Shown here piece by piece: positions 1-64,000 of a DNA stretch of 64,000 nucleotides. The notes under the pieces were generated by a model. It did not search any database, was not told the origin of the DNA, and saw nothing but the letters and a program-made list of their open reading frames with translations. The stretch covers positions 62,001-126,000 of the forward strand of contig JABLWW010000010.1 in assembly GCA_013178295.1 (NCBI GenBank). The letters are read 5' to 3'. Source of the stretch: Anaerolineae bacterium (GTDB taxonomy: Bacteria; Chloroflexota; Anaerolineae; Anaerolineales; Anaerolineaceae). A program made the translations under genes and the position numbers. Each line of letters begins with the position of its first letter. Within the stretch, counting starts at the first letter, position 1.

Positions 1-479
1 TTGCTACCTGTGATAATCTCAACTGGTGTTACTCGAGGAATGCGGGCGGTGATTGCAACCCCCTGCGAGATGGAGTAAGGGGCATCTTTGATGAGTTTCA
101 GATCGGCTTTTTCCATAATCTGTTCGGGTGTGATGGTCACCCCAATGTGTTTGAATTCCTTTTCCACCCTGATCAGCTTTTTCTCAAACAGATTTGTATC
201 TGCGATGACCGTTGGGCGTCGTGTGTTGGAGATGACCCAGCCTAGACCGCCAGTGTGGTCGTAATGTCCATGACTGAGGAAGACATGTTTGATCCGCATG
301 GGGTCTTCCCCAAGCTCTCTCAAGTTGTGTTCCAGGATGTCAGGGGAATTACCGGTATCAAACAGAATGCAGGCAGGACCTACCTGTACCAGGAATGACA
401 GGGCATGTTCGCCGCGTAATTTAGAGGAAATCTTTACACTGTTATCAACGACACAGGTGATTTTTATTTTTAGTGCCAT
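1..479 (-). CDS. MBL-fold metallohydrolase, DHPS-like subfamily (partial, C-terminus missing)
   Basis: The reading frame starts at ATG 479 behind an AGAGGT ribosome site and runs off the left edge, giving 159 N-terminal residues. It carries the binuclear metal-site signature SHGHYDHTGG (H70, H72, D74, H75) and the FDTG loop at residues 40-43, both typical of the metallo-beta-lactamase fold. The pattern LGEDP..I..V.LSHGHYDH resembles the group named after the archaeal dihydropteroate-type RFA-P synthase homologues, whose substrates are mostly unknown. It is transcribed divergently from dnaE. Metal-dependent hydrolase is well supported; the substrate cannot be told. Confidence 0.85.
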   Translation of the reverse strand, partial: MALKIKITCVVDNSVKISSKLRGEHALSFLVQVGPACILFDTGNSPDILEHNLRELGEDPMRIKHVFLSHGHYDHTGGLGWVISNTRRPTVIADTNLFEKKLIRVEKEFKHIGVTITPEQIMEKADLKLIKDAPYSISQGVAITARIPRVTPVEIITGS

Positions 480-651
480 GCTTTTACCTCTTTGCAGGGT
501 GTTTTGTGGGTATGGAAGATGCCCGAAAAGTTACTCTCTTCTATGAAAGTTTTATCATATTATCTTCAGATTAGCAATTATTATGCCAGTTCAAAAGCGA
601 GGGATATAAAGGGAGATTGCAAGGTCAATTTACTACGCTCAGCTTAAATTT

Positions 652-682
652 TTGTTTGGTGCGCTTTTCGCCATGCTATAAT
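652..682 (+). promoter_or_regulatory. dnaE promoter with -10 abutting the start codon (leaderless)
   Basis: A perfect TATAAT lies at 677-682, with TTGTTT (652-657) or TTGGTG (656-661) as possible -35 elements. Six T residues separate the -10 box from the in-frame GTG at 689, which is where transcription would begin. No Shine-Dalgarno sequence can exist for that start. Confidence 0.6.
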
Positions 683-688
683 TTTTTT

Positions 689-3600
689 GTGGCTCCCTTT
701 GTTCATTTGCATGTGCACTCTGAATATTCCCTGCTGGATGGCTTCAGCAATATTAACAAGCTGATACAGAAAGCCAGCGAGATGGGCATGCCTGCCATTG
801 CCCTGACAGACCATGGCACGATGTTTGGAGTGGTGGACTTTTTTCGCGCCGCTTGCGCTCATCATATCAAGCCGATTATTGGGCTAGAGACGTACGTTGC
901 GGCGCGCCGTATGACTGACCAGGAGCCGCTCTTTGATAAACAGTCTGCTCACCTTGTGCTGCTGGCAGAGAACCAGACCGGATATCAAAATTTACTCAAG
1001 ATAGCCAGTGCAGCGCAGCTTCAGGGGTTCTATTATCGCCCAAGAATAGATCATGAATTTTTGGCAGAACACGCCGAGGGCTTGATTGCGACCTCATCCT
1101 GCATGGCAGGGGAAATTCCGCGTGCCATCGTGAATGAAGGCGAAGAAGCCGCGCTCAAGAAGATGCAGTGGTATTTTGATGTTTTTGGTAAGGATCGTTT
1201 TTTTCTTGAGTTGCAGCAGCATGGCATTCCTGAACTGGAGATGGTTAACCGCACATTGTTGGAGAAAGGCAGGTATTTTGCTGCCAGTTATATCGCCACC
1301 AATGATGTGCATTACATTCAGCGCTCGGATGCGCATTTGCAGGATATTCTTTTAGCGATTCAGACAGGCTCCTTGCTGACGGATAATCAGCGGTTTCGCA
1401 TGAGCGATGATTCGTATTATCTGCGCTCGCCCGAAGAGATGACAGCGCTTTTCTCAGAAGTTCCTGATGCGCTGCACAACACCTTGTTGATTGCAGAGCG
1501 TTGCAATGTAGACCTTTCATTCAAGGGGTATCATTTACCCGAGTTTGACGTTCCCGAGGGCGAGACGACGGCATCCTATCTGCGCAGACTGTGTGAAGAG
1601 GGTTTGCGCCGACGCTATGGCGCTCGTGCGAATGACCCGCAGGTGCTTGAACGCCTGGAGTATGAGCTGCGTGTCATCAATGACATGGGATTCAACGCTT
1701 ATTTTTTGATTGTATGGGATTTGTGCCGTTATGCCCGCGAGCGTGGCATTTGGTATAACGCCCGCGGCTCAGCAGCAGGTTCGATGGTGGCGTATACCCT
1801 GGATATTACCCTGGTTGAGCCAATTGAACAAGGGTTGATTTTTGAGCGTTTTCTCAATCCGGGACGTGTTTCTATGCCGGATATTGACCTGGACTTTCAG
1901 GATGACCGGCGGGCAGAGGTGATGGAGTACTGTGCAGCGCGCTACGGAAGCGATCGCGTGGCACAGATTATCACCTTTGGCACACTGGGCGCCCGCGCGG
2001 CGATACGCGATGTCGGGCGCGTGATGGATATTCCGCTGGGAGAAGTTGACCGGGTTTCCAAGTTGATCCCCAATATTCCTGGCAAACCGCTCAGCATTAC
2101 AGAAGCTTTGGAGCAGGTACCCGAGCTGAAGAGTGTTTACGAGGAGACCGAGTACCTGCGGACGCTGATTGATACTGCCTGCCAGATGGAAGGGGTTGTG
2201 CGCAACGCGGGGACACACGCAGCTGGGGTGATCATCTCAGATAAGCCCCTGATTAATTATGCGCCCTTGCATCGTCCCACCAGTGGCGCTGAAGATAGCC
2301 CAATAAAGACTGTGGCGCAGTTCGAGATGTCAGTGGTGGATTATCTTGGGCTACTAAAAGTTGATTTTCTGGGGTTGGCGACACTTACATATATGGCGCG
2401 CGCTTGTGAGTTGATCCGTCAACGTCATGGGGTGGAGCTTTCTCTTTCTAATATTCCTCTGGATGACCCGGATACGTTTCAACTATTGGGGCAGGGGCGC
2501 ACGGCAGGCATCTTCCAGCTTGAAGGCTCGGGGATGACGCGTTATCTGACCCAAATGAAACCGCGCACGCTGGCGCATATCATTGCTATGGTGGCGCTTT
2601 ACCGTCCGGGACCTTTGCAGTTTATCCCCTCCTATATCCGCCGCATGCATGGAGAAGAGCAGGTTTCATATCGCCATCAGGCTTTGGAACCTATCCTGCG
2701 TGAAACCTATGGCATCCCCATTTATCAGGAGCAGATTATGTTTGCTGCCATGGAACTGGCAGGGTATACAGCTTCTGAAGCGGACGACTTGCGCAAAGCT
2801 ATCTCCAAGAAGAAAGCAGAAGCGATTATGGAGCATCGCCACAAGTTTATTAAGGGCAGTGTGGCGCGTGGTATTCCAGAGCAAACGGCAGCGGCTATTT
2901 TTACGGATTGGGAAGATTTTGCCCGTTATGGCTTTAACAAGAGCCACGCGGCAGATTATGGGGTCATTGCCGTTCAAACGGCTTATCTCAAGACGCATTA
3001 TCCGGTTGAATTTATGACTGCATTGCTTTCGCAGTCTAAAAATGATACAGCCAAAGTGGCTCTATATGTGATGGACGCGCGTAGCATGGGGATTGATGTT
3101 TTGCCGCCGGACATCAATACCAGCGGCTGGGATTTCACTATTGAAGACCGCCCCAATGACAAACCAGCGATACGCTTTGGCTTGGGGGCTATTAAAAACG
3201 TGGGTCAGGACCCGGTAGAGCTTATCCTTCAAGCGCGCGCCGAGCGCAAATTCAGCGACTTGCGTGATTTTGCCAGGCGTGTGGACTTGAGACAAGTAGG
3301 AAAGCGCGCTTTGGAAAGCATGATCAAAGTGGGCGCGTTGGACTCTTTTGCCTCGCGTGGTGCATTGCTTGCTGGCATCGATTCAATACTTGCCATCAGC
3401 GCCAGCCACTTCCGCGCCGCCTCTGCCGGTCAGATGAGTTTCTTCGATCAAAATGTCGGCATTGAGGACACGATCAATTTGCCGTCTGCAAACTTTATTG
3501 ACCAGCGTGATCAGTTGGAATGGGAACGTGAGCTGATTGGCTTGTATGTGTCCGACCACCCTCTGTCGCCTTATATGCGTTTGCTGGAACGCTTGGTTAC

Positions 3601-4429
3601 CCATTTTTCAGCGCAGCTGAGCGAAGCAGGTAACCACGAAAAGGTTACCGTTGCCGGTCTTGTTACACGCTATCGCAGCCATATTACCAAAACCGGTAAG
3701 GAGATGGGTTTTGTGACCATTGAGGATATTCAGGGGAGCATCGAGCTGCTCTTTTTCCCAAAGACTTGGGAAAAATATGGCGCCTTGGTAGAACCGGATC
3801 AGGTCATCTGTGCAATGGGCAAGGTAGATACGGAGGGCAGTGAGGCAAAGATTCTGGTGGACGAGATCCGGGTGATTAATCTAGAGGATGATCTACCGGA
3901 TGTCAATGGGGGTAGTGGAAGCGAACAGCCGCTATCTTTGATTTCTGATGCTCTAGAGGAAGGGCAGAATGGGCTGAATGGAGACTACCAGGAAGCGGAA
4001 GAAGGGGAGATTGATTTCTCTTTGCCAGTTGAAACCATTGTAGAACTCCCAACCGTTGCCTTCCCCACAGAGCAATTGCCATCATCCGGCAGTACTACGT
4101 CACAAAAGAGCAATGAGAGTGTTGAAGGAGGCGGTGTTTTTCCTCCTCTGCCTGGCGAACAGCACGTTGATCTTGAAGTGGGGCAGGGGGCGCGCTTTTT
4201 GACGGTTGTCCTTCACGCCAGTGGGGATAAAGAGCGCGATGTCCGCCGTATGCGGCGTATTCACGGCTTGCTTCTTTCCAACCCGGGCAAAGACCGTTTT
4301 GCCTTTTTGCTGTATGATGGCAGTGCCTGTTACCAGATTGACTTTCCCAACTACACCACAGGAATCTCTGAGGATTTGGTGGAAAAACTCTGTGGAATGG
4401 TGGGCAGCGATAACGTCAGAGTGGTCTAA
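689..4429 (+). CDS. dnaE: DNA polymerase III alpha subunit (DnaE)
   Basis: Replicative DNA polymerase of 1246 residues from GTG 689. The frame is open from 617, but the 24 extra residues do not resemble the family, whereas the protein from 689 begins VAPFVHLHVHSEYSLLDG as DnaE proteins do. Seen in order: PHP domain (first ~270 residues), polymerase core with catalytic PDIDLDF near residue 395, the FNKSHA motif near 744, helix-hairpin-helix region, and an OB fold around 985-1065. It then has an acidic, low-complexity linker of about 80 residues and a ~90-residue C-terminal domain. It converges with lysS. It is DnaE1-type rather than PolC, since no exonuclease domain is inserted. Confidence 0.97.
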   Translation: MAPFVHLHVHSEYSLLDGFSNINKLIQKASEMGMPAIALTDHGTMFGVVDFFRAACAHHIKPIIGLETYVAARRMTDQEPLFDKQSAHLVLLAENQTGYQNLLKIASAAQLQGFYYRPRIDHEFLAEHAEGLIATSSCMAGEIPRAIVNEGEEAALKKMQWYFDVFGKDRFFLELQQHGIPELEMVNRTLLEKGRYFAASYIATNDVHYIQRSDAHLQDILLAIQTGSLLTDNQRFRMSDDSYYLRSPEEMTALFSEVPDALHNTLLIAERCNVDLSFKGYHLPEFDVPEGETTASYLRRLCEEGLRRRYGARANDPQVLERLEYELRVINDMGFNAYFLIVWDLCRYARERGIWYNARGSAAGSMVAYTLDITLVEPIEQGLIFERFLNPGRVSMPDIDLDFQDDRRAEVMEYCAARYGSDRVAQIITFGTLGARAAIRDVGRVMDIPLGEVDRVSKLIPNIPGKPLSITEALEQVPELKSVYEETEYLRTLIDTACQMEGVVRNAGTHAAGVIISDKPLINYAPLHRPTSGAEDSPIKTVAQFEMSVVDYLGLLKVDFLGLATLTYMARACELIRQRHGVELSLSNIPLDDPDTFQLLGQGRTAGIFQLEGSGMTRYLTQMKPRTLAHIIAMVALYRPGPLQFIPSYIRRMHGEEQVSYRHQALEPILRETYGIPIYQEQIMFAAMELAGYTASEADDLRKAISKKKAEAIMEHRHKFIKGSVARGIPEQTAAAIFTDWEDFARYGFNKSHAADYGVIAVQTAYLKTHYPVEFMTALLSQSKNDTAKVALYVMDARSMGIDVLPPDINTSGWDFTIEDRPNDKPAIRFGLGAIKNVGQDPVELILQARAERKFSDLRDFARRVDLRQVGKRALESMIKVGALDSFASRGALLAGIDSILAISASHFRAASAGQMSFFDQNVGIEDTINLPSANFIDQRDQLEWERELIGLYVSDHPLSPYMRLLERLVTHFSAQLSEAGNHEKVTVAGLVTRYRSHITKTGKEMGFVTIEDIQGSIELLFFPKTWEKYGALVEPDQVICAMGKVDTEGSEAKILVDEIRVINLEDDLPDVNGGSGSEQPLSLISDALEEGQNGLNGDYQEAEEGEIDFSLPVETIVELPTVAFPTEQLPSSGSTTSQKSNESVEGGGVFPPLPGEQHVDLEVGQGARFLTVVLHASGDKERDVRRMRRIHGLLLSNPGKDRFAFLLYDGSACYQIDFPNYTTGISEDLVEKLCGMVGSDNVRVV

Positions 4430-4462
4430 TCTGAGCGCGTAGAGGGGGTGTTTGGGGCGCTT

Positions 4463-5977
4463 TTACTCGTCGCGCTCGCGCAGGTGGGGGAAGAGAATCG
4501 TCTCGCGTATGGTGCGCTGATTGGTGAGCAGCATGGTCAGCCGGTCAATTCCCATGCCAAAGCCGCCAATGGGGGGCATCCCGTAAGACATGGCGCGTAA
4601 ATAGTCTATATCAATGGGGTTGCGTTCTTCGTCGTCTTCTGCATAGGTGTTTCCCATTTCGATGAAGCGCGCTTCCTGGTCAAGCGGGTCATTCAATTCG
4701 GTAAAAGCGTTGCATAATTCCATCCCGGCGATAAAGCCTTCAAAGCGTTCGGTGATAGCAGGATTGCCTGGTTTGGCTTTTGCCAGCGGGGAAATATCGC
4801 GCGGGTAATCGTACAGAAAGGTAGGCTGGATCAGGGTGGGTTCCAGGTAATCGCCTAACAGAGTGTCAATTAACTTGCCGCGTGGGTAATTGGGGTTGAA
4901 GTTCATGCCTTTGGCGTGCATGGTTTTTGCCAGGCTTTCAGCGGTGGGGTGTTGGTCAATATCAATTCCCGTAACATCCAGGATGCCCTGCCGCAGCTCC
5001 AACCGCCGCCATGGCGGGGTAACGTCAATGACGTGGTCGCCGTAAGGGAAGCGGCGTGCGCCGAGCACCTTATCGCAAACGTGAACGATCATCTGCTCGG
5101 TCAGTTCCATAACTTTTAGATAGTCAGCATAAGCCATGTAGAACTCAAGCTGGGTAAATTCAGGGTTGTGCTTAAAGGAAACACCCTCGTTGCGGAAGTC
5201 GCGCCCGATTTCATAGACGCGGTCGAACATGCCTACATTCAGCCGCTTGAGGTACAGCTCGAAGGAAATGCGCAAATACAGGTCTTGTTTGAGCTGATTA
5301 TGATGTGTGATAAACGGACGGGCAGCTGCGCCTCCATAGATGGGTTGCAGGATGGGCGTTTCAACTTCGAGGAAGTCGTTTTTATCAAGGAATTCCTGCA
5401 AGGCGCGCACAATGGCGGTGCGGGTGCGAAAAATCTGACGGACTTCGGGATTGACAGCCAGGTCTGCGTAGCGTTGCCGGTAGCGCGTTTCGGGGTCACT
5501 CAGTGTTGCATGACGTACTACTTTTCCATCAACAATCTCGTCTTTCGCTGCAGGGAGAGGCGTAATTGCCTTTGCCAGCATGCGGAAGGTGTTCACCCGC
5601 AGACTGATTTCTCCTGTTCGCGTGCGGAAAAGTGTGCCGCTGGCTTCGATAAAGTCGCCAAGATCGTAATACTCGCTGAGTTCTTCGAGTTTGTTTTCTC
5701 CTACCTCGTTGACACGCAGGAAGAGCTGCAAGCGGGCGCTGCCGTCTTCGATATGAGCAAAGATGAGCTTACCCATTGGGCGGATGGAGCGTAACCTGCC
5801 AGCCAGGGTGATTTCTGGCAGCGTTGGGTCGCCCTTTGCCTCGGCGCTTTCGAACAATTCAATTGCGGCGCGGCAGGTGTGTGTAACGTTTGCGCGTGTG
5901 GGGTATGGCTCAATCCCTGCCGCGCGCATGCGGTGTATCTTTTCTACCCGGATTTTTTCGAGTTCATTATATTCCAT
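4463..5977 (-). CDS. lysS: Lysyl-tRNA synthetase, class II
   Basis: Charges tRNA-Lys in the cytoplasm. The 504-residue protein has an N-terminal OB-fold anticodon-binding domain (about residues 55-155) and a class II catalytic core. Motif 2 (RDFRNEGVSFKHNPEFTQ) lies near residue 260 and motif 3 (GFGMGIDRLTML) near 477. The start ATG 5977 has a GGAAGGAC ribosome site about 11 bases upstream. It lies downstream of greA on the same strand but is separated from it by a strong terminator, so it probably has its own promoter (a TATGGTAAAAT-like stretch at about 6040-6050). Length and motifs are normal. Confidence 0.97.
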   Translation of the reverse strand: MEYNELEKIRVEKIHRMRAAGIEPYPTRANVTHTCRAAIELFESAEAKGDPTLPEITLAGRLRSIRPMGKLIFAHIEDGSARLQLFLRVNEVGENKLEELSEYYDLGDFIEASGTLFRTRTGEISLRVNTFRMLAKAITPLPAAKDEIVDGKVVRHATLSDPETRYRQRYADLAVNPEVRQIFRTRTAIVRALQEFLDKNDFLEVETPILQPIYGGAAARPFITHHNQLKQDLYLRISFELYLKRLNVGMFDRVYEIGRDFRNEGVSFKHNPEFTQLEFYMAYADYLKVMELTEQMIVHVCDKVLGARRFPYGDHVIDVTPPWRRLELRQGILDVTGIDIDQHPTAESLAKTMHAKGMNFNPNYPRGKLIDTLLGDYLEPTLIQPTFLYDYPRDISPLAKAKPGNPAITERFEGFIAGMELCNAFTELNDPLDQEARFIEMGNTYAEDDEERNPIDIDYLRAMSYGMPPIGGFGMGIDRLTMLLTNQRTIRETILFPHLRERDE

Positions 5978-6060
5978 TGTAGAAATGTGTCCTTCCCAAA
6001 CAGAGAGGGTATGCGAGTTATCGTTGGATAATGCGTCTCATTTTACCATAAGACTTTTGC

Positions 6061-6092
6061 AAAAAACCCGCCCTGAGAGCTGGCGGGTTTTT
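6061..6092 (-). terminator. Rho-independent terminator between greA and lysS
   Basis: The inverted repeat AAAACCCGCC (6063-6072) and GGCGGGTTTT (6082-6091) encloses a nine-base loop. The minus-strand transcript ends the stem in a run of T. It sits 25 bases after the greA stop codon. A-rich and T-rich flanks make it potentially bidirectional. Confidence 0.85.
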
Positions 6093-6116
6093 CAACGGGT
6101 TTGCGTGAGGAAGAGA

Positions 6117-6581
6117 TTATGAAACGCTTAAGATTTTGACCGTAAAAGTGCCTGCTGGCGCATCCACCTGAACACTGTCGCCAGCCTTGTGGTTGAGCAA
6201 TGCTTTTCCCAGGGGTGATTCATTGGATATTTTACCTTCAAGCGGGTTTGCCTCTGCCGCGCCAACGATGATATATGTTTCGGGTTCGCTGCCTTCTTCT
6301 TGAATCTGTACTCGTGATCCAATTTCGACGCTGTCATGCAGATGGGTATCCTCAATGATCTTGGCTGTTGCCAGCAGAATCTCAAGTTCCTTGATGCGCC
6401 CCTCGACAAAAGCCTGTTCGTTTTTGGCAGCTTCATATTCGGCGTTCTCGATTAAGTCTCCACCTTCCTCCTGGGCTTCGTGCAACCGCCTGGCAATTTC
6501 GTCGCGCTTTTCGGTGCGCAGATATTCCAGTTCATCCTGTAATTTCCGGTAGCCTTCTTCTGTCAGGAATTGAGTAGCCAT
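6117..6581 (-). CDS. greA: Transcription elongation factor GreA
   Basis: Stimulates transcript cleavage by backtracked RNA polymerase. The 154 residues match the usual length. The N-terminal coiled coil (about 1-77) carries the acidic tip motif GGDLIENAEYEAAKNEQ, which reaches the polymerase active site, and the C-terminal FKBP-like domain contains the PLGKALL motif. The start ATG 6581 follows an AAGGATAAT ribosome site. It is followed by its own terminator and is probably monocistronic. Confidence 0.96.
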   Translation of the reverse strand: MATQFLTEEGYRKLQDELEYLRTEKRDEIARRLHEAQEEGGDLIENAEYEAAKNEQAFVEGRIKELEILLATAKIIEDTHLHDSVEIGSRVQIQEEGSEPETYIIVGAAEANPLEGKISNESPLGKALLNHKAGDSVQVDAPAGTFTVKILSVS

Positions 6582-6819
6582 TGGATTATCCTTGTGTCGT
6601 TTGAATAAGGACCTTGAGAGGTTCTTTATAACCCCTGATCGTTTGATTCTCGTTTGGATTGGTTAAGAAACAAAAACCACCCCAAAAGGAGCGATTTAGA
6701 ACATTTCGTTTTTATTAAGTGGTTTCTCCACGTTTGTCCATGCAATCATAACACATTCTGAGCTGGATTGCAAGCAAAATGGGCGGACTTTTTCTTTCGC
6801 AAGGATGTTTGTTTTTGAT

Positions 6820-7992
6820 TCAGACATTGCGTATCGGGTAATTTCCAACCCTGCGAGCGGTTTCAAGCATGGCAAGGTAATATGCAGGTTTGACACCCGG
6901 GTGCACAGAGTTGCTGGTGGACAACATGAATCCGCCGCCCGGCGCAGCAGTTTGGATGATGCGTTCTGTCTCCCGGCGCACGAGGTCTATCGGACCATCT
7001 ACCAGCACTGTTGAACAGTCCACGTTCCCAATCAGGGTTAGTCGGTCACCGTAGCGGCGTTTCAGGTCAGCAATGTCCATACCGGCGCGCGGCTCGATGG
7101 CTTGAAAGCCGTCAACACCAGCGTCAATCATATCCTCAATAAGGGAATTAACATTGCCGTCGGTATGTTTCACATAGACCCCATTGTAGCGATGGCATAG
7201 TTCGGTGATCTGCCTGAGGCGTGGAAAGACAAACTGCCGGAAGTGGCGCGGTGAAAATACTGGCCCCTTTTGGGCTGCCCAGTCATGTCCCCCGTGCAGA
7301 CCGTCTACGCCGCGCCGGAGCATTTCTTCTCCCAGCATGAGAGCGGTTTTGAGGTTTGCGTCCAGGTAGCGGTGTATCAGGCTGGGTGCCTCGATAAGCC
7401 CAATGAGAAAAGTCTCTGCCCAGTCCCATGTGGAGCCGATTTCGACATCTGCCATGCCCAGCACCATGCGGTCTTTTCCCAACTGCTCAATCAGGATGTC
7501 CACGGGTGTAAAATCCCAGTCTTCCAGGGAGGAGGGATGCGTTTCTAGATATTGAGTTAAACGTTCGAGTTCAGCTAATCCACCCCGATGTAGGGATGAA
7601 TCGACCTGATCATATGTGTCGCTTTCGGGTGCATAGCGGCATAGGCGCCATTGGCCGGTAGCTGGGTCAGTGAATCGCCAGGTGTTTTCGTCAACCTGCT
7701 CTGGAATTTGGTAGCTGCGTTGCCACGGCATTGCCATGGGATATACATCCAAATCAAGCGCTTTCCACAGGGCGATTTCATCCGTCAGTCTTTGATGGTT
7801 ATATTGGGCAATCTTTCCCTGCATCAAAGCTTGGTTTTGTGATACGCCGCGCGCCATGCCGCCAAAGCCGCACAGGTTAGGGCGCCCAAGAACTTCCGCC
7901 GCGGTGGGGTTATCAATGGTCAACTCGAAGATGGGTACTCGATCGGCTTCTTGATGTGCAAAAGCCAGCCTTGCGCGTTCCTTTCCGTTCAC
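6820..7992 (-). CDS. UroD-like (URO-D/MtaA superfamily) protein, copy 1 of 3 in the sugar operon
   Basis: A 390-residue TIM-barrel protein of the uroporphyrinogen decarboxylase superfamily, last gene of the operon and three bases after the GH31 gene. It begins RVPIFELTIDNP where true HemE has the RQAGR substrate-binding motif, so it is not a heme-pathway enzyme. Near residue 274 it has HTDGN at the place where MtaA-type methyltransferases carry a zinc-binding H-x-C, and near 350-360 it ends the barrel with STSNSVHPGV. Relatives include methylcobalamin:CoM methyltransferases and many uncharacterised proteins. The context implies a role in using the imported sugar. The reaction is unknown. Confidence 0.85.
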   Translation of the reverse strand: MNGKERARLAFAHQEADRVPIFELTIDNPTAAEVLGRPNLCGFGGMARGVSQNQALMQGKIAQYNHQRLTDEIALWKALDLDVYPMAMPWQRSYQIPEQVDENTWRFTDPATGQWRLCRYAPESDTYDQVDSSLHRGGLAELERLTQYLETHPSSLEDWDFTPVDILIEQLGKDRMVLGMADVEIGSTWDWAETFLIGLIEAPSLIHRYLDANLKTALMLGEEMLRRGVDGLHGGHDWAAQKGPVFSPRHFRQFVFPRLRQITELCHRYNGVYVKHTDGNVNSLIEDMIDAGVDGFQAIEPRAGMDIADLKRRYGDRLTLIGNVDCSTVLVDGPIDLVRRETERIIQTAAPGGGFMLSTSNSVHPGVKPAYYLAMLETARRVGNYPIRNV

Positions 7993-7995
7993 AGC

Positions 7996-10437
7996 TTATG
8001 CCTCGAATGTGATGATCTGCGGCTGACGACCGTCATACGTGACAAAACATCCACCTTCTGGGAGAGGCTGAATGGAAAGAGGCACTGTACCCATTTGTGC
8101 CTTGCGAGGTGTAATTCCATATAGTGCGATTTCGATCTGCCCCGCAGCCGCACCGGTATGCACTGTCAGGGTCGCATCGCGATACTCGTAGCTGACTGGA
8201 ATGCTGGTTTGGGCATCTGTGTAGATTGTGTAGGCGTTGTTTTGCGCGGGAGCATAGATTTCAATGGTGAGTGGGTCGCAGGGTTTTTCTTCGGTGTGCT
8301 GAAGGACAGGCCCGAAAGGTAAAATAGCGCCGCCGCGCACAAACAGGGGCAGGATATCCAGCGGCGCTTCTATATCGAGCCAGCATCCGCCCTGAACAAC
8401 CTCCTTGCTCCAGTAATTCACCCAAGCACCTTCTGGCAGGTATACTTTGCGCCGGTTGCTCTCATCCAGAATGGGGGCTACCAGCAGGCTGCTGCCAAAA
8501 AGGTATTGGTCTTCGATTTTATGGGTGATCTCATCTTCCTGATATTCCAGCACCAGGGCGCGTACCATTGGCAGACTGGTACGGCCACATTCGACCGCCT
8601 CGCTGTAAATGTATGGCAGCAAACGATAGCGTAGTTCATCGTAGCGGCGGAAGATGCTTTCAGCCTGTTCGCCATAGAACCAGGGTTCGCGGGGCGGTTG
8701 CCCGTGTGTTCGGGTGTGCGATGAAAAGAATCCCAATTGTGCCCAGCGGACATATAGCTCAGAGCAGGGCAAGCCACAAAACCCGCCCAGATCATGGCTG
8801 TAGAAAGGAAAGCCGCTCATGCCAAAACTCAGTGCCGAGCGTAGCACACACGCCAGGTCCTCAAAGCGGGCAATGCCGTCTCCTGACCAGTGTACCGGGT
8901 AACGCTGGGAACCAGCCCAGGCGGAGCGCGCCCAGATGATGCCCTGCCCTTTGCCGTAAAACTCCTCTGTCATCTCGAAAATTGCTTTGTTATACAGCAA
9001 GGGATAGAGGTTGTGCATGGATTCGCTTGGGTACCCATGATAGATGGCATCGGGAGGCGCACCCTCGCCAAAGTCGGCTTTGATCACCGACACGCCGGAG
9101 CGGAAAAGGCAGAAAAATTTTTCTTTTAACCAAGAAATGGCTTCGGGGTTTGAGTAATCAATCAGCCCGGCATCTTCCAGGAAGCCGGGGAAGGTGTATG
9201 TCTTGCCATTGGGTCGTTTTACCAGATAGCCTTTTTCGCTGCCTTCGTGGAACATCGGTGAACTGATGATGATGTTCGGACATTGCCAGAGCGAGAGCCG
9301 AAACCCGTCCTTGTGCAGCCGTTCGGTCATTGCATGTGGGTCAGGGAAATTCTTTTCGCCAAAACACAAATCCACTTCCCATTCGCGGTTGTACCAGCCG
9401 GTATCAATATGAATGACGTCGCACGGAATGCGGTGCGCTCTCATCTCTTTTGCCACCTGTTCAACCTGTTCCTGGCTGTTATAGGTGATACGTGCCAGCC
9501 ATAGCCCAAAACTCCACTTTGGCGGCACAGCTGGTTGTCCTGTGATGGCGGTGTAGCGCGGCAGAATTTCTTTGAGGGTTGGGCCATAGATAAAATAAAA
9601 GTCAAGCAGGTTTGTATCTTCCACAATGGTGGATATGGCGGTGTAATCAAAGTCGCCGACGTGAAAAGCAATGGCATTGGATGTGTTCACATAAAGTCCA
9701 TACCCGCGTGTGGACATATAGAACGGTGTATATTTATATGCCGCTGGCGAGGCGTTCCCATAGGCCTCCTGCACCCATAGGCGTTTGTAGATACCGCGCT
9801 TGTCAAAGGGCCCAAAATCTTCTCCCAGCCCGTAGATATGTTCGTTGTAGTGCAGGTCAAAAGAAGCAAAAACGCGTTGGCAACCCCCGCTATGGCTCCC
9901 TAGCGGATATGCATAGCGGTGCATAAAAAGCCAGCGTTCCTGCGGTGGATTCCACTGTACCTCAGGGCGGCGCAATGGTTCTATATCCACGGCTCGAGTG
10001 CTCCAGATTCGTTCACCTGCCAGGTTATATGCCTCCAGTCGGAAAGGTTCTCGTATGACCACCAGACGCAAGCGAGATGTTTCGAAGGTTACGCAGCGCT
10101 CATCCTCCCGCATTGTTACTGCAACAGGCTGTTCAAACTTTGCCACAACCATAGGGGTTTGTATATCGGGAACTTCACTGCCCGGGTAGTAGCGTACTCG
10201 AATGATGTCTTCTGTGCAGAAATCCAGGCGAATGGTTACCGGCTTGCCGGGTTTTGCTGGTTCAAAAACCAGCTCAACCAGTGTCCCATAGCTGTTGTGC
10301 AGATGTGGTTCGTAATGCCCGCTGGCACACTGCAGCAGTGCCGTGTTGCCCGATAGACTGACGCTTTGCAATTGCGTCACCAAATCTACGGGGACAGTTT
10401 CACCAAGGAATGTAGGGATTTGATAACATTTGCTCAT
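7996..10437 (-). CDS. Glycoside hydrolase family 31, alpha-xylosidase (YicI)-like
   Basis: Predicted cytoplasmic retaining alpha-glycosidase of 813 residues. The open frame starts at TTG 10470, but ATG 10437 has a GAAGGTTA ribosome site and begins MSKCYQIPTF, so I use it. The catalytic nucleophile motif KADFGEG (D near residue 454) and acid/base motif HWSGDGIARFE (D near 520) follow the YicI pattern, as do ARSAWAGSQ and SHDLGGF. No signal peptide is visible. With the GH1 enzyme it would take apart alpha-xylosylated glucans such as isoprimeverose, though alpha-glucosidase activity cannot be excluded. It sits between the ABC permeases and UroD-like copy 1. Confidence 0.9.
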   Translation of the reverse strand: MSKCYQIPTFLGETVPVDLVTQLQSVSLSGNTALLQCASGHYEPHLHNSYGTLVELVFEPAKPGKPVTIRLDFCTEDIIRVRYYPGSEVPDIQTPMVVAKFEQPVAVTMREDERCVTFETSRLRLVVIREPFRLEAYNLAGERIWSTRAVDIEPLRRPEVQWNPPQERWLFMHRYAYPLGSHSGGCQRVFASFDLHYNEHIYGLGEDFGPFDKRGIYKRLWVQEAYGNASPAAYKYTPFYMSTRGYGLYVNTSNAIAFHVGDFDYTAISTIVEDTNLLDFYFIYGPTLKEILPRYTAITGQPAVPPKWSFGLWLARITYNSQEQVEQVAKEMRAHRIPCDVIHIDTGWYNREWEVDLCFGEKNFPDPHAMTERLHKDGFRLSLWQCPNIIISSPMFHEGSEKGYLVKRPNGKTYTFPGFLEDAGLIDYSNPEAISWLKEKFFCLFRSGVSVIKADFGEGAPPDAIYHGYPSESMHNLYPLLYNKAIFEMTEEFYGKGQGIIWARSAWAGSQRYPVHWSGDGIARFEDLACVLRSALSFGMSGFPFYSHDLGGFCGLPCSELYVRWAQLGFFSSHTRTHGQPPREPWFYGEQAESIFRRYDELRYRLLPYIYSEAVECGRTSLPMVRALVLEYQEDEITHKIEDQYLFGSSLLVAPILDESNRRKVYLPEGAWVNYWSKEVVQGGCWLDIEAPLDILPLFVRGGAILPFGPVLQHTEEKPCDPLTIEIYAPAQNNAYTIYTDAQTSIPVSYEYRDATLTVHTGAAAGQIEIALYGITPRKAQMGTVPLSIQPLPEGGCFVTYDGRQPQIITFEA

Positions 10438-10471
10438 AAGTAACCTTCTTCGATGCCATGATTTTTTCAAA

Positions 10472-10499
10472 CATCTGACAGGCGTGTGCCTGTCAGATG
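10472..10499 (-). terminator. Perfect hairpin between permease and GH31 genes
   Basis: CATCTGACAGGC (10472-10483) is mirrored exactly by GCCTGTCAGATG (10488-10499) around a GTGT loop. On the transcribed strand it is followed by TGTTTGAAAAAATC, with no clean U-tract. It probably slows or trims the transcript between the transporter and GH31 genes rather than stopping it completely. Confidence 0.6.
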
Positions 10500-10530
10500 C
10501 AGAATTTGCTTGCTTATCGTGGGTTTGATT

Positions 10531-11355
10531 TTACCCTTTTACTGCCCCTTCGACCATGCCGCGCATAAAATATTCGCGTGTGATCAAAAAAATGGCGATA
10601 GCTGGAATCATGATGACCACGCAGGCGGCTGCCAGCAATTCATCTTGGTTTCCTTCCAGAACGTGTTGAAAGTCGAATAAACCAACGGTTGCCATTTTCA
10701 TATCCGTTTTAGAGATGAGCACAAGTGGGGTAAAGAAGTTATTCCAGCTGTAAACAAAGTTGATCAGAAACGTGGCGATCAGCCCTGGCAAAGTGATGGG
10801 CATAACAACCTGGAACAATGCCTGGACGGGGGTTGCTCCATCGATTGCAGCGGCTTCTTCAAGGACGCGTGGGATGCTTTCGAAAAAGCCTTTCATGATC
10901 CAGATGCCCAGTGGTATACCGTAGGCGCCAAATACCAGGATCATGATGGTGTAGGTGTTGATCAGCTTCAGATCACTGGCGATGCGATAGATGGGAATAA
11001 TACTGACCAGACCGGGCAGCATCATCATCCCAAGCACATAGGCGTTCATGATGCGTTTGCCCTTGAACTCCAGGCGGGCAAAGGCGTAACCTGCCAGAGC
11101 AGCCAGCGCGGTGGAAATGATTGCGCCTCCAGCGGCATTGATGATGCTGTTGAGAATGTAGCGTGGGAATTTTCCATAGATGAACAGACGTTGGTAGTTT
11201 TCCAGCGTCCAGATGTCAGGGATAATGCTCAACAGCCCGTAGCCTGGTCTGTGGAGCGAAACCAACACCGCATAAACGACGGGAAATAGTATGACGATGC
11301 AAAAAGCAATCAGGAAGGCGTTGATCAAGAGATTGATGGCGTTTTTTTGCTTCAT
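10531..11355 (-). CDS. Carbohydrate ABC transporter permease, MalG family
   Basis: Inner-membrane half of a CUT1-type sugar importer, 274 residues with about six membrane spans, the first being AINLLINAFLIAFCIVILFP. The EAA loop that contacts the ATPase (LEEAAAIDGATPVQALFQ) lies near residue 168. It is 21 bases downstream of the MalF-type gene. No ATPase gene is present in the operon, so a shared MsmK-like ATPase elsewhere must energise it, as is common for CUT1 systems. Confidence 0.95.
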   Translation of the reverse strand: MKQKNAINLLINAFLIAFCIVILFPVVYAVLVSLHRPGYGLLSIIPDIWTLENYQRLFIYGKFPRYILNSIINAAGGAIISTALAALAGYAFARLEFKGKRIMNAYVLGMMMLPGLVSIIPIYRIASDLKLINTYTIMILVFGAYGIPLGIWIMKGFFESIPRVLEEAAAIDGATPVQALFQVVMPITLPGLIATFLINFVYSWNNFFTPLVLISKTDMKMATVGLFDFQHVLEGNQDELLAAACVVIMIPAIAIFLITREYFMRGMVEGAVKG

Positions 11356-11376
11356 GACAGGTTTTTCTCCTTTCGC

Positions 11377-12243
11377 TTAGCCTGCCAATGCATTCTCTCG
11401 TTCGAGAGCGCGCAGGTAGAAGGCTGCCAGGACGATGTTGATCAGCAGCAAGACAACAGAAAGCGCAGCCGCGTAGCCAAAGTTGTAGAACTGCATCGCT
11501 TCGCGGTACATGTGCAGACCGAGAATTTCGGTGGCGCGCCCGGGTCCGCCTTCAGTAATTGCCAGCACCATGCCCACACCGTTAATTGCCTGAATGGTGA
11601 GGAAAACTGTGGTTACAATGGTGGTGGGTCTCACCAGTGGCCAGGTAACTTTCCAGAAAGAGTTCCAGCCGTTTGAGCCATCAATGGACGCAGCTTCGTA
11701 GATCTCGCGTGGAACGGTTTGCAGTCCGGCCAGCAGGAGCAACATGCCGAAGCTGATTGACCGCCATGTGGTGGCTGCAATGACAATTGCCATTGCCCCC
11801 CAATTGGTGGTAATTAAGGCTTTGCCCTTAAAGATTGGCGCAAGCAGGTTCTGGATAATGCCGTAATCCTGATAGAACATCCAGCGCCAGACAACCCCCG
11901 AGGTGATTTCTGAAAGCACCCAAGGCAGGAAAATAATCGTCATGTAAACACCGGTTAACTTTAGTCCACGGTTGAGCATGAGGGCAAGAATATAGGCAAT
12001 AATGACAGTCAGAAGGACATAAAAAACCGTAAAGATAATCGTTAACCACAGGCTTTGTCTAAAGTCGGCACTTCTGAGAATAATGCTATAGTTTCGCAGC
12101 CCCACAAATTCTATGATACCTTTCTTGCTACGAGTCATGGAAAGGTAAAAACTGTACAGGGTAGGATACAGGCTGACAATGGTGATGAATACCAAAGCGG
12201 GTAGCGTAAGCAGGTATGGATATAGCGAGAGCTTTTTTTTCAT
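11377..12243 (-). CDS. Carbohydrate ABC transporter permease, MalF family
   Basis: Second permease of the sugar importer. The frame is open from 12312, but ATG 12243 follows AGAGGAAG and gives MKKKLSLYPYLLTLPALVF, a normal permease N-terminus of 288 residues. The EAA loop YEAASIDGSNGWNSFWKV is near residue 184. About six transmembrane segments are visible. It follows the binding-protein gene after a strong hairpin and pairs with the MalG-type gene downstream. Confidence 0.95.
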   Translation of the reverse strand: MKKKLSLYPYLLTLPALVFITIVSLYPTLYSFYLSMTRSKKGIIEFVGLRNYSIILRSADFRQSLWLTIIFTVFYVLLTVIIAYILALMLNRGLKLTGVYMTIIFLPWVLSEITSGVVWRWMFYQDYGIIQNLLAPIFKGKALITTNWGAMAIVIAATTWRSISFGMLLLLAGLQTVPREIYEAASIDGSNGWNSFWKVTWPLVRPTTIVTTVFLTIQAINGVGMVLAITEGGPGRATEILGLHMYREAMQFYNFGYAAALSVVLLLINIVLAAFYLRALERENALAG

Positions 12244-12284
12244 AAGGAACTTCCTCTTTTGCCACTCCATAATGACGGGGATGC

Positions 12285-12314
12285 GTATGTGGGCAGGTTT
12301 CCCTGCCCACATAC
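12285..12314 (-). terminator. Perfect 13-bp hairpin after the binding-protein gene
   Basis: GTATGTGGGCAGG (12285-12297) pairs perfectly with CCTGCCCACATAC (12302-12314) around a four-base loop. No U-run follows. Hairpins between a binding-protein gene and its permeases commonly protect the upstream mRNA and raise binding-protein output relative to the permeases, as in malE-malF. The same role is inferred here. Confidence 0.7.
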
Positions 12315-12330
12315 CGGAATTATGCTTGTA

Positions 12331-13671
12331 TTACCAGTACTTGGTAAGCAATTCATCCTGAGTGGCTTGCAGTTTGGTCATGGGATCAATCTTAGGATCG
12401 AGCATGATCTCCTGCATGGCAGCAGCCAGGGCATCCATACACTCGTTGTAATAGGGGCTGGTGTCGGACTTGTGACCATACTTAGTCAGATTGTCGCGGG
12501 TATCAGCGTAGAACTGACTGTCGAAGATGGGGTTCTGAAGCGCAGCTGCGGTGGCGGGGATGCCGTAGTTAGCTTTTGCCCACGGTGCCAACACCGCTGG
12601 GTTGAAGAAGAAGTTGATGAACGCGATGGCGTTGTCAACATTCTTGGCTCCGCTGGTCAAAGCCCATGTTTCGGTGTTCATGAACACATAGCCCTGATTG
12701 CCAGCCAGACCGGGCGGAGGCCCGATTTTGACTTCACCTGCCTCAAAGCGCTCTTTGAGCCCGGCGATGTAAATATAGGACCATGAGCCGCCGCGCACTG
12801 CGCCTGCGGTTTTGTCAACAAAGGGCGCTTCGGTAGCTGACCAGTCGCCAGTAAAGGCGACCTCGGGGATGCACTTGTTTGCCAGCATCTTGCGCAGCCA
12901 GTTGATTGCCATGACGGTTTTGTCGTTAGCAAAGACAGGCTTGCCTTCCTCATCGAACATCTGCCCGCCTGCGGACCAGACCAGCGGTGCCAAACCCTGC
13001 TGAATGGCAGCCGAGTGGCGGCCAAGGAATGCGGTGGCGACATATTTGCCTTCTTTGCTGAGACGCTGGCATTCTTTATCCCAACCTGCTTCGTCGGTTG
13101 GCCAGCCATCCGGGAACATGGCAACATCGTAGTACCAGTTACCGCCGCTGACAAAGGTGCCTACCGCGTAGCGTTCGCCGTTAACTTCGTTGAGCGCCTT
13201 TTCAAACTCATTCAGGTCGCTGTAGAAGAAAGATGCTTTGATCTGATCATTGATATTCATCAACGCTCCGGCATTGATTAGCCCCTGAACGTATTCGTAG
13301 GCAACCATGATCAGGTCAGGCATATCGCCGCCTGATTGCGCGGCTACAGCAACTTTGGTTGCCATTTGGTCCCAGGCTACCTGTTCGTACTCAACTTTGA
13401 TCCCTGTTGTTGCCTGGAAGGAGTCGATTGCTTGCTTCATCATGACCGCGCGGCTGTCTTCTGTGTTGGTCAAGTCGTAAAAGCCCCAGATGCGCAGCGA
13501 ACCAGCTTCTTTCTCTACGGGCACTTCAACTTGCTTCTCAACAACTTTCTCGACTTCTTTCTCAACGACCACTGTCTCAATAACCTTTTCAGGCGCGGGC
13601 GGGGTGCAGGCACTCAGCACCATCACCGCAATGGTGAGCAGGGCGATGACAATAAAAAAGCTTTTTTTCAT
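12331..13671 (-). CDS. Sugar ABC transporter substrate-binding lipoprotein (family 1)
   Basis: Extracellular receptor of the importer, 446 residues. A signal peptide ends in the lipobox LSAC (Cys21). A Val/Glu/Lys-rich linker (about residues 29-56) tethers the binding domain and is typical of Chloroflexota proteins. The mature part starts with SLRIWGFYD and contains the family 1 patterns VEYEQVAWDQM and PDLIMVAYEYV. The start ATG 13671 has the ribosome site GGAGGAAAAAGG. It lies between UroD-like copy 2 and the permeases. The ligand is unknown; the neighbouring GH1/GH31 genes suggest an oligosaccharide. Confidence 0.94.
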   Translation of the reverse strand: MKKSFFIVIALLTIAVMVLSACTPPAPEKVIETVVVEKEVEKVVEKQVEVPVEKEAGSLRIWGFYDLTNTEDSRAVMMKQAIDSFQATTGIKVEYEQVAWDQMATKVAVAAQSGGDMPDLIMVAYEYVQGLINAGALMNINDQIKASFFYSDLNEFEKALNEVNGERYAVGTFVSGGNWYYDVAMFPDGWPTDEAGWDKECQRLSKEGKYVATAFLGRHSAAIQQGLAPLVWSAGGQMFDEEGKPVFANDKTVMAINWLRKMLANKCIPEVAFTGDWSATEAPFVDKTAGAVRGGSWSYIYIAGLKERFEAGEVKIGPPPGLAGNQGYVFMNTETWALTSGAKNVDNAIAFINFFFNPAVLAPWAKANYGIPATAAALQNPIFDSQFYADTRDNLTKYGHKSDTSPYYNECMDALAAAMQEIMLDPKIDPMTKLQATQDELLTKYW

Positions 13672-13753
13672 TTTCCTTTTTCCTCCAAAATTGATAGTTT
13701 GTTGATTATTTTGCGAACCGACAAGGAACTGCTAAAAACTTGAGAGAAAAGAC

Positions 13754-13764
13754 ATCACCTCCTT
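13754..13764 (-). other. Orphan consensus Shine-Dalgarno with a 7-codon mini-ORF
   Basis: On the minus strand AAGGAGGTGAT exactly complements the usual 16S 3' end. The only start next to it is an overlapping ATG that opens a seven-codon frame (MSFLSSF, stop). It lies seven bases after the UroD-like copy 2 stop and about 80 bases before the binding-protein start. It could be a leader peptide or ribosome loading site, or a relic. Confidence 0.35.
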
Positions 13765-13770
13765 CTTAAT

Positions 13771-14934
13771 TTATCCAAACATCTGGCTGGGTGGACACTG
13801 ACGAGCAGCCTGATACATGGCTGCCAGGTTGTTGAGAGGCGTTCGTGGTGCCAGGTTGTTCCCTTCCCGCAGAATAAACTTGCCGCCGTAACATACACCT
13901 GAAGTCAGGATGCGATAAGTCTCCTGGTACACTTCTTCTGGTGAGCCGCTCTTAAGTAGCATCACATTTGGCCCGCCCCAGAGCGTGACCTCAGTCCCGA
14001 GCTCCTGACGCAGCACCCCAAAATCAATCGGAAATCCGGTGTCGAACTCGTAAGCGCCGATTTCGTCACGCAGGGTTTTAAAGTGGCGGGTGGCATCCCC
14101 GCAAAGATGAATTTTGACTCGTTCAGCGCTGGTGAGACCCGCTTTTAATTTTTTGTAAACAGGGATCATGAAGGTCTTGAGCAATTTTTCAGAGATGAGT
14201 TGTATCGCATCGTCGGCAAAAAACAGGTCAGGGGCGATCTTTTCCTGTCCAAAGAACTGCCGATGGGCATGTATTCGCGCGATCGTTGCCTCTGTGATGA
14301 AGTCCAAAAGCTGCTGGACGTATTGCGGGTCGTCGTAGAAATCGGTGAATAACTCGCTTCCTCGCAGGGCGTGGGCGATAGTAAGCGGTCCGCAGGTGTA
14401 GTGCCCAAACAGATCAATGTGTATGGGACGTCCCAGATAATATGGCTGACGCGCCACCAGCTGGCATATCTCTTCGTATATCTGATGTGCTTTGTGGTAC
14501 CATCCGCCATACAGCGGGTCGGGAAGGCCCTCATCGAAGAGTGCATTTTTTCGGTCTCCTTGCAGGATGGGGGTGGTATCTGGCACCTGACCGGGAAGGA
14601 AGGCAACCGGAGCGCCGAAATAAGCAGCCTCATCGAAGTTCTGCAAATCAACTTTGACCACAAATTTTTCCGGTAAACCAATCGGGTCATCACAATACGG
14701 GGCAATATTTTCTGCGCGCCACACAGCCGCGCGCAACTGGAAGCCCAGCATGGTTTGGGCATCACAGCAGTATTTTTCAAAGGAAACAGCCTCACCAGGG
14801 TTAAGTTCGTCATTGAAGATAAAGAATTGTGTATTGGTTCCCAGAAAGACAGGGGGTCTTTGCGGATTCCCGGCATAGAAGGCTTCCCAAACAGCTTTTG
14901 CTTCTGAGTTATGCTTCTCCACAGCTGTGCTCAT
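13771..14934 (-). CDS. UroD-like protein, copy 2 of 3
   Basis: A 387-residue member of the URO-D superfamily, very different from copies 1 and 3. It lacks the HemE RQAGR motif. Near residue 275 it has HLCGD, matching the H-x-C half of the zinc site of MtaA/CmuA methyltransferases, and the barrel ends with FILREGNNLAPRTPL. Its ATG overlaps the lacI stop codon by four bases, so the two are translationally coupled. No corrinoid protein gene is nearby, so a methyltransferase role is possible but unproven. Confidence 0.85.
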   Translation of the reverse strand: MSTAVEKHNSEAKAVWEAFYAGNPQRPPVFLGTNTQFFIFNDELNPGEAVSFEKYCCDAQTMLGFQLRAAVWRAENIAPYCDDPIGLPEKFVVKVDLQNFDEAAYFGAPVAFLPGQVPDTTPILQGDRKNALFDEGLPDPLYGGWYHKAHQIYEEICQLVARQPYYLGRPIHIDLFGHYTCGPLTIAHALRGSELFTDFYDDPQYVQQLLDFITEATIARIHAHRQFFGQEKIAPDLFFADDAIQLISEKLLKTFMIPVYKKLKAGLTSAERVKIHLCGDATRHFKTLRDEIGAYEFDTGFPIDFGVLRQELGTEVTLWGGPNVMLLKSGSPEEVYQETYRILTSGVCYGGKFILREGNNLAPRTPLNNLAAMYQAARQCPPSQMFG

Positions 14935-15992
14935 GTAGAGTGTTCCCTTGTTTGTTTTGGGGGAGTGCTGTCTCGAATGACCAGTTGGGGCTGAAGCAGA
15001 ATGCTGCTGGCTTCTATGAAAGTGCCGTCGCGGCGGGCTTGTATCCTGCGATGAAGCTCGCGCATGGCTAACTTTCCTGTTTCGATATGATTGCGGCGAG
15101 CGGTGGTCAGCGATGGGGTGTAGTATGCGGTTGGGGGGAAGTCGTCAAAGCCAGCGATTGCCAGTTTCTCTGGTACGGCGATCCCCAACTCGGCTGCAGC
15201 GTGCAGAGCGCCCAATGCCATCTCATCGCTGCTGACAAACAGGGCATCCATTTGTGGATATTGGTTCATCAGACGGCGCAGCCCGGCGTCGCCGCTGGCG
15301 GCGCTCCAGTTACCGACGGCAATCTGATTTTCTGTGATCGCAATGCCGCGTTCAGTCAACGCCTCACGCCAGCCAGCAAAGCGCTGTTGAGAATCCCACC
15401 CGTCACTTGAGCCGGTGATAATGCCGATGTTTTCATATCCCTGCTCTAACAGATGACGGGTGATCAGATAGGCGCCATGACGGTCGTCTGTCCCAACAAC
15501 TGTCAGTCCTTCGGTTGGGCGGGCGTTGACAAAAACAATGGGGACGCTTTGCAGCAGGCGAGCGCGTTCGGGTTTTCGCCACCAGGCATAATTATCGCCA
15601 AATTCGGGGACGACCCACAGGATTCCACTTACCTGATGTGACAGCAAGCTGCGCACTGGCTTTTCCAGGTCTTTTGGAATGGGCTCGTCCATGATAGATA
15701 GAATTAACGAATATCCAAATTCCGTGCTCTGTCGCTCAATTCCAGCAAGAAAGAGGTTGGGCCCAGTGTACTCAAGACTGCTGACCATGACCCCAATGTT
15801 GTTTGAACTTTGTTTTACCAGGTTGCGCGCTACGAAGTTGGGATGATACCCCAGTTGTTCGATGAGATTTTCAATTCGCTGACGGGTTTCCTCTGAGACA
15901 TCCGGGGCATTGTTGATGACCCGCGACACTGTCTGCATGGAAACCCCTGCCAGATGTGCGATTTCTTTGAGGGTAACGCGCGAGCTGGTCAT
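14931..15992 (-). CDS. LacI-family transcriptional regulator
   Basis: A 353-residue repressor with an N-terminal helix-turn-helix (about residues 6-27, LKEIAHLAGVSMQTVSRVIN) and hinge helix, followed by a periplasmic-binding-protein-like sensor domain (from about residue 63, NNIGVMVSSLEYTG). It lies inside the operon, starting directly after the stop of UroD-like copy 3 and overlapping the start of copy 2. It is the obvious candidate to bind the palindrome downstream of the operon promoter, with a sugar as inducer. Confidence 0.95.
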   Translation of the reverse strand: MTSSRVTLKEIAHLAGVSMQTVSRVINNAPDVSEETRQRIENLIEQLGYHPNFVARNLVKQSSNNIGVMVSSLEYTGPNLFLAGIERQSTEFGYSLILSIMDEPIPKDLEKPVRSLLSHQVSGILWVVPEFGDNYAWWRKPERARLLQSVPIVFVNARPTEGLTVVGTDDRHGAYLITRHLLEQGYENIGIITGSSDGWDSQQRFAGWREALTERGIAITENQIAVGNWSAASGDAGLRRLMNQYPQMDALFVSSDEMALGALHAAAELGIAVPEKLAIAGFDDFPPTAYYTPSLTTARRNHIETGKLAMRELHRRIQARRDGTFIEASSILLQPQLVIRDSTPPKQTREHST

Positions 15993-17108
15993 TTAGATAA
16001 TTACTCCTTCTCGCTCTAACAAAACAAGAGCTGCTTCTCCTTCTTGGGGCGTCAGATCGCGATGCCCTAGATGCTCAGATTCTTCCCATAGATAGAAAGC
16101 AAATCCCTTCCCACCCAGTGCCTGTATGATCTTTTGAGCGCCTTGTGGGGTTACATAAAGCTGACAGAGTTTTCCTGCTGAGCGGATGCCGCTCAACAGG
16201 TCAAGCCATTCCTCCGGTGGAGGGGCACCTTCGCCGGGGATCCACTGAATGCCCTTGAGATTGGGTATCTCCAGAATGCTTTTCAGATGAGGAATCTCCC
16301 CTTTGCCGTCTAAATGATAGAAACCATACGGCATGGATTGACAACATGCTACCAGGTCGGGGAGCGCATATTTTGTAAACATGCGCGGAGAGATCATATA
16401 ACTGAGGTCGGACTGCAGCATATAGCCCGCTTGCGGCATCCATAAAGGTGCCCAACCACAGCAACCGTGCTGCTGGATGCTCATCGTACAAAGGCGTTTG
16501 AAGCATTCCAGCCAGATAGAGGTAATCTGACCTGTCAGCCGTATCACCTCATCGGGCATTTCCACCATCGCTGTCAGCAGTCTCTCGCTGCCGCATAAAC
16601 TTGCCAGGATGTCGAGGTTGCCGCCCAGATCGGTGATGCCAACACAGAGATGGTCCCCCCAGCGTTCAACAGCCGCTCGGGTAACAGCTTCAACACGCTG
16701 CCACCAGGGGTTACCCCAGTCAATGGAGGGTTGGAATGCTCCGATATCTGACACGTCGGTTTCTTTCAGCGGCTCAAACCAGGTGGTGCCATTGGCAAAT
16801 TTGACGGGGCTGCCCAAGCATCCCGCCAAAATGCCAGGGCCAAAATTGGGATACCATCGTGGGAGGGCATCACCCATCCAGTGGACAGAATCCAGGACAA
16901 TTTGGATCGTATTGAGTATTTGCTCGGTGGGAGTGTCTAATCCGTATTGGGTTAGGTTGGGATACAAATCGGCAAAGGAGAAGCTACTCGAAGCCTCATA
17001 GGCTTCGATGATAATCATTGGGCGTTCCAGTGAACCGTCCCACCAGGTTTGCCAGGTCTCTGATATGCGTGCCCAATCAGCAGAGGTAAAATCAGCCGTA
17101 TGAGTCAT
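15993..17108 (-). CDS. UroD-like protein, copy 3 of 3
   Basis: A divergent URO-D-superfamily protein of 371 residues. ATG 17108 is chosen over 17117 because it has GAGGG nine bases upstream and gives a four-base ATGA overlap with the GH1 stop; the earlier ATG would touch the ribosome site. The N-terminus ERPMIIIEAYEASSS replaces the HemE motif. Near residue 266 it has HLDGKGEIPHL where methyltransferase relatives have H-x-C, so like copy 1 it has H-x-D. Function unknown; co-expression with GH1 and LacI links it to the sugar pathway. Confidence 0.8.
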   Translation of the reverse strand: MTHTADFTSADWARISETWQTWWDGSLERPMIIIEAYEASSSFSFADLYPNLTQYGLDTPTEQILNTIQIVLDSVHWMGDALPRWYPNFGPGILAGCLGSPVKFANGTTWFEPLKETDVSDIGAFQPSIDWGNPWWQRVEAVTRAAVERWGDHLCVGITDLGGNLDILASLCGSERLLTAMVEMPDEVIRLTGQITSIWLECFKRLCTMSIQQHGCCGWAPLWMPQAGYMLQSDLSYMISPRMFTKYALPDLVACCQSMPYGFYHLDGKGEIPHLKSILEIPNLKGIQWIPGEGAPPPEEWLDLLSGIRSAGKLCQLYVTPQGAQKIIQALGGKGFAFYLWEESEHLGHRDLTPQEGEAALVLLEREGVII

Positions 17109-18523
17109 TTTATCCATCCCTCAGTGTTGAAGAGTGGCAGTGAGCAACCGTTGCTTGAAATCACATTTTTATACCAGGATGCGGATTCCTTCAAAATGCG
17201 TTTTTGAGTCTGAAAGTCAACATAGATTAATCCAAATCGCTGGCGGTATCCCTCTGCCCACTCAAAGTTATCCATAAGCGACCAATGGAAGTAACCGCGT
17301 ATGTCCACACCTTCCATATACGCCTGACGTAGGGCTGATAGATAGCGTGAGGTGAAATCAATGCGCTGTGGATCATGGACTTGATTATCTGCGGCAACCC
17401 AGTCAGGGGTGGAGAGACCGTTTTCGGTAATAATAATGGGGGTGCGGTAGCGTTCATACAGAAACTTTGGTCCCCAATAAAGCGCCTGAGGAGTCACTGC
17501 CCAGTAAAAATGTGTCAATGGATAACCTGCAGGGAAGTCTATCAGCTGGTATCCATTGTGTTGGTTTGCCCTGACAAAATCGCCGCGATAGATGTTCGCT
17601 CCATAAAAATCAAGCGGCTGAGCAATGATATCCATATCGCCAGAGCGAATTGACGGAATCTGGCTGCCATAGAGACGTAGCCCGTCTTCGGGGTATTGCT
17701 TAAAGAATATTGGGTCGGCGAACCAGGAGTTGTTCCAGAAGGTGTAATCAGTAACGGCAAACATTGCCTTGCGGGCTGCTTCAATATCTTCGGTGGAGTT
17801 GCTGAGAGGAATCTTAACACTGCCCACGGATGCAATGCCAACACGAACCCTTTGGCACGCGCTGGCGCGTATTGCCAACACGGACTTCCCATGAGCCAGA
17901 AGGACGTGATGTGCGGCAATAAGCACTTCGTTCCAGGGGAGTTTTAGCCCTGGGGCGTGGGTGCCTTCCCAATGTCCCAGCCCAATAAATGCTTGGGGTT
18001 CGTTGATGGTCATCCAGTTGGTTACACGGTCGGACAGGCGCTCAACCACCTTTGATGAATACTCGGCGAACCAGTCTGGGCTGTTTGGGTTTAACCACCC
18101 CCCTGCAAGGTATAACTCATAGGGATAATCCCAATGAAAAAGGGTTACATAGGGGGTAATTCCAGCGGAAAGAAGCTCATCCACCAGGCGCGAATAGAAA
18201 TCAATACCTTTCTGATTGAGTTGCCCAACACCCTTCGGAAGAACACGCGGCCATGAAATAGAAAAGCGATATGCCTGGAGACCAATCGCTTTCATCAGGC
18301 GTATGTCGTCTGAGAAACGGTGGTATGTGTCACAGGCGACCTCTCCAGAGTGTCCCCCGAATATTTTTTGCGGCTGTTGACAGAAGGCATCCCACACCGA
18401 TAATCCTTTTCCATCGGCGGCAGACGCGCCCTCCACCTGGTATGCGGCAGTTGCTGCCCCCCAGACAAAGTGGTCGGGAAAACAGAGTTTAGAAGAGCGA
18501 GTCGCCTTTGGCTCCTTAGACAT
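17105..18523 (-). CDS. Glycoside hydrolase family 1 beta-glucosidase/beta-glycosidase
   Basis: Cytoplasmic retaining beta-glycosidase of 472 residues, first gene of the operon. The N-terminal FVWGAATAAYQVEG signature, the acid/base glutamate in TINEP (near residue 174) and the nucleophile in ITENG (near 365) are all present. No signal peptide. No Shine-Dalgarno precedes ATG 18523, although the predicted leader is about 110 bases long. It would release beta-linked glucose or galactose from imported oligosaccharides. The family also contains 6-phospho enzymes, but ABC import without a PTS argues for the non-phosphorylated type. Confidence 0.94.
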   Translation of the reverse strand: MSKEPKATRSSKLCFPDHFVWGAATAAYQVEGASAADGKGLSVWDAFCQQPQKIFGGHSGEVACDTYHRFSDDIRLMKAIGLQAYRFSISWPRVLPKGVGQLNQKGIDFYSRLVDELLSAGITPYVTLFHWDYPYELYLAGGWLNPNSPDWFAEYSSKVVERLSDRVTNWMTINEPQAFIGLGHWEGTHAPGLKLPWNEVLIAAHHVLLAHGKSVLAIRASACQRVRVGIASVGSVKIPLSNSTEDIEAARKAMFAVTDYTFWNNSWFADPIFFKQYPEDGLRLYGSQIPSIRSGDMDIIAQPLDFYGANIYRGDFVRANQHNGYQLIDFPAGYPLTHFYWAVTPQALYWGPKFLYERYRTPIIITENGLSTPDWVAADNQVHDPQRIDFTSRYLSALRQAYMEGVDIRGYFHWSLMDNFEWAEGYRQRFGLIYVDFQTQKRILKESASWYKNVISSNGCSLPLFNTEGWIK

Positions 18524-18613
18524 GTCGCGTAAAAATTTGTCGGGGTTTCTTATTTTGATTGGTATAGGAAATTGTCTGGATGAAAACTGGGGCGAAGTTC
18601 TTGTGAATATTAT

Positions 18614-18627
18614 CGTGAACGTTAACG
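18614..18627 (-). promoter_or_regulatory. Putative LacI-family operator of the sugar operon
   Basis: CGTGAACGTTAACG is a 12/14 palindrome centred on CG, the symmetry expected of LacI-family sites. It lies about +9 to +22 from the predicted start of the operon transcript, a classical repressor position. The in-operon LacI protein is the probable ligand. Confidence 0.6.
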
Positions 18628-18641
18628 TGATTTATATCAAC

Positions 18642-18670
18642 ATGATAACAATTTAGAAAAGCCAAGTCAA
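18642..18670 (-). promoter_or_regulatory. Sigma70-type promoter of the nine-gene sugar operon
   Basis: On the minus strand TTGACT (18670-18665), a 17-base spacer and TATCAT (18647-18642) form a near-consensus promoter. The predicted start is about 18635, leaving a leader of about 112 bases before the GH1 gene. Confidence 0.65.
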
Positions 18671-18697
18671 CCCCTGCACGAGTGCGTTACAGGGGTT
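18669..18697 (-). terminator. Hairpin downstream of the DUF3048 gene
   Basis: AACCCCTG (18669-18676) pairs with CAGGGGTT (18690-18697) across a 13-base loop, about 70 bases after the DUF3048 stop codon. The U-tract is poor, and the distal arm runs into the -35 box of the sugar operon, so it is a plausible but weak terminator. Confidence 0.45.
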
Positions 18698-18767
18698 TCT
18701 GACTTTAATCAGACAAAGTTATGACAATCGTCACCCCCACGAATCTATCAAGGTCAGAAGTCTTTGC

Positions 18768-20381
18768 TTATGGCAGGATATACGATTCGGCAAAGGGGAT
18801 CAGCCAGGTACCGCTGCCTTCCTGTTTGTTTTTGTAACGCATGGGGTAGCGTGATTCCATCTCGTCAAGGTAAAACACATCCTGCTGATACTCGGCGGTT
18901 TTCATCCCCGCGGGGGCGGCGTCGCCGAATTCTACAGTGATTTTTCGGACAGCCCGTTTAGCTTCAAAATCAAACGGTGGCACTTCTTTGACGTCCAGCC
19001 TCACGCCCGGCGGCATGATGGTGACCCACGTTTGCCCAGGTTTGAGCGGAAATGGGTTGCCCGCTTCGTCCATATAACGAATGGGACGGGCGCGCCCGGT
19101 TTTACGCTCATACTCACCGCTGATGGTTGTCCAGTAGATGTTGTACATCTTGCCATCACGGAAAAGAATGGCGGGAAATTTCTGCACATAGAGCAGCTCA
19201 ATTTCATAAACGTAGCTTTTGCCCTGGGCATTGGGGTACAGGATGGTGTGGTTGGCAAACAGGATGATCAGGTTTTCAAACGTCAGGGGTCGCCCGCTGA
19301 GGCGGTCAATGGCTTGTACAAAGGTTTTGGCATCTGCCTGATCCTGATAGCGGTGATACGCGCCGCTTTCCTCGTCGTATCGCCAAAATATCTGGCTGAG
19401 GTTGCTCCATGGTATCCAGACGGTATCGGCCGGTTTCCCGATCCATGAACTTTGCGGAAGAGCGTCCTCTCTCCAAGAGACCGGCATGATGGCAGAGCCA
19501 GATTCCCAGCCAGAGGCGCTGGCTTCGGGCGGGTTGAGATCGAACAGGTTGCCTGCCAGGTCGGTGGGCTCCAGGCGGTTGGGTAGGTTCATGGCGTGGG
19601 TTTGTAGCTTGGTAACGTCTAGAAAGCCGCTGTTGATATCGCTGTCATCGAGGGGGTTGATGGTAATATAGTTTTGTGGCAGTTTTGCAAGAACGCCCGG
19701 CCAGGCATGGGCAAAAGCCAGCGTAGCCTGATGCAGTTTGGCAGCCTCGCCATACCAGATGCGCGCCGATCGTATCGGCCCGATGCCGGGCGCTTTCAGG
19801 GTCGGGTGATCGGAAAGAACAGGTAAATTTTCGGCAGGGGTTTCAGGAGTAGTCTCCTGAGCGGGGAAACTTACGGGTACAAAGTCGGCGCTGTCCATTG
19901 GAAGGCTTGCGGCAGCCCTGCCGCCCAATTTGGGATAGTCGCCATAAAAGGTTGCCAGAAAACGAGTTTCACCATCGCCAATATACCCCTCATAGACCGA
20001 AGGGCACCAGTCCAAGCCTGCCTGTGGCCTGGCAGCGGGGGGAAAGTTTGACACCGATACCATGATGGGGGGATAGGTCAGGTTCTCAGGGTCTTCCACT
20101 TTCAACCCGCTGAGCGGGTTATAGCCGGGAGGGAACTCCTCGGGCCCCATGCGGGTAATGGGAGGGGGGGTAGCGGTGGATGAAGGGACGATAGTGGGCA
20201 GAACAGGGGGCGCTTCGGTGGGCGGGAGAGTCGTTTTTGTCTCCACCGGTAGCGGAGAGGCGGTATTGGTTGAAGATGGCAGGTCAGCGGCGGGTGGTTG
20301 TGTGATCTGGGGGGAAGCAACCAGTTGGCAACTCAGCAAAACCCAGAAACTTACCACGAGAATGCTTATGCTCTTTTTCAT
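18768..20381 (-). CDS. DUF3048 domain-containing (YerB-like) lipoprotein
   Basis: Secreted lipoprotein of 537 residues with a signal peptide ending in LLSC (Cys18) and a Pro/Thr/Ser-rich linker (about 22-80). The domain starts at NPLSGLKVEDPENLTYPPIMVSVSNFPPAARPQAGLD and continues with VYEGYIGDGETRFLATF, the DUF3048 pattern. A C-terminal half with WTTISGEYER and GQTWVTIMPP matches the second DUF3048 subdomain. The function of the family is unknown. Between the conserved blocks is an insertion with RSARIWYGEAAKLHQATL. AGAGGTAAGAG precedes the ATG and a TATGAT box lies at 20404-20409. Confidence 0.85.
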   Translation of the reverse strand: MKKSISILVVSFWVLLSCQLVASPQITQPPAADLPSSTNTASPLPVETKTTLPPTEAPPVLPTIVPSSTATPPPITRMGPEEFPPGYNPLSGLKVEDPENLTYPPIMVSVSNFPPAARPQAGLDWCPSVYEGYIGDGETRFLATFYGDYPKLGGRAAASLPMDSADFVPVSFPAQETTPETPAENLPVLSDHPTLKAPGIGPIRSARIWYGEAAKLHQATLAFAHAWPGVLAKLPQNYITINPLDDSDINSGFLDVTKLQTHAMNLPNRLEPTDLAGNLFDLNPPEASASGWESGSAIMPVSWREDALPQSSWIGKPADTVWIPWSNLSQIFWRYDEESGAYHRYQDQADAKTFVQAIDRLSGRPLTFENLIILFANHTILYPNAQGKSYVYEIELLYVQKFPAILFRDGKMYNIYWTTISGEYERKTGRARPIRYMDEAGNPFPLKPGQTWVTIMPPGVRLDVKEVPPFDFEAKRAVRKITVEFGDAAPAGMKTAEYQQDVFYLDEMESRYPMRYKNKQEGSGTWLIPFAESYILP

Positions 20382-20461
20382 CTCTTACCTCTTGTTTGAG
20401 CGTATCATATTGGGCAGGGGGAATCAATACCTGTGGGCAGTATGACTGCTTGACTGGGGGA

Positions 20462-21430
20462 TCAACTCTTCCAGTCGCTTATTGCATTTAGACGCTGTAC
20501 CTCCTCGGCGTCAAGATGAACCTCTAATGCGCTAAGATTGTCTATCAGCTGTTCAACAGAGCGTGGTCCAATGATGGGGCTGGTAACGACAGGGGTATGC
20601 AGCAGCCATGCCAGGGCAATCTGCGAAAGCGAACATTGTTTTTCGTCTGCTATTTCTTTGAGCGTGTTGAGAATAGCCCAGCTTTTTGGGTTATCGTACT
20701 TTTGGCTGATGCTGCGGGCGCGTGCGCTATTGATATCCATCTTGCCAGGCTGGTATTTTCCACTGAGAAAACCGCCTGCCAGTGGGCTATAGGGGATAAC
20801 GCCAAGACCGTACCAGGCACATACTTCGGCTAGCTCGTTTTCAAACTCGGCGCGGTGAACCAGGTTGTAGTGCGGTTGCACGCTGACAAAAGTGTGCAGA
20901 TTTAGGCGATCCGAAGCCCACAGCGCTTGCATCAGACGCCAGGCAGGGTAGTTGGAACAGCCAATGTAACGCACCTTGCCCTGATGGATCAAGTCGTCCA
21001 GAACGCGCAGGGTTTCCTCAATGGGTGTTTGTGCATCAAACCAGTGAACTTGATACAGGTCAATGACATCGGTTTGGAGACGTTTGAGCGATGCCTCAAC
21101 CGAATGCATGATGTGCAGCCGCGAAAGACCTTCGTCGTTGGGCGCTTCCCCCATTCTGCCGCGCACTTTTGTGGCAAGGATAAGCTGGTGGCGTGGGGTG
21201 GCGCTGCGTTTGATCCATTTACCAATAATTTCTTCGGATATGCCGCCAGGGTTTCCCTCCGCCCAGCGCGAGTAAATATCTGCTGTATCAATGAAGTTTA
21301 CCCCGTTCTGCCAGGCGACATCCAGGATGTGCAATGATGCGGCTTCGTCGGCGGTCCATCCAAACTGCATACTGCCCAGACAGAGGGCGGAGACCTTCAG
21401 GCCTGTTTTTCCCAAATAACGATATTCCAT
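20462..21430 (-). CDS. Aldo/keto reductase
   Basis: NAD(P)H-dependent oxidoreductase of 322 residues with the AKR tetrad visible: Asp and Tyr in [11 protein letters not shown], Lys in LATKV and His in YQVHW. The NADPH-site motif [12 protein letters not shown] lies near the C-terminus. It is 27 bases downstream of the AhpD-like gene. No Shine-Dalgarno is seen; a TATAAT sits 13 bases before the ATG. The substrate cannot be predicted. Confidence 0.93.
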
Positions 21431-21443
21431 TTTGGTTTCTCTG

Positions 21444-21449
21444 ATTATA
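21444..21449 (-). promoter_or_regulatory. Possible -10 box for the aldo/keto reductase gene
   Basis: TATAAT on the minus strand lies 13 bases before ATG 21430, predicting a leader of only about six bases. No convincing -35 was found and the upstream gene is co-oriented, so this may be a secondary promoter or chance. Confidence 0.35.
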
Positions 21450-21457
21450 GCATTTTT

Positions 21458-21814
21458 TTACTTGTCTGCTGCCCGTTGGCGGCACAGGTCAAGTGTCTCA
21501 ACGGCGTGGCGCAGGTGGGGAATAACAATACTGCCGCCCACGATCAGTGCCACATTAAAGGCTTCATACAGCTCAGCGTCGCTCCATCCTGCCTGAACGC
21601 ATTGCAAGATGTGGTAGTCAATGCAATCATTGCAGCGCAGCACCATGGAAGCAACCAATCCTAACAGTTCCTTGGTTTTGCCTGACAAAGCGCCATCCTG
21701 ATAGGCAGTGGTGTCGAGATTGAAGAAGCGTTTGATCCCCAAATGATTGATGGACAGGATGCGCTCATTCATCTTTTGGCGATAGACTTCAAAAGAGTCA
21801 AGGCGGTTGGTCAT
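21458..21814 (-). CDS. Carboxymuconolactone decarboxylase (AhpD-like) family protein
   Basis: A 118-residue all-helical protein. The open frame reaches back to 21868, but ATG 21814 follows AAGGAG and gives MTNRLDSFEVYRQKM. The motif RCNDCIDYHI contains the redox-type C-x-x-C plus His of AhpD-like members, which suggests a peroxide or alkylhydroperoxide function rather than lactone decarboxylation. It precedes the aldo/keto reductase gene, perhaps in a small redox or detoxification operon. Confidence 0.88.
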   Translation of the reverse strand: MTNRLDSFEVYRQKMNERILSINHLGIKRFFNLDTTAYQDGALSGKTKELLGLVASMVLRCNDCIDYHILQCVQAGWSDAELYEAFNVALIVGGSIVIPHLRHAVETLDLCRQRAADK

Positions 21815-21903
21815 AGCACTCCTTGGAAATAGAGAAAGGGAAAGGGGAGATATATGTTTTGCCTCCATTATAAACCGGATGTTTTTAGAGCAGTGCGCTC
21901 TGT

Positions 21904-23289
21904 TTAGCTAGCAGGTCGCTGCGATTGCTCGACTTGCAGGATTCTGCCCCAACACGGTTGCTGTAATTCAATGCGGGCTTTGCCATTCACGATGGCAAAA
22001 TGATCGCCTGGGTTGAGCATGTCATACAGCACGTTTGCTTTTTGGGGAAGGGCAATATCAATCATTGCAGGGTGGTTGGCTGCATTTAGAGCGATCACGA
22101 CGGTCTCACTGCCGTGCTGGCGGGAGAATGCAAGTTGTTCGTGGCTGACAAACAGCTGGGTATAGCTGCCGCTGCATAGGGCGCGGCTGCTGCGTCGTAT
22201 ATGCGCTAACCTGCTGATCAAACCGGGCAAGGCATGATGTTTTGTGGGGTGCACCTGTTGCAGGCTCAGGGCGGGTCTCAGAGCAGCGTCGCTGGTAGCA
22301 GTTCTTTTTCCCTCAATGCCCCATTCACTGCCATAATATATCGAAGGCACACCGGGCATACAGAATAGCAGGATGTACAACGGATAAAGATGATCCTGGT
22401 TGAGCAGGGTGCTGGCAACGCGGTTGACGTCGTGGTTGTCTGCAAAGTTATACAAGCGGAGATGACGGTATAGACCATCATTGCCCGATTGTCTGTTGAG
22501 CGCATAGGCGATTTCAAAATAGTTACGGTCATTCAGACTGGAATATAACCCCTTATAGCATTCGTAATTTGTTACCGAATCGAGCAGAGAGGGATTTGCC
22601 AATCTGCGGTAATCGCCGTGCACCATCTCTCCCATCAGCCAGAAATCCGGTTTCAGGCTGCGGCAGAATGAAGCCAGATCGGTCAGGAAGCCCACGTCCA
22701 TGACATCTGCTGCGTCCAATCGCAGCCCGTCAATGTCAAAATTGGCAACCCAGCTTTTGATTGCCGCAAAGAGATGTTGGCAGACCTGCGGGTTTCGCAA
22801 ATTAAGCTTGATCAGGTCTTCGCAACCGTTCCAGCCCTCATACCAAAACGGGTCGCCATAGCTGTTGCTTTTGGTGAAGTCCAGGTGGTGAAACCATGTG
22901 CAGAATGGTGAATCCTGGCGTTTCTCCAAAAGGTTGCGAAAAGCCCAAAAGTGCCGCCCGACATGATGAAAGACGCCATCGAAGATCAGGCGCATACCCC
23001 GCTGATGGATGGTTGAGCAGAGTTCCCGCAATGTATCATCATCACCCAGCCGCCGGTCGAGGTGAAAATAATCAGCGGTATCATACCCATGGGCTGATGA
23101 TTCAAACAGCGGACCGAGGTAAATCGCATTTGCTCCAAGGTTCTGGATGTGGTCAAGCCACTCGTAGAGCGTTTTCAATCGGGGGGCGGGCGGGGAGATG
23201 AAATCATTGTTGTGAGGTGCACCGCACAACCCCAGAGGATAGATGTGATAGACGACCGCGTCCTCAATCCAGTGTCTTTGATGTGTCAT
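21904..23289 (-). CDS. Glycoside hydrolase family 13 (alpha-amylase family)
   Basis: Intracellular alpha-glucan-active enzyme of 461 residues. ATG 23289 is preferred over the frame start at 23355 because AAGGAG lies just upstream. GH13 regions are seen as GLRLDAADV (nucleophile Asp near 191), WLMGEMVHG (acid/base Glu near 220) and NFADNHDVNR (Asp near 288). It has no signal peptide. It lies directly downstream of a TetR gene, with an operator-like site between them. Maltodextrin hydrolysis or a neopullulanase-like activity is plausible. Confidence 0.92.
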   Translation of the reverse strand: MTHQRHWIEDAVVYHIYPLGLCGAPHNNDFISPPAPRLKTLYEWLDHIQNLGANAIYLGPLFESSAHGYDTADYFHLDRRLGDDDTLRELCSTIHQRGMRLIFDGVFHHVGRHFWAFRNLLEKRQDSPFCTWFHHLDFTKSNSYGDPFWYEGWNGCEDLIKLNLRNPQVCQHLFAAIKSWVANFDIDGLRLDAADVMDVGFLTDLASFCRSLKPDFWLMGEMVHGDYRRLANPSLLDSVTNYECYKGLYSSLNDRNYFEIAYALNRQSGNDGLYRHLRLYNFADNHDVNRVASTLLNQDHLYPLYILLFCMPGVPSIYYGSEWGIEGKRTATSDAALRPALSLQQVHPTKHHALPGLISRLAHIRRSSRALCSGSYTQLFVSHEQLAFSRQHGSETVVIALNAANHPAMIDIALPQKANVLYDMLNPGDHFAIVNGKARIELQQPCWGRILQVEQSQRPAS

Positions 23290-23306
23290 TTTTCTCCTTT
23301 TTATAC

Positions 23307-23320
23307 ATACTGGTAGGTAT
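23307..23320 (-). promoter_or_regulatory. Putative TetR operator before the GH13 gene
   Basis: ATACTGGTAGGTAT matches 11 of 14 bases of the perfect palindrome in the tetR promoter (ATACCGATCGGTAT) and lies 18 bases before the GH13 ATG. The outer ATAC/GTAT arms are conserved. Confidence 0.5.
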
Positions 23321-23369
23321 ATAACGTGCAAAATTGTATTGTCGGCATGGTACAACTTTGACTTGGCTC

Positions 23370-23936
23370 TCAGGAGTATATGCCGTGTTCGAATTGGTGG
23401 ACGACCCGCTCCAGCAGACGGTCATCCAGGTGGACATAGCCGTTGAAGGCAAGAACGATGCAGGCGTTCAGAACACCGATGAATGTCATGGCATAGACAC
23501 GCTGCCGCCCGCGCATGTTGCCATGATCGCGTACTGCTGCCGCAAAAACGTTTTCGACCAGCGAGAACTGGCGTTCATTTTTACCAGATACAACCTGAAA
23601 GGCTTCGCTTTGCTGAGGTGCGAAGCCCAGGGAAAGCTGCAAGCGGTAGTAGGTGGGGTGGTCAAGTGCGTAACGAAAATAGACTTCTGCGATGCGGCGC
23701 AGGGTAAGAGGGAGGTCGCCACGATAGCTGGCAGCCGCAACGAGCAGATGATCAAATTCTTCGTAATACCTGTCTAGCAAGGCTTCAAGTAAGCCGCGTT
23801 TGCTGCCAAAGTAATGATAGAGAGTAGGCTTGGTTACGCCTGCGTTTTCGACAATTTCTTGTACCCCGATGGCATCGTAACCGCGCTCGGCGAATAACGC
23901 CAGAGCGCATTCCAGTATCTTCTGCCGGTTGTCCAT
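23370..23936 (-). CDS. TetR-family transcriptional regulator
   Basis: A 188-residue regulator. The N-terminal helix-turn-helix (about residues 25-45, IGVQEIVENAGVTKPTLYHYFGSKRGL) is followed by an all-helical ligand domain. It is upstream of the GH13 gene on the same strand. A palindrome lies inside its own near-consensus promoter and a related site precedes GH13, so it likely represses both. The -10 box ends seven bases before the ATG and no ribosome site is possible on such a transcript. Confidence 0.94.
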   Translation of the reverse strand: MDNRQKILECALALFAERGYDAIGVQEIVENAGVTKPTLYHYFGSKRGLLEALLDRYYEEFDHLLVAAASYRGDLPLTLRRIAEVYFRYALDHPTYYRLQLSLGFAPQQSEAFQVVSGKNERQFSLVENVFAAAVRDHGNMRGRQRVYAMTFIGVLNACIVLAFNGYVHLDDRLLERVVHQFEHGIYS

Positions 23937-23943
23937 GACATGT

Positions 23944-23971
23944 ATTATACCGATCGGTATATTTTTGTCAA
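23944..23971 (-). promoter_or_regulatory. tetR promoter with embedded palindromic operator
   Basis: TTGACA (23971-23966), a 16-base spacer and TATAAT (23949-23944) are perfect consensus hexamers. The 16-bp perfect palindrome TATACCGATCGGTATA (23946-23961) fills most of the spacer and overlaps the -10 box. Predicted transcription starts at or within a base of ATG 23936. Confidence 0.75.
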
Positions 23972-24012
23972 GATGTTTTCTGCAGGTAATGATATTGGCG
24001 AAGCAGGGCGTA

Positions 24013-24035
24013 TTTTTAATAATAAATATTAAAAA
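24013..24035. repeat. AT-only inverted repeat in the divergent tetR/acetyltransferase spacer
   Basis: TTTTTAATA (24013-24021) and TATTAAAAA (24027-24035) are perfect inverted arms around a five-base spacer. It lies between two divergent promoters and could act as an UP-like or bent element. No protein site is recognised. Confidence 0.4.
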
Positions 24036-24052
24036 AGCTAATAAAAATCGAG

Positions 24053-24058
24053 TATAAT
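24053..24058 (+). promoter_or_regulatory. -10 box of the FemAB/BioF2-like gene
   Basis: TATAAT lies nine bases before ATG 24068, predicting a leader of about three bases. No -35 hexamer is clear; an AT-rich stretch lies upstream. Confidence 0.5.
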
Positions 24059-24067
24059 TTGCGCCTG

Positions 24068-25087
24068 ATGGAACTCAAGCTGCATACTTCTTTCCCGGAC
24101 GAATTGGAAGGCGCCTGGAATTTGCTTTTGGAACAAAGCGTTCAGCATGTTCCCTTTTTGCGCTATGAGTATCTGCGCGCTTGGTGGCAGACCCGCGGCG
24201 GCGCAGAATGGGAAGATGTGCTCCTGGCGATTGTTACTGGTTGGGAAGGAAGTGAGTTGTGCGGTGTGGCGCCGCTCTTCTTTTGTCCCAACTTTGAAGG
24301 GGACGCGGCATTGCTGCTTTTGGGGAGCATCCAAATCTCGGATTATCTCGACCTTATTGCCCCGGCGGCGAAGATGAAAACTTTTATTGAATCCCTATTG
24401 CCTTTTCTGGCAAATAGTGCGGAGTTGCCACCCTGGCGTTCGCTATATCTGCACAACTTGGTGGATACATCGCCTACCCTGACGTTGCTTGATGAGGTTG
24501 CCCGCCAGCAGAAGTGGGCGTTCTCCAGCCATACTTTGCAGCACTCGCCGTATATCCCCTTGCCTGACAGTTTTGAAGCATATCTTGCCGGGATAGATAA
24601 AAAACAGCGCCATGAAATACGTAGGAAAATGCGCCGGGCTGGCGAGATAGGGCAACCTGTGCGCTATTATTATGTTCAGGAAAAAGCCGGACTCGATGAG
24701 GAGATAGATGCTTTTCTGGTGTTGATGGCGTATGATGCGCAGAAAAAGCGTTTTCTCACCCCGCCAATGCGCGAACACATGCGTCTGACCATCCACTGTG
24801 CCTTTGACCAGGATTGTCTGCACCTGGCGTTTTTGGAAGTGGGAGGCGAGAAGGCAGCCGGGCATCTCAGCTTCGATTATCTTGACCGTATCTGGGCTTA
24901 CAATTCCGGTGTCAATCCCAAGTTTGCTCACTTATCCCCCGGCTGGGTGTTGCTGGGGCATGAGTTACAGTGGGCTATTGAACATCAGAAGGTAGAGTAT
25001 GACTTTATGCGCGGTGATGAGGAATACAAATACCGCTTTGGTGCGGTTGACCGTTACGTGATGCAGGCTGTTCTTACCCCGGCTTAG
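24068..25087 (+). CDS. GNAT-fold acyltransferase, FemAB/BioF2 (CelD-like) type
   Basis: A 339-residue protein with the two-lobed GNAT layout of PF13480-type enzymes. The N-terminal lobe has VPFLRYEYLRAWWQTRG and the C-terminal lobe has AAGHLSFDYLDRIWAYNSG and YDFMRGDEEYKYRFG, which are family hallmarks. ATG 24068 is chosen rather than TTG 24059. These proteins are often linked to surface polymer or peptidoglycan modification. The end overlaps the convergent WD40 gene by four bases. The substrate is unknown. Confidence 0.82.
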   Translation: MELKLHTSFPDELEGAWNLLLEQSVQHVPFLRYEYLRAWWQTRGGAEWEDVLLAIVTGWEGSELCGVAPLFFCPNFEGDAALLLLGSIQISDYLDLIAPAAKMKTFIESLLPFLANSAELPPWRSLYLHNLVDTSPTLTLLDEVARQQKWAFSSHTLQHSPYIPLPDSFEAYLAGIDKKQRHEIRRKMRRAGEIGQPVRYYYVQEKAGLDEEIDAFLVLMAYDAQKKRFLTPPMREHMRLTIHCAFDQDCLHLAFLEVGGEKAAGHLSFDYLDRIWAYNSGVNPKFAHLSPGWVLLGHELQWAIEHQKVEYDFMRGDEEYKYRFGAVDRYVMQAVLTPA

Positions 25088-27066
25088 GGTACGCCCCATA
25101 GCTGCAGTGTGCCGTCTCCGCTGGTGAGCAGCAGAAACCTGCCGTCAGGGGAAAAGGACAGGTTGCCATAGAGTTTGCCGGTGTTCAGGCTGGCGCGCAG
25201 GATGCCGCTGTGGGTATCCCACAGGGTGATTTCATTGCCTGCAATTGCCAAAAGGCTGCCATCTGGTGAAAGCGCCAGGGCATATCCTTTGGCGGGGATC
25301 GAAGCGATTTGTTTGCCATCTGCTACCTGCCGAATTTCTACTGCCCATTGCATGTCCTTGAGAGTGGCAACTGCCACAATGTCGGCGTTGGCGGCATACG
25401 CGGCGGCGTAGCCTTTATATTGGGCGATCTGCTTCCCGGTGTGTACTTCCCAGATGTGAACTTCGCCAGCGCTACGGGAGATCAGACGTTTGCCGTTGTT
25501 GGATAAAGCTACCCACTGAATGGGTTGTTTGGCGGGGATGGTCTTGATCAGACTTCCGTCTGAAATCTGCCAGATAAGCAGCGAATCCTTTGTCCCTCCA
25601 GCCAGCAATTGCTGGTTGCCGGAAAAAGACAATGTAGTCAGAACCTGCTGGCTTTCTGCCAGTGATTTGAGGCGCTTGCCGGTGCCGGGTCGCCACAGGC
25701 TGACCGAGCCATCCCAAAAACCAGCAGCCAGCATGTCCATATCCGCTGAAAATGCTGCACAACTCATTTTGCCTTCGCCAGCACGCAGCACAGATTGCAG
25801 GGTGCCGTCTGTATTCCAAATACGCATCCCTCCATCCAATTCGACTGTTAGCGCGATGTTGTACCGATTGATGCCGCTCGATATCGTGTAGTTGCTGGCG
25901 AATTCATGCGGGCGTGCCAGAGACGCTTCTGCGTCGGGGATTTGCCAGGACAGCAAGCGGTCGCTGAGAGCCAGCAGACGCTCATTGCGCTGAAATGCAA
26001 TTTGTTTGATGGGGGGGTCGTCCTTGGGTACATTGAGCGTCGCAACGATTTTTCCACTGGATGGCGACCAGATGGTTATCTGACGCTGACTCAGTCCAGC
26101 TAACAATGTACCGTCGTCTGAGAATGCCACCAGCCTCAAGGGGTCGTTGTCAACATTCAACACTCTGAGCGTGTATCCGTTAGAAGTCTGGAAAACACGT
26201 ATGCTTTTACCAAAATTGGCGGCAAACAGTTTGCCATCTCCCGAAAATGTGCCATTGACTGGAAAGTTCCCCGACTTATCTTTGGCTGTATAAAAATCGC
26301 GTTTGGATTTTCCTCCTGCGGCAACACCCCACACTTTGAGAGCATCTCCCGAGCCCCATGAGAAGAGCGTTTTGCCATCCTCAGAGAAGCCCAGTGCGGT
26401 AGGCGGGGATATGTGCCCTGTGTAGGTGCGCAGAAGCTGACCGCTGGGTACCTGCCATAAGAGGATGATGCGGTCAGTGGACGCCGCAGCAAGCATCGAG
26501 CGGTCGGGTGAAAAGGCGAGGGCGGTGATTTGACCCTTTTCGCTTTTGCTTTCCTGGATGATGGCGCCCTTTTCAGTGTCAAAAATCTGCACAGCCCCGT
26601 TGCTGTAGCCGCAGGCGAGCAAATCACCATCCGCTGAGAAAGTGACGCTAGTTGTCATATCTGCGGCGGGGATGATGTCCAGTGTCTGGAGATCCCAACT
26701 GTTGTACAGATGAAGGTAGCGGGAAGAGGCGACGACGATCATATCGCCGTTGGCGGAGGCTGCCATCTGGCGCGCAAATCCCTGTTCGTGCTCAGCGAAG
26801 AGAACCATTTGCCCAGCGTTTGAAGGGGATAATGTCCCACCTGGTACAGCAATGGCAGTACCCCTGTGTGCCGGAACAAATTGTGTTGGCGTTGGGGAGG
26901 GGGTGGGGGTAGCTGCTACCAGCGCCCTGCGGATGGCGACAGGTGTTGCCGAGGGTTCTAAAGCGGGGGTTGGAAATTGCAGGCTATTACATGCCGTCAG
27001 GGCTGCCAGCCCTAAGAGGCACAGGAGTTTGATTGGCTCAAATCGTGCTTGTGAAGCAAGGCGCAT
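25084..27066 (-). CDS. WD40-repeat lipoprotein
   Basis: Exported beta-propeller protein of 660 residues. The signal peptide ends in LTAC (Cys26), followed by a Pro/Thr-rich linker (about 29-75) and roughly 13 WD40 blades such as TALAFSPDRSMLAAASTDRIILLW and NLSFSPDGRFLLLTSGDGTLQLW. That number would fit two seven-bladed propellers. No catalytic domain is attached, so a scaffold or sensor role outside the membrane is inferred. The -10 box ends six bases before the ATG, and no ribosome site is present. Confidence 0.88.
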   Translation of the reverse strand: MRLASQARFEPIKLLCLLGLAALTACNSLQFPTPALEPSATPVAIRRALVAATPTPSPTPTQFVPAHRGTAIAVPGGTLSPSNAGQMVLFAEHEQGFARQMAASANGDMIVVASSRYLHLYNSWDLQTLDIIPAADMTTSVTFSADGDLLACGYSNGAVQIFDTEKGAIIQESKSEKGQITALAFSPDRSMLAAASTDRIILLWQVPSGQLLRTYTGHISPPTALGFSEDGKTLFSWGSGDALKVWGVAAGGKSKRDFYTAKDKSGNFPVNGTFSGDGKLFAANFGKSIRVFQTSNGYTLRVLNVDNDPLRLVAFSDDGTLLAGLSQRQITIWSPSSGKIVATLNVPKDDPPIKQIAFQRNERLLALSDRLLSWQIPDAEASLARPHEFASNYTISSGINRYNIALTVELDGGMRIWNTDGTLQSVLRAGEGKMSCAAFSADMDMLAAGFWDGSVSLWRPGTGKRLKSLAESQQVLTTLSFSGNQQLLAGGTKDSLLIWQISDGSLIKTIPAKQPIQWVALSNNGKRLISRSAGEVHIWEVHTGKQIAQYKGYAAAYAANADIVAVATLKDMQWAVEIRQVADGKQIASIPAKGYALALSPDGSLLAIAGNEITLWDTHSGILRASLNTGKLYGNLSFSPDGRFLLLTSGDGTLQLWGVP

Positions 27067-27072
27067 AGGGTG

Positions 27073-27078
27073 ATTTTA
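27073..27078 (-). promoter_or_regulatory. -10 box of the WD40 gene (leaderless)
   Basis: TAAAAT on the minus strand, preceded by TG, ends six bases before ATG 27066, so transcription is predicted to begin at the start codon. No -35 was recognised. Confidence 0.45.
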
Positions 27079-27123
27079 CACCTGTTTGGGGAAGCGCTGC
27101 CGCCAATCAAAAATCGAATAAAG

Positions 27124-27151
27124 AAGCCAGAGCCTTATAAGACCCTGGCTT
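27124..27151 (-). terminator. Probable terminator of the ferritin gene
   Basis: AAGCCAG (27124-27130) pairs with CTGGCTT (27145-27151), 45 bases after the ferritin stop. The minus strand continues with CTTTATTCGATTTTT, a weak U-rich tail. Confidence 0.55.
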
Positions 27152-27195
27152 ATATCGCTAAAGCAAGCTCTTGTGAAGATGGAGTAGCAGCCGGG

Positions 27196-27687
27196 TCACT
27201 CGTCTCTTTTGCCCAGTTCACGGTCGAGCATTACTAATGCCGAACCCTTGTCGCCAGTCATCTTGAGCGTTGCCAGTATTGCCGAAGCATTTTTCTCTTC
27301 TTCCACCTGTTCTTTGACAAACCAGTTGAGAAATTCCTGACTGGCATAATCTTTCTCACTGACTGCCAGTTCATATAAGCTATGAATCAAGGCAGTGACT
27401 TTTTTCTCGTGTGCCAGGGTTTCCTCAAAGACAGCGGTCGGCGTTTCGAACTCTGCCGGGGGTTGATCGATCGCTTGCAGCGAAACTCGTGCGCCTCGAT
27501 CGGTCAGATATTCAAAAAACTTCATTGCGTGTTCTTGTTCCTCGCCTGCCTGAATCTTCATCCAGTGTGCAAAACCGGGCAAATCCTTGTCCTCAAAATA
27601 GGCGCACATGGAAAGATACAGATAGGCAGAATACAATTCGTTTTTAATCTGGTCGTTCATTTTGTCAATCATCGCTTTGCTTAACAT
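27196..27687 (-). CDS. Ferritin (FtnA-like, non-heme)
   Basis: Iron-storage protein of 163 residues that would form a 24-subunit shell. The di-iron ferroxidase residues E17, E50, H53, E94 and Q127 plus E130 all fall at the positions known from Escherichia coli FtnA. The heme-binding Met of bacterioferritin is not indicated. The start ATG 27687 has the ribosome site AGGAGG. It stands alone between two hairpins, so it is probably monocistronic. Confidence 0.95.
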   Translation of the reverse strand: MLSKAMIDKMNDQIKNELYSAYLYLSMCAYFEDKDLPGFAHWMKIQAGEEQEHAMKFFEYLTDRGARVSLQAIDQPPAEFETPTAVFEETLAHEKKVTALIHSLYELAVSEKDYASQEFLNWFVKEQVEEEKNASAILATLKMTGDKGSALVMLDRELGKRDE

Positions 27688-27797
27688 GGTTATCCTCCTG
27701 GAAGATTAAGATATATCAGATTGTTTTGGTTTAATTATACAACGTGTTTATTAACATCGTATCATAATCTTAAGAGCAAAAATCAAGATGGTAAAAA

Positions 27798-27834
27798 AAC
27801 CAAAAAGACCGGCTGCTGTCCGGTCTTTTTGGTT
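27798..27834. terminator. Strong bidirectional terminator upstream of the ferritin gene
   Basis: A 15-bp perfect stem (27798-27812 with 27820-27834, core AAAAAGACCGG) with a CTGCTGT loop is flanked by A and T runs. On the minus strand it ends the YjfB-like transcript 30 bases after its stop codon. Confidence 0.9.
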
Positions 27835-27863
27835 GTGCCATACAAATAGCTATCTTCTCCGTC

Positions 27864-28076
27864 TCAGATAGATATGTCCAACAACCTGCCCACCATCGGG
27901 TCGGGCGAAGCGGTTTGCGATGACTGTTGTATCATTTTGACCAGTGCGTCCCCCATCATTCTTTGTGTGTCCAGAATCTGTTTGATTACTGCCGTGGAAA
28001 TATCTTCGGCGGCTGTTTGGGATTTCAACATCGTAGCCGTTTGAGCCATATAGTTGGACAATCCTGCTGTTTGCAT
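27864..28076 (-). CDS. YjfB-like putative motility protein
   Basis: A 70-residue protein with the YjfB family plan: a short N-terminal segment, a helical middle with repeated Gln/Lys/Met (IKQILDTQRMMGDALVKMIQQ) and a C-terminal tail ending LLDISI. The family is annotated as motility-related mainly because of its neighbours; the true role is unknown. AAGGAAAC precedes the ATG. It follows the unrecognised 259-residue gene by 15 bases and is closed by a strong terminator, so the two form a bicistron. No flagellar genes are in the window. Confidence 0.7.
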   Translation of the reverse strand: MQTAGLSNYMAQTATMLKSQTAAEDISTAVIKQILDTQRMMGDALVKMIQQSSQTASPDPMVGRLLDISI

Positions 28077-28091
28077 AAAAGTTTCCTTAAT

Positions 28092-28871
28092 TTAAGCGTT
28101 TTCGGGCATCTTGTTTTGCTCAGCAGCGGGCGGGGTGATTGTAATTGTTAGGTTGACAGTGGTGGTCTTTCCCGCCAACCTTGTTTGTTCGTGGTGGTCA
28201 ATAAAAGGCTTGCCTTTGCCGCTGACGTAGATAGTGTAGTCGTGGCTGGGGCCCTCTTCCTTTTGCAAGTTGATCATTGCCATTAACATTACCAGCTGCA
28301 TAAGAAAGCTGACGCCTTCTTTGCTGGAAGCCAGTACTTTGCGGGCAGCCTCATCAAGAACGTAAGTCACAGATTTGTTGCCCCGATCTTTGAGCACCTC
28401 GCGCAGCGCTTTTGCAAGATCAACCAGAATCTCATCCGGTTTCCGCAGGGTTTCAACCAGTTTGGTGCTTGCCTCGTAGGAGAAATCCATCTCCATTTGT
28501 TGGTATGAGAAACTGATGGTGATGGGCCGATTGCCATTGTCGGCAAAGTCTGCTGCGGTCAGCCCCAGAGCTTCGGCGGAAAAGGTTAGATCAAAATTCA
28601 TCGTTTCCTGCCTTAGCTGTACATCTGTAACACTGTGGGCGCGCAAGGCGATTTCACCGCCGTTTTGGTAGTAGGCAAATCTTGTCTCGCTGGCGTTGTA
28701 GGTCAGTTCTTGGATATCATGTGTGTATGCCAGTTCGGCAAGGGGAGACAGATGTGCTGATGTGTTCGCTGTGGAGATGGAGCTGGAAGGCTGCTTGGCA
28801 AGTGACGCTTTAAGCTCCACAGGTGATGGTTGTAGAGACGCTGAGTGAATGTTGAGGTCTCGAATTTCCAT
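28092..28871 (-). CDS. Unrecognised protein co-transcribed with YjfB-like gene
   Basis: A 259-residue soluble protein I do not recognise. It has no signal peptide. The first 45 residues are Ser/Ala/Thr-rich and probably disordered, followed by a segment rich in beta strands (LTYNASETRFAYYQ, ITISFSYQQMEMDFSY). A helical part follows at about 145-195 (DLAKALREVLKDRG, LMQLVMLMAMINL), with a beta-rich tail ending TVNLTITITPPA. GGCAGGAGAAATACC precedes ATG 28871. The bicistronic arrangement with YjfB suggests a shared process. A secreted or envelope appendage partner is only a guess. Confidence 0.7.
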   Translation of the reverse strand: MEIRDLNIHSASLQPSPVELKASLAKQPSSSISTANTSAHLSPLAELAYTHDIQELTYNASETRFAYYQNGGEIALRAHSVTDVQLRQETMNFDLTFSAEALGLTAADFADNGNRPITISFSYQQMEMDFSYEASTKLVETLRKPDEILVDLAKALREVLKDRGNKSVTYVLDEAARKVLASSKEGVSFLMQLVMLMAMINLQKEEGPSHDYTIYVSGKGKPFIDHHEQTRLAGKTTTVNLTITITPPAAEQNKMPENA

Positions 28872-28951
28872 GGTATTTCTCCTGCCAAATCATCTTATAA
28901 TGCATTATCGTAAAGATTTCGTTAAAGTTGAGAAACTGTAAGGTGGTTGCA

Positions 28952-29389
28952 ATGAATACCGAAGAGCTGCCGGTTGTTATTTGTTTGATGACAGTGAGTG
29001 ACTATGAAGAAGCTTTGGCACTGTGGCAAAGCACGCCGGGTATTGGATTGAGCGCAGCAGATTCTCGTGATGCGATTACACGTTTTCTTGAAAGGAATGG
29101 GGAGTTGTGTTTTGTGGCTCGCAGGGGGGCGCAGCTGGTAGGCACAGTTTTGTGTGGGCATGACGCACGGCGTGGGTATATCTATCATCTGGCAGTCCGG
29201 CAAGGTGAGCGCCGCGCGGGTGTTGGGCGTGCGCTGGTGCAGAAAGCGCTTGAGGCGCTTGGCAGGCAGGACATTCAAAAGTGTCATATCTTTGTGTATG
29301 CGGATAACCAGGAAGGTTTGCTTTTCTGGCGCTCCACGGGTTGGTTAGAACGCCCTGAACTGATTATTATGTCGAAAGATATTCCTTGA
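28952..29389 (+). CDS. GNAT-family N-acetyltransferase
   Basis: A 145-residue GNAT protein. ATG 28952 follows AAGGTGG and is preferred to TTG 28928. The acetyl-CoA pyrophosphate loop reads RRAGVGRALVQKAL (R-x-x-G-x-G/A form) near residue 90, and the C-terminal HIFVYADNQEGLLFWRSTGW is the usual motif B region. The architecture resembles RimI-like or YpeA-like enzymes. The substrate is unknown. Confidence 0.88.
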   Translation: MNTEELPVVICLMTVSDYEEALALWQSTPGIGLSAADSRDAITRFLERNGELCFVARRGAQLVGTVLCGHDARRGYIYHLAVRQGERRAGVGRALVQKALEALGRQDIQKCHIFVYADNQEGLLFWRSTGWLERPELIIMSKDIP

Positions 29390-29414
29390 TGGGCAAAATT
29401 TGCTGTCGGATATA

Positions 29415-29443
29415 TTGAACAACCTTTATGCTTATGGTATATT
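29415..29443 (+). promoter_or_regulatory. Promoter of the cytidylate-kinase-like gene
   Basis: TTGAAC (29415-29420), a 17-base spacer and TATATT (29438-29443). The predicted start near 29450 leaves a leader of about 124 bases that contains a terminator hairpin. Confidence 0.6.
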
Positions 29444-29501
29444 GGTATAAAGAAGAGCGTTTTCACCTCAGGGTTTCACCTGACAGGCGTTTGCACGTTG
29501 G

Positions 29502-29545
29502 CGCACCCATTCTTTACCCCGCCTTTTTGGCGGGGTGCGTTTTTT
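29502..29545 (+). terminator. Terminator hairpin inside the leader, possible attenuator
   Basis: ACCCCGCC (29516-29523), a TTTTT loop and GGCGGGGT (29529-29536) form a stem followed by GCG and six T. An upstream CGCACCC (29502-29508) can pair with GGGTGCG (29533-29539) instead, which would disrupt the terminator. It lies between promoter and gene, so it may attenuate. Alternatively it simply ends the preceding acetyltransferase transcript. Confidence 0.6.
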
Positions 29546-29573
29546 GTATAGAAAAAAGAAAGGTTGGTGTCCT

Positions 29574-30245
29574 ATGGCAATAATCACGATTTCACGACAA
29601 TATGGAAGCGGCGGGGATGAGATTGCAGAGCGGCTTTGTGAACGTCTGGGGTACAGACTCTTTGACAAACGCCTGCTCTTGAATGCCGCCGCCGAGACTG
29701 GTCTTTCGGAGCAAGAGATCATTGACTATTCAGAGGAAAACCACAAGGTGCGGAGTTTCATAGACCGTCTTTTTGCACGCCCTGCTTTGATTGCACAGGT
29801 AGCGGCTGCCAGGCTGCCTTCTGCTGGTACTCGCCCTGAAGACACAGTTCTTCGCGAAGAACTGGCGTTGACTTTGGTGCAAAAGGCGGTGCACAAAGCT
29901 TACGAGATAGGCAATACGATCATTATAGGGCGTGGCGGGCAGGTTCTTCTTAAAGATTTTCCCGATGTACTTCATGTCCGTGTTGTGGCACCGCTGGAAA
30001 ATCGTATTCTCCGCGTTAAACAGGAAATCAAGCAAAGCCGCCAGGAATATTTTGCCGATATCGAAAGCCGCCGCGCCGCGCAGGATTTGATCATCGAACG
30101 CGATACTGCCTCAGCTGACTATATCAAACAACATTACAATGTGGATTGGGATGACCCGTTGTTGTATCATCTTATCTTAAATACGGCAAAGTTGAGCATT
30201 GATCAGGCAGTCAAAGTCATTAGCGGACTGGTTAATCACACCTGA
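29574..30245 (+). CDS. Cytidylate kinase-like family protein
   Basis: A 223-residue P-loop nucleoside-kinase-like protein starting MAIITISRQYGSGGDEIAERL. The family (PF13189 type) has SRQYGSGG in place of the GPxGSGKS loop of Cmk. ATG 29574 is used because AAAGGTTGG precedes it. A second conserved block, IIIGRGGQVLLKD, is near residue 115. It is not the housekeeping Cmk, and its substrate is not established. A long leader with a terminator suggests conditional expression. Confidence 0.85.
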   Translation: MAIITISRQYGSGGDEIAERLCERLGYRLFDKRLLLNAAAETGLSEQEIIDYSEENHKVRSFIDRLFARPALIAQVAAARLPSAGTRPEDTVLREELALTLVQKAVHKAYEIGNTIIIGRGGQVLLKDFPDVLHVRVVAPLENRILRVKQEIKQSRQEYFADIESRRAAQDLIIERDTASADYIKQHYNVDWDDPLLYHLILNTAKLSIDQAVKVISGLVNHT

Positions 30246-30361
30246 GACTGCCTCTTGACGCGTTTTGCTTCTTGAGGGGGGAAAGTTTGTCTTATTTTAA
30301 GGGGGGCAGTGAAGATATTGACGCAGAACATTTTTATGCTATTTGTATGATATTATTATAG

Positions 30362-30367
30362 TATAAT
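30362..30367 (+). promoter_or_regulatory. -10 box of the lactate dehydrogenase gene
   Basis: TATAAT about 45 bases before the ldh ATG, within an AT-rich stretch that offers several overlapping -10-like hexamers. No well-spaced -35 is evident. Confidence 0.4.
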
Positions 30368-30412
30368 CATAGCGATACAGCGCTTATTTCAGGCGCGGTA
30401 TGGGAGCACACC

Positions 30413-31369
30413 ATGTCTCATCAAATTCATCAGCCTACCCGAATCGCTATTATTGGGGCCGGGAATGTGGGTTCGTCTTTTGCCTATGGCTTGCTGCTTT
30501 CTGGGCTTGCCAGTGAGATTGTGCTTGTTGATGCGAACCATGCCAAAGCTGAGGGCGAAGCCATGGATCTTAACCATGCAGCGCCCTTATCCAAACCTGT
30601 ACGTGTCTGGGCGGGCGACTATGCCGATTGCGCTGGCGCAGCTATCACGGTGATCACAGCTGGAAGTGCTCAGCGCCCTGGCGAGACGCGCCTTGACTTG
30701 GTACAGCGCAATGCGGATGTCTTTCACCAAATTGTCCCTCGTGTTGTGCAAAATAACCCGCAGGGAATTTTGCTTATTGCCACCAATCCGGTAGATGTGC
30801 TTTCCTATGTTGCCTGGAAACTTTCCGGTCTTCCGGCGGCACGCGTGATTGGCTCTGGCACTATCCTGGACACCGCCCGTTTTCGTTTTCTTCTCTCTCA
30901 GCGTTTTGATGTTGATCCCCGCTCGGTACATGCTTATATCATTGGAGAGCATGGCGACAGCGAAGTGCCTGTCTGGTCGCTGGCTAACATTGCGGGAATG
31001 CGTTTGCCGGTGTATTGTCGGCAGAACAATATGACCTGCGGTTTTGATGATTTGGAGGATATTTTTCATCAAACGCGCGATGCTGCTTATGAAATTATTC
31101 AGCGTAAGGGGGCGACCTATTATGCCATCGCATCTGGTCTGGTGCGCATTGTGGAGGCGATTCTGCGTGATGAGGGGGCAGTACTTTCGGTGTCCACGCT
31201 CATCAACGGTTATTACGGAATTGACGATGTTTATCTTAGCATCCCCAGTATTGTTGACCGTGCTGGGGTTGAACGTAATATTTATCTGGAACTTTCCGAA
31301 GAAGAGGTAGCCAGTTTGCAAGACTCGGCGCACATCCTCAAGGGGTTTATTGCCCAATTGAATTTCTGA
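30413..31369 (+). CDS. ldh: L-lactate dehydrogenase
   Basis: NAD-dependent reduction of pyruvate to L-lactate, 318 residues. The Rossmann motif GAGNVGSS is at residues 15-22. The specificity loop AGSAQRPGETR has Gln87, which marks lactate rather than malate dehydrogenase. The substrate arginine R93, D153 and catalytic His180 (GEHGDSEVP) are in place. ATG 30413 follows GGGAGCACACC. It fits a fermentative metabolism. Confidence 0.95.
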   Translation: MSHQIHQPTRIAIIGAGNVGSSFAYGLLLSGLASEIVLVDANHAKAEGEAMDLNHAAPLSKPVRVWAGDYADCAGAAITVITAGSAQRPGETRLDLVQRNADVFHQIVPRVVQNNPQGILLIATNPVDVLSYVAWKLSGLPAARVIGSGTILDTARFRFLLSQRFDVDPRSVHAYIIGEHGDSEVPVWSLANIAGMRLPVYCRQNNMTCGFDDLEDIFHQTRDAAYEIIQRKGATYYAIASGLVRIVEAILRDEGAVLSVSTLINGYYGIDDVYLSIPSIVDRAGVERNIYLELSEEEVASLQDSAHILKGFIAQLNF

Positions 31370-31429
31370 GATGGTCAATGTATCTTTGCTTCTTGCGCTA
31401 AGTAATTCTGCTGATAAGGAGACCAAAAG

Positions 31430-32575
31430 ATGATCTATGATGTCATCATTGCGGGGGCGGGGGTCGCTGGGACGGTGCTTGCGTATCTGCTGGCCGAGAA
31501 GGGAGTATCAACCCTGATTCTTGAAAAAACAGCCTTGCCGCGCTACAAAGCCTGCGGTGGAGGAGTTACCATAAAGGCTGTTTCTGCGCTGCCTTTTGAT
31601 ATTGGCGAGATTGTTGTATGCAAGCCGGTAGGGGGTGAATTGTGTTATCGGGGCAGACGTTATATCAGGCGTCTGATACCGGATGTTGCCTGGCTGGTGG
31701 AACGGGAGGAACTTGATCTCTACTTGGCTCAGAAGGCGGTCAAAGCCGGGGCGAGGCTGCTGGAAAAAATCGGCGTGGTCTCGTTGGAGGAGCATCGGGA
31801 GCGTGTCGTTGTCAGAACAAGCCACGAAAGCTATGAAGGACGCTTTTTGGTAGGCGCAGATGGCGTTACCAGCGTTGTCTCCCGCGCGGTTGGGTTGCTT
31901 CAAAACCGCTGTATGGGGATGGCTGTGGCAGGGGAGATTGGCGTTGATCAAACAGCATATCAGCAGCAGGGAGCGTATGCCACCTTTGATTTTGGCGCCA
32001 TTCCGCATGGTTATGCCTGGATATTCCCAAAGCGGGAGCATCTCTCAATTGGCTTTTTCCAAAGCACGCCTGGTAAGGTGCCTGAAGCGCGTAAAACTCT
32101 GGATGAGATCATCACCCGTTTTCCTCATCTGAAGGGTTACAGATTGATCCGTGCCAGGGGACATCATATTCCTCTGGGGGGCAAGCCGCAGCCACTACAC
32201 AAAGGGCGGGTCTTGCTTGTTGGCGATGCCGCCAACCTCGCAGACGCGTGGTTGGGTGAGGGCATCTACTATGCCATACAAAGTGCCCGAATTGCCGCTC
32301 AGGAGCTGATGCAGAATTTACACAGCGGAAGCGCTGACCTGGAGAACTACACGGCGCGGGTCAATGCTGAAATCGTTGAAGAGCTGCGCCGGGCGGGAAT
32401 CTTTGCAAGCATCGTTTATCGCTATCCGTATCTTGGCACGGCGCTGATGAGTAGAAGCCTGTTGATGCAGGAATATGTCTTTGGGGTGATGCGGGGAGAC
32501 TACACGTTTAGACAGTTCAACCGCTTACTGCTCCGTGGTCTGCCTCAGATTTTGCTTCAGCAACTGGGACGGTGA
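31430..32575 (+). CDS. Geranylgeranyl reductase family FAD-dependent oxidoreductase
   Basis: A 381-residue flavoprotein of the GGR/digeranylgeranylglycerophospholipid reductase type. The FAD motif GAGVAGTVLAYLLAEKG is at the N-terminus, the family motif PRYKACGGGVT near residue 37, and GDAANLADAWLGEGIYYAI near 265. Such enzymes saturate isoprenoid chains, for example of quinones or chlorophyll side chains. AAGGAG precedes the ATG. Its last 59 bases overlap the convergent kinase gene. The isoprenoid substrate here is unknown. Confidence 0.9.
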   Translation: MIYDVIIAGAGVAGTVLAYLLAEKGVSTLILEKTALPRYKACGGGVTIKAVSALPFDIGEIVVCKPVGGELCYRGRRYIRRLIPDVAWLVEREELDLYLAQKAVKAGARLLEKIGVVSLEEHRERVVVRTSHESYEGRFLVGADGVTSVVSRAVGLLQNRCMGMAVAGEIGVDQTAYQQQGAYATFDFGAIPHGYAWIFPKREHLSIGFFQSTPGKVPEARKTLDEIITRFPHLKGYRLIRARGHHIPLGGKPQPLHKGRVLLVGDAANLADAWLGEGIYYAIQSARIAAQELMQNLHSGSADLENYTARVNAEIVEELRRAGIFASIVYRYPYLGTALMSRSLLMQEYVFGVMRGDYTFRQFNRLLLRGLPQILLQQLGR

Positions 32576-34160
32576 AATGGAAGGTGCTTCCTTTACGGAA
32601 CTCACTTTCAAACCAGATGCGTCCGCCCTGCACCTCTACCAGGCTCTTGGTAATATTCAATCCTAACCCAGTACCTGGCGAGAGACGCGCTTGGGAATCT
32701 TCCGAGCGGAAAAACCGCTGGAATATTTTTTTCTGGTCTTCAGGGCTAAGCCCAATGCCGTTATCTTTGACCCAGATATGCACCACCCGTCTGGCACCCT
32801 TTTTGTCCCATTGATTTGGGCTTTCTTCGGCTGCGACGATGATCGTGGCACCTTCGGGCGAATACTTATTTGCATTACTGACCAGGTTGGTGAGGATTTG
32901 CTGGGTGCGTGTGTTATCTGCCAGTATCATGGGAAGCTCATCGGGTAACTGCAGCTCGATAGTCTGATTTTTCTTTTCGATCATCACCTGTTGGGCTTTG
33001 ACTACTTCAAGAATCAGCCCTTTTGCGTCCAAGGGTTTAAGCTCCAGGCGCAAGTGCCCGGATTCAATCCTTGAAATATCTCCCAGGTCTGAGATAAGTG
33101 TTACCATGCGCTGCACGCTGGACTTGACCGTGGAAAGGATATTGCGTTGTGTGTCGTTGATTGGCCCCAGACTTTGATTGTATAGAAGGTCGGTGAAACC
33201 AGCGATTGCGGTCAGAGGGTTACGCAGTTCATGGGCGGCAAAGGATAGAAACTCGTTTTTTGCCTGGTTGGCAGCCCGAGCAGCTGCGTACAGCTCGGCA
33301 TTGGCAATAGCAATCGAGGCGTGATCGCACAAACGCGTCAGAAACTTGATGGACTCTTCGGAGAATCCGCTGCTGTTTTCGCTTTCCAGAATCAGAACAC
33401 CAGTAGTTGTACTCTCACGGCGGATTGGCACAATCATCTGACTCTTTGCCTGGGGGAGAAATCCTTGAATATTATCGCTGGCAAGGTCTATAGAGAGGAT
33501 ATTGCCCTCTTTGACGGCCTGCTCAATGTGATCGTACGTCTCAAATGGCAGGAACGCTTCTTCGGCATCGGTAAAGCTCTCCGGCAGTTCTTTGGATGCC
33601 ATGATACGAATACCTTGATCGGGCACAACGCTGCCCACGATGCCGGCCAGAGCATTTGTGCGGAACAAGGCCCAATCTAATGTGATTGCCATTGCCTGTT
33701 TGGTATCCAGGTTGGTGTTTAGCTCGCGGTCAATCATCTGGAGTACCGAAAGCTCATCCATCAGCTCCTTTTGTGCTGTGATCAGACGATACTGTTGTGT
33801 GCCGGCGTTGACTGCGCTGATAAAGTCATCTGGAGATAGCGGCTTGAGCAGAAAACGGAAGATGTTCCCGCGATTGACTGCCCCAATTGCGACTTCAATT
33901 TCGTTTGAGCCGGTTAACATGATACGGCTAGTGTCGGGGCACAGCTCCTGAACACGGGAAAGAAATTCTATCCCGTCCATGCCCGGCATTCGATAATCCG
34001 ATACGATGACCGAAAAAGGACCTTCGTTTTCGAGCTTCTTAAGACCTTCCACGCCGCTTTGGGCGGTAGATACCTCATATCTGAAACGGCGCAGCTGACG
34101 TGTTAACGAGGCAAGGATGTTCGCATCATCATCTACTAAAAGGATTCGGTCTGTTTTCAT
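32517..34160 (-). CDS. Response regulator-GAF-histidine kinase fusion
   Basis: A 547-residue soluble signalling protein. Domains: receiver (about 1-120, phosphoacceptor Asp in VIVSDYRMPGMDG), GAF (about 145-300), HisKA with FAAHELRNPLTAI near residue 320 and HATPase with DNGIGLSPEDQ and GTGLGLNITKSLVE. No transmembrane segment. It is the last gene of a five-gene signalling operon and could be phosphorylated by the upstream hybrid kinase. Its 3' end overlaps the convergent GGR gene. Confidence 0.92.
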   Translation of the reverse strand: MKTDRILLVDDDANILASLTRQLRRFRYEVSTAQSGVEGLKKLENEGPFSVIVSDYRMPGMDGIEFLSRVQELCPDTSRIMLTGSNEIEVAIGAVNRGNIFRFLLKPLSPDDFISAVNAGTQQYRLITAQKELMDELSVLQMIDRELNTNLDTKQAMAITLDWALFRTNALAGIVGSVVPDQGIRIMASKELPESFTDAEEAFLPFETYDHIEQAVKEGNILSIDLASDNIQGFLPQAKSQMIVPIRRESTTTGVLILESENSSGFSEESIKFLTRLCDHASIAIANAELYAAARAANQAKNEFLSFAAHELRNPLTAIAGFTDLLYNQSLGPINDTQRNILSTVKSSVQRMVTLISDLGDISRIESGHLRLELKPLDAKGLILEVVKAQQVMIEKKNQTIELQLPDELPMILADNTRTQQILTNLVSNANKYSPEGATIIVAAEESPNQWDKKGARRVVHIWVKDNGIGLSPEDQKKIFQRFFRSEDSQARLSPGTGLGLNITKSLVEVQGGRIWFESEFRKGSTFHFTVPVAEAKSEADHGAVSG

Positions 34161-34241
34161 ATTCTCTCGCAGTTCTCAAAAACTTTTATTTGTCTATCTG
34201 TATGGCCTTTTTTGGAGAGCCTGAGGATTTGTTTTGATAAT

Positions 34242-35462
34242 CTACCCTTTCTCGCCTGTGGAAAGAAGCCCGTTTTGGCTCATTGTTTTGTAAAGCTCCA
34301 CCCAGCTGACCAACTTGTGGGTTGCATTGACCGCTGTCAGGTAGTTTTTGTCGAGGGCATTGTCGGGGCTTTTTCCTTCTTGTAGGTCGCGTATCATGAT
34401 ACTTTCTGGGACATGGACGGCAGTCAAAGCCGAGAAAGCTGTCTCTGTCTGACGCGATGGGTGGTGGTGATACGCGACCGTACGCACTACGGTAGTGGGT
34501 AATCCCCAGATACCCAACAAGTAAGCTCCCAGTTCGGCATGTGACGTGCCCAGAATCTGATATTCAGCCTCAAGAGGGTCTACGCCATCGTTGATTAACG
34601 TGTAACGCTGCTGAAAGAATTCGGGAATGCTCAACTGGATCAGTTTGCCAATATCATGCATCAACCCGCCCACCTGAGCATCGTCGTGCAATTCACGGTT
34701 CGGGTTGACACTACTTGCAATTGAGCGTGCCAGATTTCCAACGGCGACACTGTGTCTCCAGAGGGCATCAATCGAGAGGTACTGGCTGCGTTCCCCCTGA
34801 AATTCTGAGAAGACTTTCTGGCTGAGAACCAGCGCTTTGAGGGTGTTGGTGCCCAGAATGGTAACCGCCTGTTGCAGGTTGGTTACCTTGCTTGCCAGAC
34901 CGTAAAAAGCGGAGTTGACAAGTTGCAAAATCTTGGCCGTCATGGTGATATCCTGGGCGATAATGTTAGCAATTGCTTTGGAAGAGGTGTTTGGCGATTC
35001 GATTTCGTGTACAAGCTGCACATAGAGGCTTGGCAGACTGGGCAGTTTCTTAATCGAGGTAATGACTTTGATCAGCTGGGGGTTGGTCTGCAAATCGCGC
35101 AAATCCAGCGCATTGCGGATGATCTGGATGAGCATGGGATAGTCACACGGCTTGGCAATAAACTGATGCGCTACGCGGGTGGTTTTGATGGTCATTTCCT
35201 GGTCGGTGTGCCCAGAAAGGACAAACCGGAGCACCTGGGGAAAGCGGTCGCTGACAATTTCTAAAAGCTGCACGCCATCCATACCTGGCATACGGATATC
35301 CGTTACCAGTAGATCTATAGTTTTCTGTGACAGTATTTCCAGCGCTTTTTGCCCGGAATCGGCAAAGTGTAGATCCCACTCCTTTGCCATCGGACGCAAC
35401 GAGCGCCGCAAACCGTCAATTAAAAGCATGTCATCATCAACAAACAGGATCGAACGTTTCAA
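34242..35462 (-). CDS. Response regulator with HDOD domain
   Basis: A 406-residue protein with an N-terminal receiver (LLVTDIRMPGMDG, about 1-125) and a C-terminal HDOD domain (about 145-345) that starts PSLPSLYVQLVHEI and contains HDIGKL-type residues. HDOD proteins act as non-enzymatic signalling modules in motility and stress circuits. Translation starts at TTG 35462, overlapping the kinase stop codon by four bases (TTGA), with GGAAGAAG upstream, so it is coupled to the kinase gene. Confidence 0.92.
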   Translation of the reverse strand: MKRSILFVDDDMLLIDGLRRSLRPMAKEWDLHFADSGQKALEILSQKTIDLLVTDIRMPGMDGVQLLEIVSDRFPQVLRFVLSGHTDQEMTIKTTRVAHQFIAKPCDYPMLIQIIRNALDLRDLQTNPQLIKVITSIKKLPSLPSLYVQLVHEIESPNTSSKAIANIIAQDITMTAKILQLVNSAFYGLASKVTNLQQAVTILGTNTLKALVLSQKVFSEFQGERSQYLSIDALWRHSVAVGNLARSIASSVNPNRELHDDAQVGGLMHDIGKLIQLSIPEFFQQRYTLINDGVDPLEAEYQILGTSHAELGAYLLGIWGLPTTVVRTVAYHHHPSRQTETAFSALTAVHVPESIMIRDLQEGKSPDNALDKNYLTAVNATHKLVSWVELYKTMSQNGLLSTGEKG

Positions 35463-37288
35463 TTTTCTTCTTCCCTCCCTTCAAGAGAAGCGTCCGGATC
35501 GTTTATCGGCAGACGGACGTAGAATGTGGTTCCCTCGCCAAGTTGTGATTCAACATGAATGCTGCCTTTATGCTGATTCACAATAATATTGTGTGCCAGA
35601 GCCAATCCCTGGCCGGTACCTTTCCCCACCCCTTTGGTGGTGAAAAAGGGGTCGAAGATACGCCTCAGGTTTTCCGGGGCAATCCCTGTTCCGGTGTCGC
35701 TGATCTCAATGAGGGCGTGGTCGCCGTCCTTGCGAGTGGCAATGGATATCTTGCCTGGAGAGGGTTTTCCCTTCTCGATAGCTTCCTGGATAGCCTGGGC
35801 GGCATTAATAATCATATTCAGGATCACTTGGTTGATCTCATCCACAACACAACAGACTGGCGGCAGATTTGGATCCAGATCGGTACTTAGTTCAGCCACA
35901 TATTTCCATGCGTTACGGGAAATGGTAATGGTGGTCTCAATTGCTTGGTTGATGTTGGCTGGAAGTTTCTCCTTGCCTGCAGTGTGAGCAAAGGACTTCA
36001 TTGCCAGAACGATTTTGCGCACCCGCTCAATGCCCTCCAACGATTGCTGCAGGGCAATGGGAATTTCAGCAATGTAATAGTCCAGATCAATCTCTTGGCG
36101 AATTTGTTGTAGGCGTTCAAGGGCGGCTTCGAGGTTGCCTTTTTGTTGGTATTCTTCTCGGGTTATCTCTTCATGCTTTTCCACCATTTCGCGTATGGCA
36201 TTAAAAGCATCTTTGAGAAAGTGGGTATTATCTCCCACATATTGCAATGGTGTGTTGATCTCGTGTGCGATTCCAGAGGCTAATTGCCCGATCGATTCAA
36301 GTTTTTGCGAGAGCGCCATCTGTTCCTCAAGGCGTTTCTGTTCTGTGATGTCGTTGATGACCATGACATAGCCGACTAGCCCCCCCTCGCGATTTCGAAC
36401 CGGGGCGCTACTGGTTGAAATGATAAGCTTTCTGCCTCCATCTTCAAGCATGATATATTGACCGACATTACTCTCAAGCTTCCCGCTTACCCGTAACAGG
36501 CGGGCAATTGGGTTTTCGATAACCTCATTTGTCTTCTCGTCTCGCAGGATGAGCACATCGTTCAAAGACTTGCCGACAACTTCTGATTGGGGCTTGCCAA
36601 TAATCTTCTCAGCAGCGTTGTTCATCAGGACGATGATACCATCTTGATCAGTGGAGATGACACCGTCGCCGATGCTGAGGAGGGTGATGGCTAAAGTTTC
36701 CTTTTCCTGTTGTAGTTCCAGGCTTCTCTGACGCACCCGTTCCTCAAGCTCATCGTTCATCTTGCACAGTTCTTCCTGGATGAGCCGCCGCTCGGTTACA
36801 TCCTTGATGACATGTACAACGCCAAAAGGGGCATCTTTGAGCATGACCTGGCAGTTAGCAATCGAGAACCAGCCATCTAAAACGGGGAACTGAACTTCGG
36901 CGAAGGTTGTCTCAAATACTTCATTGATGTCTCCACCGTTTGGGAAGAAGGCTTTGGTGATTGGGGTGCCAATCAAGCTTTGGTATGTGGTATTGAGTCT
37001 TCTGATGGTGGTGCGGTTGCAGCGCACTATTTTTCCGCTCTCATCGGTCAGGATGATCATATCAAGGACGGCATCAAAGGTGGCTTCCCATTCCCGCTTT
37101 CCACGCTCGATTGCCAGCTCAATACGCTTGTGTTCTGCTATCTGTTGATCTAACAGCGCTTTCTGGGAGAGTAGTTCTTTTTCTAGGCTGGCTAATTGCT
37201 CTTTTAAGTGCTGTATAGTTTGTTCATGTTCTGAGCACGGCTCGGCAGTTTCTGGAGGTTCTTGTCCTGTGGGATAGTGTGTATCCAT
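35459..37288 (-). CDS. PAS-domain sensor histidine kinase (NtrB-like)
   Basis: A 609-residue soluble kinase. An N-terminal coiled coil (about 20-60) precedes two PAS domains (about 60-170 and 195-310). The HisKA box reads SGIAHEINTPLQYV and the HATPase has NMIINAAQAI, DTGTGIAPENL and a TTKGVGKGTGQGLAL lid. Absence of membrane spans implies a cytoplasmic signal. It is tightly coupled to the REC-HDOD gene, its likely phosphorylation partner. Confidence 0.93.
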   Translation of the reverse strand: MDTHYPTGQEPPETAEPCSEHEQTIQHLKEQLASLEKELLSQKALLDQQIAEHKRIELAIERGKREWEATFDAVLDMIILTDESGKIVRCNRTTIRRLNTTYQSLIGTPITKAFFPNGGDINEVFETTFAEVQFPVLDGWFSIANCQVMLKDAPFGVVHVIKDVTERRLIQEELCKMNDELEERVRQRSLELQQEKETLAITLLSIGDGVISTDQDGIIVLMNNAAEKIIGKPQSEVVGKSLNDVLILRDEKTNEVIENPIARLLRVSGKLESNVGQYIMLEDGGRKLIISTSSAPVRNREGGLVGYVMVINDITEQKRLEEQMALSQKLESIGQLASGIAHEINTPLQYVGDNTHFLKDAFNAIREMVEKHEEITREEYQQKGNLEAALERLQQIRQEIDLDYYIAEIPIALQQSLEGIERVRKIVLAMKSFAHTAGKEKLPANINQAIETTITISRNAWKYVAELSTDLDPNLPPVCCVVDEINQVILNMIINAAQAIQEAIEKGKPSPGKISIATRKDGDHALIEISDTGTGIAPENLRRIFDPFFTTKGVGKGTGQGLALAHNIIVNQHKGSIHVESQLGEGTTFYVRLPINDPDASLEGREEEN

Positions 37289-37303
37289 ATTTCTCCGTTT
37301 GCC

Positions 37304-38521
37304 TCAGGTTGATTTCTGCCCGCTGAGACGTTGGCTGGTACGCAGCCAGGCTTTTGTGGGGGAGGAGGGGACGTAAACCCGATGTTCTGTCTTACTGATG
37401 TGATACGCTATATCCTCAAGCATGGTGGAAACATTTTCATGCGGCTTGTGGAACAAAAAGGGCTTGCCAAAATTGATGGCTTCGATAAAAATATCCGGCG
37501 AATAGGGTAAGACAAACTCAACCGGTCGTCGCATGACGGACTCGATGTGTTTTCTGCCCAGCCCCTTGCGCTCAAACGTCCAGTTGAGCACAAGCTTAAT
37601 TTTGTCCTCAGCGTATCCCATCTTGTTGTATGTATCCAGAGCAGCCAGTGCTGCTCGCACCGAAGCCATTTCTGGTGCAATGACCAGCAGGATCAGATCA
37701 GCGGCATCCAGTACTTTTAGTGCTTTGTCGTTGAAATCGTGCGGTAGGTCAGCGACAATATAGTCGAATTGCGTCTTCAACTGGTGGAAAGCGGTCTTGA
37801 AAAGCTCATCCGAGACCAAATTTGCCTGGGAGGGATAGGGTGGAGCAGCGATGAAATACAAACCGCTTTCGTGCTCACCAATGATGGAACGCAGGGCTTC
37901 AAAGTCAATTTTGTCCGGCGGGTATTCTGCAATGTCTGCCCATGTGCGCTTTAGCGGCACGTTGAGCATCAGGGCTACCTGACCGGCAGAGAGAGCCATA
38001 TCCATCAGGAGCGTTGAACGTTCCCATAAGCCTACCAGACCGATAGCGAGATTGACCGCCAGTGTTGAGCAGCCGATCCCGCCCCGCAAGCTGTGGACGG
38101 CGATGATATAGCAGGTATCTTCACGTGTCTTGGTAACCAGTTTTTTGGAGAGCTCTACTTGGTGTAAAAGATTGGCGACCTGTTCTATTAACTCTGCCTG
38201 GGTGAAAGGCTTGGTCATGTGCGCGTCTGCGCCAGCCTCAAAGGCAGCCAGTTTCTCTTCAAGCCCGGTATGGGCGGTCAGGATAAGAATGGGGATGCTT
38301 GCAAAGCGCGGGTCGCGCCGCAGACTACGGGTAACATCGTAGCCAGACATTTTAGGCATCATCACATCGCAGATAACCAGGTCTGGAGGGTCACTGCTGG
38401 CAGCTTTGAGACCTTCAAGCCCATCCAAAGCCTGTGTTACTTCGTAATTCAGCCCTTTGAGCGCATGGGCGATTACTTTGTGGTAAATTGGCTCGTCGTC
38501 AATAACCAGAATTTTTGTCAT
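37304..38521 (-). CDS. Response regulator fused to CpaE/TadZ-like MinD-type ATPase
   Basis: A 405-residue fusion: receiver (1-120, phosphoacceptor D52 in VICDVMMPKMSG) and a ParA/MinD-like domain from about residue 135. The P-loop reads RGGIGCST, with Cys151 where active Walker ATPases have Lys, a degeneration known in CpaE and TadZ. CpaE-type proteins place Flp/tad pilus machinery or other polar structures. No tad genes are in the window, so the target is open. It lies 15 bases before the PAS kinase gene. Confidence 0.9.
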   Translation of the reverse strand: MTKILVIDDEPIYHKVIAHALKGLNYEVTQALDGLEGLKAASSDPPDLVICDVMMPKMSGYDVTRSLRRDPRFASIPILILTAHTGLEEKLAAFEAGADAHMTKPFTQAELIEQVANLLHQVELSKKLVTKTREDTCYIIAVHSLRGGIGCSTLAVNLAIGLVGLWERSTLLMDMALSAGQVALMLNVPLKRTWADIAEYPPDKIDFEALRSIIGEHESGLYFIAAPPYPSQANLVSDELFKTAFHQLKTQFDYIVADLPHDFNDKALKVLDAADLILLVIAPEMASVRAALAALDTYNKMGYAEDKIKLVLNWTFERKGLGRKHIESVMRRPVEFVLPYSPDIFIEAINFGKPFLFHKPHENVSTMLEDIAYHISKTEHRVYVPSSPTKAWLRTSQRLSGQKST

Positions 38522-38593
38522 ACGCTTTCCACTATTTTATGAATACTGGTATTTTATAATAAAAGAGTTTTTAGGACAGTTTGGAAGGGGGGG

Positions 38594-41500
38594 TCAAAGT
38601 TCTGATAAGAAAGCTTGTAGCAGAGGGATTTGCGCTTGCATTTGGTCAATCAGCTTGTTTGCTCCTGAAAGCGCTCCACTCCGACCGGACATTTCGAGAT
38701 CATACGCAAGTCGGCGCAATTCTTCTGCAGAGAAACCTGCTGCAACGCCCTTTAAGCTGTGTGCCAGATGGGCAACTTCCTGGCTATCTTTCTTTTCCAG
38801 AGTAAGGCGAAGATGCTGTAATCTTTCGGGCAGTTCTGCGATGAATTCGCCGAGTAACTCTTTGAAGAAAGCCTTGTCATCTCCAAATCTTGGCATGGCT
38901 TCCTCGATATTGATTGGCGGCGTTTTTTGCATAGATGTTTTTCCTTTCTCTTTTGGGAGAGCAAGTTGATCTTTTCTTGTTTCTGAGGTACTTAGCCATT
39001 TTTCGATCGTCTCGAACAGATTCTTGGGCTCCAGCGGTTTGGTGATATAGTCGTCCATGCCTGCCTGCAAACATCGCTCGCGATCACCTTTCATTGCATG
39101 GGCTGTCATAGCAATGATTGGAGTGTGAGGCATTGAGGCGCTTTTTTCTTCTTCGCGGATGTGGCGGGTGGCTTCCAACCCATCCATTTCAGGCATTTGC
39201 ACGTCCATCAGAACCAGACTGTACGACTTGGTTCTCAGCGCCTCAAGCGCCAGACGCCCGTTCTCAACCACATCTACCGAGTAACCCGCTTTCTGCAACA
39301 AGGCAACCGCCATTTTTTGATTGATCCAGTTGTCTTCTGCCAGAAGGAGTCTGACTTCCTGGCGTTTCTGCTCTGAGATGGAATGACGGGTGATGATCTT
39401 CTGGTAGGAAGCCTGTTGCGTGCCGATTTCGCGGCGCAGGACTGCCAGGATGGCTTCATATAGCTGGAGTTGGCGGACTGGCTTTAGTAAATAAGCAGCG
39501 CACCCGAGCCCTTCCAGGCTGGCAGCGTCACCGCGTTGCCCCATTGAGGTGAGGATGATTACAGGAACGTTGCCTACCTCTGGAAGAAGTTTGATCTTTT
39601 CAAGCGTCATGACGCCGTCCATTACCGGCATTTGCATGTCTAATAAGACTAACTGGTAAGGGTCATTTTCCGTTGAACTCAACTGCAACACTTGCAGCGC
39701 CTCGACGCCGTTTTCTGCCTCTTCCGCTCGGCACCCAAATTGTTTGAGAGTTTCGGTAAGGATCATGCGATTGGTGGGGTTGTCATCCACAACCAGGACT
39801 TTAAGACCTGTCAGCTCAATAGGCATGGTCAGATGACGTTCCTGCACTTGTTTCTGCTTCTCTAGGTTTACAGAGAACCAGAAAGTGCTGCCTTCGCCAG
39901 GACTGCTCTCAACCCCAATTTGACCGTTCATCAACTCAACCAGCTGCTTGCAGATTGCCAAACCGAGACCGCTGCCCCCATACCTGCGTGTGGTTGAGCT
40001 GTCTACCTGGACAAACCGGTCAAAAATCGCTGTCTGGCGATCATGCGGAATGCCGATTCCAGTATCTGCAACGCTGAATTTAAGTCTGGCATGTGTATCG
40101 TTCTGGGAAATCGTTTTTACCTGAACAATGATTTCCCCTTTCTCGGTGAATTTGATGGCATTGCCAACAAGATTAACCAACACCTGACGCAGCCGTCCTG
40201 GATCACCCCTCAGCAGAGAAGGGACATTGTGGTGTATCAAACAGGCGATTTCGAGGTTTTTACTGTGGGCGCGCGGTGCCAGTGAGTATACTACCCCTTC
40301 GACCATAGAACGCACATCGAAGTCAATCGTGTCCAACTCAAGTTTTTGCGATTCGATTTTTGCAAAATCCAGGATGTCGTTAAGCAGGCTTAGCAAGGCG
40401 TCGGCGCTTTCGCTGGCAATCTGCAGGTAATCGCGCTGCTCGGCAGTCAGGTTTGTTGCTAGAACTAATTCAATCATGCCAATAATTCCGTTCATTGGTG
40501 TACGAATCTCATGGCTCATATTTGCCAGAAACTCGCTTTTGGCATGATCAGCAGCTTCTGCCTCTCTGCGGGCACGCACGAGTTCGGTAATGTCGTGATA
40601 GATTGCCAGTGCACCGTGTGCTTTCCCTGCAATCATCACTGGCACGCCGAAAATTTCCACTTCTACCAGTGAACCATCTTTGCGCTGGCGCTGTCCGAAA
40701 GCATGGACTTTGCTGCCGTGCTGGATGACCTGATGGGTATATGCGACGGCTTCTTTCTTATGTTGTTCTGGGACGAGGAAATCGTCCAGCTTATGCCCGA
40801 TAACTTCATCGCGCGTGTAACCATAGAGCGCCTCAAATCCTGAATTGCATGAGGCAATGCGGTACTCATTGTCCAGGGTTACAATGGCTACAGGACTGTT
40901 TTCTACAACGGTTTCAAAGAACAGCTTCTGCCGTCGGATTTCCGCCTCTGTGTTTACCAGCTCAGTAACGTCACGGATGATGAAGATTAACCCATCCACA
41001 TCATGTTCCAGACCAACGGGATAGCGCGAAACCTCAAACCATCCCTCCAGGACGGGGAATTGTATCTCACGCCCTTCTTGGGGAAAACGGCAATCTCCCT
41101 GCGTGTCGGCTTGATACAGAGCCTTATCAATCCGTGTGCCAATCAGCCCCTGGAAGGTTGTATGAAGTGCCTGTATGGTAGCGCGGTTGCAGCGAATAAT
41201 GTTGCCATTCATATCAGTCAGGATAATCAGATCGCTGACGGCATCGAAAGTGGCTTCCCAAGATTTTTTTGCGCGGCTGATGAGGTATTCGATGTGTTCC
41301 CGTTCAGTGATAACGCTTTTCAGGTGTGCATTGGCATTGAGAAGTTCCTGGGTGCGAATGCTGAGCATCCGCTCGAACTGTGAGGTCAGTTTGATAAGCT
41401 GCTGGTTGTGCCGCGCGGCAAAATGCGCAAAGGCGATGATGAACAGTGCCATAATGTCGATCAAGAAAAGCACAGGTTCATGAAGGTGCTTTTGTGCAAT

Positions 41501-41641
41501 GGCATATAACGAAAGGGGGTGGCTTTCAGGGGGCGGCATCAGAATACTGGCGGTGATGACCATTCCCACGCCGAGAATGATTCCCACAACTGTATAGATA
41601 TAGGTGGTCAAGGTATGCGCTACATTTCTTGCATTGGTCAT
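38594..41641 (-). CDS. Membrane hybrid histidine kinase with two receivers and Hpt
   Basis: A 1015-residue sensor. ATG 41641 is preferred over TTG 41677. Seen in order: two membrane spans (about 9-33 and 48-70), a coiled linker, PAS (about 110-215), PAS (about 235-350), HisKA with NMSHEIRTPMNGI and HATPase with ADTGIGIPHDRQ and GGSGLGLAICKQ. Then come receiver 1 (LVLLDMQMPVMDG), receiver 2 (LVLMDVQMPEMDG) and a C-terminal Hpt (LAHSLKGVAAG). A complete internal phosphorelay is present. It heads the signalling operon and could pass phosphate to the REC proteins encoded downstream. Confidence 0.93.
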   Translation of the reverse strand: MTNARNVAHTLTTYIYTVVGIILGVGMVITASILMPPPESHPLSLYAIAQKHLHEPVLFLIDIMALFIIAFAHFAARHNQQLIKLTSQFERMLSIRTQELLNANAHLKSVITEREHIEYLISRAKKSWEATFDAVSDLIILTDMNGNIIRCNRATIQALHTTFQGLIGTRIDKALYQADTQGDCRFPQEGREIQFPVLEGWFEVSRYPVGLEHDVDGLIFIIRDVTELVNTEAEIRRQKLFFETVVENSPVAIVTLDNEYRIASCNSGFEALYGYTRDEVIGHKLDDFLVPEQHKKEAVAYTHQVIQHGSKVHAFGQRQRKDGSLVEVEIFGVPVMIAGKAHGALAIYHDITELVRARREAEAADHAKSEFLANMSHEIRTPMNGIIGMIELVLATNLTAEQRDYLQIASESADALLSLLNDILDFAKIESQKLELDTIDFDVRSMVEGVVYSLAPRAHSKNLEIACLIHHNVPSLLRGDPGRLRQVLVNLVGNAIKFTEKGEIIVQVKTISQNDTHARLKFSVADTGIGIPHDRQTAIFDRFVQVDSSTTRRYGGSGLGLAICKQLVELMNGQIGVESSPGEGSTFWFSVNLEKQKQVQERHLTMPIELTGLKVLVVDDNPTNRMILTETLKQFGCRAEEAENGVEALQVLQLSSTENDPYQLVLLDMQMPVMDGVMTLEKIKLLPEVGNVPVIILTSMGQRGDAASLEGLGCAAYLLKPVRQLQLYEAILAVLRREIGTQQASYQKIITRHSISEQKRQEVRLLLAEDNWINQKMAVALLQKAGYSVDVVENGRLALEALRTKSYSLVLMDVQMPEMDGLEATRHIREEEKSASMPHTPIIAMTAHAMKGDRERCLQAGMDDYITKPLEPKNLFETIEKWLSTSETRKDQLALPKEKGKTSMQKTPPINIEEAMPRFGDDKAFFKELLGEFIAELPERLQHLRLTLEKKDSQEVAHLAHSLKGVAAGFSAEELRRLAYDLEMSGRSGALSGANKLIDQMQAQIPLLQAFLSEL

Positions 41642-41766
41642 GGCACCCCAAGTAAACCTTACGTATTGCGACCCCAAAACTGTGTTTCGCTAATAATTAT
41701 ATACCGTTTTGGCACAATCAACTCCCTGATTAACGCTGAGAACGGGGGCGGGATGGCGCGATGGGG

Positions 41767-42573
41767 TTAACTGCCTTGCAGGCGCTTTAACAGATCCTGC
41801 AAATCCTTCAGGATCAGGTCGGGTTGAATACCTTTTTTTTCAACCGTTGTCTCGCTATCCACACCGGTTTTGACCAGGATGGTGCCAATCCCAAGCCGTT
41901 TTCCGCCTAGAATGTCAGAATCGAGCCGGTCTCCAACGATGGCAGTGTATTGAGGTTTGCTTGCCATGCGTTGCAATGCCATTTCGAATAGGAGTGGTTG
42001 CGGTTTCCCGATCACAATAGGAGCGATGCCCGTTGCTGCCTGGATGGCTGCCAGGGTGGTTCCGCACTCTGGCACCAAACCTTCCTCGGTGGGGAAGACA
42101 ATATCCGGGTTGGTGCCGATAAACAAAGCACCGTGCTGTATATGCAGAATTGCATGTTTAAGCTTATTGTAGGTGAGATCATAATCTCCCCCGATGACGG
42201 CTGCCTGAGCCTTCTGGCTGAAATCTTCGATGACATTGTAGCCTGCCTCCAGCAGCGCTTGGCGAAGCCCCTGTTGCCCAAGCATAAAGATAGTATCTCC
42301 CGCTGGAAATCGTTCCCGTAAAAAGCGGGCAGTTGCCAGCGCGCTGGTTAGAATATTTTCAAGAGGAATATCCGCTCCCCAGCTTTGCAGCCGTGTATAA
42401 TATTGCTGGGGGGTTTTGGTGGAGTTGTTTGAAGCCACCGTATAAGCAATTCCCTGCTGCCTGAGAAAGGTAAATAAATCGTTCAAACCTGGAAGCGGCT
42501 GACCGCCGCGCACCAACGTGCCGTCAATATCGAAAATCAGCCCTTCTAGTGAGAAGATATCAAAGCCGGACAT
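41767..42573 (-). CDS. HAD-superfamily phosphatase, NagD-like (subfamily IIA)
   Basis: A 268-residue hydrolase. The nucleophile motif FDIDGTLV (D15, D17) is followed by ASNNSTKTP (motif II) and VGDRLDSDILGGKRLG (motif IV). The C2a-type cap includes IGTNPDIVFPTEEG. NagD-like enzymes dephosphorylate sugar phosphates or nucleotides. It starts six bases after the stop of the sugar-kinase gene without its own clear ribosome site, indicating coupling. Confidence 0.93.
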   Translation of the reverse strand: MSGFDIFSLEGLIFDIDGTLVRGGQPLPGLNDLFTFLRQQGIAYTVASNNSTKTPQQYYTRLQSWGADIPLENILTSALATARFLRERFPAGDTIFMLGQQGLRQALLEAGYNVIEDFSQKAQAAVIGGDYDLTYNKLKHAILHIQHGALFIGTNPDIVFPTEEGLVPECGTTLAAIQAATGIAPIVIGKPQPLLFEMALQRMASKPQYTAIVGDRLDSDILGGKRLGIGTILVKTGVDSETTVEKKGIQPDLILKDLQDLLKRLQGS

Positions 42574-42579
42574 GTTCGA

Positions 42580-44058
42580 TCAGCGAGCCAGTCTGCGCGC
42601 ATAGGATACATAGGTGGGGTAGAGTTCCTGATATCTACTTACCTGATCGGGAACCGGACGCACGACTTGCTCTTCGACCTTGAATATCTCAAGGCTTTGG
42701 CGCAGTGTGCTGTGGATGCCCAGAGCCTGACATGCCAGGATTGCTGCCCCAAGTGCTGGGCCATGCGAGTATGGGCTTAGCAAAACCTGAATGCCGGTTA
42801 CGTTGGCGAGGATTGTCCGCCACCATGCACTGCGAGAAGCGCCGCCGATCATCCACAGGCGTTCCACGCTCAAATTTGAGTTTGACAGATACCAGAGCGC
42901 CTTTTTGACTTCGTAGGCACATCCTTCCATAATCGCGCGCGTCATATCGGCGCAGGTCTGGGATAGCTGCATAGAGAGGAAACTGCCGCCCTCTCCCACA
43001 GGTTGAGGTAAAAAGAAAAGTCCTTTTGAACCCGGTTCGGTTGTTTGCAAAGCCTGGTTAATAGCGGCGAATCTATCCATGTGGTTGTGGTTGTTGCGTG
43101 ATGTGTGATTTTGCCAGATCTGCTTTACCCACCATTCCATTGTGGCACCAAAAGCGCCCAGAAATTGCGACACGACCCAGCGGTCTGGGATGACGTGTTC
43201 GTTAACATTCATTTGGGGTGGAATGGCGTTAACCAATGGGGCGTCGGTGACAGCATTAATCACCCAGGCAGTGCCACATGCCAGAAGTCCTGTGTTTGGT
43301 TCTGTCATGTTGACAGCCAGCGCTTCACAGCAGTGATCCTGACCTCCGTTGATCAAAGGGATGGTTCTATGCAGATCCAACAGGCGGCAAATATCCTCTT
43401 TGAGGAAACCAACAATGCTTGCTGAGGGCAAAATGGGCGAGAGCTGCTGGCTGCGGATACCCGCTATCGAACACAGTTCATCACTGTAGTGTCCTGTTCC
43501 CATTTCCAGCAAGAGCATCTCGCCTGCCATGGATGGATTGGTGCAAAATTCACCTGTCAGGCGGTGTATCAGAAAGTCGTTTAGCGAAAGCCAGCGTACC
43601 GTAAGATCGAAATTATGGGGTTTGTAACGCAGCAACCAAGCGATTGAAGGCAGTGGTAGTCCCGGTTGCGGTGTCCAGCCGCAGATCGAGCGAATATGTT
43701 CTGCCATGCCATTCTCATGCCATTCGCGGACAAGGGGTTGTGTACGACCGTCCATCCAGGTGATCAGGGGGTTGACGGCTTGTCCATTGGGAAGGACGGG
43801 GACAACTGACCCGCCCTGCGTGGCTAACGATACGGCGACAACGTTTGCCTGACCCTGAATGTCTGTGAAGGCTTTGTGCATCAACTTGAGCACGGTCTGC
43901 CATATTTCCTCAGCGTCTTGCTCTACCCAGCCGGGTTGGGGCGTGTACAGGGGGATTGCCGTCTCATGCACAGCTAGTTCGGAGCCTTGCAGGTCAAAAA
44001 GCACCGCCTTTGCCACAGTAGTGCCGATATCGAGTGTGAGAATGGCATCTTTCAACAC
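42580..44058 (-). CDS. FGGY-family carbohydrate kinase
   Basis: ATP-dependent sugar kinase, 492 residues from GTG 44058. The upstream ATG 44067 overlaps a TATAAT box and would lie before the predicted transcription start, so the GTG at +1 is preferred. The N-terminal phosphate loop LTLDIGTTVAKAVLFD and the C-terminal MIGGASRSAWWRTILANVTG are clear. It resembles xylulokinase and gluconokinase-type members (ATQGGSVVPV, WMDGRTQP). It forms an operon with the HAD phosphatase gene. The sugar is not determined. Confidence 0.9.
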   Translation of the reverse strand: MLKDAILTLDIGTTVAKAVLFDLQGSELAVHETAIPLYTPQPGWVEQDAEEIWQTVLKLMHKAFTDIQGQANVVAVSLATQGGSVVPVLPNGQAVNPLITWMDGRTQPLVREWHENGMAEHIRSICGWTPQPGLPLPSIAWLLRYKPHNFDLTVRWLSLNDFLIHRLTGEFCTNPSMAGEMLLLEMGTGHYSDELCSIAGIRSQQLSPILPSASIVGFLKEDICRLLDLHRTIPLINGGQDHCCEALAVNMTEPNTGLLACGTAWVINAVTDAPLVNAIPPQMNVNEHVIPDRWVVSQFLGAFGATMEWWVKQIWQNHTSRNNHNHMDRFAAINQALQTTEPGSKGLFFLPQPVGEGGSFLSMQLSQTCADMTRAIMEGCAYEVKKALWYLSNSNLSVERLWMIGGASRSAWWRTILANVTGIQVLLSPYSHGPALGAAILACQALGIHSTLRQSLEIFKVEEQVVRPVPDQVSRYQELYPTYVSYARRLAR

Positions 44059-44065
44059 ACGCAGC

Positions 44066-44071
44066 ATTATA
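44066..44071 (-). promoter_or_regulatory. -10 box of the FGGY kinase gene (leaderless)
   Basis: TATAAT on the minus strand overlaps the nominal ATG 44067 and ends seven bases before in-frame GTG 44058. The -35 is weak (TTCGCA at 44096-44091, spacing 19). Confidence 0.5.
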
Positions 44072-44128
44072 AACGATTAAAATACATGTTTGCGAAACCT
44101 TTTGATTCTCACGTGTAGAAAGGCTTAT

Positions 44129-45220
44129 ATGTCAGCCAATATTGGAAACGATTATCATCTGCTGGATACGCCTGCTCTGTGGGTAGATTTGGATATCCTG
44201 GAGAGCAATATTCGTAACATGGCATCCTTTTTTCGGTCGGTTGGTGTGGGCTGGAGACCACATACCAAGGGAATTAAGATACCCGCCATCGCCCATAAGC
44301 TCCTCAATGCTGGCGCGCTGGGTATCACCTGTGCCAAGCTTAGTGAGGCAGAGGTGATGGCGGCAAGTGGTATACGGGATATCTTGATTGCCAACCAGGT
44401 CGTTGACGCGCCGAAAATTGTGCGTCTGGTTAACTTGCAAAAACACGCCAATGTGATGGTCGCGGTGGACAACCTGGAAAATGCCGCGGACATATCGAGG
44501 GCTGCCGAAACTTATCATACAAAGGTGAGGGTTCTGATTGAGGTCAACACAGGCATGAACCGCTGTGGGCTGCAACCAGGTGAGGAGGCAGTAGAGTTTG
44601 CGCGTGAGCTTGCTGCAATGCCCGGTCTTATCTTTAGCGGTGTGATGGGCTGGGAAGGACATGTTACCAAAATTGCTGACCAGCAACAGAAGTATGATGA
44701 AGTGAAACGATCTGTAGGTTCGCTGACAGCAACAGCTGACCTGATTCGCCAAGCCGGTTTTGCAGTTGAGATTGTCAGCTGTGGCGGGACGGGGGATTTC
44801 CGTATGGCTGCTCTACAACCTGGGGTTACCGAGATTCAGGCGGGGGGTGGGGTCTTTGGGGATTTGACCTACACGTCATGGGGCGCAGAGCAGGCGCACA
44901 GTCTTTTTGTGCTTACAACAGTCATTAGCCGCCCTGCACCCACACGGGCTGTTATCAACGCCGGGCATAAAACGATGGACGGCGAGCATGTCATTCCTGT
45001 GGTAAGAGGTAGAAAAGATATTGTACTGACCAAGCTCAATGCAGAACATGGTATTCTACAACTGGAGGATGCTACAACCCCTTTGAAAATCAAGGAGAAA
45101 CTGGATTTGATTGTCGGTTACGGCGATTTTACCGTTTTTCGGCATGACCGACTCTATGGTGTGCGGGATGGCAAGGTGGAAGTGGTATGGGATATCCAGG
45201 GCAGGGGGAAGCTGGGATAG
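44129..45220 (+). CDS. D-threonine aldolase/DSD1-like PLP-dependent enzyme
   Basis: A fold III PLP protein of 363 residues. ATG 44129 follows GAAAGGCTT. The pyridoxal lysine is K47 in RPHTKGIK, and VNTGMNRCG and SCGGTGDFR are family motifs. Near the C-terminus the metal-site region that usually contains H-x-C or H-x-D reads GYGDFTVF, so one ligand His appears replaced by Tyr while the Asp is kept. Activity on D-3-hydroxy amino acids is likely but metal use is uncertain. It is divergent from the FGGY kinase and convergent with the desaturase gene. Confidence 0.85.
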   Translation: MSANIGNDYHLLDTPALWVDLDILESNIRNMASFFRSVGVGWRPHTKGIKIPAIAHKLLNAGALGITCAKLSEAEVMAASGIRDILIANQVVDAPKIVRLVNLQKHANVMVAVDNLENAADISRAAETYHTKVRVLIEVNTGMNRCGLQPGEEAVEFARELAAMPGLIFSGVMGWEGHVTKIADQQQKYDEVKRSVGSLTATADLIRQAGFAVEIVSCGGTGDFRMAALQPGVTEIQAGGGVFGDLTYTSWGAEQAHSLFVLTTVISRPAPTRAVINAGHKTMDGEHVIPVVRGRKDIVLTKLNAEHGILQLEDATTPLKIKEKLDLIVGYGDFTVFRHDRLYGVRDGKVEVVWDIQGRGKLG

Positions 45221-45223
45221 GAT

Positions 45224-46837
45224 CTACAGCCTCTTTTGCAATGCCATCAGCTTAAAGGCTTTTGATTTGACCCATCTATTCAGCCGGGTGGACGCTTTTT
45301 CATCTTGAGGGGCATACGCCGGGTCGCCCAGGATAAGATAGAGCGCCCGTTCGACGCCGTGCGGAATGATATCTCCTGCCATTCCGTATCCGATGCAGTC
45401 ATACCCTACCATGTACAGGTTTTCGATGGGCAGGTGCGGGTCAATCCGCTGTGCGCCGCTCTGGTGAATGCGGTGTGCCATTTCTGCTGTCCACAGCCCT
45501 GTGTAGAACATGGGCACTTGCAGTTCTACAACGTCGTCAAAATCTGGGAATACCTCGCGCAGCTCCGCCAGGACAATTTCAAGCTCGCGTCGCTTATCAA
45601 CTGGCTCTTCCATGACCCAGAACACGTCCAGAGCGTGCCGCCCTTCGGGGGCGAGTTTGGGGTCGAAAAATGTGGGGGCATAGCAGTTAACCGTGCGCTC
45701 CCAACCCATGAGATGCAAAAGCGAGTATCCTTCGCCAAGTAGGGGAAGGCGTGTGCCCAGAATCAACGCAGCAACATTGGCAGGGATTGCGGAGCGCAGA
45801 CGGGCAGTGTAATTGGATGGCAGATTTTCTTCACCAACCAGCCGCATGAGACGGTTCAATCCGGCATTGTGTACGACAGTGTCTGCTTCGATGATGCGCC
45901 CATCCTTCAATGTGACACCAGAAGCCTTGCCATTCTGGACGTTGATTTTATCAACACGTGTCCGGGTAGCGATGTGCCCTCCATATTGCTGTAACACCTT
46001 TTCCAGCCCTGCGACAATTGCCGCAGTTCCCCCAACTGCTGTGCCCCAGGTTGCCATTGCTTCAATGGAATCGACAATGGCGCGTTTTGTTTCCATGGCT
46101 GAAAATGTGTCCACCGTCTGAGAGGCGAGGCAGTAGGTGATGATAGTCTCGACGTATTTTTCATACTGCGGGTTATTTGGGAAGAATCGGCGGATGTACT
46201 GACGGGCGGTCATATCATCAGGATACGCTACACCGGGGTTATACATATCTGAAATCCAATCATAGACAACGGCCATCCCCTTTTTCCCGCCAACGATTGT
46301 CTCCTGTGCCTCATCCAGCGAGTCAAATCGCCTTCCATCTTTCATATACACTTTGTGTTTGCCAAATTCGCTGGCATCTTTGGCAACCCGCCACTGGATA
46401 TCGGCGCCCAGCTTGCGGGTCAGCTTACCAATGCGGCTGTTGGGGCCCGGGCAGGTCCACGCGGCGGTCGTGATGGCATACCCCTTATGTGTCAGGTGGG
46501 TGAACTTTCCACCCACGAAGGACATCTGCTCAAGGACGAGAACGTTTTTTCCTGCCTTTGCCAACCCGGCTGCCGTCATCAGACCGCCTATTCCGGCGCC
46601 GATGACGATGACGTCATAGCGCTTTTCCAATGGCAGAGGGGGGCTCTCGATGGAAGGTGCGGAGAAGACATTGTTTGGGCAGATGTAAAGACACTCTCCA
46701 CACTGTGTGCAGCGGTTATTGTCAATGATTGGGTAGGTGCTGGTTTCAATTTTCAGCGAAATTGCTTCTGCGGGACAAGCGATGGTGCAATAGCTGCAAC
46801 CAGTACATTGGGACGCTTCAACTTTGACGGCGGTCAT
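45224..46837 (-). CDS. Phytoene-desaturase-like flavoprotein with fused 2[4Fe-4S] ferredoxin
   Basis: A 537-residue fusion. Residues 1-60 hold two ferredoxin cysteine sets (C11, C14, C17, C21 and C43, C46, C49, C53). From residue 74 a CrtI/amine-oxidase-type FAD domain starts with VIVIGAGIGGLMTAAGLAKAG. The C-terminal FAD motif is YMVGYDCIGYGMAGDIIPHGVE. AAGGAG precedes the ATG, ten bases after the CruF-like gene. The fusion suggests electron exchange between ferredoxin clusters and FAD during isoprenoid desaturation, saturation or isomerisation. The substrate is unknown. Confidence 0.85.
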   Translation of the reverse strand: MTAVKVEASQCTGCSYCTIACPAEAISLKIETSTYPIIDNNRCTQCGECLYICPNNVFSAPSIESPPLPLEKRYDVIVIGAGIGGLMTAAGLAKAGKNVLVLEQMSFVGGKFTHLTHKGYAITTAAWTCPGPNSRIGKLTRKLGADIQWRVAKDASEFGKHKVYMKDGRRFDSLDEAQETIVGGKKGMAVVYDWISDMYNPGVAYPDDMTARQYIRRFFPNNPQYEKYVETIITYCLASQTVDTFSAMETKRAIVDSIEAMATWGTAVGGTAAIVAGLEKVLQQYGGHIATRTRVDKINVQNGKASGVTLKDGRIIEADTVVHNAGLNRLMRLVGEENLPSNYTARLRSAIPANVAALILGTRLPLLGEGYSLLHLMGWERTVNCYAPTFFDPKLAPEGRHALDVFWVMEEPVDKRRELEIVLAELREVFPDFDDVVELQVPMFYTGLWTAEMAHRIHQSGAQRIDPHLPIENLYMVGYDCIGYGMAGDIIPHGVERALYLILGDPAYAPQDEKASTRLNRWVKSKAFKLMALQKRL

Positions 46838-46847
46838 TTCCTGCTCC

Positions 46848-47738
46848 TTATGAATTTTTTTCGGTTTTTGGCAACATGTTACTCAAAGAGGTTGCTTGAC
46901 CGTGCTGTAACAGATTGACGTGGGTCAGGGCAATGGTGATGAAGGGACCCATTGCCAGCAGCCCAATCAGGGCTACCTCTGGTCGGCGCAGCACGGTAAG
47001 TGTCACGCCGAACGCAGTGAGAAAGAGAGCGGCGTAGAGCAACAATGGTCCATACACAGAGAGGTACATGTTGTGCCGCTGGGGTGCGCCTCGCAGCATG
47101 ATCAGACGGTATAGCAGAATAATGACAAAAGAGACGGCTAACCAGCCCATAAAATTGGTAATGGGCACCCCATTAGCCACATAGGGAACATAAGCCCCGC
47201 CTTTCTCCCACACCCACCAGCCCTGACTAACGGCAATTGGGTCAATCATCATATCCCAGGCAGTGGTTGCCAGGGCACCCACCACTGCAAGCCAAAGAAA
47301 AGAAGACAGTCGTTTGCCCCAGGTAATGTTTCCGGCAGCCGCGGAGGGCGAAAGGAAATCGGACATGCAGAAGGCTGCGTAGAGGATTGGCTCCCATGTG
47401 ATAGCTGCCAGGAAGGGGACACCAAACAAACCGATTCCCAGAACGTCTGTGTAATGGTAGTTGCCAAAGATCAATCCAAAGTTCACCCCCAACGCTTCGG
47501 CGGTGAAAGCGATCATAAAAGAAAGAGAGAACATCAACACACTGCGCCGCCAGCCCTTGGTGAGAATTGCGTGCCAGATGACAAAAATCAGCAAACCACC
47601 TACAAAGCCGATGAGAAAGTCAACTTTAAAGGGTATGCGCATCCCAATCAGGTAGTTGAGAATGATGAGGAGGACAGACAGGGTTGTAAGGATGGTTAAA
47701 AAAATAAAAGGGCTTCTGCCGGATATATGCTTTTTCAT
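46848..47738 (-). CDS. Carotenoid biosynthesis protein, CruF/Caroten_synth family
   Basis: Integral membrane protein of 296 residues with about seven or eight spans. The family patterns WDMMIDPIAVSQGWWVWEKGGAYVP and GVPITNFMGW match the carotenoid 1',2'-hydratase CruF and archaeal bisanhydrobacterioruberin hydratase family. GGGAGAAG precedes ATG 47738. It is co-transcribed with the ferredoxin-fused flavoprotein, supporting a shared isoprenoid or carotenoid pathway. No phytoene synthase is in the window. Confidence 0.82.
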   Translation of the reverse strand: MKKHISGRSPFIFLTILTTLSVLLIILNYLIGMRIPFKVDFLIGFVGGLLIFVIWHAILTKGWRRSVLMFSLSFMIAFTAEALGVNFGLIFGNYHYTDVLGIGLFGVPFLAAITWEPILYAAFCMSDFLSPSAAAGNITWGKRLSSFLWLAVVGALATTAWDMMIDPIAVSQGWWVWEKGGAYVPYVANGVPITNFMGWLAVSFVIILLYRLIMLRGAPQRHNMYLSVYGPLLLYAALFLTAFGVTLTVLRRPEVALIGLLAMGPFITIALTHVNLLQHGQATSLSNMLPKTEKNS

Positions 47739-47770
47739 CTGCTCTTCTCCCTTTTTGGATGGATAAAAAT

Positions 47771-47799
47771 ACTATATCCCTGTTGTTGGGCAAAAACAA
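47771..47799 (-). promoter_or_regulatory. Promoter of the cruF-like operon
   Basis: TTGTTT (47799-47794), a 17-base spacer and TATAGT (47776-47771) on the minus strand. The predicted start near 47764 gives a 26-base leader that contains the ribosome site. Confidence 0.55.
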
Positions 47800-47863
47800 G
47801 TCGCGTTGCGTCATAAAAATGGACATGTCAGGCGAAAATAGCCCCTCTAAGCCTCTTTTTGCG

Positions 47864-47881
47864 CCTTTCACAACTGAAAGG
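47864..47881. repeat. Inverted repeat upstream of the cruF-like promoter
   Basis: CCTTTCA and TGAAAGG arms flank CAAC. It lies five bases from a set of 11-bp direct repeats. No U-run follows on either strand, so a protein-binding site is likelier than a terminator. Confidence 0.4.
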
Positions 47882-47885
47882 TGGG

Positions 47886-47918
47886 CGTAGGTTAAGCGTA
47901 GGGTAATCGTAGGGTATT
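47886..47918. repeat. Three tandem 11-bp direct repeats, possible regulator box
   Basis: The unit CGTAGGKTAAK occurs three times without gaps (47886, 47897, 47908), the last copy ending TATT. An 11-bp period puts the copies on the same helix face, as in PhoB/OmpR-family boxes. It lies about 120-150 bases upstream of the predicted cruF-like transcript start. Confidence 0.5.
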
Positions 47919-47981
47919 CTGACCTAATTTGTGGTAATATAGAATTCGAAAGGGCAACTTCTCTTCTTCTCCTCCTTATGA

Positions 47982-48010
47982 GAGACCCGGGGTCGGCGTC
48001 CCCGGGTCTC
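47982..48010 (-). terminator. GC-rich perfect hairpin after the mutarotase-like gene
   Basis: GAGACCCGGGG (47982-47992) and CCCCGGGTCTC (48000-48010) form an 11-bp stem with a seven-base loop, six bases after the stop codon. No U-tract follows on the minus strand, so it may be a processing or Rho-assisted end rather than a classical terminator. Confidence 0.6.
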
Positions 48011-48015
48011 GCAGT

Positions 48016-48843
48016 TTAACTGACCTTTTCAATTTCCCATACTTCGCGGTGGTGCAGTTCTCCCCCTGCTTCCAATGGCAGCAAAGCCCCCATGCTTTCG
48101 ATTTCGATGTAATTCCAGCGCGTATAGACTGAGCAGTTGCACCCCATATCAGGGTGTGGCATTCCTGGCAGGGGATCAAAAGTTTTGCGAAAGAGGACAT
48201 TGCCGATACGGTAAGTTACCCAACCCAATGGGGAAAACACGCCTACCTTGAGGGGATTGTCCATTTCTAAAGCTTCAACCCGGACGCAGTCATCCTCGAC
48301 ATGCAAACGCGGGTCGCTGGTCAGGGTATATGGCCAGAAAACCACTTGGCGGTCGGGTAGCAAGCCTGTTTTGTCTGCATCGGGCAATCGCATTGGAAGT
48401 ATCGCAGTGCCTCCGCCGCGCAGCATGGTGATGCCCCATGCACCGCATGTCAGCGTGGTATTGCCCTCGTTTTTCAGGGTGTGATCCAGGGTAACTGCTG
48501 CCCGATCCTGATGCAACTGTATTTTGATCATTTTGCGCAGGTGGGTGGGCGCCTCAACAGGTTGGATCAGGCGCACGCCATCTGCCAGATGCTCCACCAG
48601 TGGCGGTTCGTCATCTGGAATGCTGGATTCGACCCGTTCGGGTGCATGCCAAAGACGATGCCCCCCGTAGATGTGATAATGACCATATTTGTGTTGCCAG
48701 GAAAGGTCAGGCGTTTCGGCTAGAAGGTTCTCCTCGCTGCCTGCCAGCATCAACCGCACAATACGTGGTCCGGCGGTTGATAGATAATCCAGCGAAAGAA
48801 AAGGGCTGGTGATGCGGTTAACAGGGTGTCCAAAGAAGTCCAT
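48016..48843 (-). CDS. Galactose-mutarotase-like superfamily protein
   Basis: A 275-residue beta-rich protein. The order of patterns LDYLSTAGPRIVRL, YGHYHIYGGHRLWHAPE, LDHTLKNEGNTTLTCGAWGITML and the C-terminal NYIEIESMGALLPLEAGGELHHREVWEI matches the aldose-epimerase/mutarotase supersandwich fold. No signal peptide. AGGAGG precedes ATG 48843. It lies 24 bases downstream of the beta-helix gene and may be in the same transcript. Whether it is an epimerase or only binds sugars is open. Confidence 0.75.
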   Translation of the reverse strand: MDFFGHPVNRITSPFLSLDYLSTAGPRIVRLMLAGSEENLLAETPDLSWQHKYGHYHIYGGHRLWHAPERVESSIPDDEPPLVEHLADGVRLIQPVEAPTHLRKMIKIQLHQDRAAVTLDHTLKNEGNTTLTCGAWGITMLRGGGTAILPMRLPDADKTGLLPDRQVVFWPYTLTSDPRLHVEDDCVRVEALEMDNPLKVGVFSPLGWVTYRIGNVLFRKTFDPLPGMPHPDMGCNCSVYTRWNYIEIESMGALLPLEAGGELHHREVWEIEKVS

Positions 48844-48867
48844 AAATGCTATCCTCCTGCTTGTTTT

Positions 48868-50844
48868 TCACGGTATTTGAATCACTTGCTCGCCTTTGGT
48901 AAAACGGACGGTTTCCATGAGTGGGTTGGGGAAACCGTTTGCTTCGGCAATATCCTCAGGCCTGACATCCCCGAACTTGCAGGCAATGATGAACAAATCT
49001 TCTCCTGCGGCAACTTTATATTCGCTTGGATGTTTCATCCAGGTTCGCTTGCCCTTGTAGGGGTGTTCTTCTGTGGGGAAGAACAATTCCTGTCCAGGGT
49101 GGATGATGGAGTCAACACTCAATTTGTTATAACTGAGAAAATAGTTTAAGTCAATGTTGAAGCGTGCAGCCAGACAGGCGGGAAATTCGCCGTACTGAAC
49201 AATCCAGCTTTCGGGATATGGCGGGGGCTGCCAGTCTTCTTCGGTTTCGTCATGGGCTAGGCTGGGCGCAGGCGGTTGGCTGCTGGTTGTCCCACCCAGA
49301 TTAGGAAGAGAAGATGACGGCGGCGATGGGGGTGGGTTGGATGAAGATACATCAACGCTGGCTTCGTATGCGCCGATGTCGCAGCGCCCGTCTTGAGGGC
49401 GTTCAGCACCGCGCTGATCAATAAGCAGGGCAGCTCCCAGATGATCCACACATCCGAGGGGGTTGCCGCCATTGATCGCCGGGCTGCCCTGTTGCAAAGC
49501 ATGGGTCAGGGTTTGCCCGCCGTTATCAGCTAAAGGGGCAAGCAAAGCCTTTACCCCGATCAGGTCGCCTGAACTGCTTTCAAACGTGCAGCCGCTGACA
49601 GAGCCGATCAGGTTATACCCATCTGAGTGGATGACGCCAGCGCAGTCTGGAGAGACAGAAGCGCTCAAGTTTCCCTGTAGGATTGTGTTTGCCAGGTAAA
49701 CGACTCCGCCACCGCTGAAAATTCCGCCAGCGATTTCGCCTCCTGCGTCGGTTGTGGTAGATTTGTTGTTGGTGATGGTGCTGTTATACACATTGGCGTT
49801 GCCGCCAAAAAAGATGCCGCCCATTTGCACGCCAGTATTGCCGCTGATGGTGCTGTTTACAATGGCAGTTTTTCCGGTGTTGTAGATTCCCCCCATTCCG
49901 CCCTGGTTGTTGCTGATGGTGCATCCAATAATGGTCAGTGTGGAGTCGGATGCCACTCCGGCGGTAATATCGCTGCGGTTGTCGCTGATGGTGGTGTTGA
50001 TGAGGGTTGCGTTGACCTGCATGGCACGGATACCCCCTACGGCAATCCCGTTTGCCTGGTTGGCAATGATCTGACTATCCTGCACGGTTAAGGCATTCCC
50101 TTGTGCGTCTCCCTGTGCGTTAATGCCCCCTGACAGGTTTTTCTGTATCAGGCTGCGCACAACAGTGAGGTCTGTTGCCTGCACATCGATACCGCTGCTG
50201 CTGTTGTCCTCGACGATTACATCTTCCAGTTGCAGTTGGGCATACTGTGCGTAAATGCCTTTGACGCCATTGCGTATCTTCAAGGCGTTCATAGAGACGC
50301 TGACGGGAGACCCGGCTGTGCCGTTGATGTCAAACACATCTTCCAGCCCATCCCCCTGGATGATGGTATCTTGTGCGCCAGCCCCGATCAGGCTGATGCT
50401 GGCGTTGATATCCAGGTCGCCGCTAGCCCCCTGATCTTCAGAGACACCGCTCAAGGTGATGTGATAGGTTCCTGCCTGAAGATTGATGACACTTTCTTCA
50501 GCACTCATGTTCGCTTCCTGCAACGCGGCGCGCAGGGTGCAAACCCCGCTGCCCGTTGAGGTTTCACAGATTCCATCACCAGGAGTGGCATCTGCGGCGT
50601 CATCAAAACTGTTTACCCCCCAGCTTTTTGCGCTGACGGAGCTTTGTGAAAAGATTCCTCCCGTTGCTGACGAAAACAGGCGGGGAATGGAAATTTTTGC
50701 CATGCTGAGAATTCCGATAAGCAACAAGATCAATGCGATGGCTGCCACTACCCAAAGGGCTTTGTCAATGTGGCGTGTATACAACGTATGCAAAGCCTGA
50801 AAAAGTTTTGGGCGGGAGCCAATTTGGTTGCTCTCGTGTATCAT
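48868..50844 (-). CDS. Membrane-anchored beta-helix protein with CSLREA and two LysM-like domains
   Basis: A 658-residue protein, probably extracytoplasmic. After about 30 basic residues comes one membrane span (WVVAAIALILLLIGIL, about 32-50). A CSLREA-type region follows (GDGICETSTGSGVCTLRAALQEAN, about 90-115), then a right-handed parallel beta-helix with repeated Asn/Gly/Thr strands to about 440 and a choice-of-anchor-type block (LADNGGQTLTHALQQGSPAI). A Pro/Ser linker and two LysM-like repeats end it (WIVQYGEFPACLAARFNI, YKVAAGEDLFIIACKFG). It may bind cell-wall glycan. GGAGGTGATCC precedes the ATG. Confidence 0.85.
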   Translation of the reverse strand: MIHESNQIGSRPKLFQALHTLYTRHIDKALWVVAAIALILLLIGILSMAKISIPRLFSSATGGIFSQSSVSAKSWGVNSFDDAADATPGDGICETSTGSGVCTLRAALQEANMSAEESVINLQAGTYHITLSGVSEDQGASGDLDINASISLIGAGAQDTIIQGDGLEDVFDINGTAGSPVSVSMNALKIRNGVKGIYAQYAQLQLEDVIVEDNSSSGIDVQATDLTVVRSLIQKNLSGGINAQGDAQGNALTVQDSQIIANQANGIAVGGIRAMQVNATLINTTISDNRSDITAGVASDSTLTIIGCTISNNQGGMGGIYNTGKTAIVNSTISGNTGVQMGGIFFGGNANVYNSTITNNKSTTTDAGGEIAGGIFSGGGVVYLANTILQGNLSASVSPDCAGVIHSDGYNLIGSVSGCTFESSSGDLIGVKALLAPLADNGGQTLTHALQQGSPAINGGNPLGCVDHLGAALLIDQRGAERPQDGRCDIGAYEASVDVSSSNPPPSPPSSSLPNLGGTTSSQPPAPSLAHDETEEDWQPPPYPESWIVQYGEFPACLAARFNIDLNYFLSYNKLSVDSIIHPGQELFFPTEEHPYKGKRTWMKHPSEYKVAAGEDLFIIACKFGDVRPEDIAEANGFPNPLMETVRFTKGEQVIQIP

Positions 50845-50992
50845 GGATCACCTCCGGATGACTTAGGCAAAATGGTCAGGACATTTCGCAAAAAGATAGC
50901 TGCACCCAGTACGTTGCAATCGCTGTGCCAGAACGGCCCTTTTGCCGTTGCACCGGTTTTTGGCAAACGTTGTTCAAAAGCACCTTGCACCC

Positions 50993-51021
50993 TTGCGGAA
51001 AAAAGGCGTGGGGTTTATAAT
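50993..51021 (+). promoter_or_regulatory. Promoter of the HTH regulator gene
   Basis: TTGCGG (50993-50998), 17 bases, TATAAT (51016-51021). The predicted start near 51028 lies inside the palindrome, leaving a 19-base leader without Shine-Dalgarno. Confidence 0.6.
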
Positions 51022-51034
51022 TCAACAGTTGAAT
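51020..51034 (+). promoter_or_regulatory. Palindromic operator over the regulator start site
   Basis: ATTCAAC-A-GTTGAAT is a perfect 7-bp inverted repeat that overlaps the last -10 bases and the transcription start. The winged-helix protein encoded just downstream is its likely ligand. Confidence 0.55.
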
Positions 51035-51046
51035 ATTGAAAACTCA

Positions 51047-51511
51047 ATGACTACTCCCTTTAATCATGACTGCGATTTAGTCATTCTCGAACATATTGAG
51101 ACCGCGCCCGACTCCACACAGGCTTCCCTTGCTGCTCAGCTTGGTGTGGCGGTCGGTACAATCAACTGGCATCTCAAACGGTTGATTGCCAAAGGGTATA
51201 TCAAGGTAAAGCGTGCTGAGCGGCGTAAGTTGCGCTATATTATCACACCCGAAGGAATCGCACTGCGCGCGCACCTGACAATGGATTACATCCAAAGCTC
51301 ATTTCATTTGTATCGTCTGGTGCGTGGGCGGATGCTGGAAGCATTGCAGCAAGTTAAGAATGCAGGCTACGACCGTATTCGTTTGCAGGGAGATGGAGAT
51401 GTGGCAGAGGTTTGCCGTCTGACAAGTTTGGAACAGGGGATTGCGCTGGTGGAAGATGCGGATGCCCCGTTGCTGCGTATTGTGGGACTAAAAGTGTTTG
51501 TTGAATTCTAG
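51047..51511 (+). CDS. Winged helix-turn-helix regulator at head of the polysaccharide locus
   Basis: A 154-residue protein from ATG 51047 (the frame extends back to 50942, before the promoter). The N-terminal winged helix (about 10-75) contains QASLAAQLGVAVGTINWHLKRLIAKGYIK and a basic wing. The C-terminal part (about 105-154) has IRLQGDGDVAEVCRLTSLEQGI, resembling a small nucleotide-binding beta-alpha-beta unit. It lies 16 bases before the first sugar gene. MarR-like EPS-associated regulators hold the same position in other genomes, which supports a role in controlling the locus. Confidence 0.82.
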   Translation: MTTPFNHDCDLVILEHIETAPDSTQASLAAQLGVAVGTINWHLKRLIAKGYIKVKRAERRKLRYIITPEGIALRAHLTMDYIQSSFHLYRLVRGRMLEALQQVKNAGYDRIRLQGDGDVAEVCRLTSLEQGIALVEDADAPLLRIVGLKVFVEF

Positions 51512-51527
51512 CGATAAGGACGATTGA

Positions 51528-53340
<1,813 letters not shown>

Positions 53341-53344
<4 letters not shown>

Positions 53345-54603
53345 GCGATCTGGCTTTGCGGGTCAAGAATCTTGGTAAGCAGTACCGCATTGGGATGGCG
53401 TCCCCGGCGTACCGCACCCTGCGCGAAACGCTTGGCGAGCAGTTTTCTCTGTCGCGCCGTCAGCGTAATGATGATGCAGCGGTGGATCGAATCTGGGCGT
53501 TGCGGCATATTTCTTTCGACGTGCGTCAGGGGCAGGTGCTGGGGATCATTGGACGCAATGGTGCTGGGAAGAGCACGCTGCTCAAGATTCTCTCACGTGT
53601 TACCGATCCGACCGAAGGCTTTGCCGAGATCCACGGACGGGTTGGCTCTTTGCTGGAGGTCGGCACGGGCTTTCATCCCGAGTTGACCGGCAGAGAAAAT
53701 ATCTACCTGAATGGTGCCATTCTGGGGATGAAGCGGGCGGAGATTGACCGCAAGTTTGATGAAATTGTTGCCTTTTCGGAGGTGGAGAAATTCATTGATA
53801 CGCCGGTCAAGCGCTACTCCAGTGGAATGTATTTGCGGCTGGCATTTGCCGTGGCGGCGCATTTGGAGCCTGAGATTCTGGTTGTAGATGAAGTGCTGGC
53901 AGTGGGTGATGCCGAATTTCAGCGCAAGTGTCTGGGAAAGATGAGCGATGTGGCACAGCAGGGCAGGACGGTGTTGTTTGTCAGCCACAACATGTCGGCT
54001 ATTCTGCGTCTTACAGAGGAGACGCTGGTGATTGAACGCGGACAGTTAGTCCAGCGCGCCCCCTCGGCGCAGGCAGTGGATTATTATCTTTCCCGCGGCA
54101 TGTCACAGGAGGGACAGCGTTCGTGGTGTGATGAAGAGATTCCCGCCTCAGCGAAGCCGTTTCGCCCCCTTGCCATTCGCGTGCGCAATGATGGTCAGCC
54201 GGTATCCGATTCCGTGCGCTCGCGCGAGACGGTTGCCATTGAGTTTGAATACCGCCTGGATGCCCCTTTGAGCGGTCTGCGGGTGGGGATTTATCTCATG
54301 AGTGCGCGCGGTGAATATATCCTGACCTCATTTGACACGGACGATTTGCAACTGTATGAACGTTATGCCACGCGCCCCGCTGGGCAGTATATCAGCCGCT
54401 GTGTTCTGCCCCCCGATTTTCTCAATGAGGGGCGTTACATGATTGGCGTCAACGCCAGCGCCTTTAAGATAAAGCGGTATTTTCAGGATGAGCAGGCATT
54501 GACTTTTCATGTAGACGCTGCTGGCGCGCCGGGCATGCAGTGGCCTGAGCCGCGCCTTGGAACTGTTCGTCCGCGTCTTGAGTGGAAAATAGAAATGGTG
54601 TGA
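53341..54603 (+). CDS. ABC-2 polysaccharide export ATPase with Wzt C-terminal domain
   Basis: A 420-residue ATPase. The Walker A GRNGAGKST is near residue 67, the signature YSSGMYLRLAFAVAAHLEPE near 160 and Walker B ILVVDEVLAVGD just after. Residues about 260-415 form a beta-sandwich that matches the glycan-recognition domain of Wzt, which binds the modified non-reducing end in some O-antigen systems. That argues for chain-terminated export and fits the methyltransferase encoded downstream. Confidence 0.95.
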
Positions 54604-54606
54604 ACT

Positions 54607-56226
54607 ATGGTTGTCTCAGCAGCAGAACGGAAGGCAAAGGAAAAAGTCAAAGAAATCTTGGGGGAAATTCCCTTCACAGCCGAGCTTTACTGGCTCATCC
54701 GCCAGGGAGGCAAGTCGTTGAAAAGCCGTTTCTCGTTGAAAAACTTTGAAACAGCCCTTCCCAGTTTGTATGCAGAAGCCAGTGAACTGCGGCAGGCAGC
54801 GAAAAATGGTCGGCAGGTGTTTATCTTTGCTACGTTACACTACTGGATTGAGCACGCGGCTTTGATCGGTATGGCGCTGGCGGCACGCGGTGAGCGTGTG
54901 ACGCTTGGGTTTTTGCCTTATGATAACTGGCAGACGCCGATTAACCGCTTTGATTTGAGACGGCAGAATGCTTATGCGCGCGGGGTACTGAAAGGCGCGG
55001 CTCCACTGATGGAAACGGTGTCTTTCATGAATGTCCGCACACACCGTGCCCTTCCTGAGGAGATTATTGAGGCAGTCAGGCAGGTCTCTATGTATGACGC
55101 CCAATATACGCTTCAGATGGAAGAAGTGGATACCAGCAGTGATATCTATCGTCTGCGTTTTGAACGCAATTTGGACGCTGCGCTTGCTGCGTATGCCTGG
55201 TTTAAGGCGCGCCGCCCGGACGTGGTGATTGTCCCTAATGGCACTTTGCAAGAGTTAGGAGTGGTCTATCGTGTGGCGCGCAGCCTGAACATCCCTACGG
55301 TAACGTATGAATTTGGCGATCAGCGTCAGCGCATCTGGCTTGCTCAAAACGCTGAGGTGATGCGTCAGGAGACCGATTCTCTGTGGAAGGCGCGCAAGAA
55401 TGATCCGTTGACCACCGATCAACTGGAACGTGTGCGCTCTTTGTTTGTTGCCCGTCAGAAGGCTACCTTGTGGGAGAACTTTTCGCGCCGCTGGCAGGGT
55501 ACACCTTCACAGGGAGGTAAACAGGTGCGCGCGGAGCTTGGTCTGGATAGCCGCCCGATTGTCCTTCTGGCGACCAACGTGCTGGGCGATAGCCTGACGC
55601 TGGGGCGTAACATTTTCACGCACAGCATGGCTGAGTGGATCTCGCGCACGGTGCAGTATTTTGCCGGGCGCACAGATGTACAGCTTGTCATTCGTGTTCA
55701 CCCGGGCGAGGTTCTGACGCATGGTCTTTCAATGGTGGAGGTGGTGCGTCAGGTGTTGCCAAAGCTGCCAGAACATATTCGCCTGATTGCACCTACAGAC
55801 ACGATTAACACCTATGATTTGATTGAAATTGCTGACGTTGGGCTTGTGTATACGACAACTGTGGGGCTGGAGATGGCGATGAGCGGTTTGCCGGTGATTG
55901 TCGCCGGGCAGACGCATTTCCGCGGACGCGGTTTTACCCATGATGTTGATTCATGGGTCAATTACTTCAAAACATTGGGCCCTATGCTGGATAAACCGGC
56001 GCAGCACCGCCTTAGCCGTGCTCAGGTGGACCTGGCATGGCAGTATGCCTACCGGTTTTTCTTTGATTATCCGCGTCCGTTTCCCTGGCATCTGGTACGC
56101 GCTTGGGAAGATTACCGCCAAAACCCCCTGAAGAGCGTTTTCAGTCCGCAAGGGGTGGCGACGTATGGGGCGACATTTGACTATCTGGTGGGCGAACCGC
56201 TGGACTGGCGCAAGATTGAGGATTAG
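54607..56226 (+). CDS. Putative capsule-type glycosyltransferase (GT-B-like)
   Basis: A 539-residue cytoplasmic protein. The N-terminal half begins with a strand-turn motif (VFIFATLHYWIEHAALIGMALAARG) like capsule-synthesis transferases. The C-terminal half has PIVLLATNVLGDS, LVIRVHPGE and VYTTTVGLEMAMSGLPVIVAG, the sugar-nucleotide pocket of CMP-Kdo/capsule-type GT-B enzymes. It begins three bases after the ATPase stop. The sugar and acceptor are unknown; a nonulosonate transferase would fit the downstream genes. Confidence 0.75.
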   Translation: MVVSAAERKAKEKVKEILGEIPFTAELYWLIRQGGKSLKSRFSLKNFETALPSLYAEASELRQAAKNGRQVFIFATLHYWIEHAALIGMALAARGERVTLGFLPYDNWQTPINRFDLRRQNAYARGVLKGAAPLMETVSFMNVRTHRALPEEIIEAVRQVSMYDAQYTLQMEEVDTSSDIYRLRFERNLDAALAAYAWFKARRPDVVIVPNGTLQELGVVYRVARSLNIPTVTYEFGDQRQRIWLAQNAEVMRQETDSLWKARKNDPLTTDQLERVRSLFVARQKATLWENFSRRWQGTPSQGGKQVRAELGLDSRPIVLLATNVLGDSLTLGRNIFTHSMAEWISRTVQYFAGRTDVQLVIRVHPGEVLTHGLSMVEVVRQVLPKLPEHIRLIAPTDTINTYDLIEIADVGLVYTTTVGLEMAMSGLPVIVAGQTHFRGRGFTHDVDSWVNYFKTLGPMLDKPAQHRLSRAQVDLAWQYAYRFFFDYPRPFPWHLVRAWEDYRQNPLKSVFSPQGVATYGATFDYLVGEPLDWRKIED

Positions 56227-56240
56227 CAAGGATGTGCGGT

Positions 56241-57188
56241 ATGTCGGTTGTTTCCGATGCGCAAAGCCGGGAGGAGGTACGGCAGTTCTATGACCGTATT
56301 GGCTGGCAAATGGAGGGCAATTTTTATCAGAACGCCCGTTACGAGGACCTGCGCCAGGTTTCGGCAGAGTATATCCATCAATGTCATCTGCGCGTTGGCA
56401 GACACTTGAAACCGCAAGGTGTCTATTTTCTGGATGCCGGTTCTGGCCCTATCCAGTACCCCGAATATCTAACCTACTCGCAAGGTTTTCGCTATCGGGT
56501 TTGTGTGGACATCTCTTTCGTGGCTCTGTCGGAGGCACGCAGGCGCGTGGGCGCGCATGGGTTGTTTGTTGTGGCGGACGTTGCTAACTTGCCGTTCAAG
56601 GATGGGGTTTTTGAGGCGCTGGTGTCGTTGCATACCTTCCATCATTTGCCCGCGCATGAACAGAAGCAGGCGTATCAGGAAGCCTATCGCGTCCTGGCGG
56701 CAGGATGTTCGGCGGTTGTGGTCAACGGATGGACGGACTCTGTGCTGATGCGCTATGCATTACCGCTGGTCAGGGTGATGGAGCGTCTCAATGCGTTTTT
56801 CGGGCATCGCGCGCATCAGGGCGCGCCTTCAGCGGGAGCGGGGGTGGAGGTCAATTCTGGCGGTGTCGAGACAAACGACTCCGCGTTGCAGGATTTGGCA
56901 GGGGAAGCTGTTAAGCAGCAGGTTCCGCAAGCTTTGCAGAAACTGCCTACAGGCACCTTTGTCAATAAAATGGGTGCGGAAGAATTGCGCTCTGCGTTGC
57001 AGGGCGAGATCACCTTTCAAATCTACTGTTGGCGCAGTGTCAGTGTGCGCTTTTTGCGTGCGGTCATTCACCCCAAGCTGGCAGGGCGTTTGTGGCTGCG
57101 TCTGCTGTATATGCTTGAGGAACGTTTTCCGCACTTTTTTGGCGAGAAGGGGCAGTACCCGTTAATTGTGTTTTCAAAATCTGAATAG
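56241..57188 (+). CDS. Class I SAM-dependent methyltransferase
   Basis: A 315-residue protein. ATG 56241 is chosen because AAGGA lies eight bases before it; ATG 56232 would touch that site. The SAM motif YFLDAGSGPIQY is near residue 60, with FVVADVANLPFKDGVFEALVSLHTFHHLP following in the UbiE-like arrangement. A low-complexity Gly/Ala/Val stretch occurs near 195-215. It may methylate a glycan end, which Wzt-type exporters can read as a stop signal. Confidence 0.85.
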   Translation: MSVVSDAQSREEVRQFYDRIGWQMEGNFYQNARYEDLRQVSAEYIHQCHLRVGRHLKPQGVYFLDAGSGPIQYPEYLTYSQGFRYRVCVDISFVALSEARRRVGAHGLFVVADVANLPFKDGVFEALVSLHTFHHLPAHEQKQAYQEAYRVLAAGCSAVVVNGWTDSVLMRYALPLVRVMERLNAFFGHRAHQGAPSAGAGVEVNSGGVETNDSALQDLAGEAVKQQVPQALQKLPTGTFVNKMGAEELRSALQGEITFQIYCWRSVSVRFLRAVIHPKLAGRLWLRLLYMLEERFPHFFGEKGQYPLIVFSKSE

Positions 57189-57196
57189 AGAGTCGA

Positions 57197-58204
57197 GTGC
57201 AAAAGATGGACTGGACAAAAAAGAATGTTTTAATCACCGGCGGCACCGGGTCGTTTGGGAAAAAGTTTGTTGAAGTGATGCTTCAGGAATATCATCCGGC
57301 GCGACTGGTCGTTTACAGCCGCGATGAGCTGAAGCAGCATGAGATGCGCGCTGCTGGATATGACCACCCCAGTCTGAGATATTTTCTCGGCGACGTTCGC
57401 GATCTTGAGCGTCTGCGGCGGGCTTTTCATGGGATTGATATTGTGGTACATGCTGCTGCACTGAAACAGGTTCCGGCTTGTGAGTATAACCCGATGGAAG
57501 CCATCAAAACCAATATTCTTGGCAGTAGCAATGTCATTGATGCCGCTTTGGATATGGGAGTGGAGCGTGTGGTTGCGCTGAGTACCGACAAGGCAGTTAA
57601 TCCGGTGAATCTATACGGCGCCACCAAGCTGGCGGCTGAGAAACTTTTTATTCAGAGCAATGCCTATGCTGGCGGCAGGCGAACACGCTTTTGCTGTGTG
57701 CGTTATGGCAACGTGGTGGGCAGCCGTGGCAGTGTCGTGCCCATCTTCTTGCGTCAGCGGCAAAATGGACGGCTGACGGTAACGGATGAGCGCATGACGC
57801 GCTTTTGGATTGCTTTGGAGCAAGGGGTGCGTTTTGTGATTCGCTGTGCCGAGCAGATGCATGGCGGCGAAGTCTTTGTTCCCAAAATCCCAAGCACCAA
57901 TGTGATGGATCTGGCACGGGTGGTTGCTCCGGAGGCTGAAATTGAGGTGATCGGTATCCGCCCAGGCGAAAAGCTGCACGAGGTGTTGGTCTCGGAGGAT
58001 GAAGCGCGCACCACAGTAGAGATGGAGGATATGTTTGTGGTTCAGCCAGCAGAGGCTTTCTGGTTTGGCAGGGATTGGGAAAATGCGGGTCAACGCCTGC
58101 CGGATGGTTACCGTTATGCCAGCAACAATAACCCGATGTGGTTATCTGCCGATCAAATCCGCGAGATGATCGCCGCCCTGGAAAGCGGCACAGAGATGGA
58201 ATGA
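57197..58204 (+). CDS. pseB: UDP-N-acetylglucosamine 4,6-dehydratase (inverting), PseB-like
   Basis: A 335-residue SDR that would convert UDP-GlcNAc to the 4-keto-6-deoxy-L-AltNAc form, the first step to pseudaminic acid and related sugars. ITGGTGSFGKKF is at the N-terminus and LYGATKLAAEKLF carries the catalytic Tyr/Lys. MTRFWIALEQGVRF, FVPKIPS and GIRPGEKLHEVL match PseB/FlaA1 better than FnlA. The start may be GTG 57197 or ATG 57206; neither has a decisive ribosome site. Confidence 0.88.
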   Translation: MQKMDWTKKNVLITGGTGSFGKKFVEVMLQEYHPARLVVYSRDELKQHEMRAAGYDHPSLRYFLGDVRDLERLRRAFHGIDIVVHAAALKQVPACEYNPMEAIKTNILGSSNVIDAALDMGVERVVALSTDKAVNPVNLYGATKLAAEKLFIQSNAYAGGRRTRFCCVRYGNVVGSRGSVVPIFLRQRQNGRLTVTDERMTRFWIALEQGVRFVIRCAEQMHGGEVFVPKIPSTNVMDLARVVAPEAEIEVIGIRPGEKLHEVLVSEDEARTTVEMEDMFVVQPAEAFWFGRDWENAGQRLPDGYRYASNNNPMWLSADQIREMIAALESGTEME

Positions 58205-59121
58205 CCGATTTTCTTGTAACTGGTGCGAGTGGCTTGCTGGGGGCTAATTTTGCGTTGCAGGCAATCGCTTTGGGGCATCATGTAACTGGTGTGGTCAATA
58301 CGCAGAAGCTGCCACGTGCGCCTTTCGCCGTGCTTCAGGCGGATTTTAGCCGCCGGGGGGAGGGGAAACGGATATTGGAGGAAGTTCGCCCCCAGGTTGT
58401 GATTCACTGTGCAGCGATGGCGAACATTGACGCCTGTGAAAGTATGCCACAGCTTGCCGAACGCGTCAATGCTGAGCTGCCAGGTGAACTGGCAGAGGAA
58501 TGTGCCCGTATGGGGATTGGGATGGTGCATATCTCCACCGATGCGGTGTTTGATGGGACGGCAGATGGCGCGTATGAGGAGACCTCTGCACCCAACCCGC
58601 TAAGCGTGTACGCGCGTACCAAACTACGGGCAGAGACCTTCGTTTTACAGGCAAATCCTGCGGCGCTGGTGGCGCGTGTCAATTTTTATGGCTGGAGTAT
58701 TGGCGGAAACCGCAGTCTGGGGGAGTTTTTCTTCAATCATCTTTCGGCGGGCAATACGGTACGAGGCTTTACAGATGTGTTTTTTTGCACCCTGCTGGTC
58801 AATGATCTGGTAGATATCTTGATGAAAATGGTTGCTGAAGAGTTGAAGGGTCTTTATCATGTGGTGAGTCCGCATTGCCTGAGTAAATATGACTTTGGCT
58901 GTCTGGTGGCGCGTCAGTTTGGGCTGGATGAGCGCCTGATAGAACCTGTATCCTGGAGGGAGGCGGGGCTGAAAGCAGCTCGTTCACCAAACCTGCGTCT
59001 CAGCGTCCGCAAACTTATGCGTGATCTGGAGGTATCTCTGCCTGATCAGGAGGACGGTATGAGACGTTTCTACCAGCTTTATTGCGAAGATTATCCACGG
59101 CGTTTGAGGGAGATGCTTTGA
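58201..59121 (+). CDS. RmlD-like NAD(P)-dependent sugar nucleotide reductase
   Basis: A 306-residue extended SDR starting at ATG 58201, which overlaps the PseB-like stop by four bases. FLVTGASGLLGANF is the Rossmann motif, HCAAMANIDACE and ISTDAVFDG are typical of dTDP-4-dehydrorhamnose reductases, and YARTK holds the catalytic pair. Coupled to a 4,6-dehydratase, it probably reduces the 4-keto product. It sits where an aminotransferase (PseC) would be expected for pseudaminate, so the sugar may differ. Confidence 0.85.
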   Translation: MTDFLVTGASGLLGANFALQAIALGHHVTGVVNTQKLPRAPFAVLQADFSRRGEGKRILEEVRPQVVIHCAAMANIDACESMPQLAERVNAELPGELAEECARMGIGMVHISTDAVFDGTADGAYEETSAPNPLSVYARTKLRAETFVLQANPAALVARVNFYGWSIGGNRSLGEFFFNHLSAGNTVRGFTDVFFCTLLVNDLVDILMKMVAEELKGLYHVVSPHCLSKYDFGCLVARQFGLDERLIEPVSWREAGLKAARSPNLRLSVRKLMRDLEVSLPDQEDGMRRFYQLYCEDYPRRLREML

Positions 59122-59141
59122 AAAGATAAAGGAGGAAGACA

Positions 59142-60209
59142 ATGGACATAAAAATAGCAGATCGGCTTATTGGTGAGAGTCACCCCACGTATTTCATCGC
59201 CGACATTTCAGCGAACCATGATGGCAGTCTGGAACGGGCAAAGATGCTGATCAGGCTGGCAAAGGAGGCTGGAGCGGATGCTGCAAAGTTTCAGAACTTC
59301 CGCGCGCCCAAGATTGTCTCCGATTATGGCTTTCGCAGCATGGGCGGTCAGGTGTCGCATCAGGCAAAGTGGAAAAAATCGGTCTTTGAAGTGTATCAGG
59401 GTGCTTCGATACCCTTTGAATGGACGCCGGTGCTCAAAGAGACCTGTGATAAGGTGGGGATTCATTACTTCTCAGCGCCATACGATTTTGACGCGATTGA
59501 TATGCTGGATGAATATGTGCCCGCCTACAAGATTGGCTCCGGTGATATTACCTGGCTGGAAGCATGTGAACGAATCGCCAGTAAGGGTAAGCCGGTTTTG
59601 CTGGCGACTGGAGCTTCTGATATTGGCGATGTGCAGCGGGCTGTCCATGCAATTCTCAAGATCAATCGCCAGCTGGTGCTGATGCAATGCAACACCAATT
59701 ACACGGGTGGGCTGGAGAACTTTGATCATATTCACCTGCGCGTTCTTAACACCTACCGGGTCATGTTCCCGCAGCTTGTGCTGGGTCTTTCAGACCATAC
59801 GCCTGGACATGCCACCATTCTTGGGGCGGTTGCGCTAGGAGCGCGGGTGATTGAGAAACATTTTACCGATGACACCAGCCGTGAAGGGCCGGATCATCCT
59901 TTCTCGATGACGCCGGAGACGTGGGCAGAGATGGTCGAGAACACCCGCCGACTGGAAAGGGCTTTGGGCAGCGCCGATAAGGTGGTTACCGAAAACGAAA
60001 AAGACACGGTCATTGTCCAGCGCCGCTGCCTGCGGGCTGCACGCGATATCAAAGCGGGTGAGACCCTTACGCGCGAAATGCTCGATGTGCTTCGTCCTGC
60101 AACGCCTGGAGCAATTCTACCGTATGAGATTGCTGCAGTGATTGGCACGCGTGCGTTGCAGGATATTCCTTTGGGCAAAGAGCTGCGCTGGACGATGCTG
60201 GGTGGCTGA
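59142..60209 (+). CDS. Nonulosonic acid synthase, NeuB/PseI family
   Basis: A 355-residue enzyme that condenses phosphoenolpyruvate with a six-carbon amino sugar. The barrel begins FIADISANHDGSLERAKMLI and contains KIGSGD, LATGASD, LGLSDHTPGH, EKHFTDD and GPDHPFSMTP, all NeuB hallmarks. A C-terminal SAF (antifreeze-like) domain starts near residue 285 (RAARDIKAGETLTREMLDV). GGAGG precedes the ATG. It could be PseI, LegI or another type; the subfamily cannot be fixed by eye. Confidence 0.9.
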   Translation: MDIKIADRLIGESHPTYFIADISANHDGSLERAKMLIRLAKEAGADAAKFQNFRAPKIVSDYGFRSMGGQVSHQAKWKKSVFEVYQGASIPFEWTPVLKETCDKVGIHYFSAPYDFDAIDMLDEYVPAYKIGSGDITWLEACERIASKGKPVLLATGASDIGDVQRAVHAILKINRQLVLMQCNTNYTGGLENFDHIHLRVLNTYRVMFPQLVLGLSDHTPGHATILGAVALGARVIEKHFTDDTSREGPDHPFSMTPETWAEMVENTRRLERALGSADKVVTENEKDTVIVQRRCLRAARDIKAGETLTREMLDVLRPATPGAILPYEIAAVIGTRALQDIPLGKELRWTMLGG

Positions 60210-60274
60210 CACAACAGCGAGAAATTTTCCCGTGTATATTCAGGGCGCATCTTCTACTGGGAAATATACCTGCA

Positions 60275-61387
60275 ATGCGTATTTTGTATTTCACCCGTGA
60301 TTACACACCCCACGATCACCGTTTTCTTTCGGCGATGGTGGCAGCCGGGCTGCAGGTGTATTGCTTGCGTTTGGAGCGGCGCGGTAATCAGATGGAAGAT
60401 CGCCCTTTGCCAGCGGGTGTTGAACAGATACGCTGGCGCGGCGGACAGCGCCCGGCACGTTTGGTGGATGCGCCTTTTCTCTTACACCAGTTGCAGCGTA
60501 TTATTCGTCAAGTGCGCCCCGATATTCTGCACGCTGGACCTGTTCAGACCTGTGCGTTTCTAGCAGCGCTTTCGGGGTTTCGCCCTTTGGTGACGCTTTC
60601 GTGGGGTTCAGACCTGCTGCGCGATGCCGATCGTAATGTCTGGTGGCGGCTTGCCACGCGTTTGACCCTGATGCGCACTACTGTCCTGCTGGGTGACTGT
60701 CAGGCAGTCAGCCGCCGGGCGCAGCAGATGGGATATCCTGCTGAACAGATTGTGCTCTTCCCCTGGGGGGTTGATCTGACGCATTTTTCTCCCGGCAGTG
60801 GTGCGGAATTTCGTCAGCGGATTGGCTGGCAGGATAGCTTTGTTCTGCTCTCGCTGCGCGCTTGGGAGCCGCTTTACGGCGTTGACCTTTTGGTAACGGC
60901 TTTTGCTCGCGCTGCTCAAAAGGAAGACCGCCTGCGTCTGTTTTTGCTTGGCTCCGGGTCGCAGGCAGGGTTGCTGCGCCAGATACTGATGCAATATGGC
61001 GTGCTTGATCGGGTTTACTTTGGAGGACAAGTCAGCTACAAGGATTTGCCGCGCTATTACCGCGCTGCCGATTTGTATGTCAGCGCATCACACAGCGATG
61101 GATCTTCGGTGTCCCTCATGGAAGCGCTTGCCTGTGGATGCCCTGTGCTGGTGTCGGATATTCCAGGCAACCGCGAGTGGATTGTTCCCGGCGGGCAAGG
61201 CTGGATTTTTGCTGATGGGGATGTGGAGGCACTGGAGGAATATATGCTTGATGCGCTTCGACAACCGGAAGCATTACGGCGCATGGCGCAGCGCGCACGC
61301 GCGCTGGCTGAGCAGCGTGCCGACTGGTCAAAGAATTTTCAGCAGCTTCTGCGAGGTTACCAGCTTGCGCTTCAGACAGGACGATAG
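60275..61387 (+). CDS. Glycosyltransferase family 4
   Basis: A 370-residue GT-B enzyme. The N-terminal domain has the acceptor-side pattern DYTPHDHRFLSAMVAAGL. The C-terminal domain has the donor motif SHSDGSSVSLMEALACGCPVLVSDIPGNREWI with the E-x7-E arrangement. It transfers a nucleotide-activated sugar in glycan assembly. The start ATG 60275 has no strong Shine-Dalgarno. It is 65 bases after the synthase gene and abuts the next gene. Confidence 0.92.
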   Translation: MRILYFTRDYTPHDHRFLSAMVAAGLQVYCLRLERRGNQMEDRPLPAGVEQIRWRGGQRPARLVDAPFLLHQLQRIIRQVRPDILHAGPVQTCAFLAALSGFRPLVTLSWGSDLLRDADRNVWWRLATRLTLMRTTVLLGDCQAVSRRAQQMGYPAEQIVLFPWGVDLTHFSPGSGAEFRQRIGWQDSFVLLSLRAWEPLYGVDLLVTAFARAAQKEDRLRLFLLGSGSQAGLLRQILMQYGVLDRVYFGGQVSYKDLPRYYRAADLYVSASHSDGSSVSLMEALACGCPVLVSDIPGNREWIVPGGQGWIFADGDVEALEEYMLDALRQPEALRRMAQRARALAEQRADWSKNFQQLLRGYQLALQTGR

Positions 61388-63220
61388 ATGAGCAGCGATG
61401 TGATGTCGGCAACACCTTTTTCCGTGGTTTTGAGCCGTAAGACCGTTTGGATTGTGGCAATTCTGCTCACCAGCTTGCTGGTGCTTGTGCCTTGCATGCC
61501 TTCCATGACCTTACCAGGGCACGATTCGGGGATTTTTCTCTATTTTGGCGCGCAAATTTTGGAAGGCAGGCTACCTTTCCGCGACCTGTGGGATCACAAA
61601 CCGCCGCTGGTGTTCTATCTGAATGCGCTTGGGTTGTGGCTGGGGCGCGGCTCGGTTTGGGGCGTTTGGGCTGTGGAGCTTGTTTCGTTGGTTGTGGCGG
61701 GCATTCTGGCATATTTTTTTCTGCGCAGGTATGTACGTGATTGGATCGCGGGGGTTGCAGTGCTGGGCGGGTTGGTAAATCTGGCATTGGTTCTTGAACG
61801 CGGCAACCTGACCGAGGAATATGCCCTGCCTTTTCAGTTTGCGGCGCTTTTGCTGTTTGTCCTGGCAGAGCATAAAGAGAGATATGGCTGGCGGGGAATT
61901 GGAATAGGGATGGTGCTTGCCTGTGCCTTTCTGCTCAAACAGACTTTGATAGGCGTTTGGCTGGCAATATTTTTCTTTTTGCTATATCAGGCTTTTTGGG
62001 ATGGGCGTTGGCGGGCGTTTTGGAATAAGTTGATGACCATAGCCATTGGGGCGGGTATAGTTCTATCGGTCTGTGTTGTGTATTTTGCCCTCAATCGTTC
62101 GCTGGCGCTGTTTTGGGATGTAGCTTTCCATTATAACTTTATCTATTCGGATGTTTCTATTGCGCAACGGGTGCAGCAGTGGCTGGATGAGTTGTGGATC
62201 GCCAGTGCTACCTCTGGGTTTTTTATGATCGGTTTTGTCGCCTGGTTTGCTGCCCTGGTGTATCTTCTCATTCATCATCCGCCGTTGCTAAAGATCATTT
62301 CCAGCCGCTGGATGGGAGTTTTGTTTGTGCTGGCGGCTTTGCCCCTGTTGTATCGGGGTTTTGTGCATGGTTTGCGCTTTCCCTACGCGTTGACAGAGTT
62401 AAGCCCTTATCGTCTTAAGATTGCGCTGATTGGTCTCGTGTTGGTTGCTGCAGGTGTGTGGTATATCCTTTCACGCGTTTCTGAGCGCAGATTTCTTGTC
62501 TGGTTTGAGAGGACACTTCAGCAGGAAAAACTTTCGCAGTATGCTGCAATTTCCCTTTTGCTTTTTCTGGCGGTTTTTGATTTTCCGTTAGAGTTACTTT
62601 TAATCAGCATTTCCAGCGAAAATTATCATCATTATTTCATCTCACTTATTCCCTGTTTCACCATGTTGACCGCCTTTTTCTTTGAGTCGCTTTGCTCGTT
62701 TGCCGAGCCACAGAAAAGACATTATATGCCTGTGGTTTGGGCTGTTTTGTTTATCATTCCTCTGTTTGAGGGAGGGGCGTACGCGCTTGCCAGCCAGATG
62801 AAGCCCGGGCGCAACCTGCAGGTGGAAGAGACGGTGGCGTATATTGAGCAGCATACTGCCCCACAGGATAATGTGCTGGTATGGGGTTCGCAGACGGTAG
62901 TGAATTTTCTTTCGGGCAGGTCTGCGCCTACCCCGTATGTTCATCAAAAGCCTTTGTTTAAGAAGGGTTATACGACACCTGCACATGTGGCAGCGTTTCT
63001 TGCCGACCTTGAAACACGCAGCCCGGCGCTGATTATAGATACCCGTCTGCCCTCCACACCGTTTGTGGAGGTAGATGCGCAGGGAAGGTGTGGCTGGCAG
63101 CCTTTGGACTATCCGTTGGGAATGGAAGAGGTGTTTGATTTTATTTGCCGGCGGTATGAATTGGTGAAAACAATCGGCAGTGATCAGTGGCGTGTGTACC
63201 GCTATCGCAAGGGAAGTTGA
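61388..63220 (+). CDS. Polytopic membrane glycosyltransferase, GT39/ArnT-like
   Basis: A 610-residue membrane protein with about eleven or twelve spans. The first extracellular loop holds the catalytic-type Asp in LPGHDSGIF and the signature LWDHKPPLVFYLNALG, seen in lipid-linked-sugar-dependent transferases of the GT-C class. A soluble C-terminal domain (from about residue 480) has LQVEETVAYIEQHTAPQDNVLVWG. It would add sugars outside the membrane from a polyprenyl-phosphate donor. It starts on the base after the preceding stop codon. Confidence 0.85.
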   Translation: MSSDVMSATPFSVVLSRKTVWIVAILLTSLLVLVPCMPSMTLPGHDSGIFLYFGAQILEGRLPFRDLWDHKPPLVFYLNALGLWLGRGSVWGVWAVELVSLVVAGILAYFFLRRYVRDWIAGVAVLGGLVNLALVLERGNLTEEYALPFQFAALLLFVLAEHKERYGWRGIGIGMVLACAFLLKQTLIGVWLAIFFFLLYQAFWDGRWRAFWNKLMTIAIGAGIVLSVCVVYFALNRSLALFWDVAFHYNFIYSDVSIAQRVQQWLDELWIASATSGFFMIGFVAWFAALVYLLIHHPPLLKIISSRWMGVLFVLAALPLLYRGFVHGLRFPYALTELSPYRLKIALIGLVLVAAGVWYILSRVSERRFLVWFERTLQQEKLSQYAAISLLLFLAVFDFPLELLLISISSENYHHYFISLIPCFTMLTAFFFESLCSFAEPQKRHYMPVVWAVLFIIPLFEGGAYALASQMKPGRNLQVEETVAYIEQHTAPQDNVLVWGSQTVVNFLSGRSAPTPYVHQKPLFKKGYTTPAHVAAFLADLETRSPALIIDTRLPSTPFVEVDAQGRCGWQPLDYPLGMEEVFDFICRRYELVKTIGSDQWRVYRYRKGS

Positions 63221-63267
63221 GAGCGCACGGATTGACTGAGGTAGAAAATGTGTTTTGGAGAGAGAAT

Positions 63268-64000
63268 GTGTTGCATACGGTAGCGATTATTCAGGCTCGC
63301 ATGGCTTCCAATCGGCTTCCCGGCAAGGTGCTGCAAAGTATCGCCGGAAAACCCATGTTATATCACGTTGTTGAACGCGCCCGCAGGGCAAAGATGGTGC
63401 ACGAAGTGGTGGTTGCCACAACTACCAGCCCGCAAGATGACGCCATTGTTGATTTTTGCGCTGCATACGGCTATGCGGTTTTTCGCGGCAGCCCACAGGA
63501 CGTTCTCGATCGCTATTATCAGGCGGCGCTTGCCCACCACGCACAGGTGATTGTGCGTTTGACGGCGGACTGTCCGCTCTTAGACCCGGATGTGGTGGAT
63601 CGCACGATAAGAGCTTTCTTTGAAAGCGGCGTGGATTTTGCCGCTAATCGTCTCCCGCCGCCATTTCGGCGCACCTATCCAATTGGTCTGGATACCGAAG
63701 TGTGCTCTTTTGCCGCGTTAGAGCGCGCCTGGAAGGAGGCTGCGGCGCCTCATGAGCGTGAGCATGTCATGCCCTATCTGTATGAGGTCGAGGGGCGGTT
63801 TCGCGTTCTGGTGGTCAATCATGAAGTGGATTACGGCAGCCTGCGCTGGACGGTGGATACCCCCGAGGATCTGGAACTGGTGCGCCGGATTTTTGCACAT
63901 TTTCCAAACCGGATGGACTTTGGCTGGCTGGAAGTCTTGCGCCTGTTTGAGCAGGAACCCGAATTGTTCGCTGTGAATGCCGAAGTCAGGCATAAGACCT
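63268..64000 (+). CDS. SpsF-like cytidylyltransferase (partial, 3' end missing)
   Basis: The frame runs off the right edge after 244 residues. GTG 63268 has GGAGAGAG upstream and gives an N-terminus VAIIQARMASNRLPGKVL, the nucleotide-binding signature of SpsF/NeuA/KdsB-type CMP-sugar synthetases. RLTADCPLLDPDVVD and DYGSLRWTVDTPEDLELV match SpsF. It would activate the nonulosonic acid with CTP. SpsF genes often neighbour PseC, PseG and PseH homologues, which may follow outside the window. Confidence 0.88.
   Translation, partial: MLHTVAIIQARMASNRLPGKVLQSIAGKPMLYHVVERARRAKMVHEVVVATTTSPQDDAIVDFCAAYGYAVFRGSPQDVLDRYYQAALAHHAQVIVRLTADCPLLDPDVVDRTIRAFFESGVDFAANRLPPPFRRTYPIGLDTEVCSFAALERAWKEAAAPHEREHVMPYLYEVEGRFRVLVVNHEVDYGSLRWTVDTPEDLELVRRIFAHFPNRMDFGWLEVLRLFEQEPELFAVNAEVRHKT

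Follow-up and report, generated by a model that had tools for sequence, protein, structure and literature searches.

The locus described here raises the question of what three proteins of the UroD superfamily, called U1, U2 and U3 in the following, do within a single operon for sugar use. The operon lies in a window of 64,000 nucleotides, i.e. the whole stretch of Anaerolineae DNA that was analysed. According to the list of open reading frames (ORFs) it consists of nine genes on the minus strand in the order GH1, U1, LacI, U2, solute-binding protein (SBP), two permeases, GH31 and U3. Together with candidate signals at both ends its features are:

18670-18642, minus strand: promoter-like site (consensus match only)
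18614-18627, minus strand: palindrome just downstream of the promoter-like site, a possible LacI operator predicted from the letters
17105..18523, minus strand: GH1 beta-glucosidase, the operon's first gene (Pfam Glyco_hydro_1, E 8.5e-151; PDB beta-glucosidases)
15993..17117, minus strand: U1, a very divergent UroD-superfamily protein (family profile)
14931..15992, minus strand: LacI-family regulator (Pfam LacI, E 6.6e-22; Peripla_BP_3)
13771..14934, minus strand: U2, UroD-superfamily protein (Pfam URO-D, E 1.3e-17)
12331..13671, minus strand: SBP of a sugar-type ABC importer (Pfam SBP_bac_8, E 3.8e-28)
11377..12312, minus strand: ABC permease 1, sugar type (Pfam BPD_transp_1, E 7.9e-14)
10531..11355, minus strand: ABC permease 2, sugar type (Pfam BPD_transp_1, E 4.5e-17)
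7996..10470, minus strand: GH31 alpha-glycosidase, YicI-like (Pfam Glyco_hydro_31, E 3.5e-91)
6820..7992, minus strand: U3, UroD-superfamily protein (Pfam URO-D, E 7.5e-21)
6697-6674, minus strand: predicted terminator-like stem after U3

The ORFs, the Pfam matches and the family profile of U1 confirm the sequence-only reading in its central observation, namely that three UroD-superfamily genes are interleaved with GH1, GH31, LacI and a sugar ABC importer. Its statement that the genes are joined by gaps of 3-4 bases or by overlaps applies to some of the junctions only: GH1 and U1 overlap by 13 nt, LacI and U2 by 4 nt, U1 and LacI abut, and GH31 and U3 are separated by 3 nt, while spacers of 18 nt (SBP-permease) and 21 nt (permease-permease) and, in particular, of 99 nt (U2-SBP) and 60 nt (permease-GH31) occur elsewhere. 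The promoter-like site, the palindrome and the terminator-like stem would be compatible with a single transcript but prove nothing about it, since the numbers of such sites in the region are close to those in shuffled sequences (15 promoter-like sites versus 10.9, sd 3.2; 12 terminator-like sites versus 12.5, i.e. no excess over chance). No GC anomaly was found over the operon. The GH1 protein passed the NCBIfam BGL cut-off (533.2 bits versus 478.5). The best PDB match of the GH31 protein was the alpha-glucosidase 5f7c, followed by YicI, and its score against the equivalog model for the alpha-xylosidase YicI (NCBIfam NF007940) was 551.2, below the cut-off of 606, so that xyloglucan, named in the sequence-only reading, is no more than a conceivable substrate.

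U1 alone gave no Pfam or NCBIfam match and was therefore assigned to the superfamily via its family profile. From its alignment, 12 of 21 members match URO-D at E<=1 (best 2.1e-5), and profile-profile comparison yielded 95.6% (E 1.1e-8) against U2 and only 41.5% (E 2.7e-4) against U3. Using tblastn, 20 relatives of U1 were obtained at 42-51%, with 55 invariant columns in the alignment. U2 has 12 relatives at 36-44%, and close relatives of U3 were found at 67-75% in five genomes, with one copy broken into two fragments. The U1 alignment leaves out L055 (internal stop), L072 (frame-split) and the partial matches in G110 and G134; the count of 21 for U1 given below includes L055 and excludes the other three. 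Similarly, the partial U2 locus L159 is part of the U2 count of 13, and the U3 copy of G220, which is split over two contigs, part of the U3 count of five, both being kept out of the alignments. In a tree that took in 7 of the 20 U1 relatives, U1, U2 and U3 form separate, well-supported clades and do not appear to be recent duplicates, which bears out the earlier description of three unlike copies. U1 carries H268-x-D270-G together with nine invariant Trp, U2 carries H276-L-C278-G and U3 H276-x-D278-G; in the alignments H-x-D-G is retained in U1 and U3 along with several Asp that do not vary, and H-x-C is absent from both.

The fold was modelled for U3 only (pLDDT 70.8, pTM 0.78); a single-sequence prediction for U1 reached a pLDDT of 40.5 and was not used. 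The U3 model matches UroD with Z 27 and MtaA with Z 26. In the comparison with the PDB, MtaA came first by Foldseek E-value, while by Z HemE chains were slightly ahead (27.4 vs 26.0). Given the Pfam label URO-D and the HemE chains among the PDB profile matches of U2 and U3, one might take the three proteins for paralogues from haem synthesis or for degenerate copies of HemE, which we regard as extremely improbable. RQAGR, the motif of the uroporphyrinogen decarboxylase HemE, is missing from all three, as the motif scan confirmed. It is also missing from the other eight UroD-like proteins found in the genome (0 of 11 in all), such that its absence does not single out U1-U3. The NCBIfam hemE cut-off of 302.95 bits was far from being reached by U3 (24 bits), U1 and U2 were not listed for this model, and the conserved separate clades of the three proteins also speak against such an origin. 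HemE paralogy was rejected on the missing motif and the low hemE score.

The presence of three unlike copies in one operon had been taken as a sign of an undescribed step in oligosaccharide use. In a class sample of 297 genomes besides the own one, relatives of U1 occur in at least 21 genomes, of U2 in at least 13 and close relatives of U3 in at least five, all being lower bounds, as at most 3 to 7 candidates per genome were scored in the class surveys. Among the matches listed, none of the 297 genomes holds all three, be it beside GH31/GH1 or elsewhere, and U3 shares no genome with U1 or with U2. U1 and U2 share at least four genomes, which is more than expected by chance (p 0.009), and are not neighbours there. 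The three genes do not form a conserved unit, and a single three-enzyme pathway is thus unsupported. A row of importer and GH31 without any UroD also exists (L190). Many genomes of the class are rich in UroD-like proteins; at first look, as many as 84 candidates were listed for a single one. In a phylum sample of 400 genomes, which overlaps the class sample, no U3 was found at E<=1e-70 besides the own one. When genome contigs were scanned with U3, a single remote relative emerged, from a Bathyarchaeota MAG. Among plasmids, U1 had no match, and those of U2 and U3 were all remote.

One explanation for this patchy distribution is that the three genes are unrelated passengers, which joined the operon separately and each serve a small substrate of their own, for example in S-methyl or nucleoside salvage or in a dehydrogenase-linked pathway, with only U3 tied to GH1 and GH31. 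The E1alpha subgroup occurs in all five U3 genomes (Fisher 1.5e-5, with kinship ignored and three of the five belonging to one family), and shows no clear link to U1 (5 of 21, p 0.076) or U2 (2 of 13, p 0.45). Likewise, two of the three genomes with a GH31 at 57-62% hold U3, without U1 or U2 (6.8e-4, kinship ignored). All Fisher values ignore relatedness and were computed after the loci had been seen. In one genome (G193) the gene ahead of U1 encodes an amidohydrolase; 5'-deoxyadenosine deaminase is among its NCBIfam matches, all of which are below cut-off. Against separate passengers stand the packing of three UroDs around the same LacI and glycosidases in the window, the shared occurrence of U1 and U2 beyond chance, and the recurrence of glycosidase clusters with at least three other UroD paralogues, namely three with GH38 (L049) and four with GH106 (L151). 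Overall we consider this explanation rather unlikely.

Whether the relatives lie near sugar genes was read from a panel of neighbour labels, some of them picked from the surroundings of the U genes and some (Gfo/Idh, sulfatase, RbsA, SDR) assigned by eye; for this reason no enrichment test is given for glycosidases. A glycosidase-type gene lies within about 4 kb at 5 of 21 U1 loci and 3 of 13 U2 loci, and beside close U3 relatives in two of five genomes. Relatives adjoin or lie near GH42, GH106, GH2, GH141-like, GlcNAc-2-epimerase and SIS-domain genes. In G049 U3 adjoins a GH1 at 54%, and in G204 it is part of a same-strand run with methylene-THF reductase, a GH31 (62%) and an importer at 57-59%. 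In this panel, 13 of 21 U1 loci are free of sugar genes within about 4 kb; among the ten U1 loci of 16-20 kb, four (L058, L060, L065, L068) lack sugar genes and further UroDs altogether, and clusters of YgeY or hydantoinase type also contain U1 (L054) and U3 (L137, L140). Rare association with glycosidases, which would have counted against a role in sugar use, is therefore not clearly seen, as some relatives of each gene lie beside carbohydrate genes.

In the sequence-only reading the link to methyl groups rested solely on the MtaA/CmuA/O-demethylase branch of the superfamily. It goes beyond such resemblance, because corrinoid or folate C1 genes accompany a small number of the relatives. In G284 a U2 orthologue ends a cluster of a corrinoid protein, an S-methyl_trans-like gene, DUF1638, three UroDs, RACo and three more UroDs. 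The gene order in G275 is GH2, U2 orthologue, U1-like gene, MtaB; in G099 MtaB follows a U1-like gene. Against such a link, the MTHFR gene at L143 is convergent with the U3 relative. A corrinoid protein thus shares the cluster for one U2 orthologue, whereas in the operon of the window no corrinoid protein, activase/Ram or folate gene was found. Using tblastn with one corrinoid protein as query, and with some contigs being short, a corrinoid gene was seen near 1 of 13 U2, 0 of 21 U1 and 0 of 10 U3 loci. The own genome possesses a corrinoid protein and an activase outside the operon: C10 holds a corrinoid protein, S-methyl_trans and the single RACo found, C5 MtaB with a corrinoid protein and C1 MttB with a corrinoid protein. 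Besides the own genome, RACo is present in each of 14 U-bearing genomes that were hand-chosen from 35 (in G275 as a fragment only), compared with one of five family relatives. B12-binding_2, tested in the same genomes, does not discriminate, as it occurs in 20 of 20, family relatives included.

We therefore favour, at a probability of roughly 0.4, the reading that U1-U3 are substrate-side transferases of methyl (or similar) groups on modified sugars, which would use the corrinoid/folate machinery in trans. Superfamily membership, operon layout, the presence of corrinoid machinery and the neighbour patterns of the relatives come from the sequences; we infer the methyl as the group, the sugar as the substrate, the action in trans and the three different substrates. 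The importer would bring in an oligosaccharide that GH1 and GH31 would cut. Each UroD-superfamily protein would have a modified sugar or fragment of its own as substrate and would most likely work as an MT-I type methyltransferase: its TIM-barrel pocket would bind the sugar with its methyl (or similar) substituent, and the methyl would be handed to a corrinoid protein encoded at another site of the genome (C10, C5 or C1). RACo would keep the corrinoid protein active, from which the methyl would then pass to folate or homocysteine. Counting against this reading are the absence of corrinoid, activase and folate genes from the operon, the scarcity of corrinoid genes near the relatives, the missing H-x-C of U1 and U3, the HemE chains that match the U2 and U3 profiles at least as well as CdmB does, the U1 loci devoid of sugar genes, and the U1 and U3 copies in clusters of YgeY or hydantoinase type. 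Taken together, the methyl idea gains support, while the single three-enzyme pathway does not.

Alternatively, the three proteins could have the UroD fold and act on sugars by corrinoid-free chemistry, e.g. aldol reactions, decarboxylation, isomerisation or group removal, in which H-x-D-G and the acidic residues would form a metal or acid/base site. The residues of U1 and U3 described above, including the nine invariant Trp of U1, fit this possibility, and in the examined loci sugar-type neighbours are commoner than corrinoid genes, albeit in a biased label panel. What argues against it is that U2 and U1-like genes do have MtaB as a neighbour or belong to a corrinoid cluster. It is further weakened since we know of no UroD-superfamily member with such sugar chemistry, and we consider it possible but somewhat doubtful.

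Looking beyond the favoured methyl-transfer reading, we suggest only tentatively that the U1, U2 and U3 clades, as several ancient branches of the UroD superfamily, represent a carbohydrate-tailoring class. Its members might take methyl or other small groups off rare sugars in glycosidase operons, one enzyme per modification, either via genome-wide corrinoid/folate machinery or by a new corrinoid-free mechanism. In the accessible portions of the open-access literature no paper tying UroD-like proteins to sugars was found, and the available part of the rhamnose-regulon paper PMC3870299 does not mention decarboxylase or uroporphyrinogen. If sugar demethylation is true, it would provide a route for anaerobes to use methylated polysaccharides and a substrate class for UroD-superfamily methyltransferases whose substrates have so far been lacking. 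With three enzymes, two glycosidases and one regulator the operon is a small, tractable set.

Among known systems, the best PDB sequence match of the U2 and U3 profiles is the soluble coenzyme M methyltransferase MtaA (4ay7; E 1.1e-10 for U2), although the NCBIfam mtaA_cmuA model stays far below its cut-off. In MtaA the zinc ligands are H-x-C plus a Cys further along. Of these, U2 retains H-x-C and has no Cys at the position of the third ligand, U3 has H-x-D and no later Cys, and U1 has H-x-D as well, its alignment with MtaA running through U2 only. A missing zinc site is no bar to an MT-I function, because CdmB, the corrinoid-dependent chloromethane MT-I of Acetobacterium dehalogenans (9rui), works without zinc according to the available part of PMC13222342. 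CdmB and its O-demethylase relatives MtvB, OdmB, VdmB and MtoB belong to the same UroD superfamily, and the C-terminal part aligns with U2 and U3. The profile matches to 9rui have E 1.1e-6 for U2 and 4.2e-6 for U3, with several HemE chains as good or better; for U1 CdmB is the only PDB profile match, at a non-significant E of 0.49. Unlike U1-U3, cdmB adjoins genes for a corrinoid protein and MT-II, the substrates of the CdmB type are haloalkanes or methoxyaromatics as far as the accessible text goes, and the similarity is remote. Type I mlp gene clusters, in the portion of PMC10418091 available, comprise at least two Mlps, a corrinoid protein and a Ram/RACE gene in co-directional order, and likewise carry several UroD-superfamily genes per cluster; the operon differs from them in having glycosidases and neither a corrinoid protein nor Ram. 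GH1, a YicI-like GH31, a sugar ABC importer and LacI are the parts of an ordinary oligosaccharide operon, from which the present one is set apart by the three UroD-superfamily genes among them.

The UroD-superfamily proteins of the operon, U1 to U3, lie in the window at the following positions:

15993..17117 (-): U1, probable member
13771..14934 (-): U2, clear member
6820..7992 (-): U3, clear member

They belong to nine consecutive minus-strand genes in the order GH1, U1, LacI, U2, solute-binding protein, two permeases, GH31 and U3, of which Pfam names all except U1. A promoter-like site and a palindrome upstream of GH1 as well as a terminator-like stem downstream of U3 were found as consensus matches only.

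The U1 sequence itself had no match in Pfam or NCBIfam, while URO-D was matched at E ≤ 1 by 12 of the 21 members of its family alignment (best E 2.1e-5). Profile-profile comparison gave 95.6% (E 1.1e-8) for U1 against U2, 99.3% (E 9e-21) for U2 against U3 and a weak 41.5% for U1 against U3. The structure predicted for U3 from five sequences (pLDDT 70.8) has the fold of UroD and MtaA (Z 26-27). A tree built from 42 UroD-superfamily rows placed U1, U2 and U3 each among its own relatives, with support of at least 100/99, so the three are not recent duplicates of one another. Eleven UroD-like proteins, i.e. ten Pfam matches plus U1, were found in the genome carrying the operon (97.8% complete). 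RQAGR occurs in none of them, so that this genome yielded no protein bearing the HemE motif. The absence of the motif from U1-U3, noted in the sequence-only reading, was thus confirmed, and HemE identity was rejected for all three. Another UroD of the same genome (L013:8772-10148, contig C20) carries a fused C-terminal thioredoxin-like domain and adjoins a CobW GTPase, a class II aldolase and an FGGY-like kinase, an arrangement reminiscent of sugar-phosphate or methylthio salvage.

In a class sample of 297 further genomes, near full-length U1 relatives (43-53%) were present in 21, U2 relatives (37-45%) in 13 and U3 relatives (67-75%) in 5, the copy in G220 being split into two fragments. At these levels none was found in the 5 genomes of the same family or the 14 of the same order; two of all these genomes gave weak U3 matches (E near 1e-21 to 1e-22). 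Genomes with both U1 and U2 numbered 4 (p 0.009), the two genes being either 110 kb from each other or on separate contigs; among the 297 no genome had both U1 and U3 or both U2 and U3. Since U3 never co-occurs with either of the others and U1 and U2 lie apart in those 4 genomes, the trio is peculiar to its own genome within the sample. The proposal of three jointly retained copies was not borne out, all three being together in 0 of the 297 other genomes. Tandem UroDs as such are common: a second one lay within 3 kb of 8/20 U1, 6/12 U2 and 1/6 U3 relatives. The arrangement seen in the operon recurs with other paralogues at two loci, L049 (UroD, U1, UroD, Gfo/Idh-like, GH38) and L151 (four UroDs, then GH106). 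A Bathyarchaeota MAG (L185) offers an archaeal counterpart to this multi-UroD theme: by-eye labels place a mandelate-racemase-like gene and an SGNH-like hydrolase together with three UroDs.

A glycosidase-type gene lay within about 4 kb of the U1 relative in 5 of 21 loci: GH42 (L064) and a GH141-like beta-helix gene (L069) are next to it, GH106 (L055) and GH38 (L049) nearby, and a remote GH31 is on the opposite strand (L057). Three further loci had a sugar kinase or importer (L051, L059, L053), and 13 of the 21, judged with a label panel and on some short contigs, had no sugar gene within about 4 kb. Near U2 relatives glycosidase-type genes occurred in 3 of 13 loci (GH2, L156; GH106, L151; GH141-like, L150); a GlcNAc-2-epimerase-type gene (L147) and SIS-domain genes (L153, L155) adjoin others. 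Close U3 relatives had nearby a GH1 at 54% (L138), a GH31 at 62% with an importer at 57-59% (L139) or an importer (L137); none was visible in L140 to L142, whose sequences stop near U3. GH31 relatives at 57-62% were found in three genomes, two of them with U3 (Fisher 6.8e-4), on one contig in G204 and on separate contigs in G176. U3 is an accessory to an importer-GH31 core, because in the third genome (L190) importer and GH31 are consecutive without a UroD.

A particular E1alpha dehydrogenase subunit (at least 70% identity) was present in the operon's genome and in 5/5 U3 genomes, compared to 34/297 overall (Fisher 1.5e-5); U1 genomes (5/21, p 0.076) and U2 genomes (2/13, p 0.45) showed no clear enrichment. 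It adjoins U3 in L137 and L140, is one gene off in L139 and lies on a different contig in G220 and G049. In L062 and L054 its distance from U1 is 1 to 5 kb, and in G049 (L196) its neighbour is a GH31. These placements hint at a downstream pathway common to the products of U1, U3 and GH31. On contig C15 of the operon's own genome it is accompanied by AFOR, an E2-like gene (by-eye label) and a gene for a xylose-isomerase-like TIM barrel; an E1alpha/E1beta pair follows each of the two AFOR-like genes of this locus (L205, C15:64000-83900). YgeY-type hydrolases occur near U3 or U1 in L137, L140 and L054, with a carbamoyltransferase-like gene in L140 and xanthine-dehydrogenase-like and hydantoinase genes in L054, groupings that resemble gene clusters for the breakdown of purines or allantoin.

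Corrinoid genes were nearby in 1/13 U2, 0/21 U1 and 0/10 U3 loci. The U2 orthologue of G284 stands at the end of a series of corrinoid protein, S-methyl_trans-like, DUF1638, three UroDs, the corrinoid activase RACo and three more UroDs. The methyltransferase MtaB follows GH2, U2 and a U1-like gene in G275, and a U1-like gene in G099. With respect to folate, G204 has on a single strand GH31 upstream, then methylene-THF reductase and DoxX, then U3; in G029 an MTHFR-like gene adjoins a 38% U3 relative convergently. Outside the window the operon's genome encodes a corrinoid protein with S-methyl_trans and RACo (L172) and one with MttB (L174). RACo was found in this genome, in 14 of 14 U-bearing genomes tested out of 35 (G275 having a fragment) and in 1/5 family relatives; B12-binding_2 was present in 20/20 genomes and so does not discriminate alone. 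At L173 (C5:84000-103900) an MtaB-like gene and its corrinoid protein stand beside a divergent LacI-like regulator, such that another corrinoid methyl system may be under a sugar-type regulator. At L012:8272-11832 (C5) a B12-binding protein and a UroD share a single run with a histidine kinase to which a DUF1638 domain is fused, a possible sensor tied to corrinoid methyl transfer.

Most likely, U1-U3 would serve the sugar operon as substrate-side group transferases, with methyl as the first-choice group and corrinoid/folate machinery assisting in trans. No published UroD-sugar link was found in searches of an open-access library with incomplete journal coverage.

The invariant columns include FYHLDG (H268, D270) in U1, H276-L-C278-G in U2 and H276-x-D278-G in U3. 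The H-x-C of the methyltransferase MtaA aligns with the latter two places, and H-L-D-G of U1 with H-L-C-G of U2; no direct alignment of U1 to MtaA was obtained. MtaA's later Cys has no Cys counterpart in the alignments of U2 or U3. Judged by these residues, U1 and U3 appear unlike MtaA-kind thiol methyltransferases, and MtaA identity was rejected for U1-U3. The corrinoid-linked CdmB has S-F-Q-G where U2 has H-L-C-G and, according to its description (PMC13222342), is active without zinc; U1 and U3 may still have a role as corrinoid substrate-side methyltransferases (MT-I).
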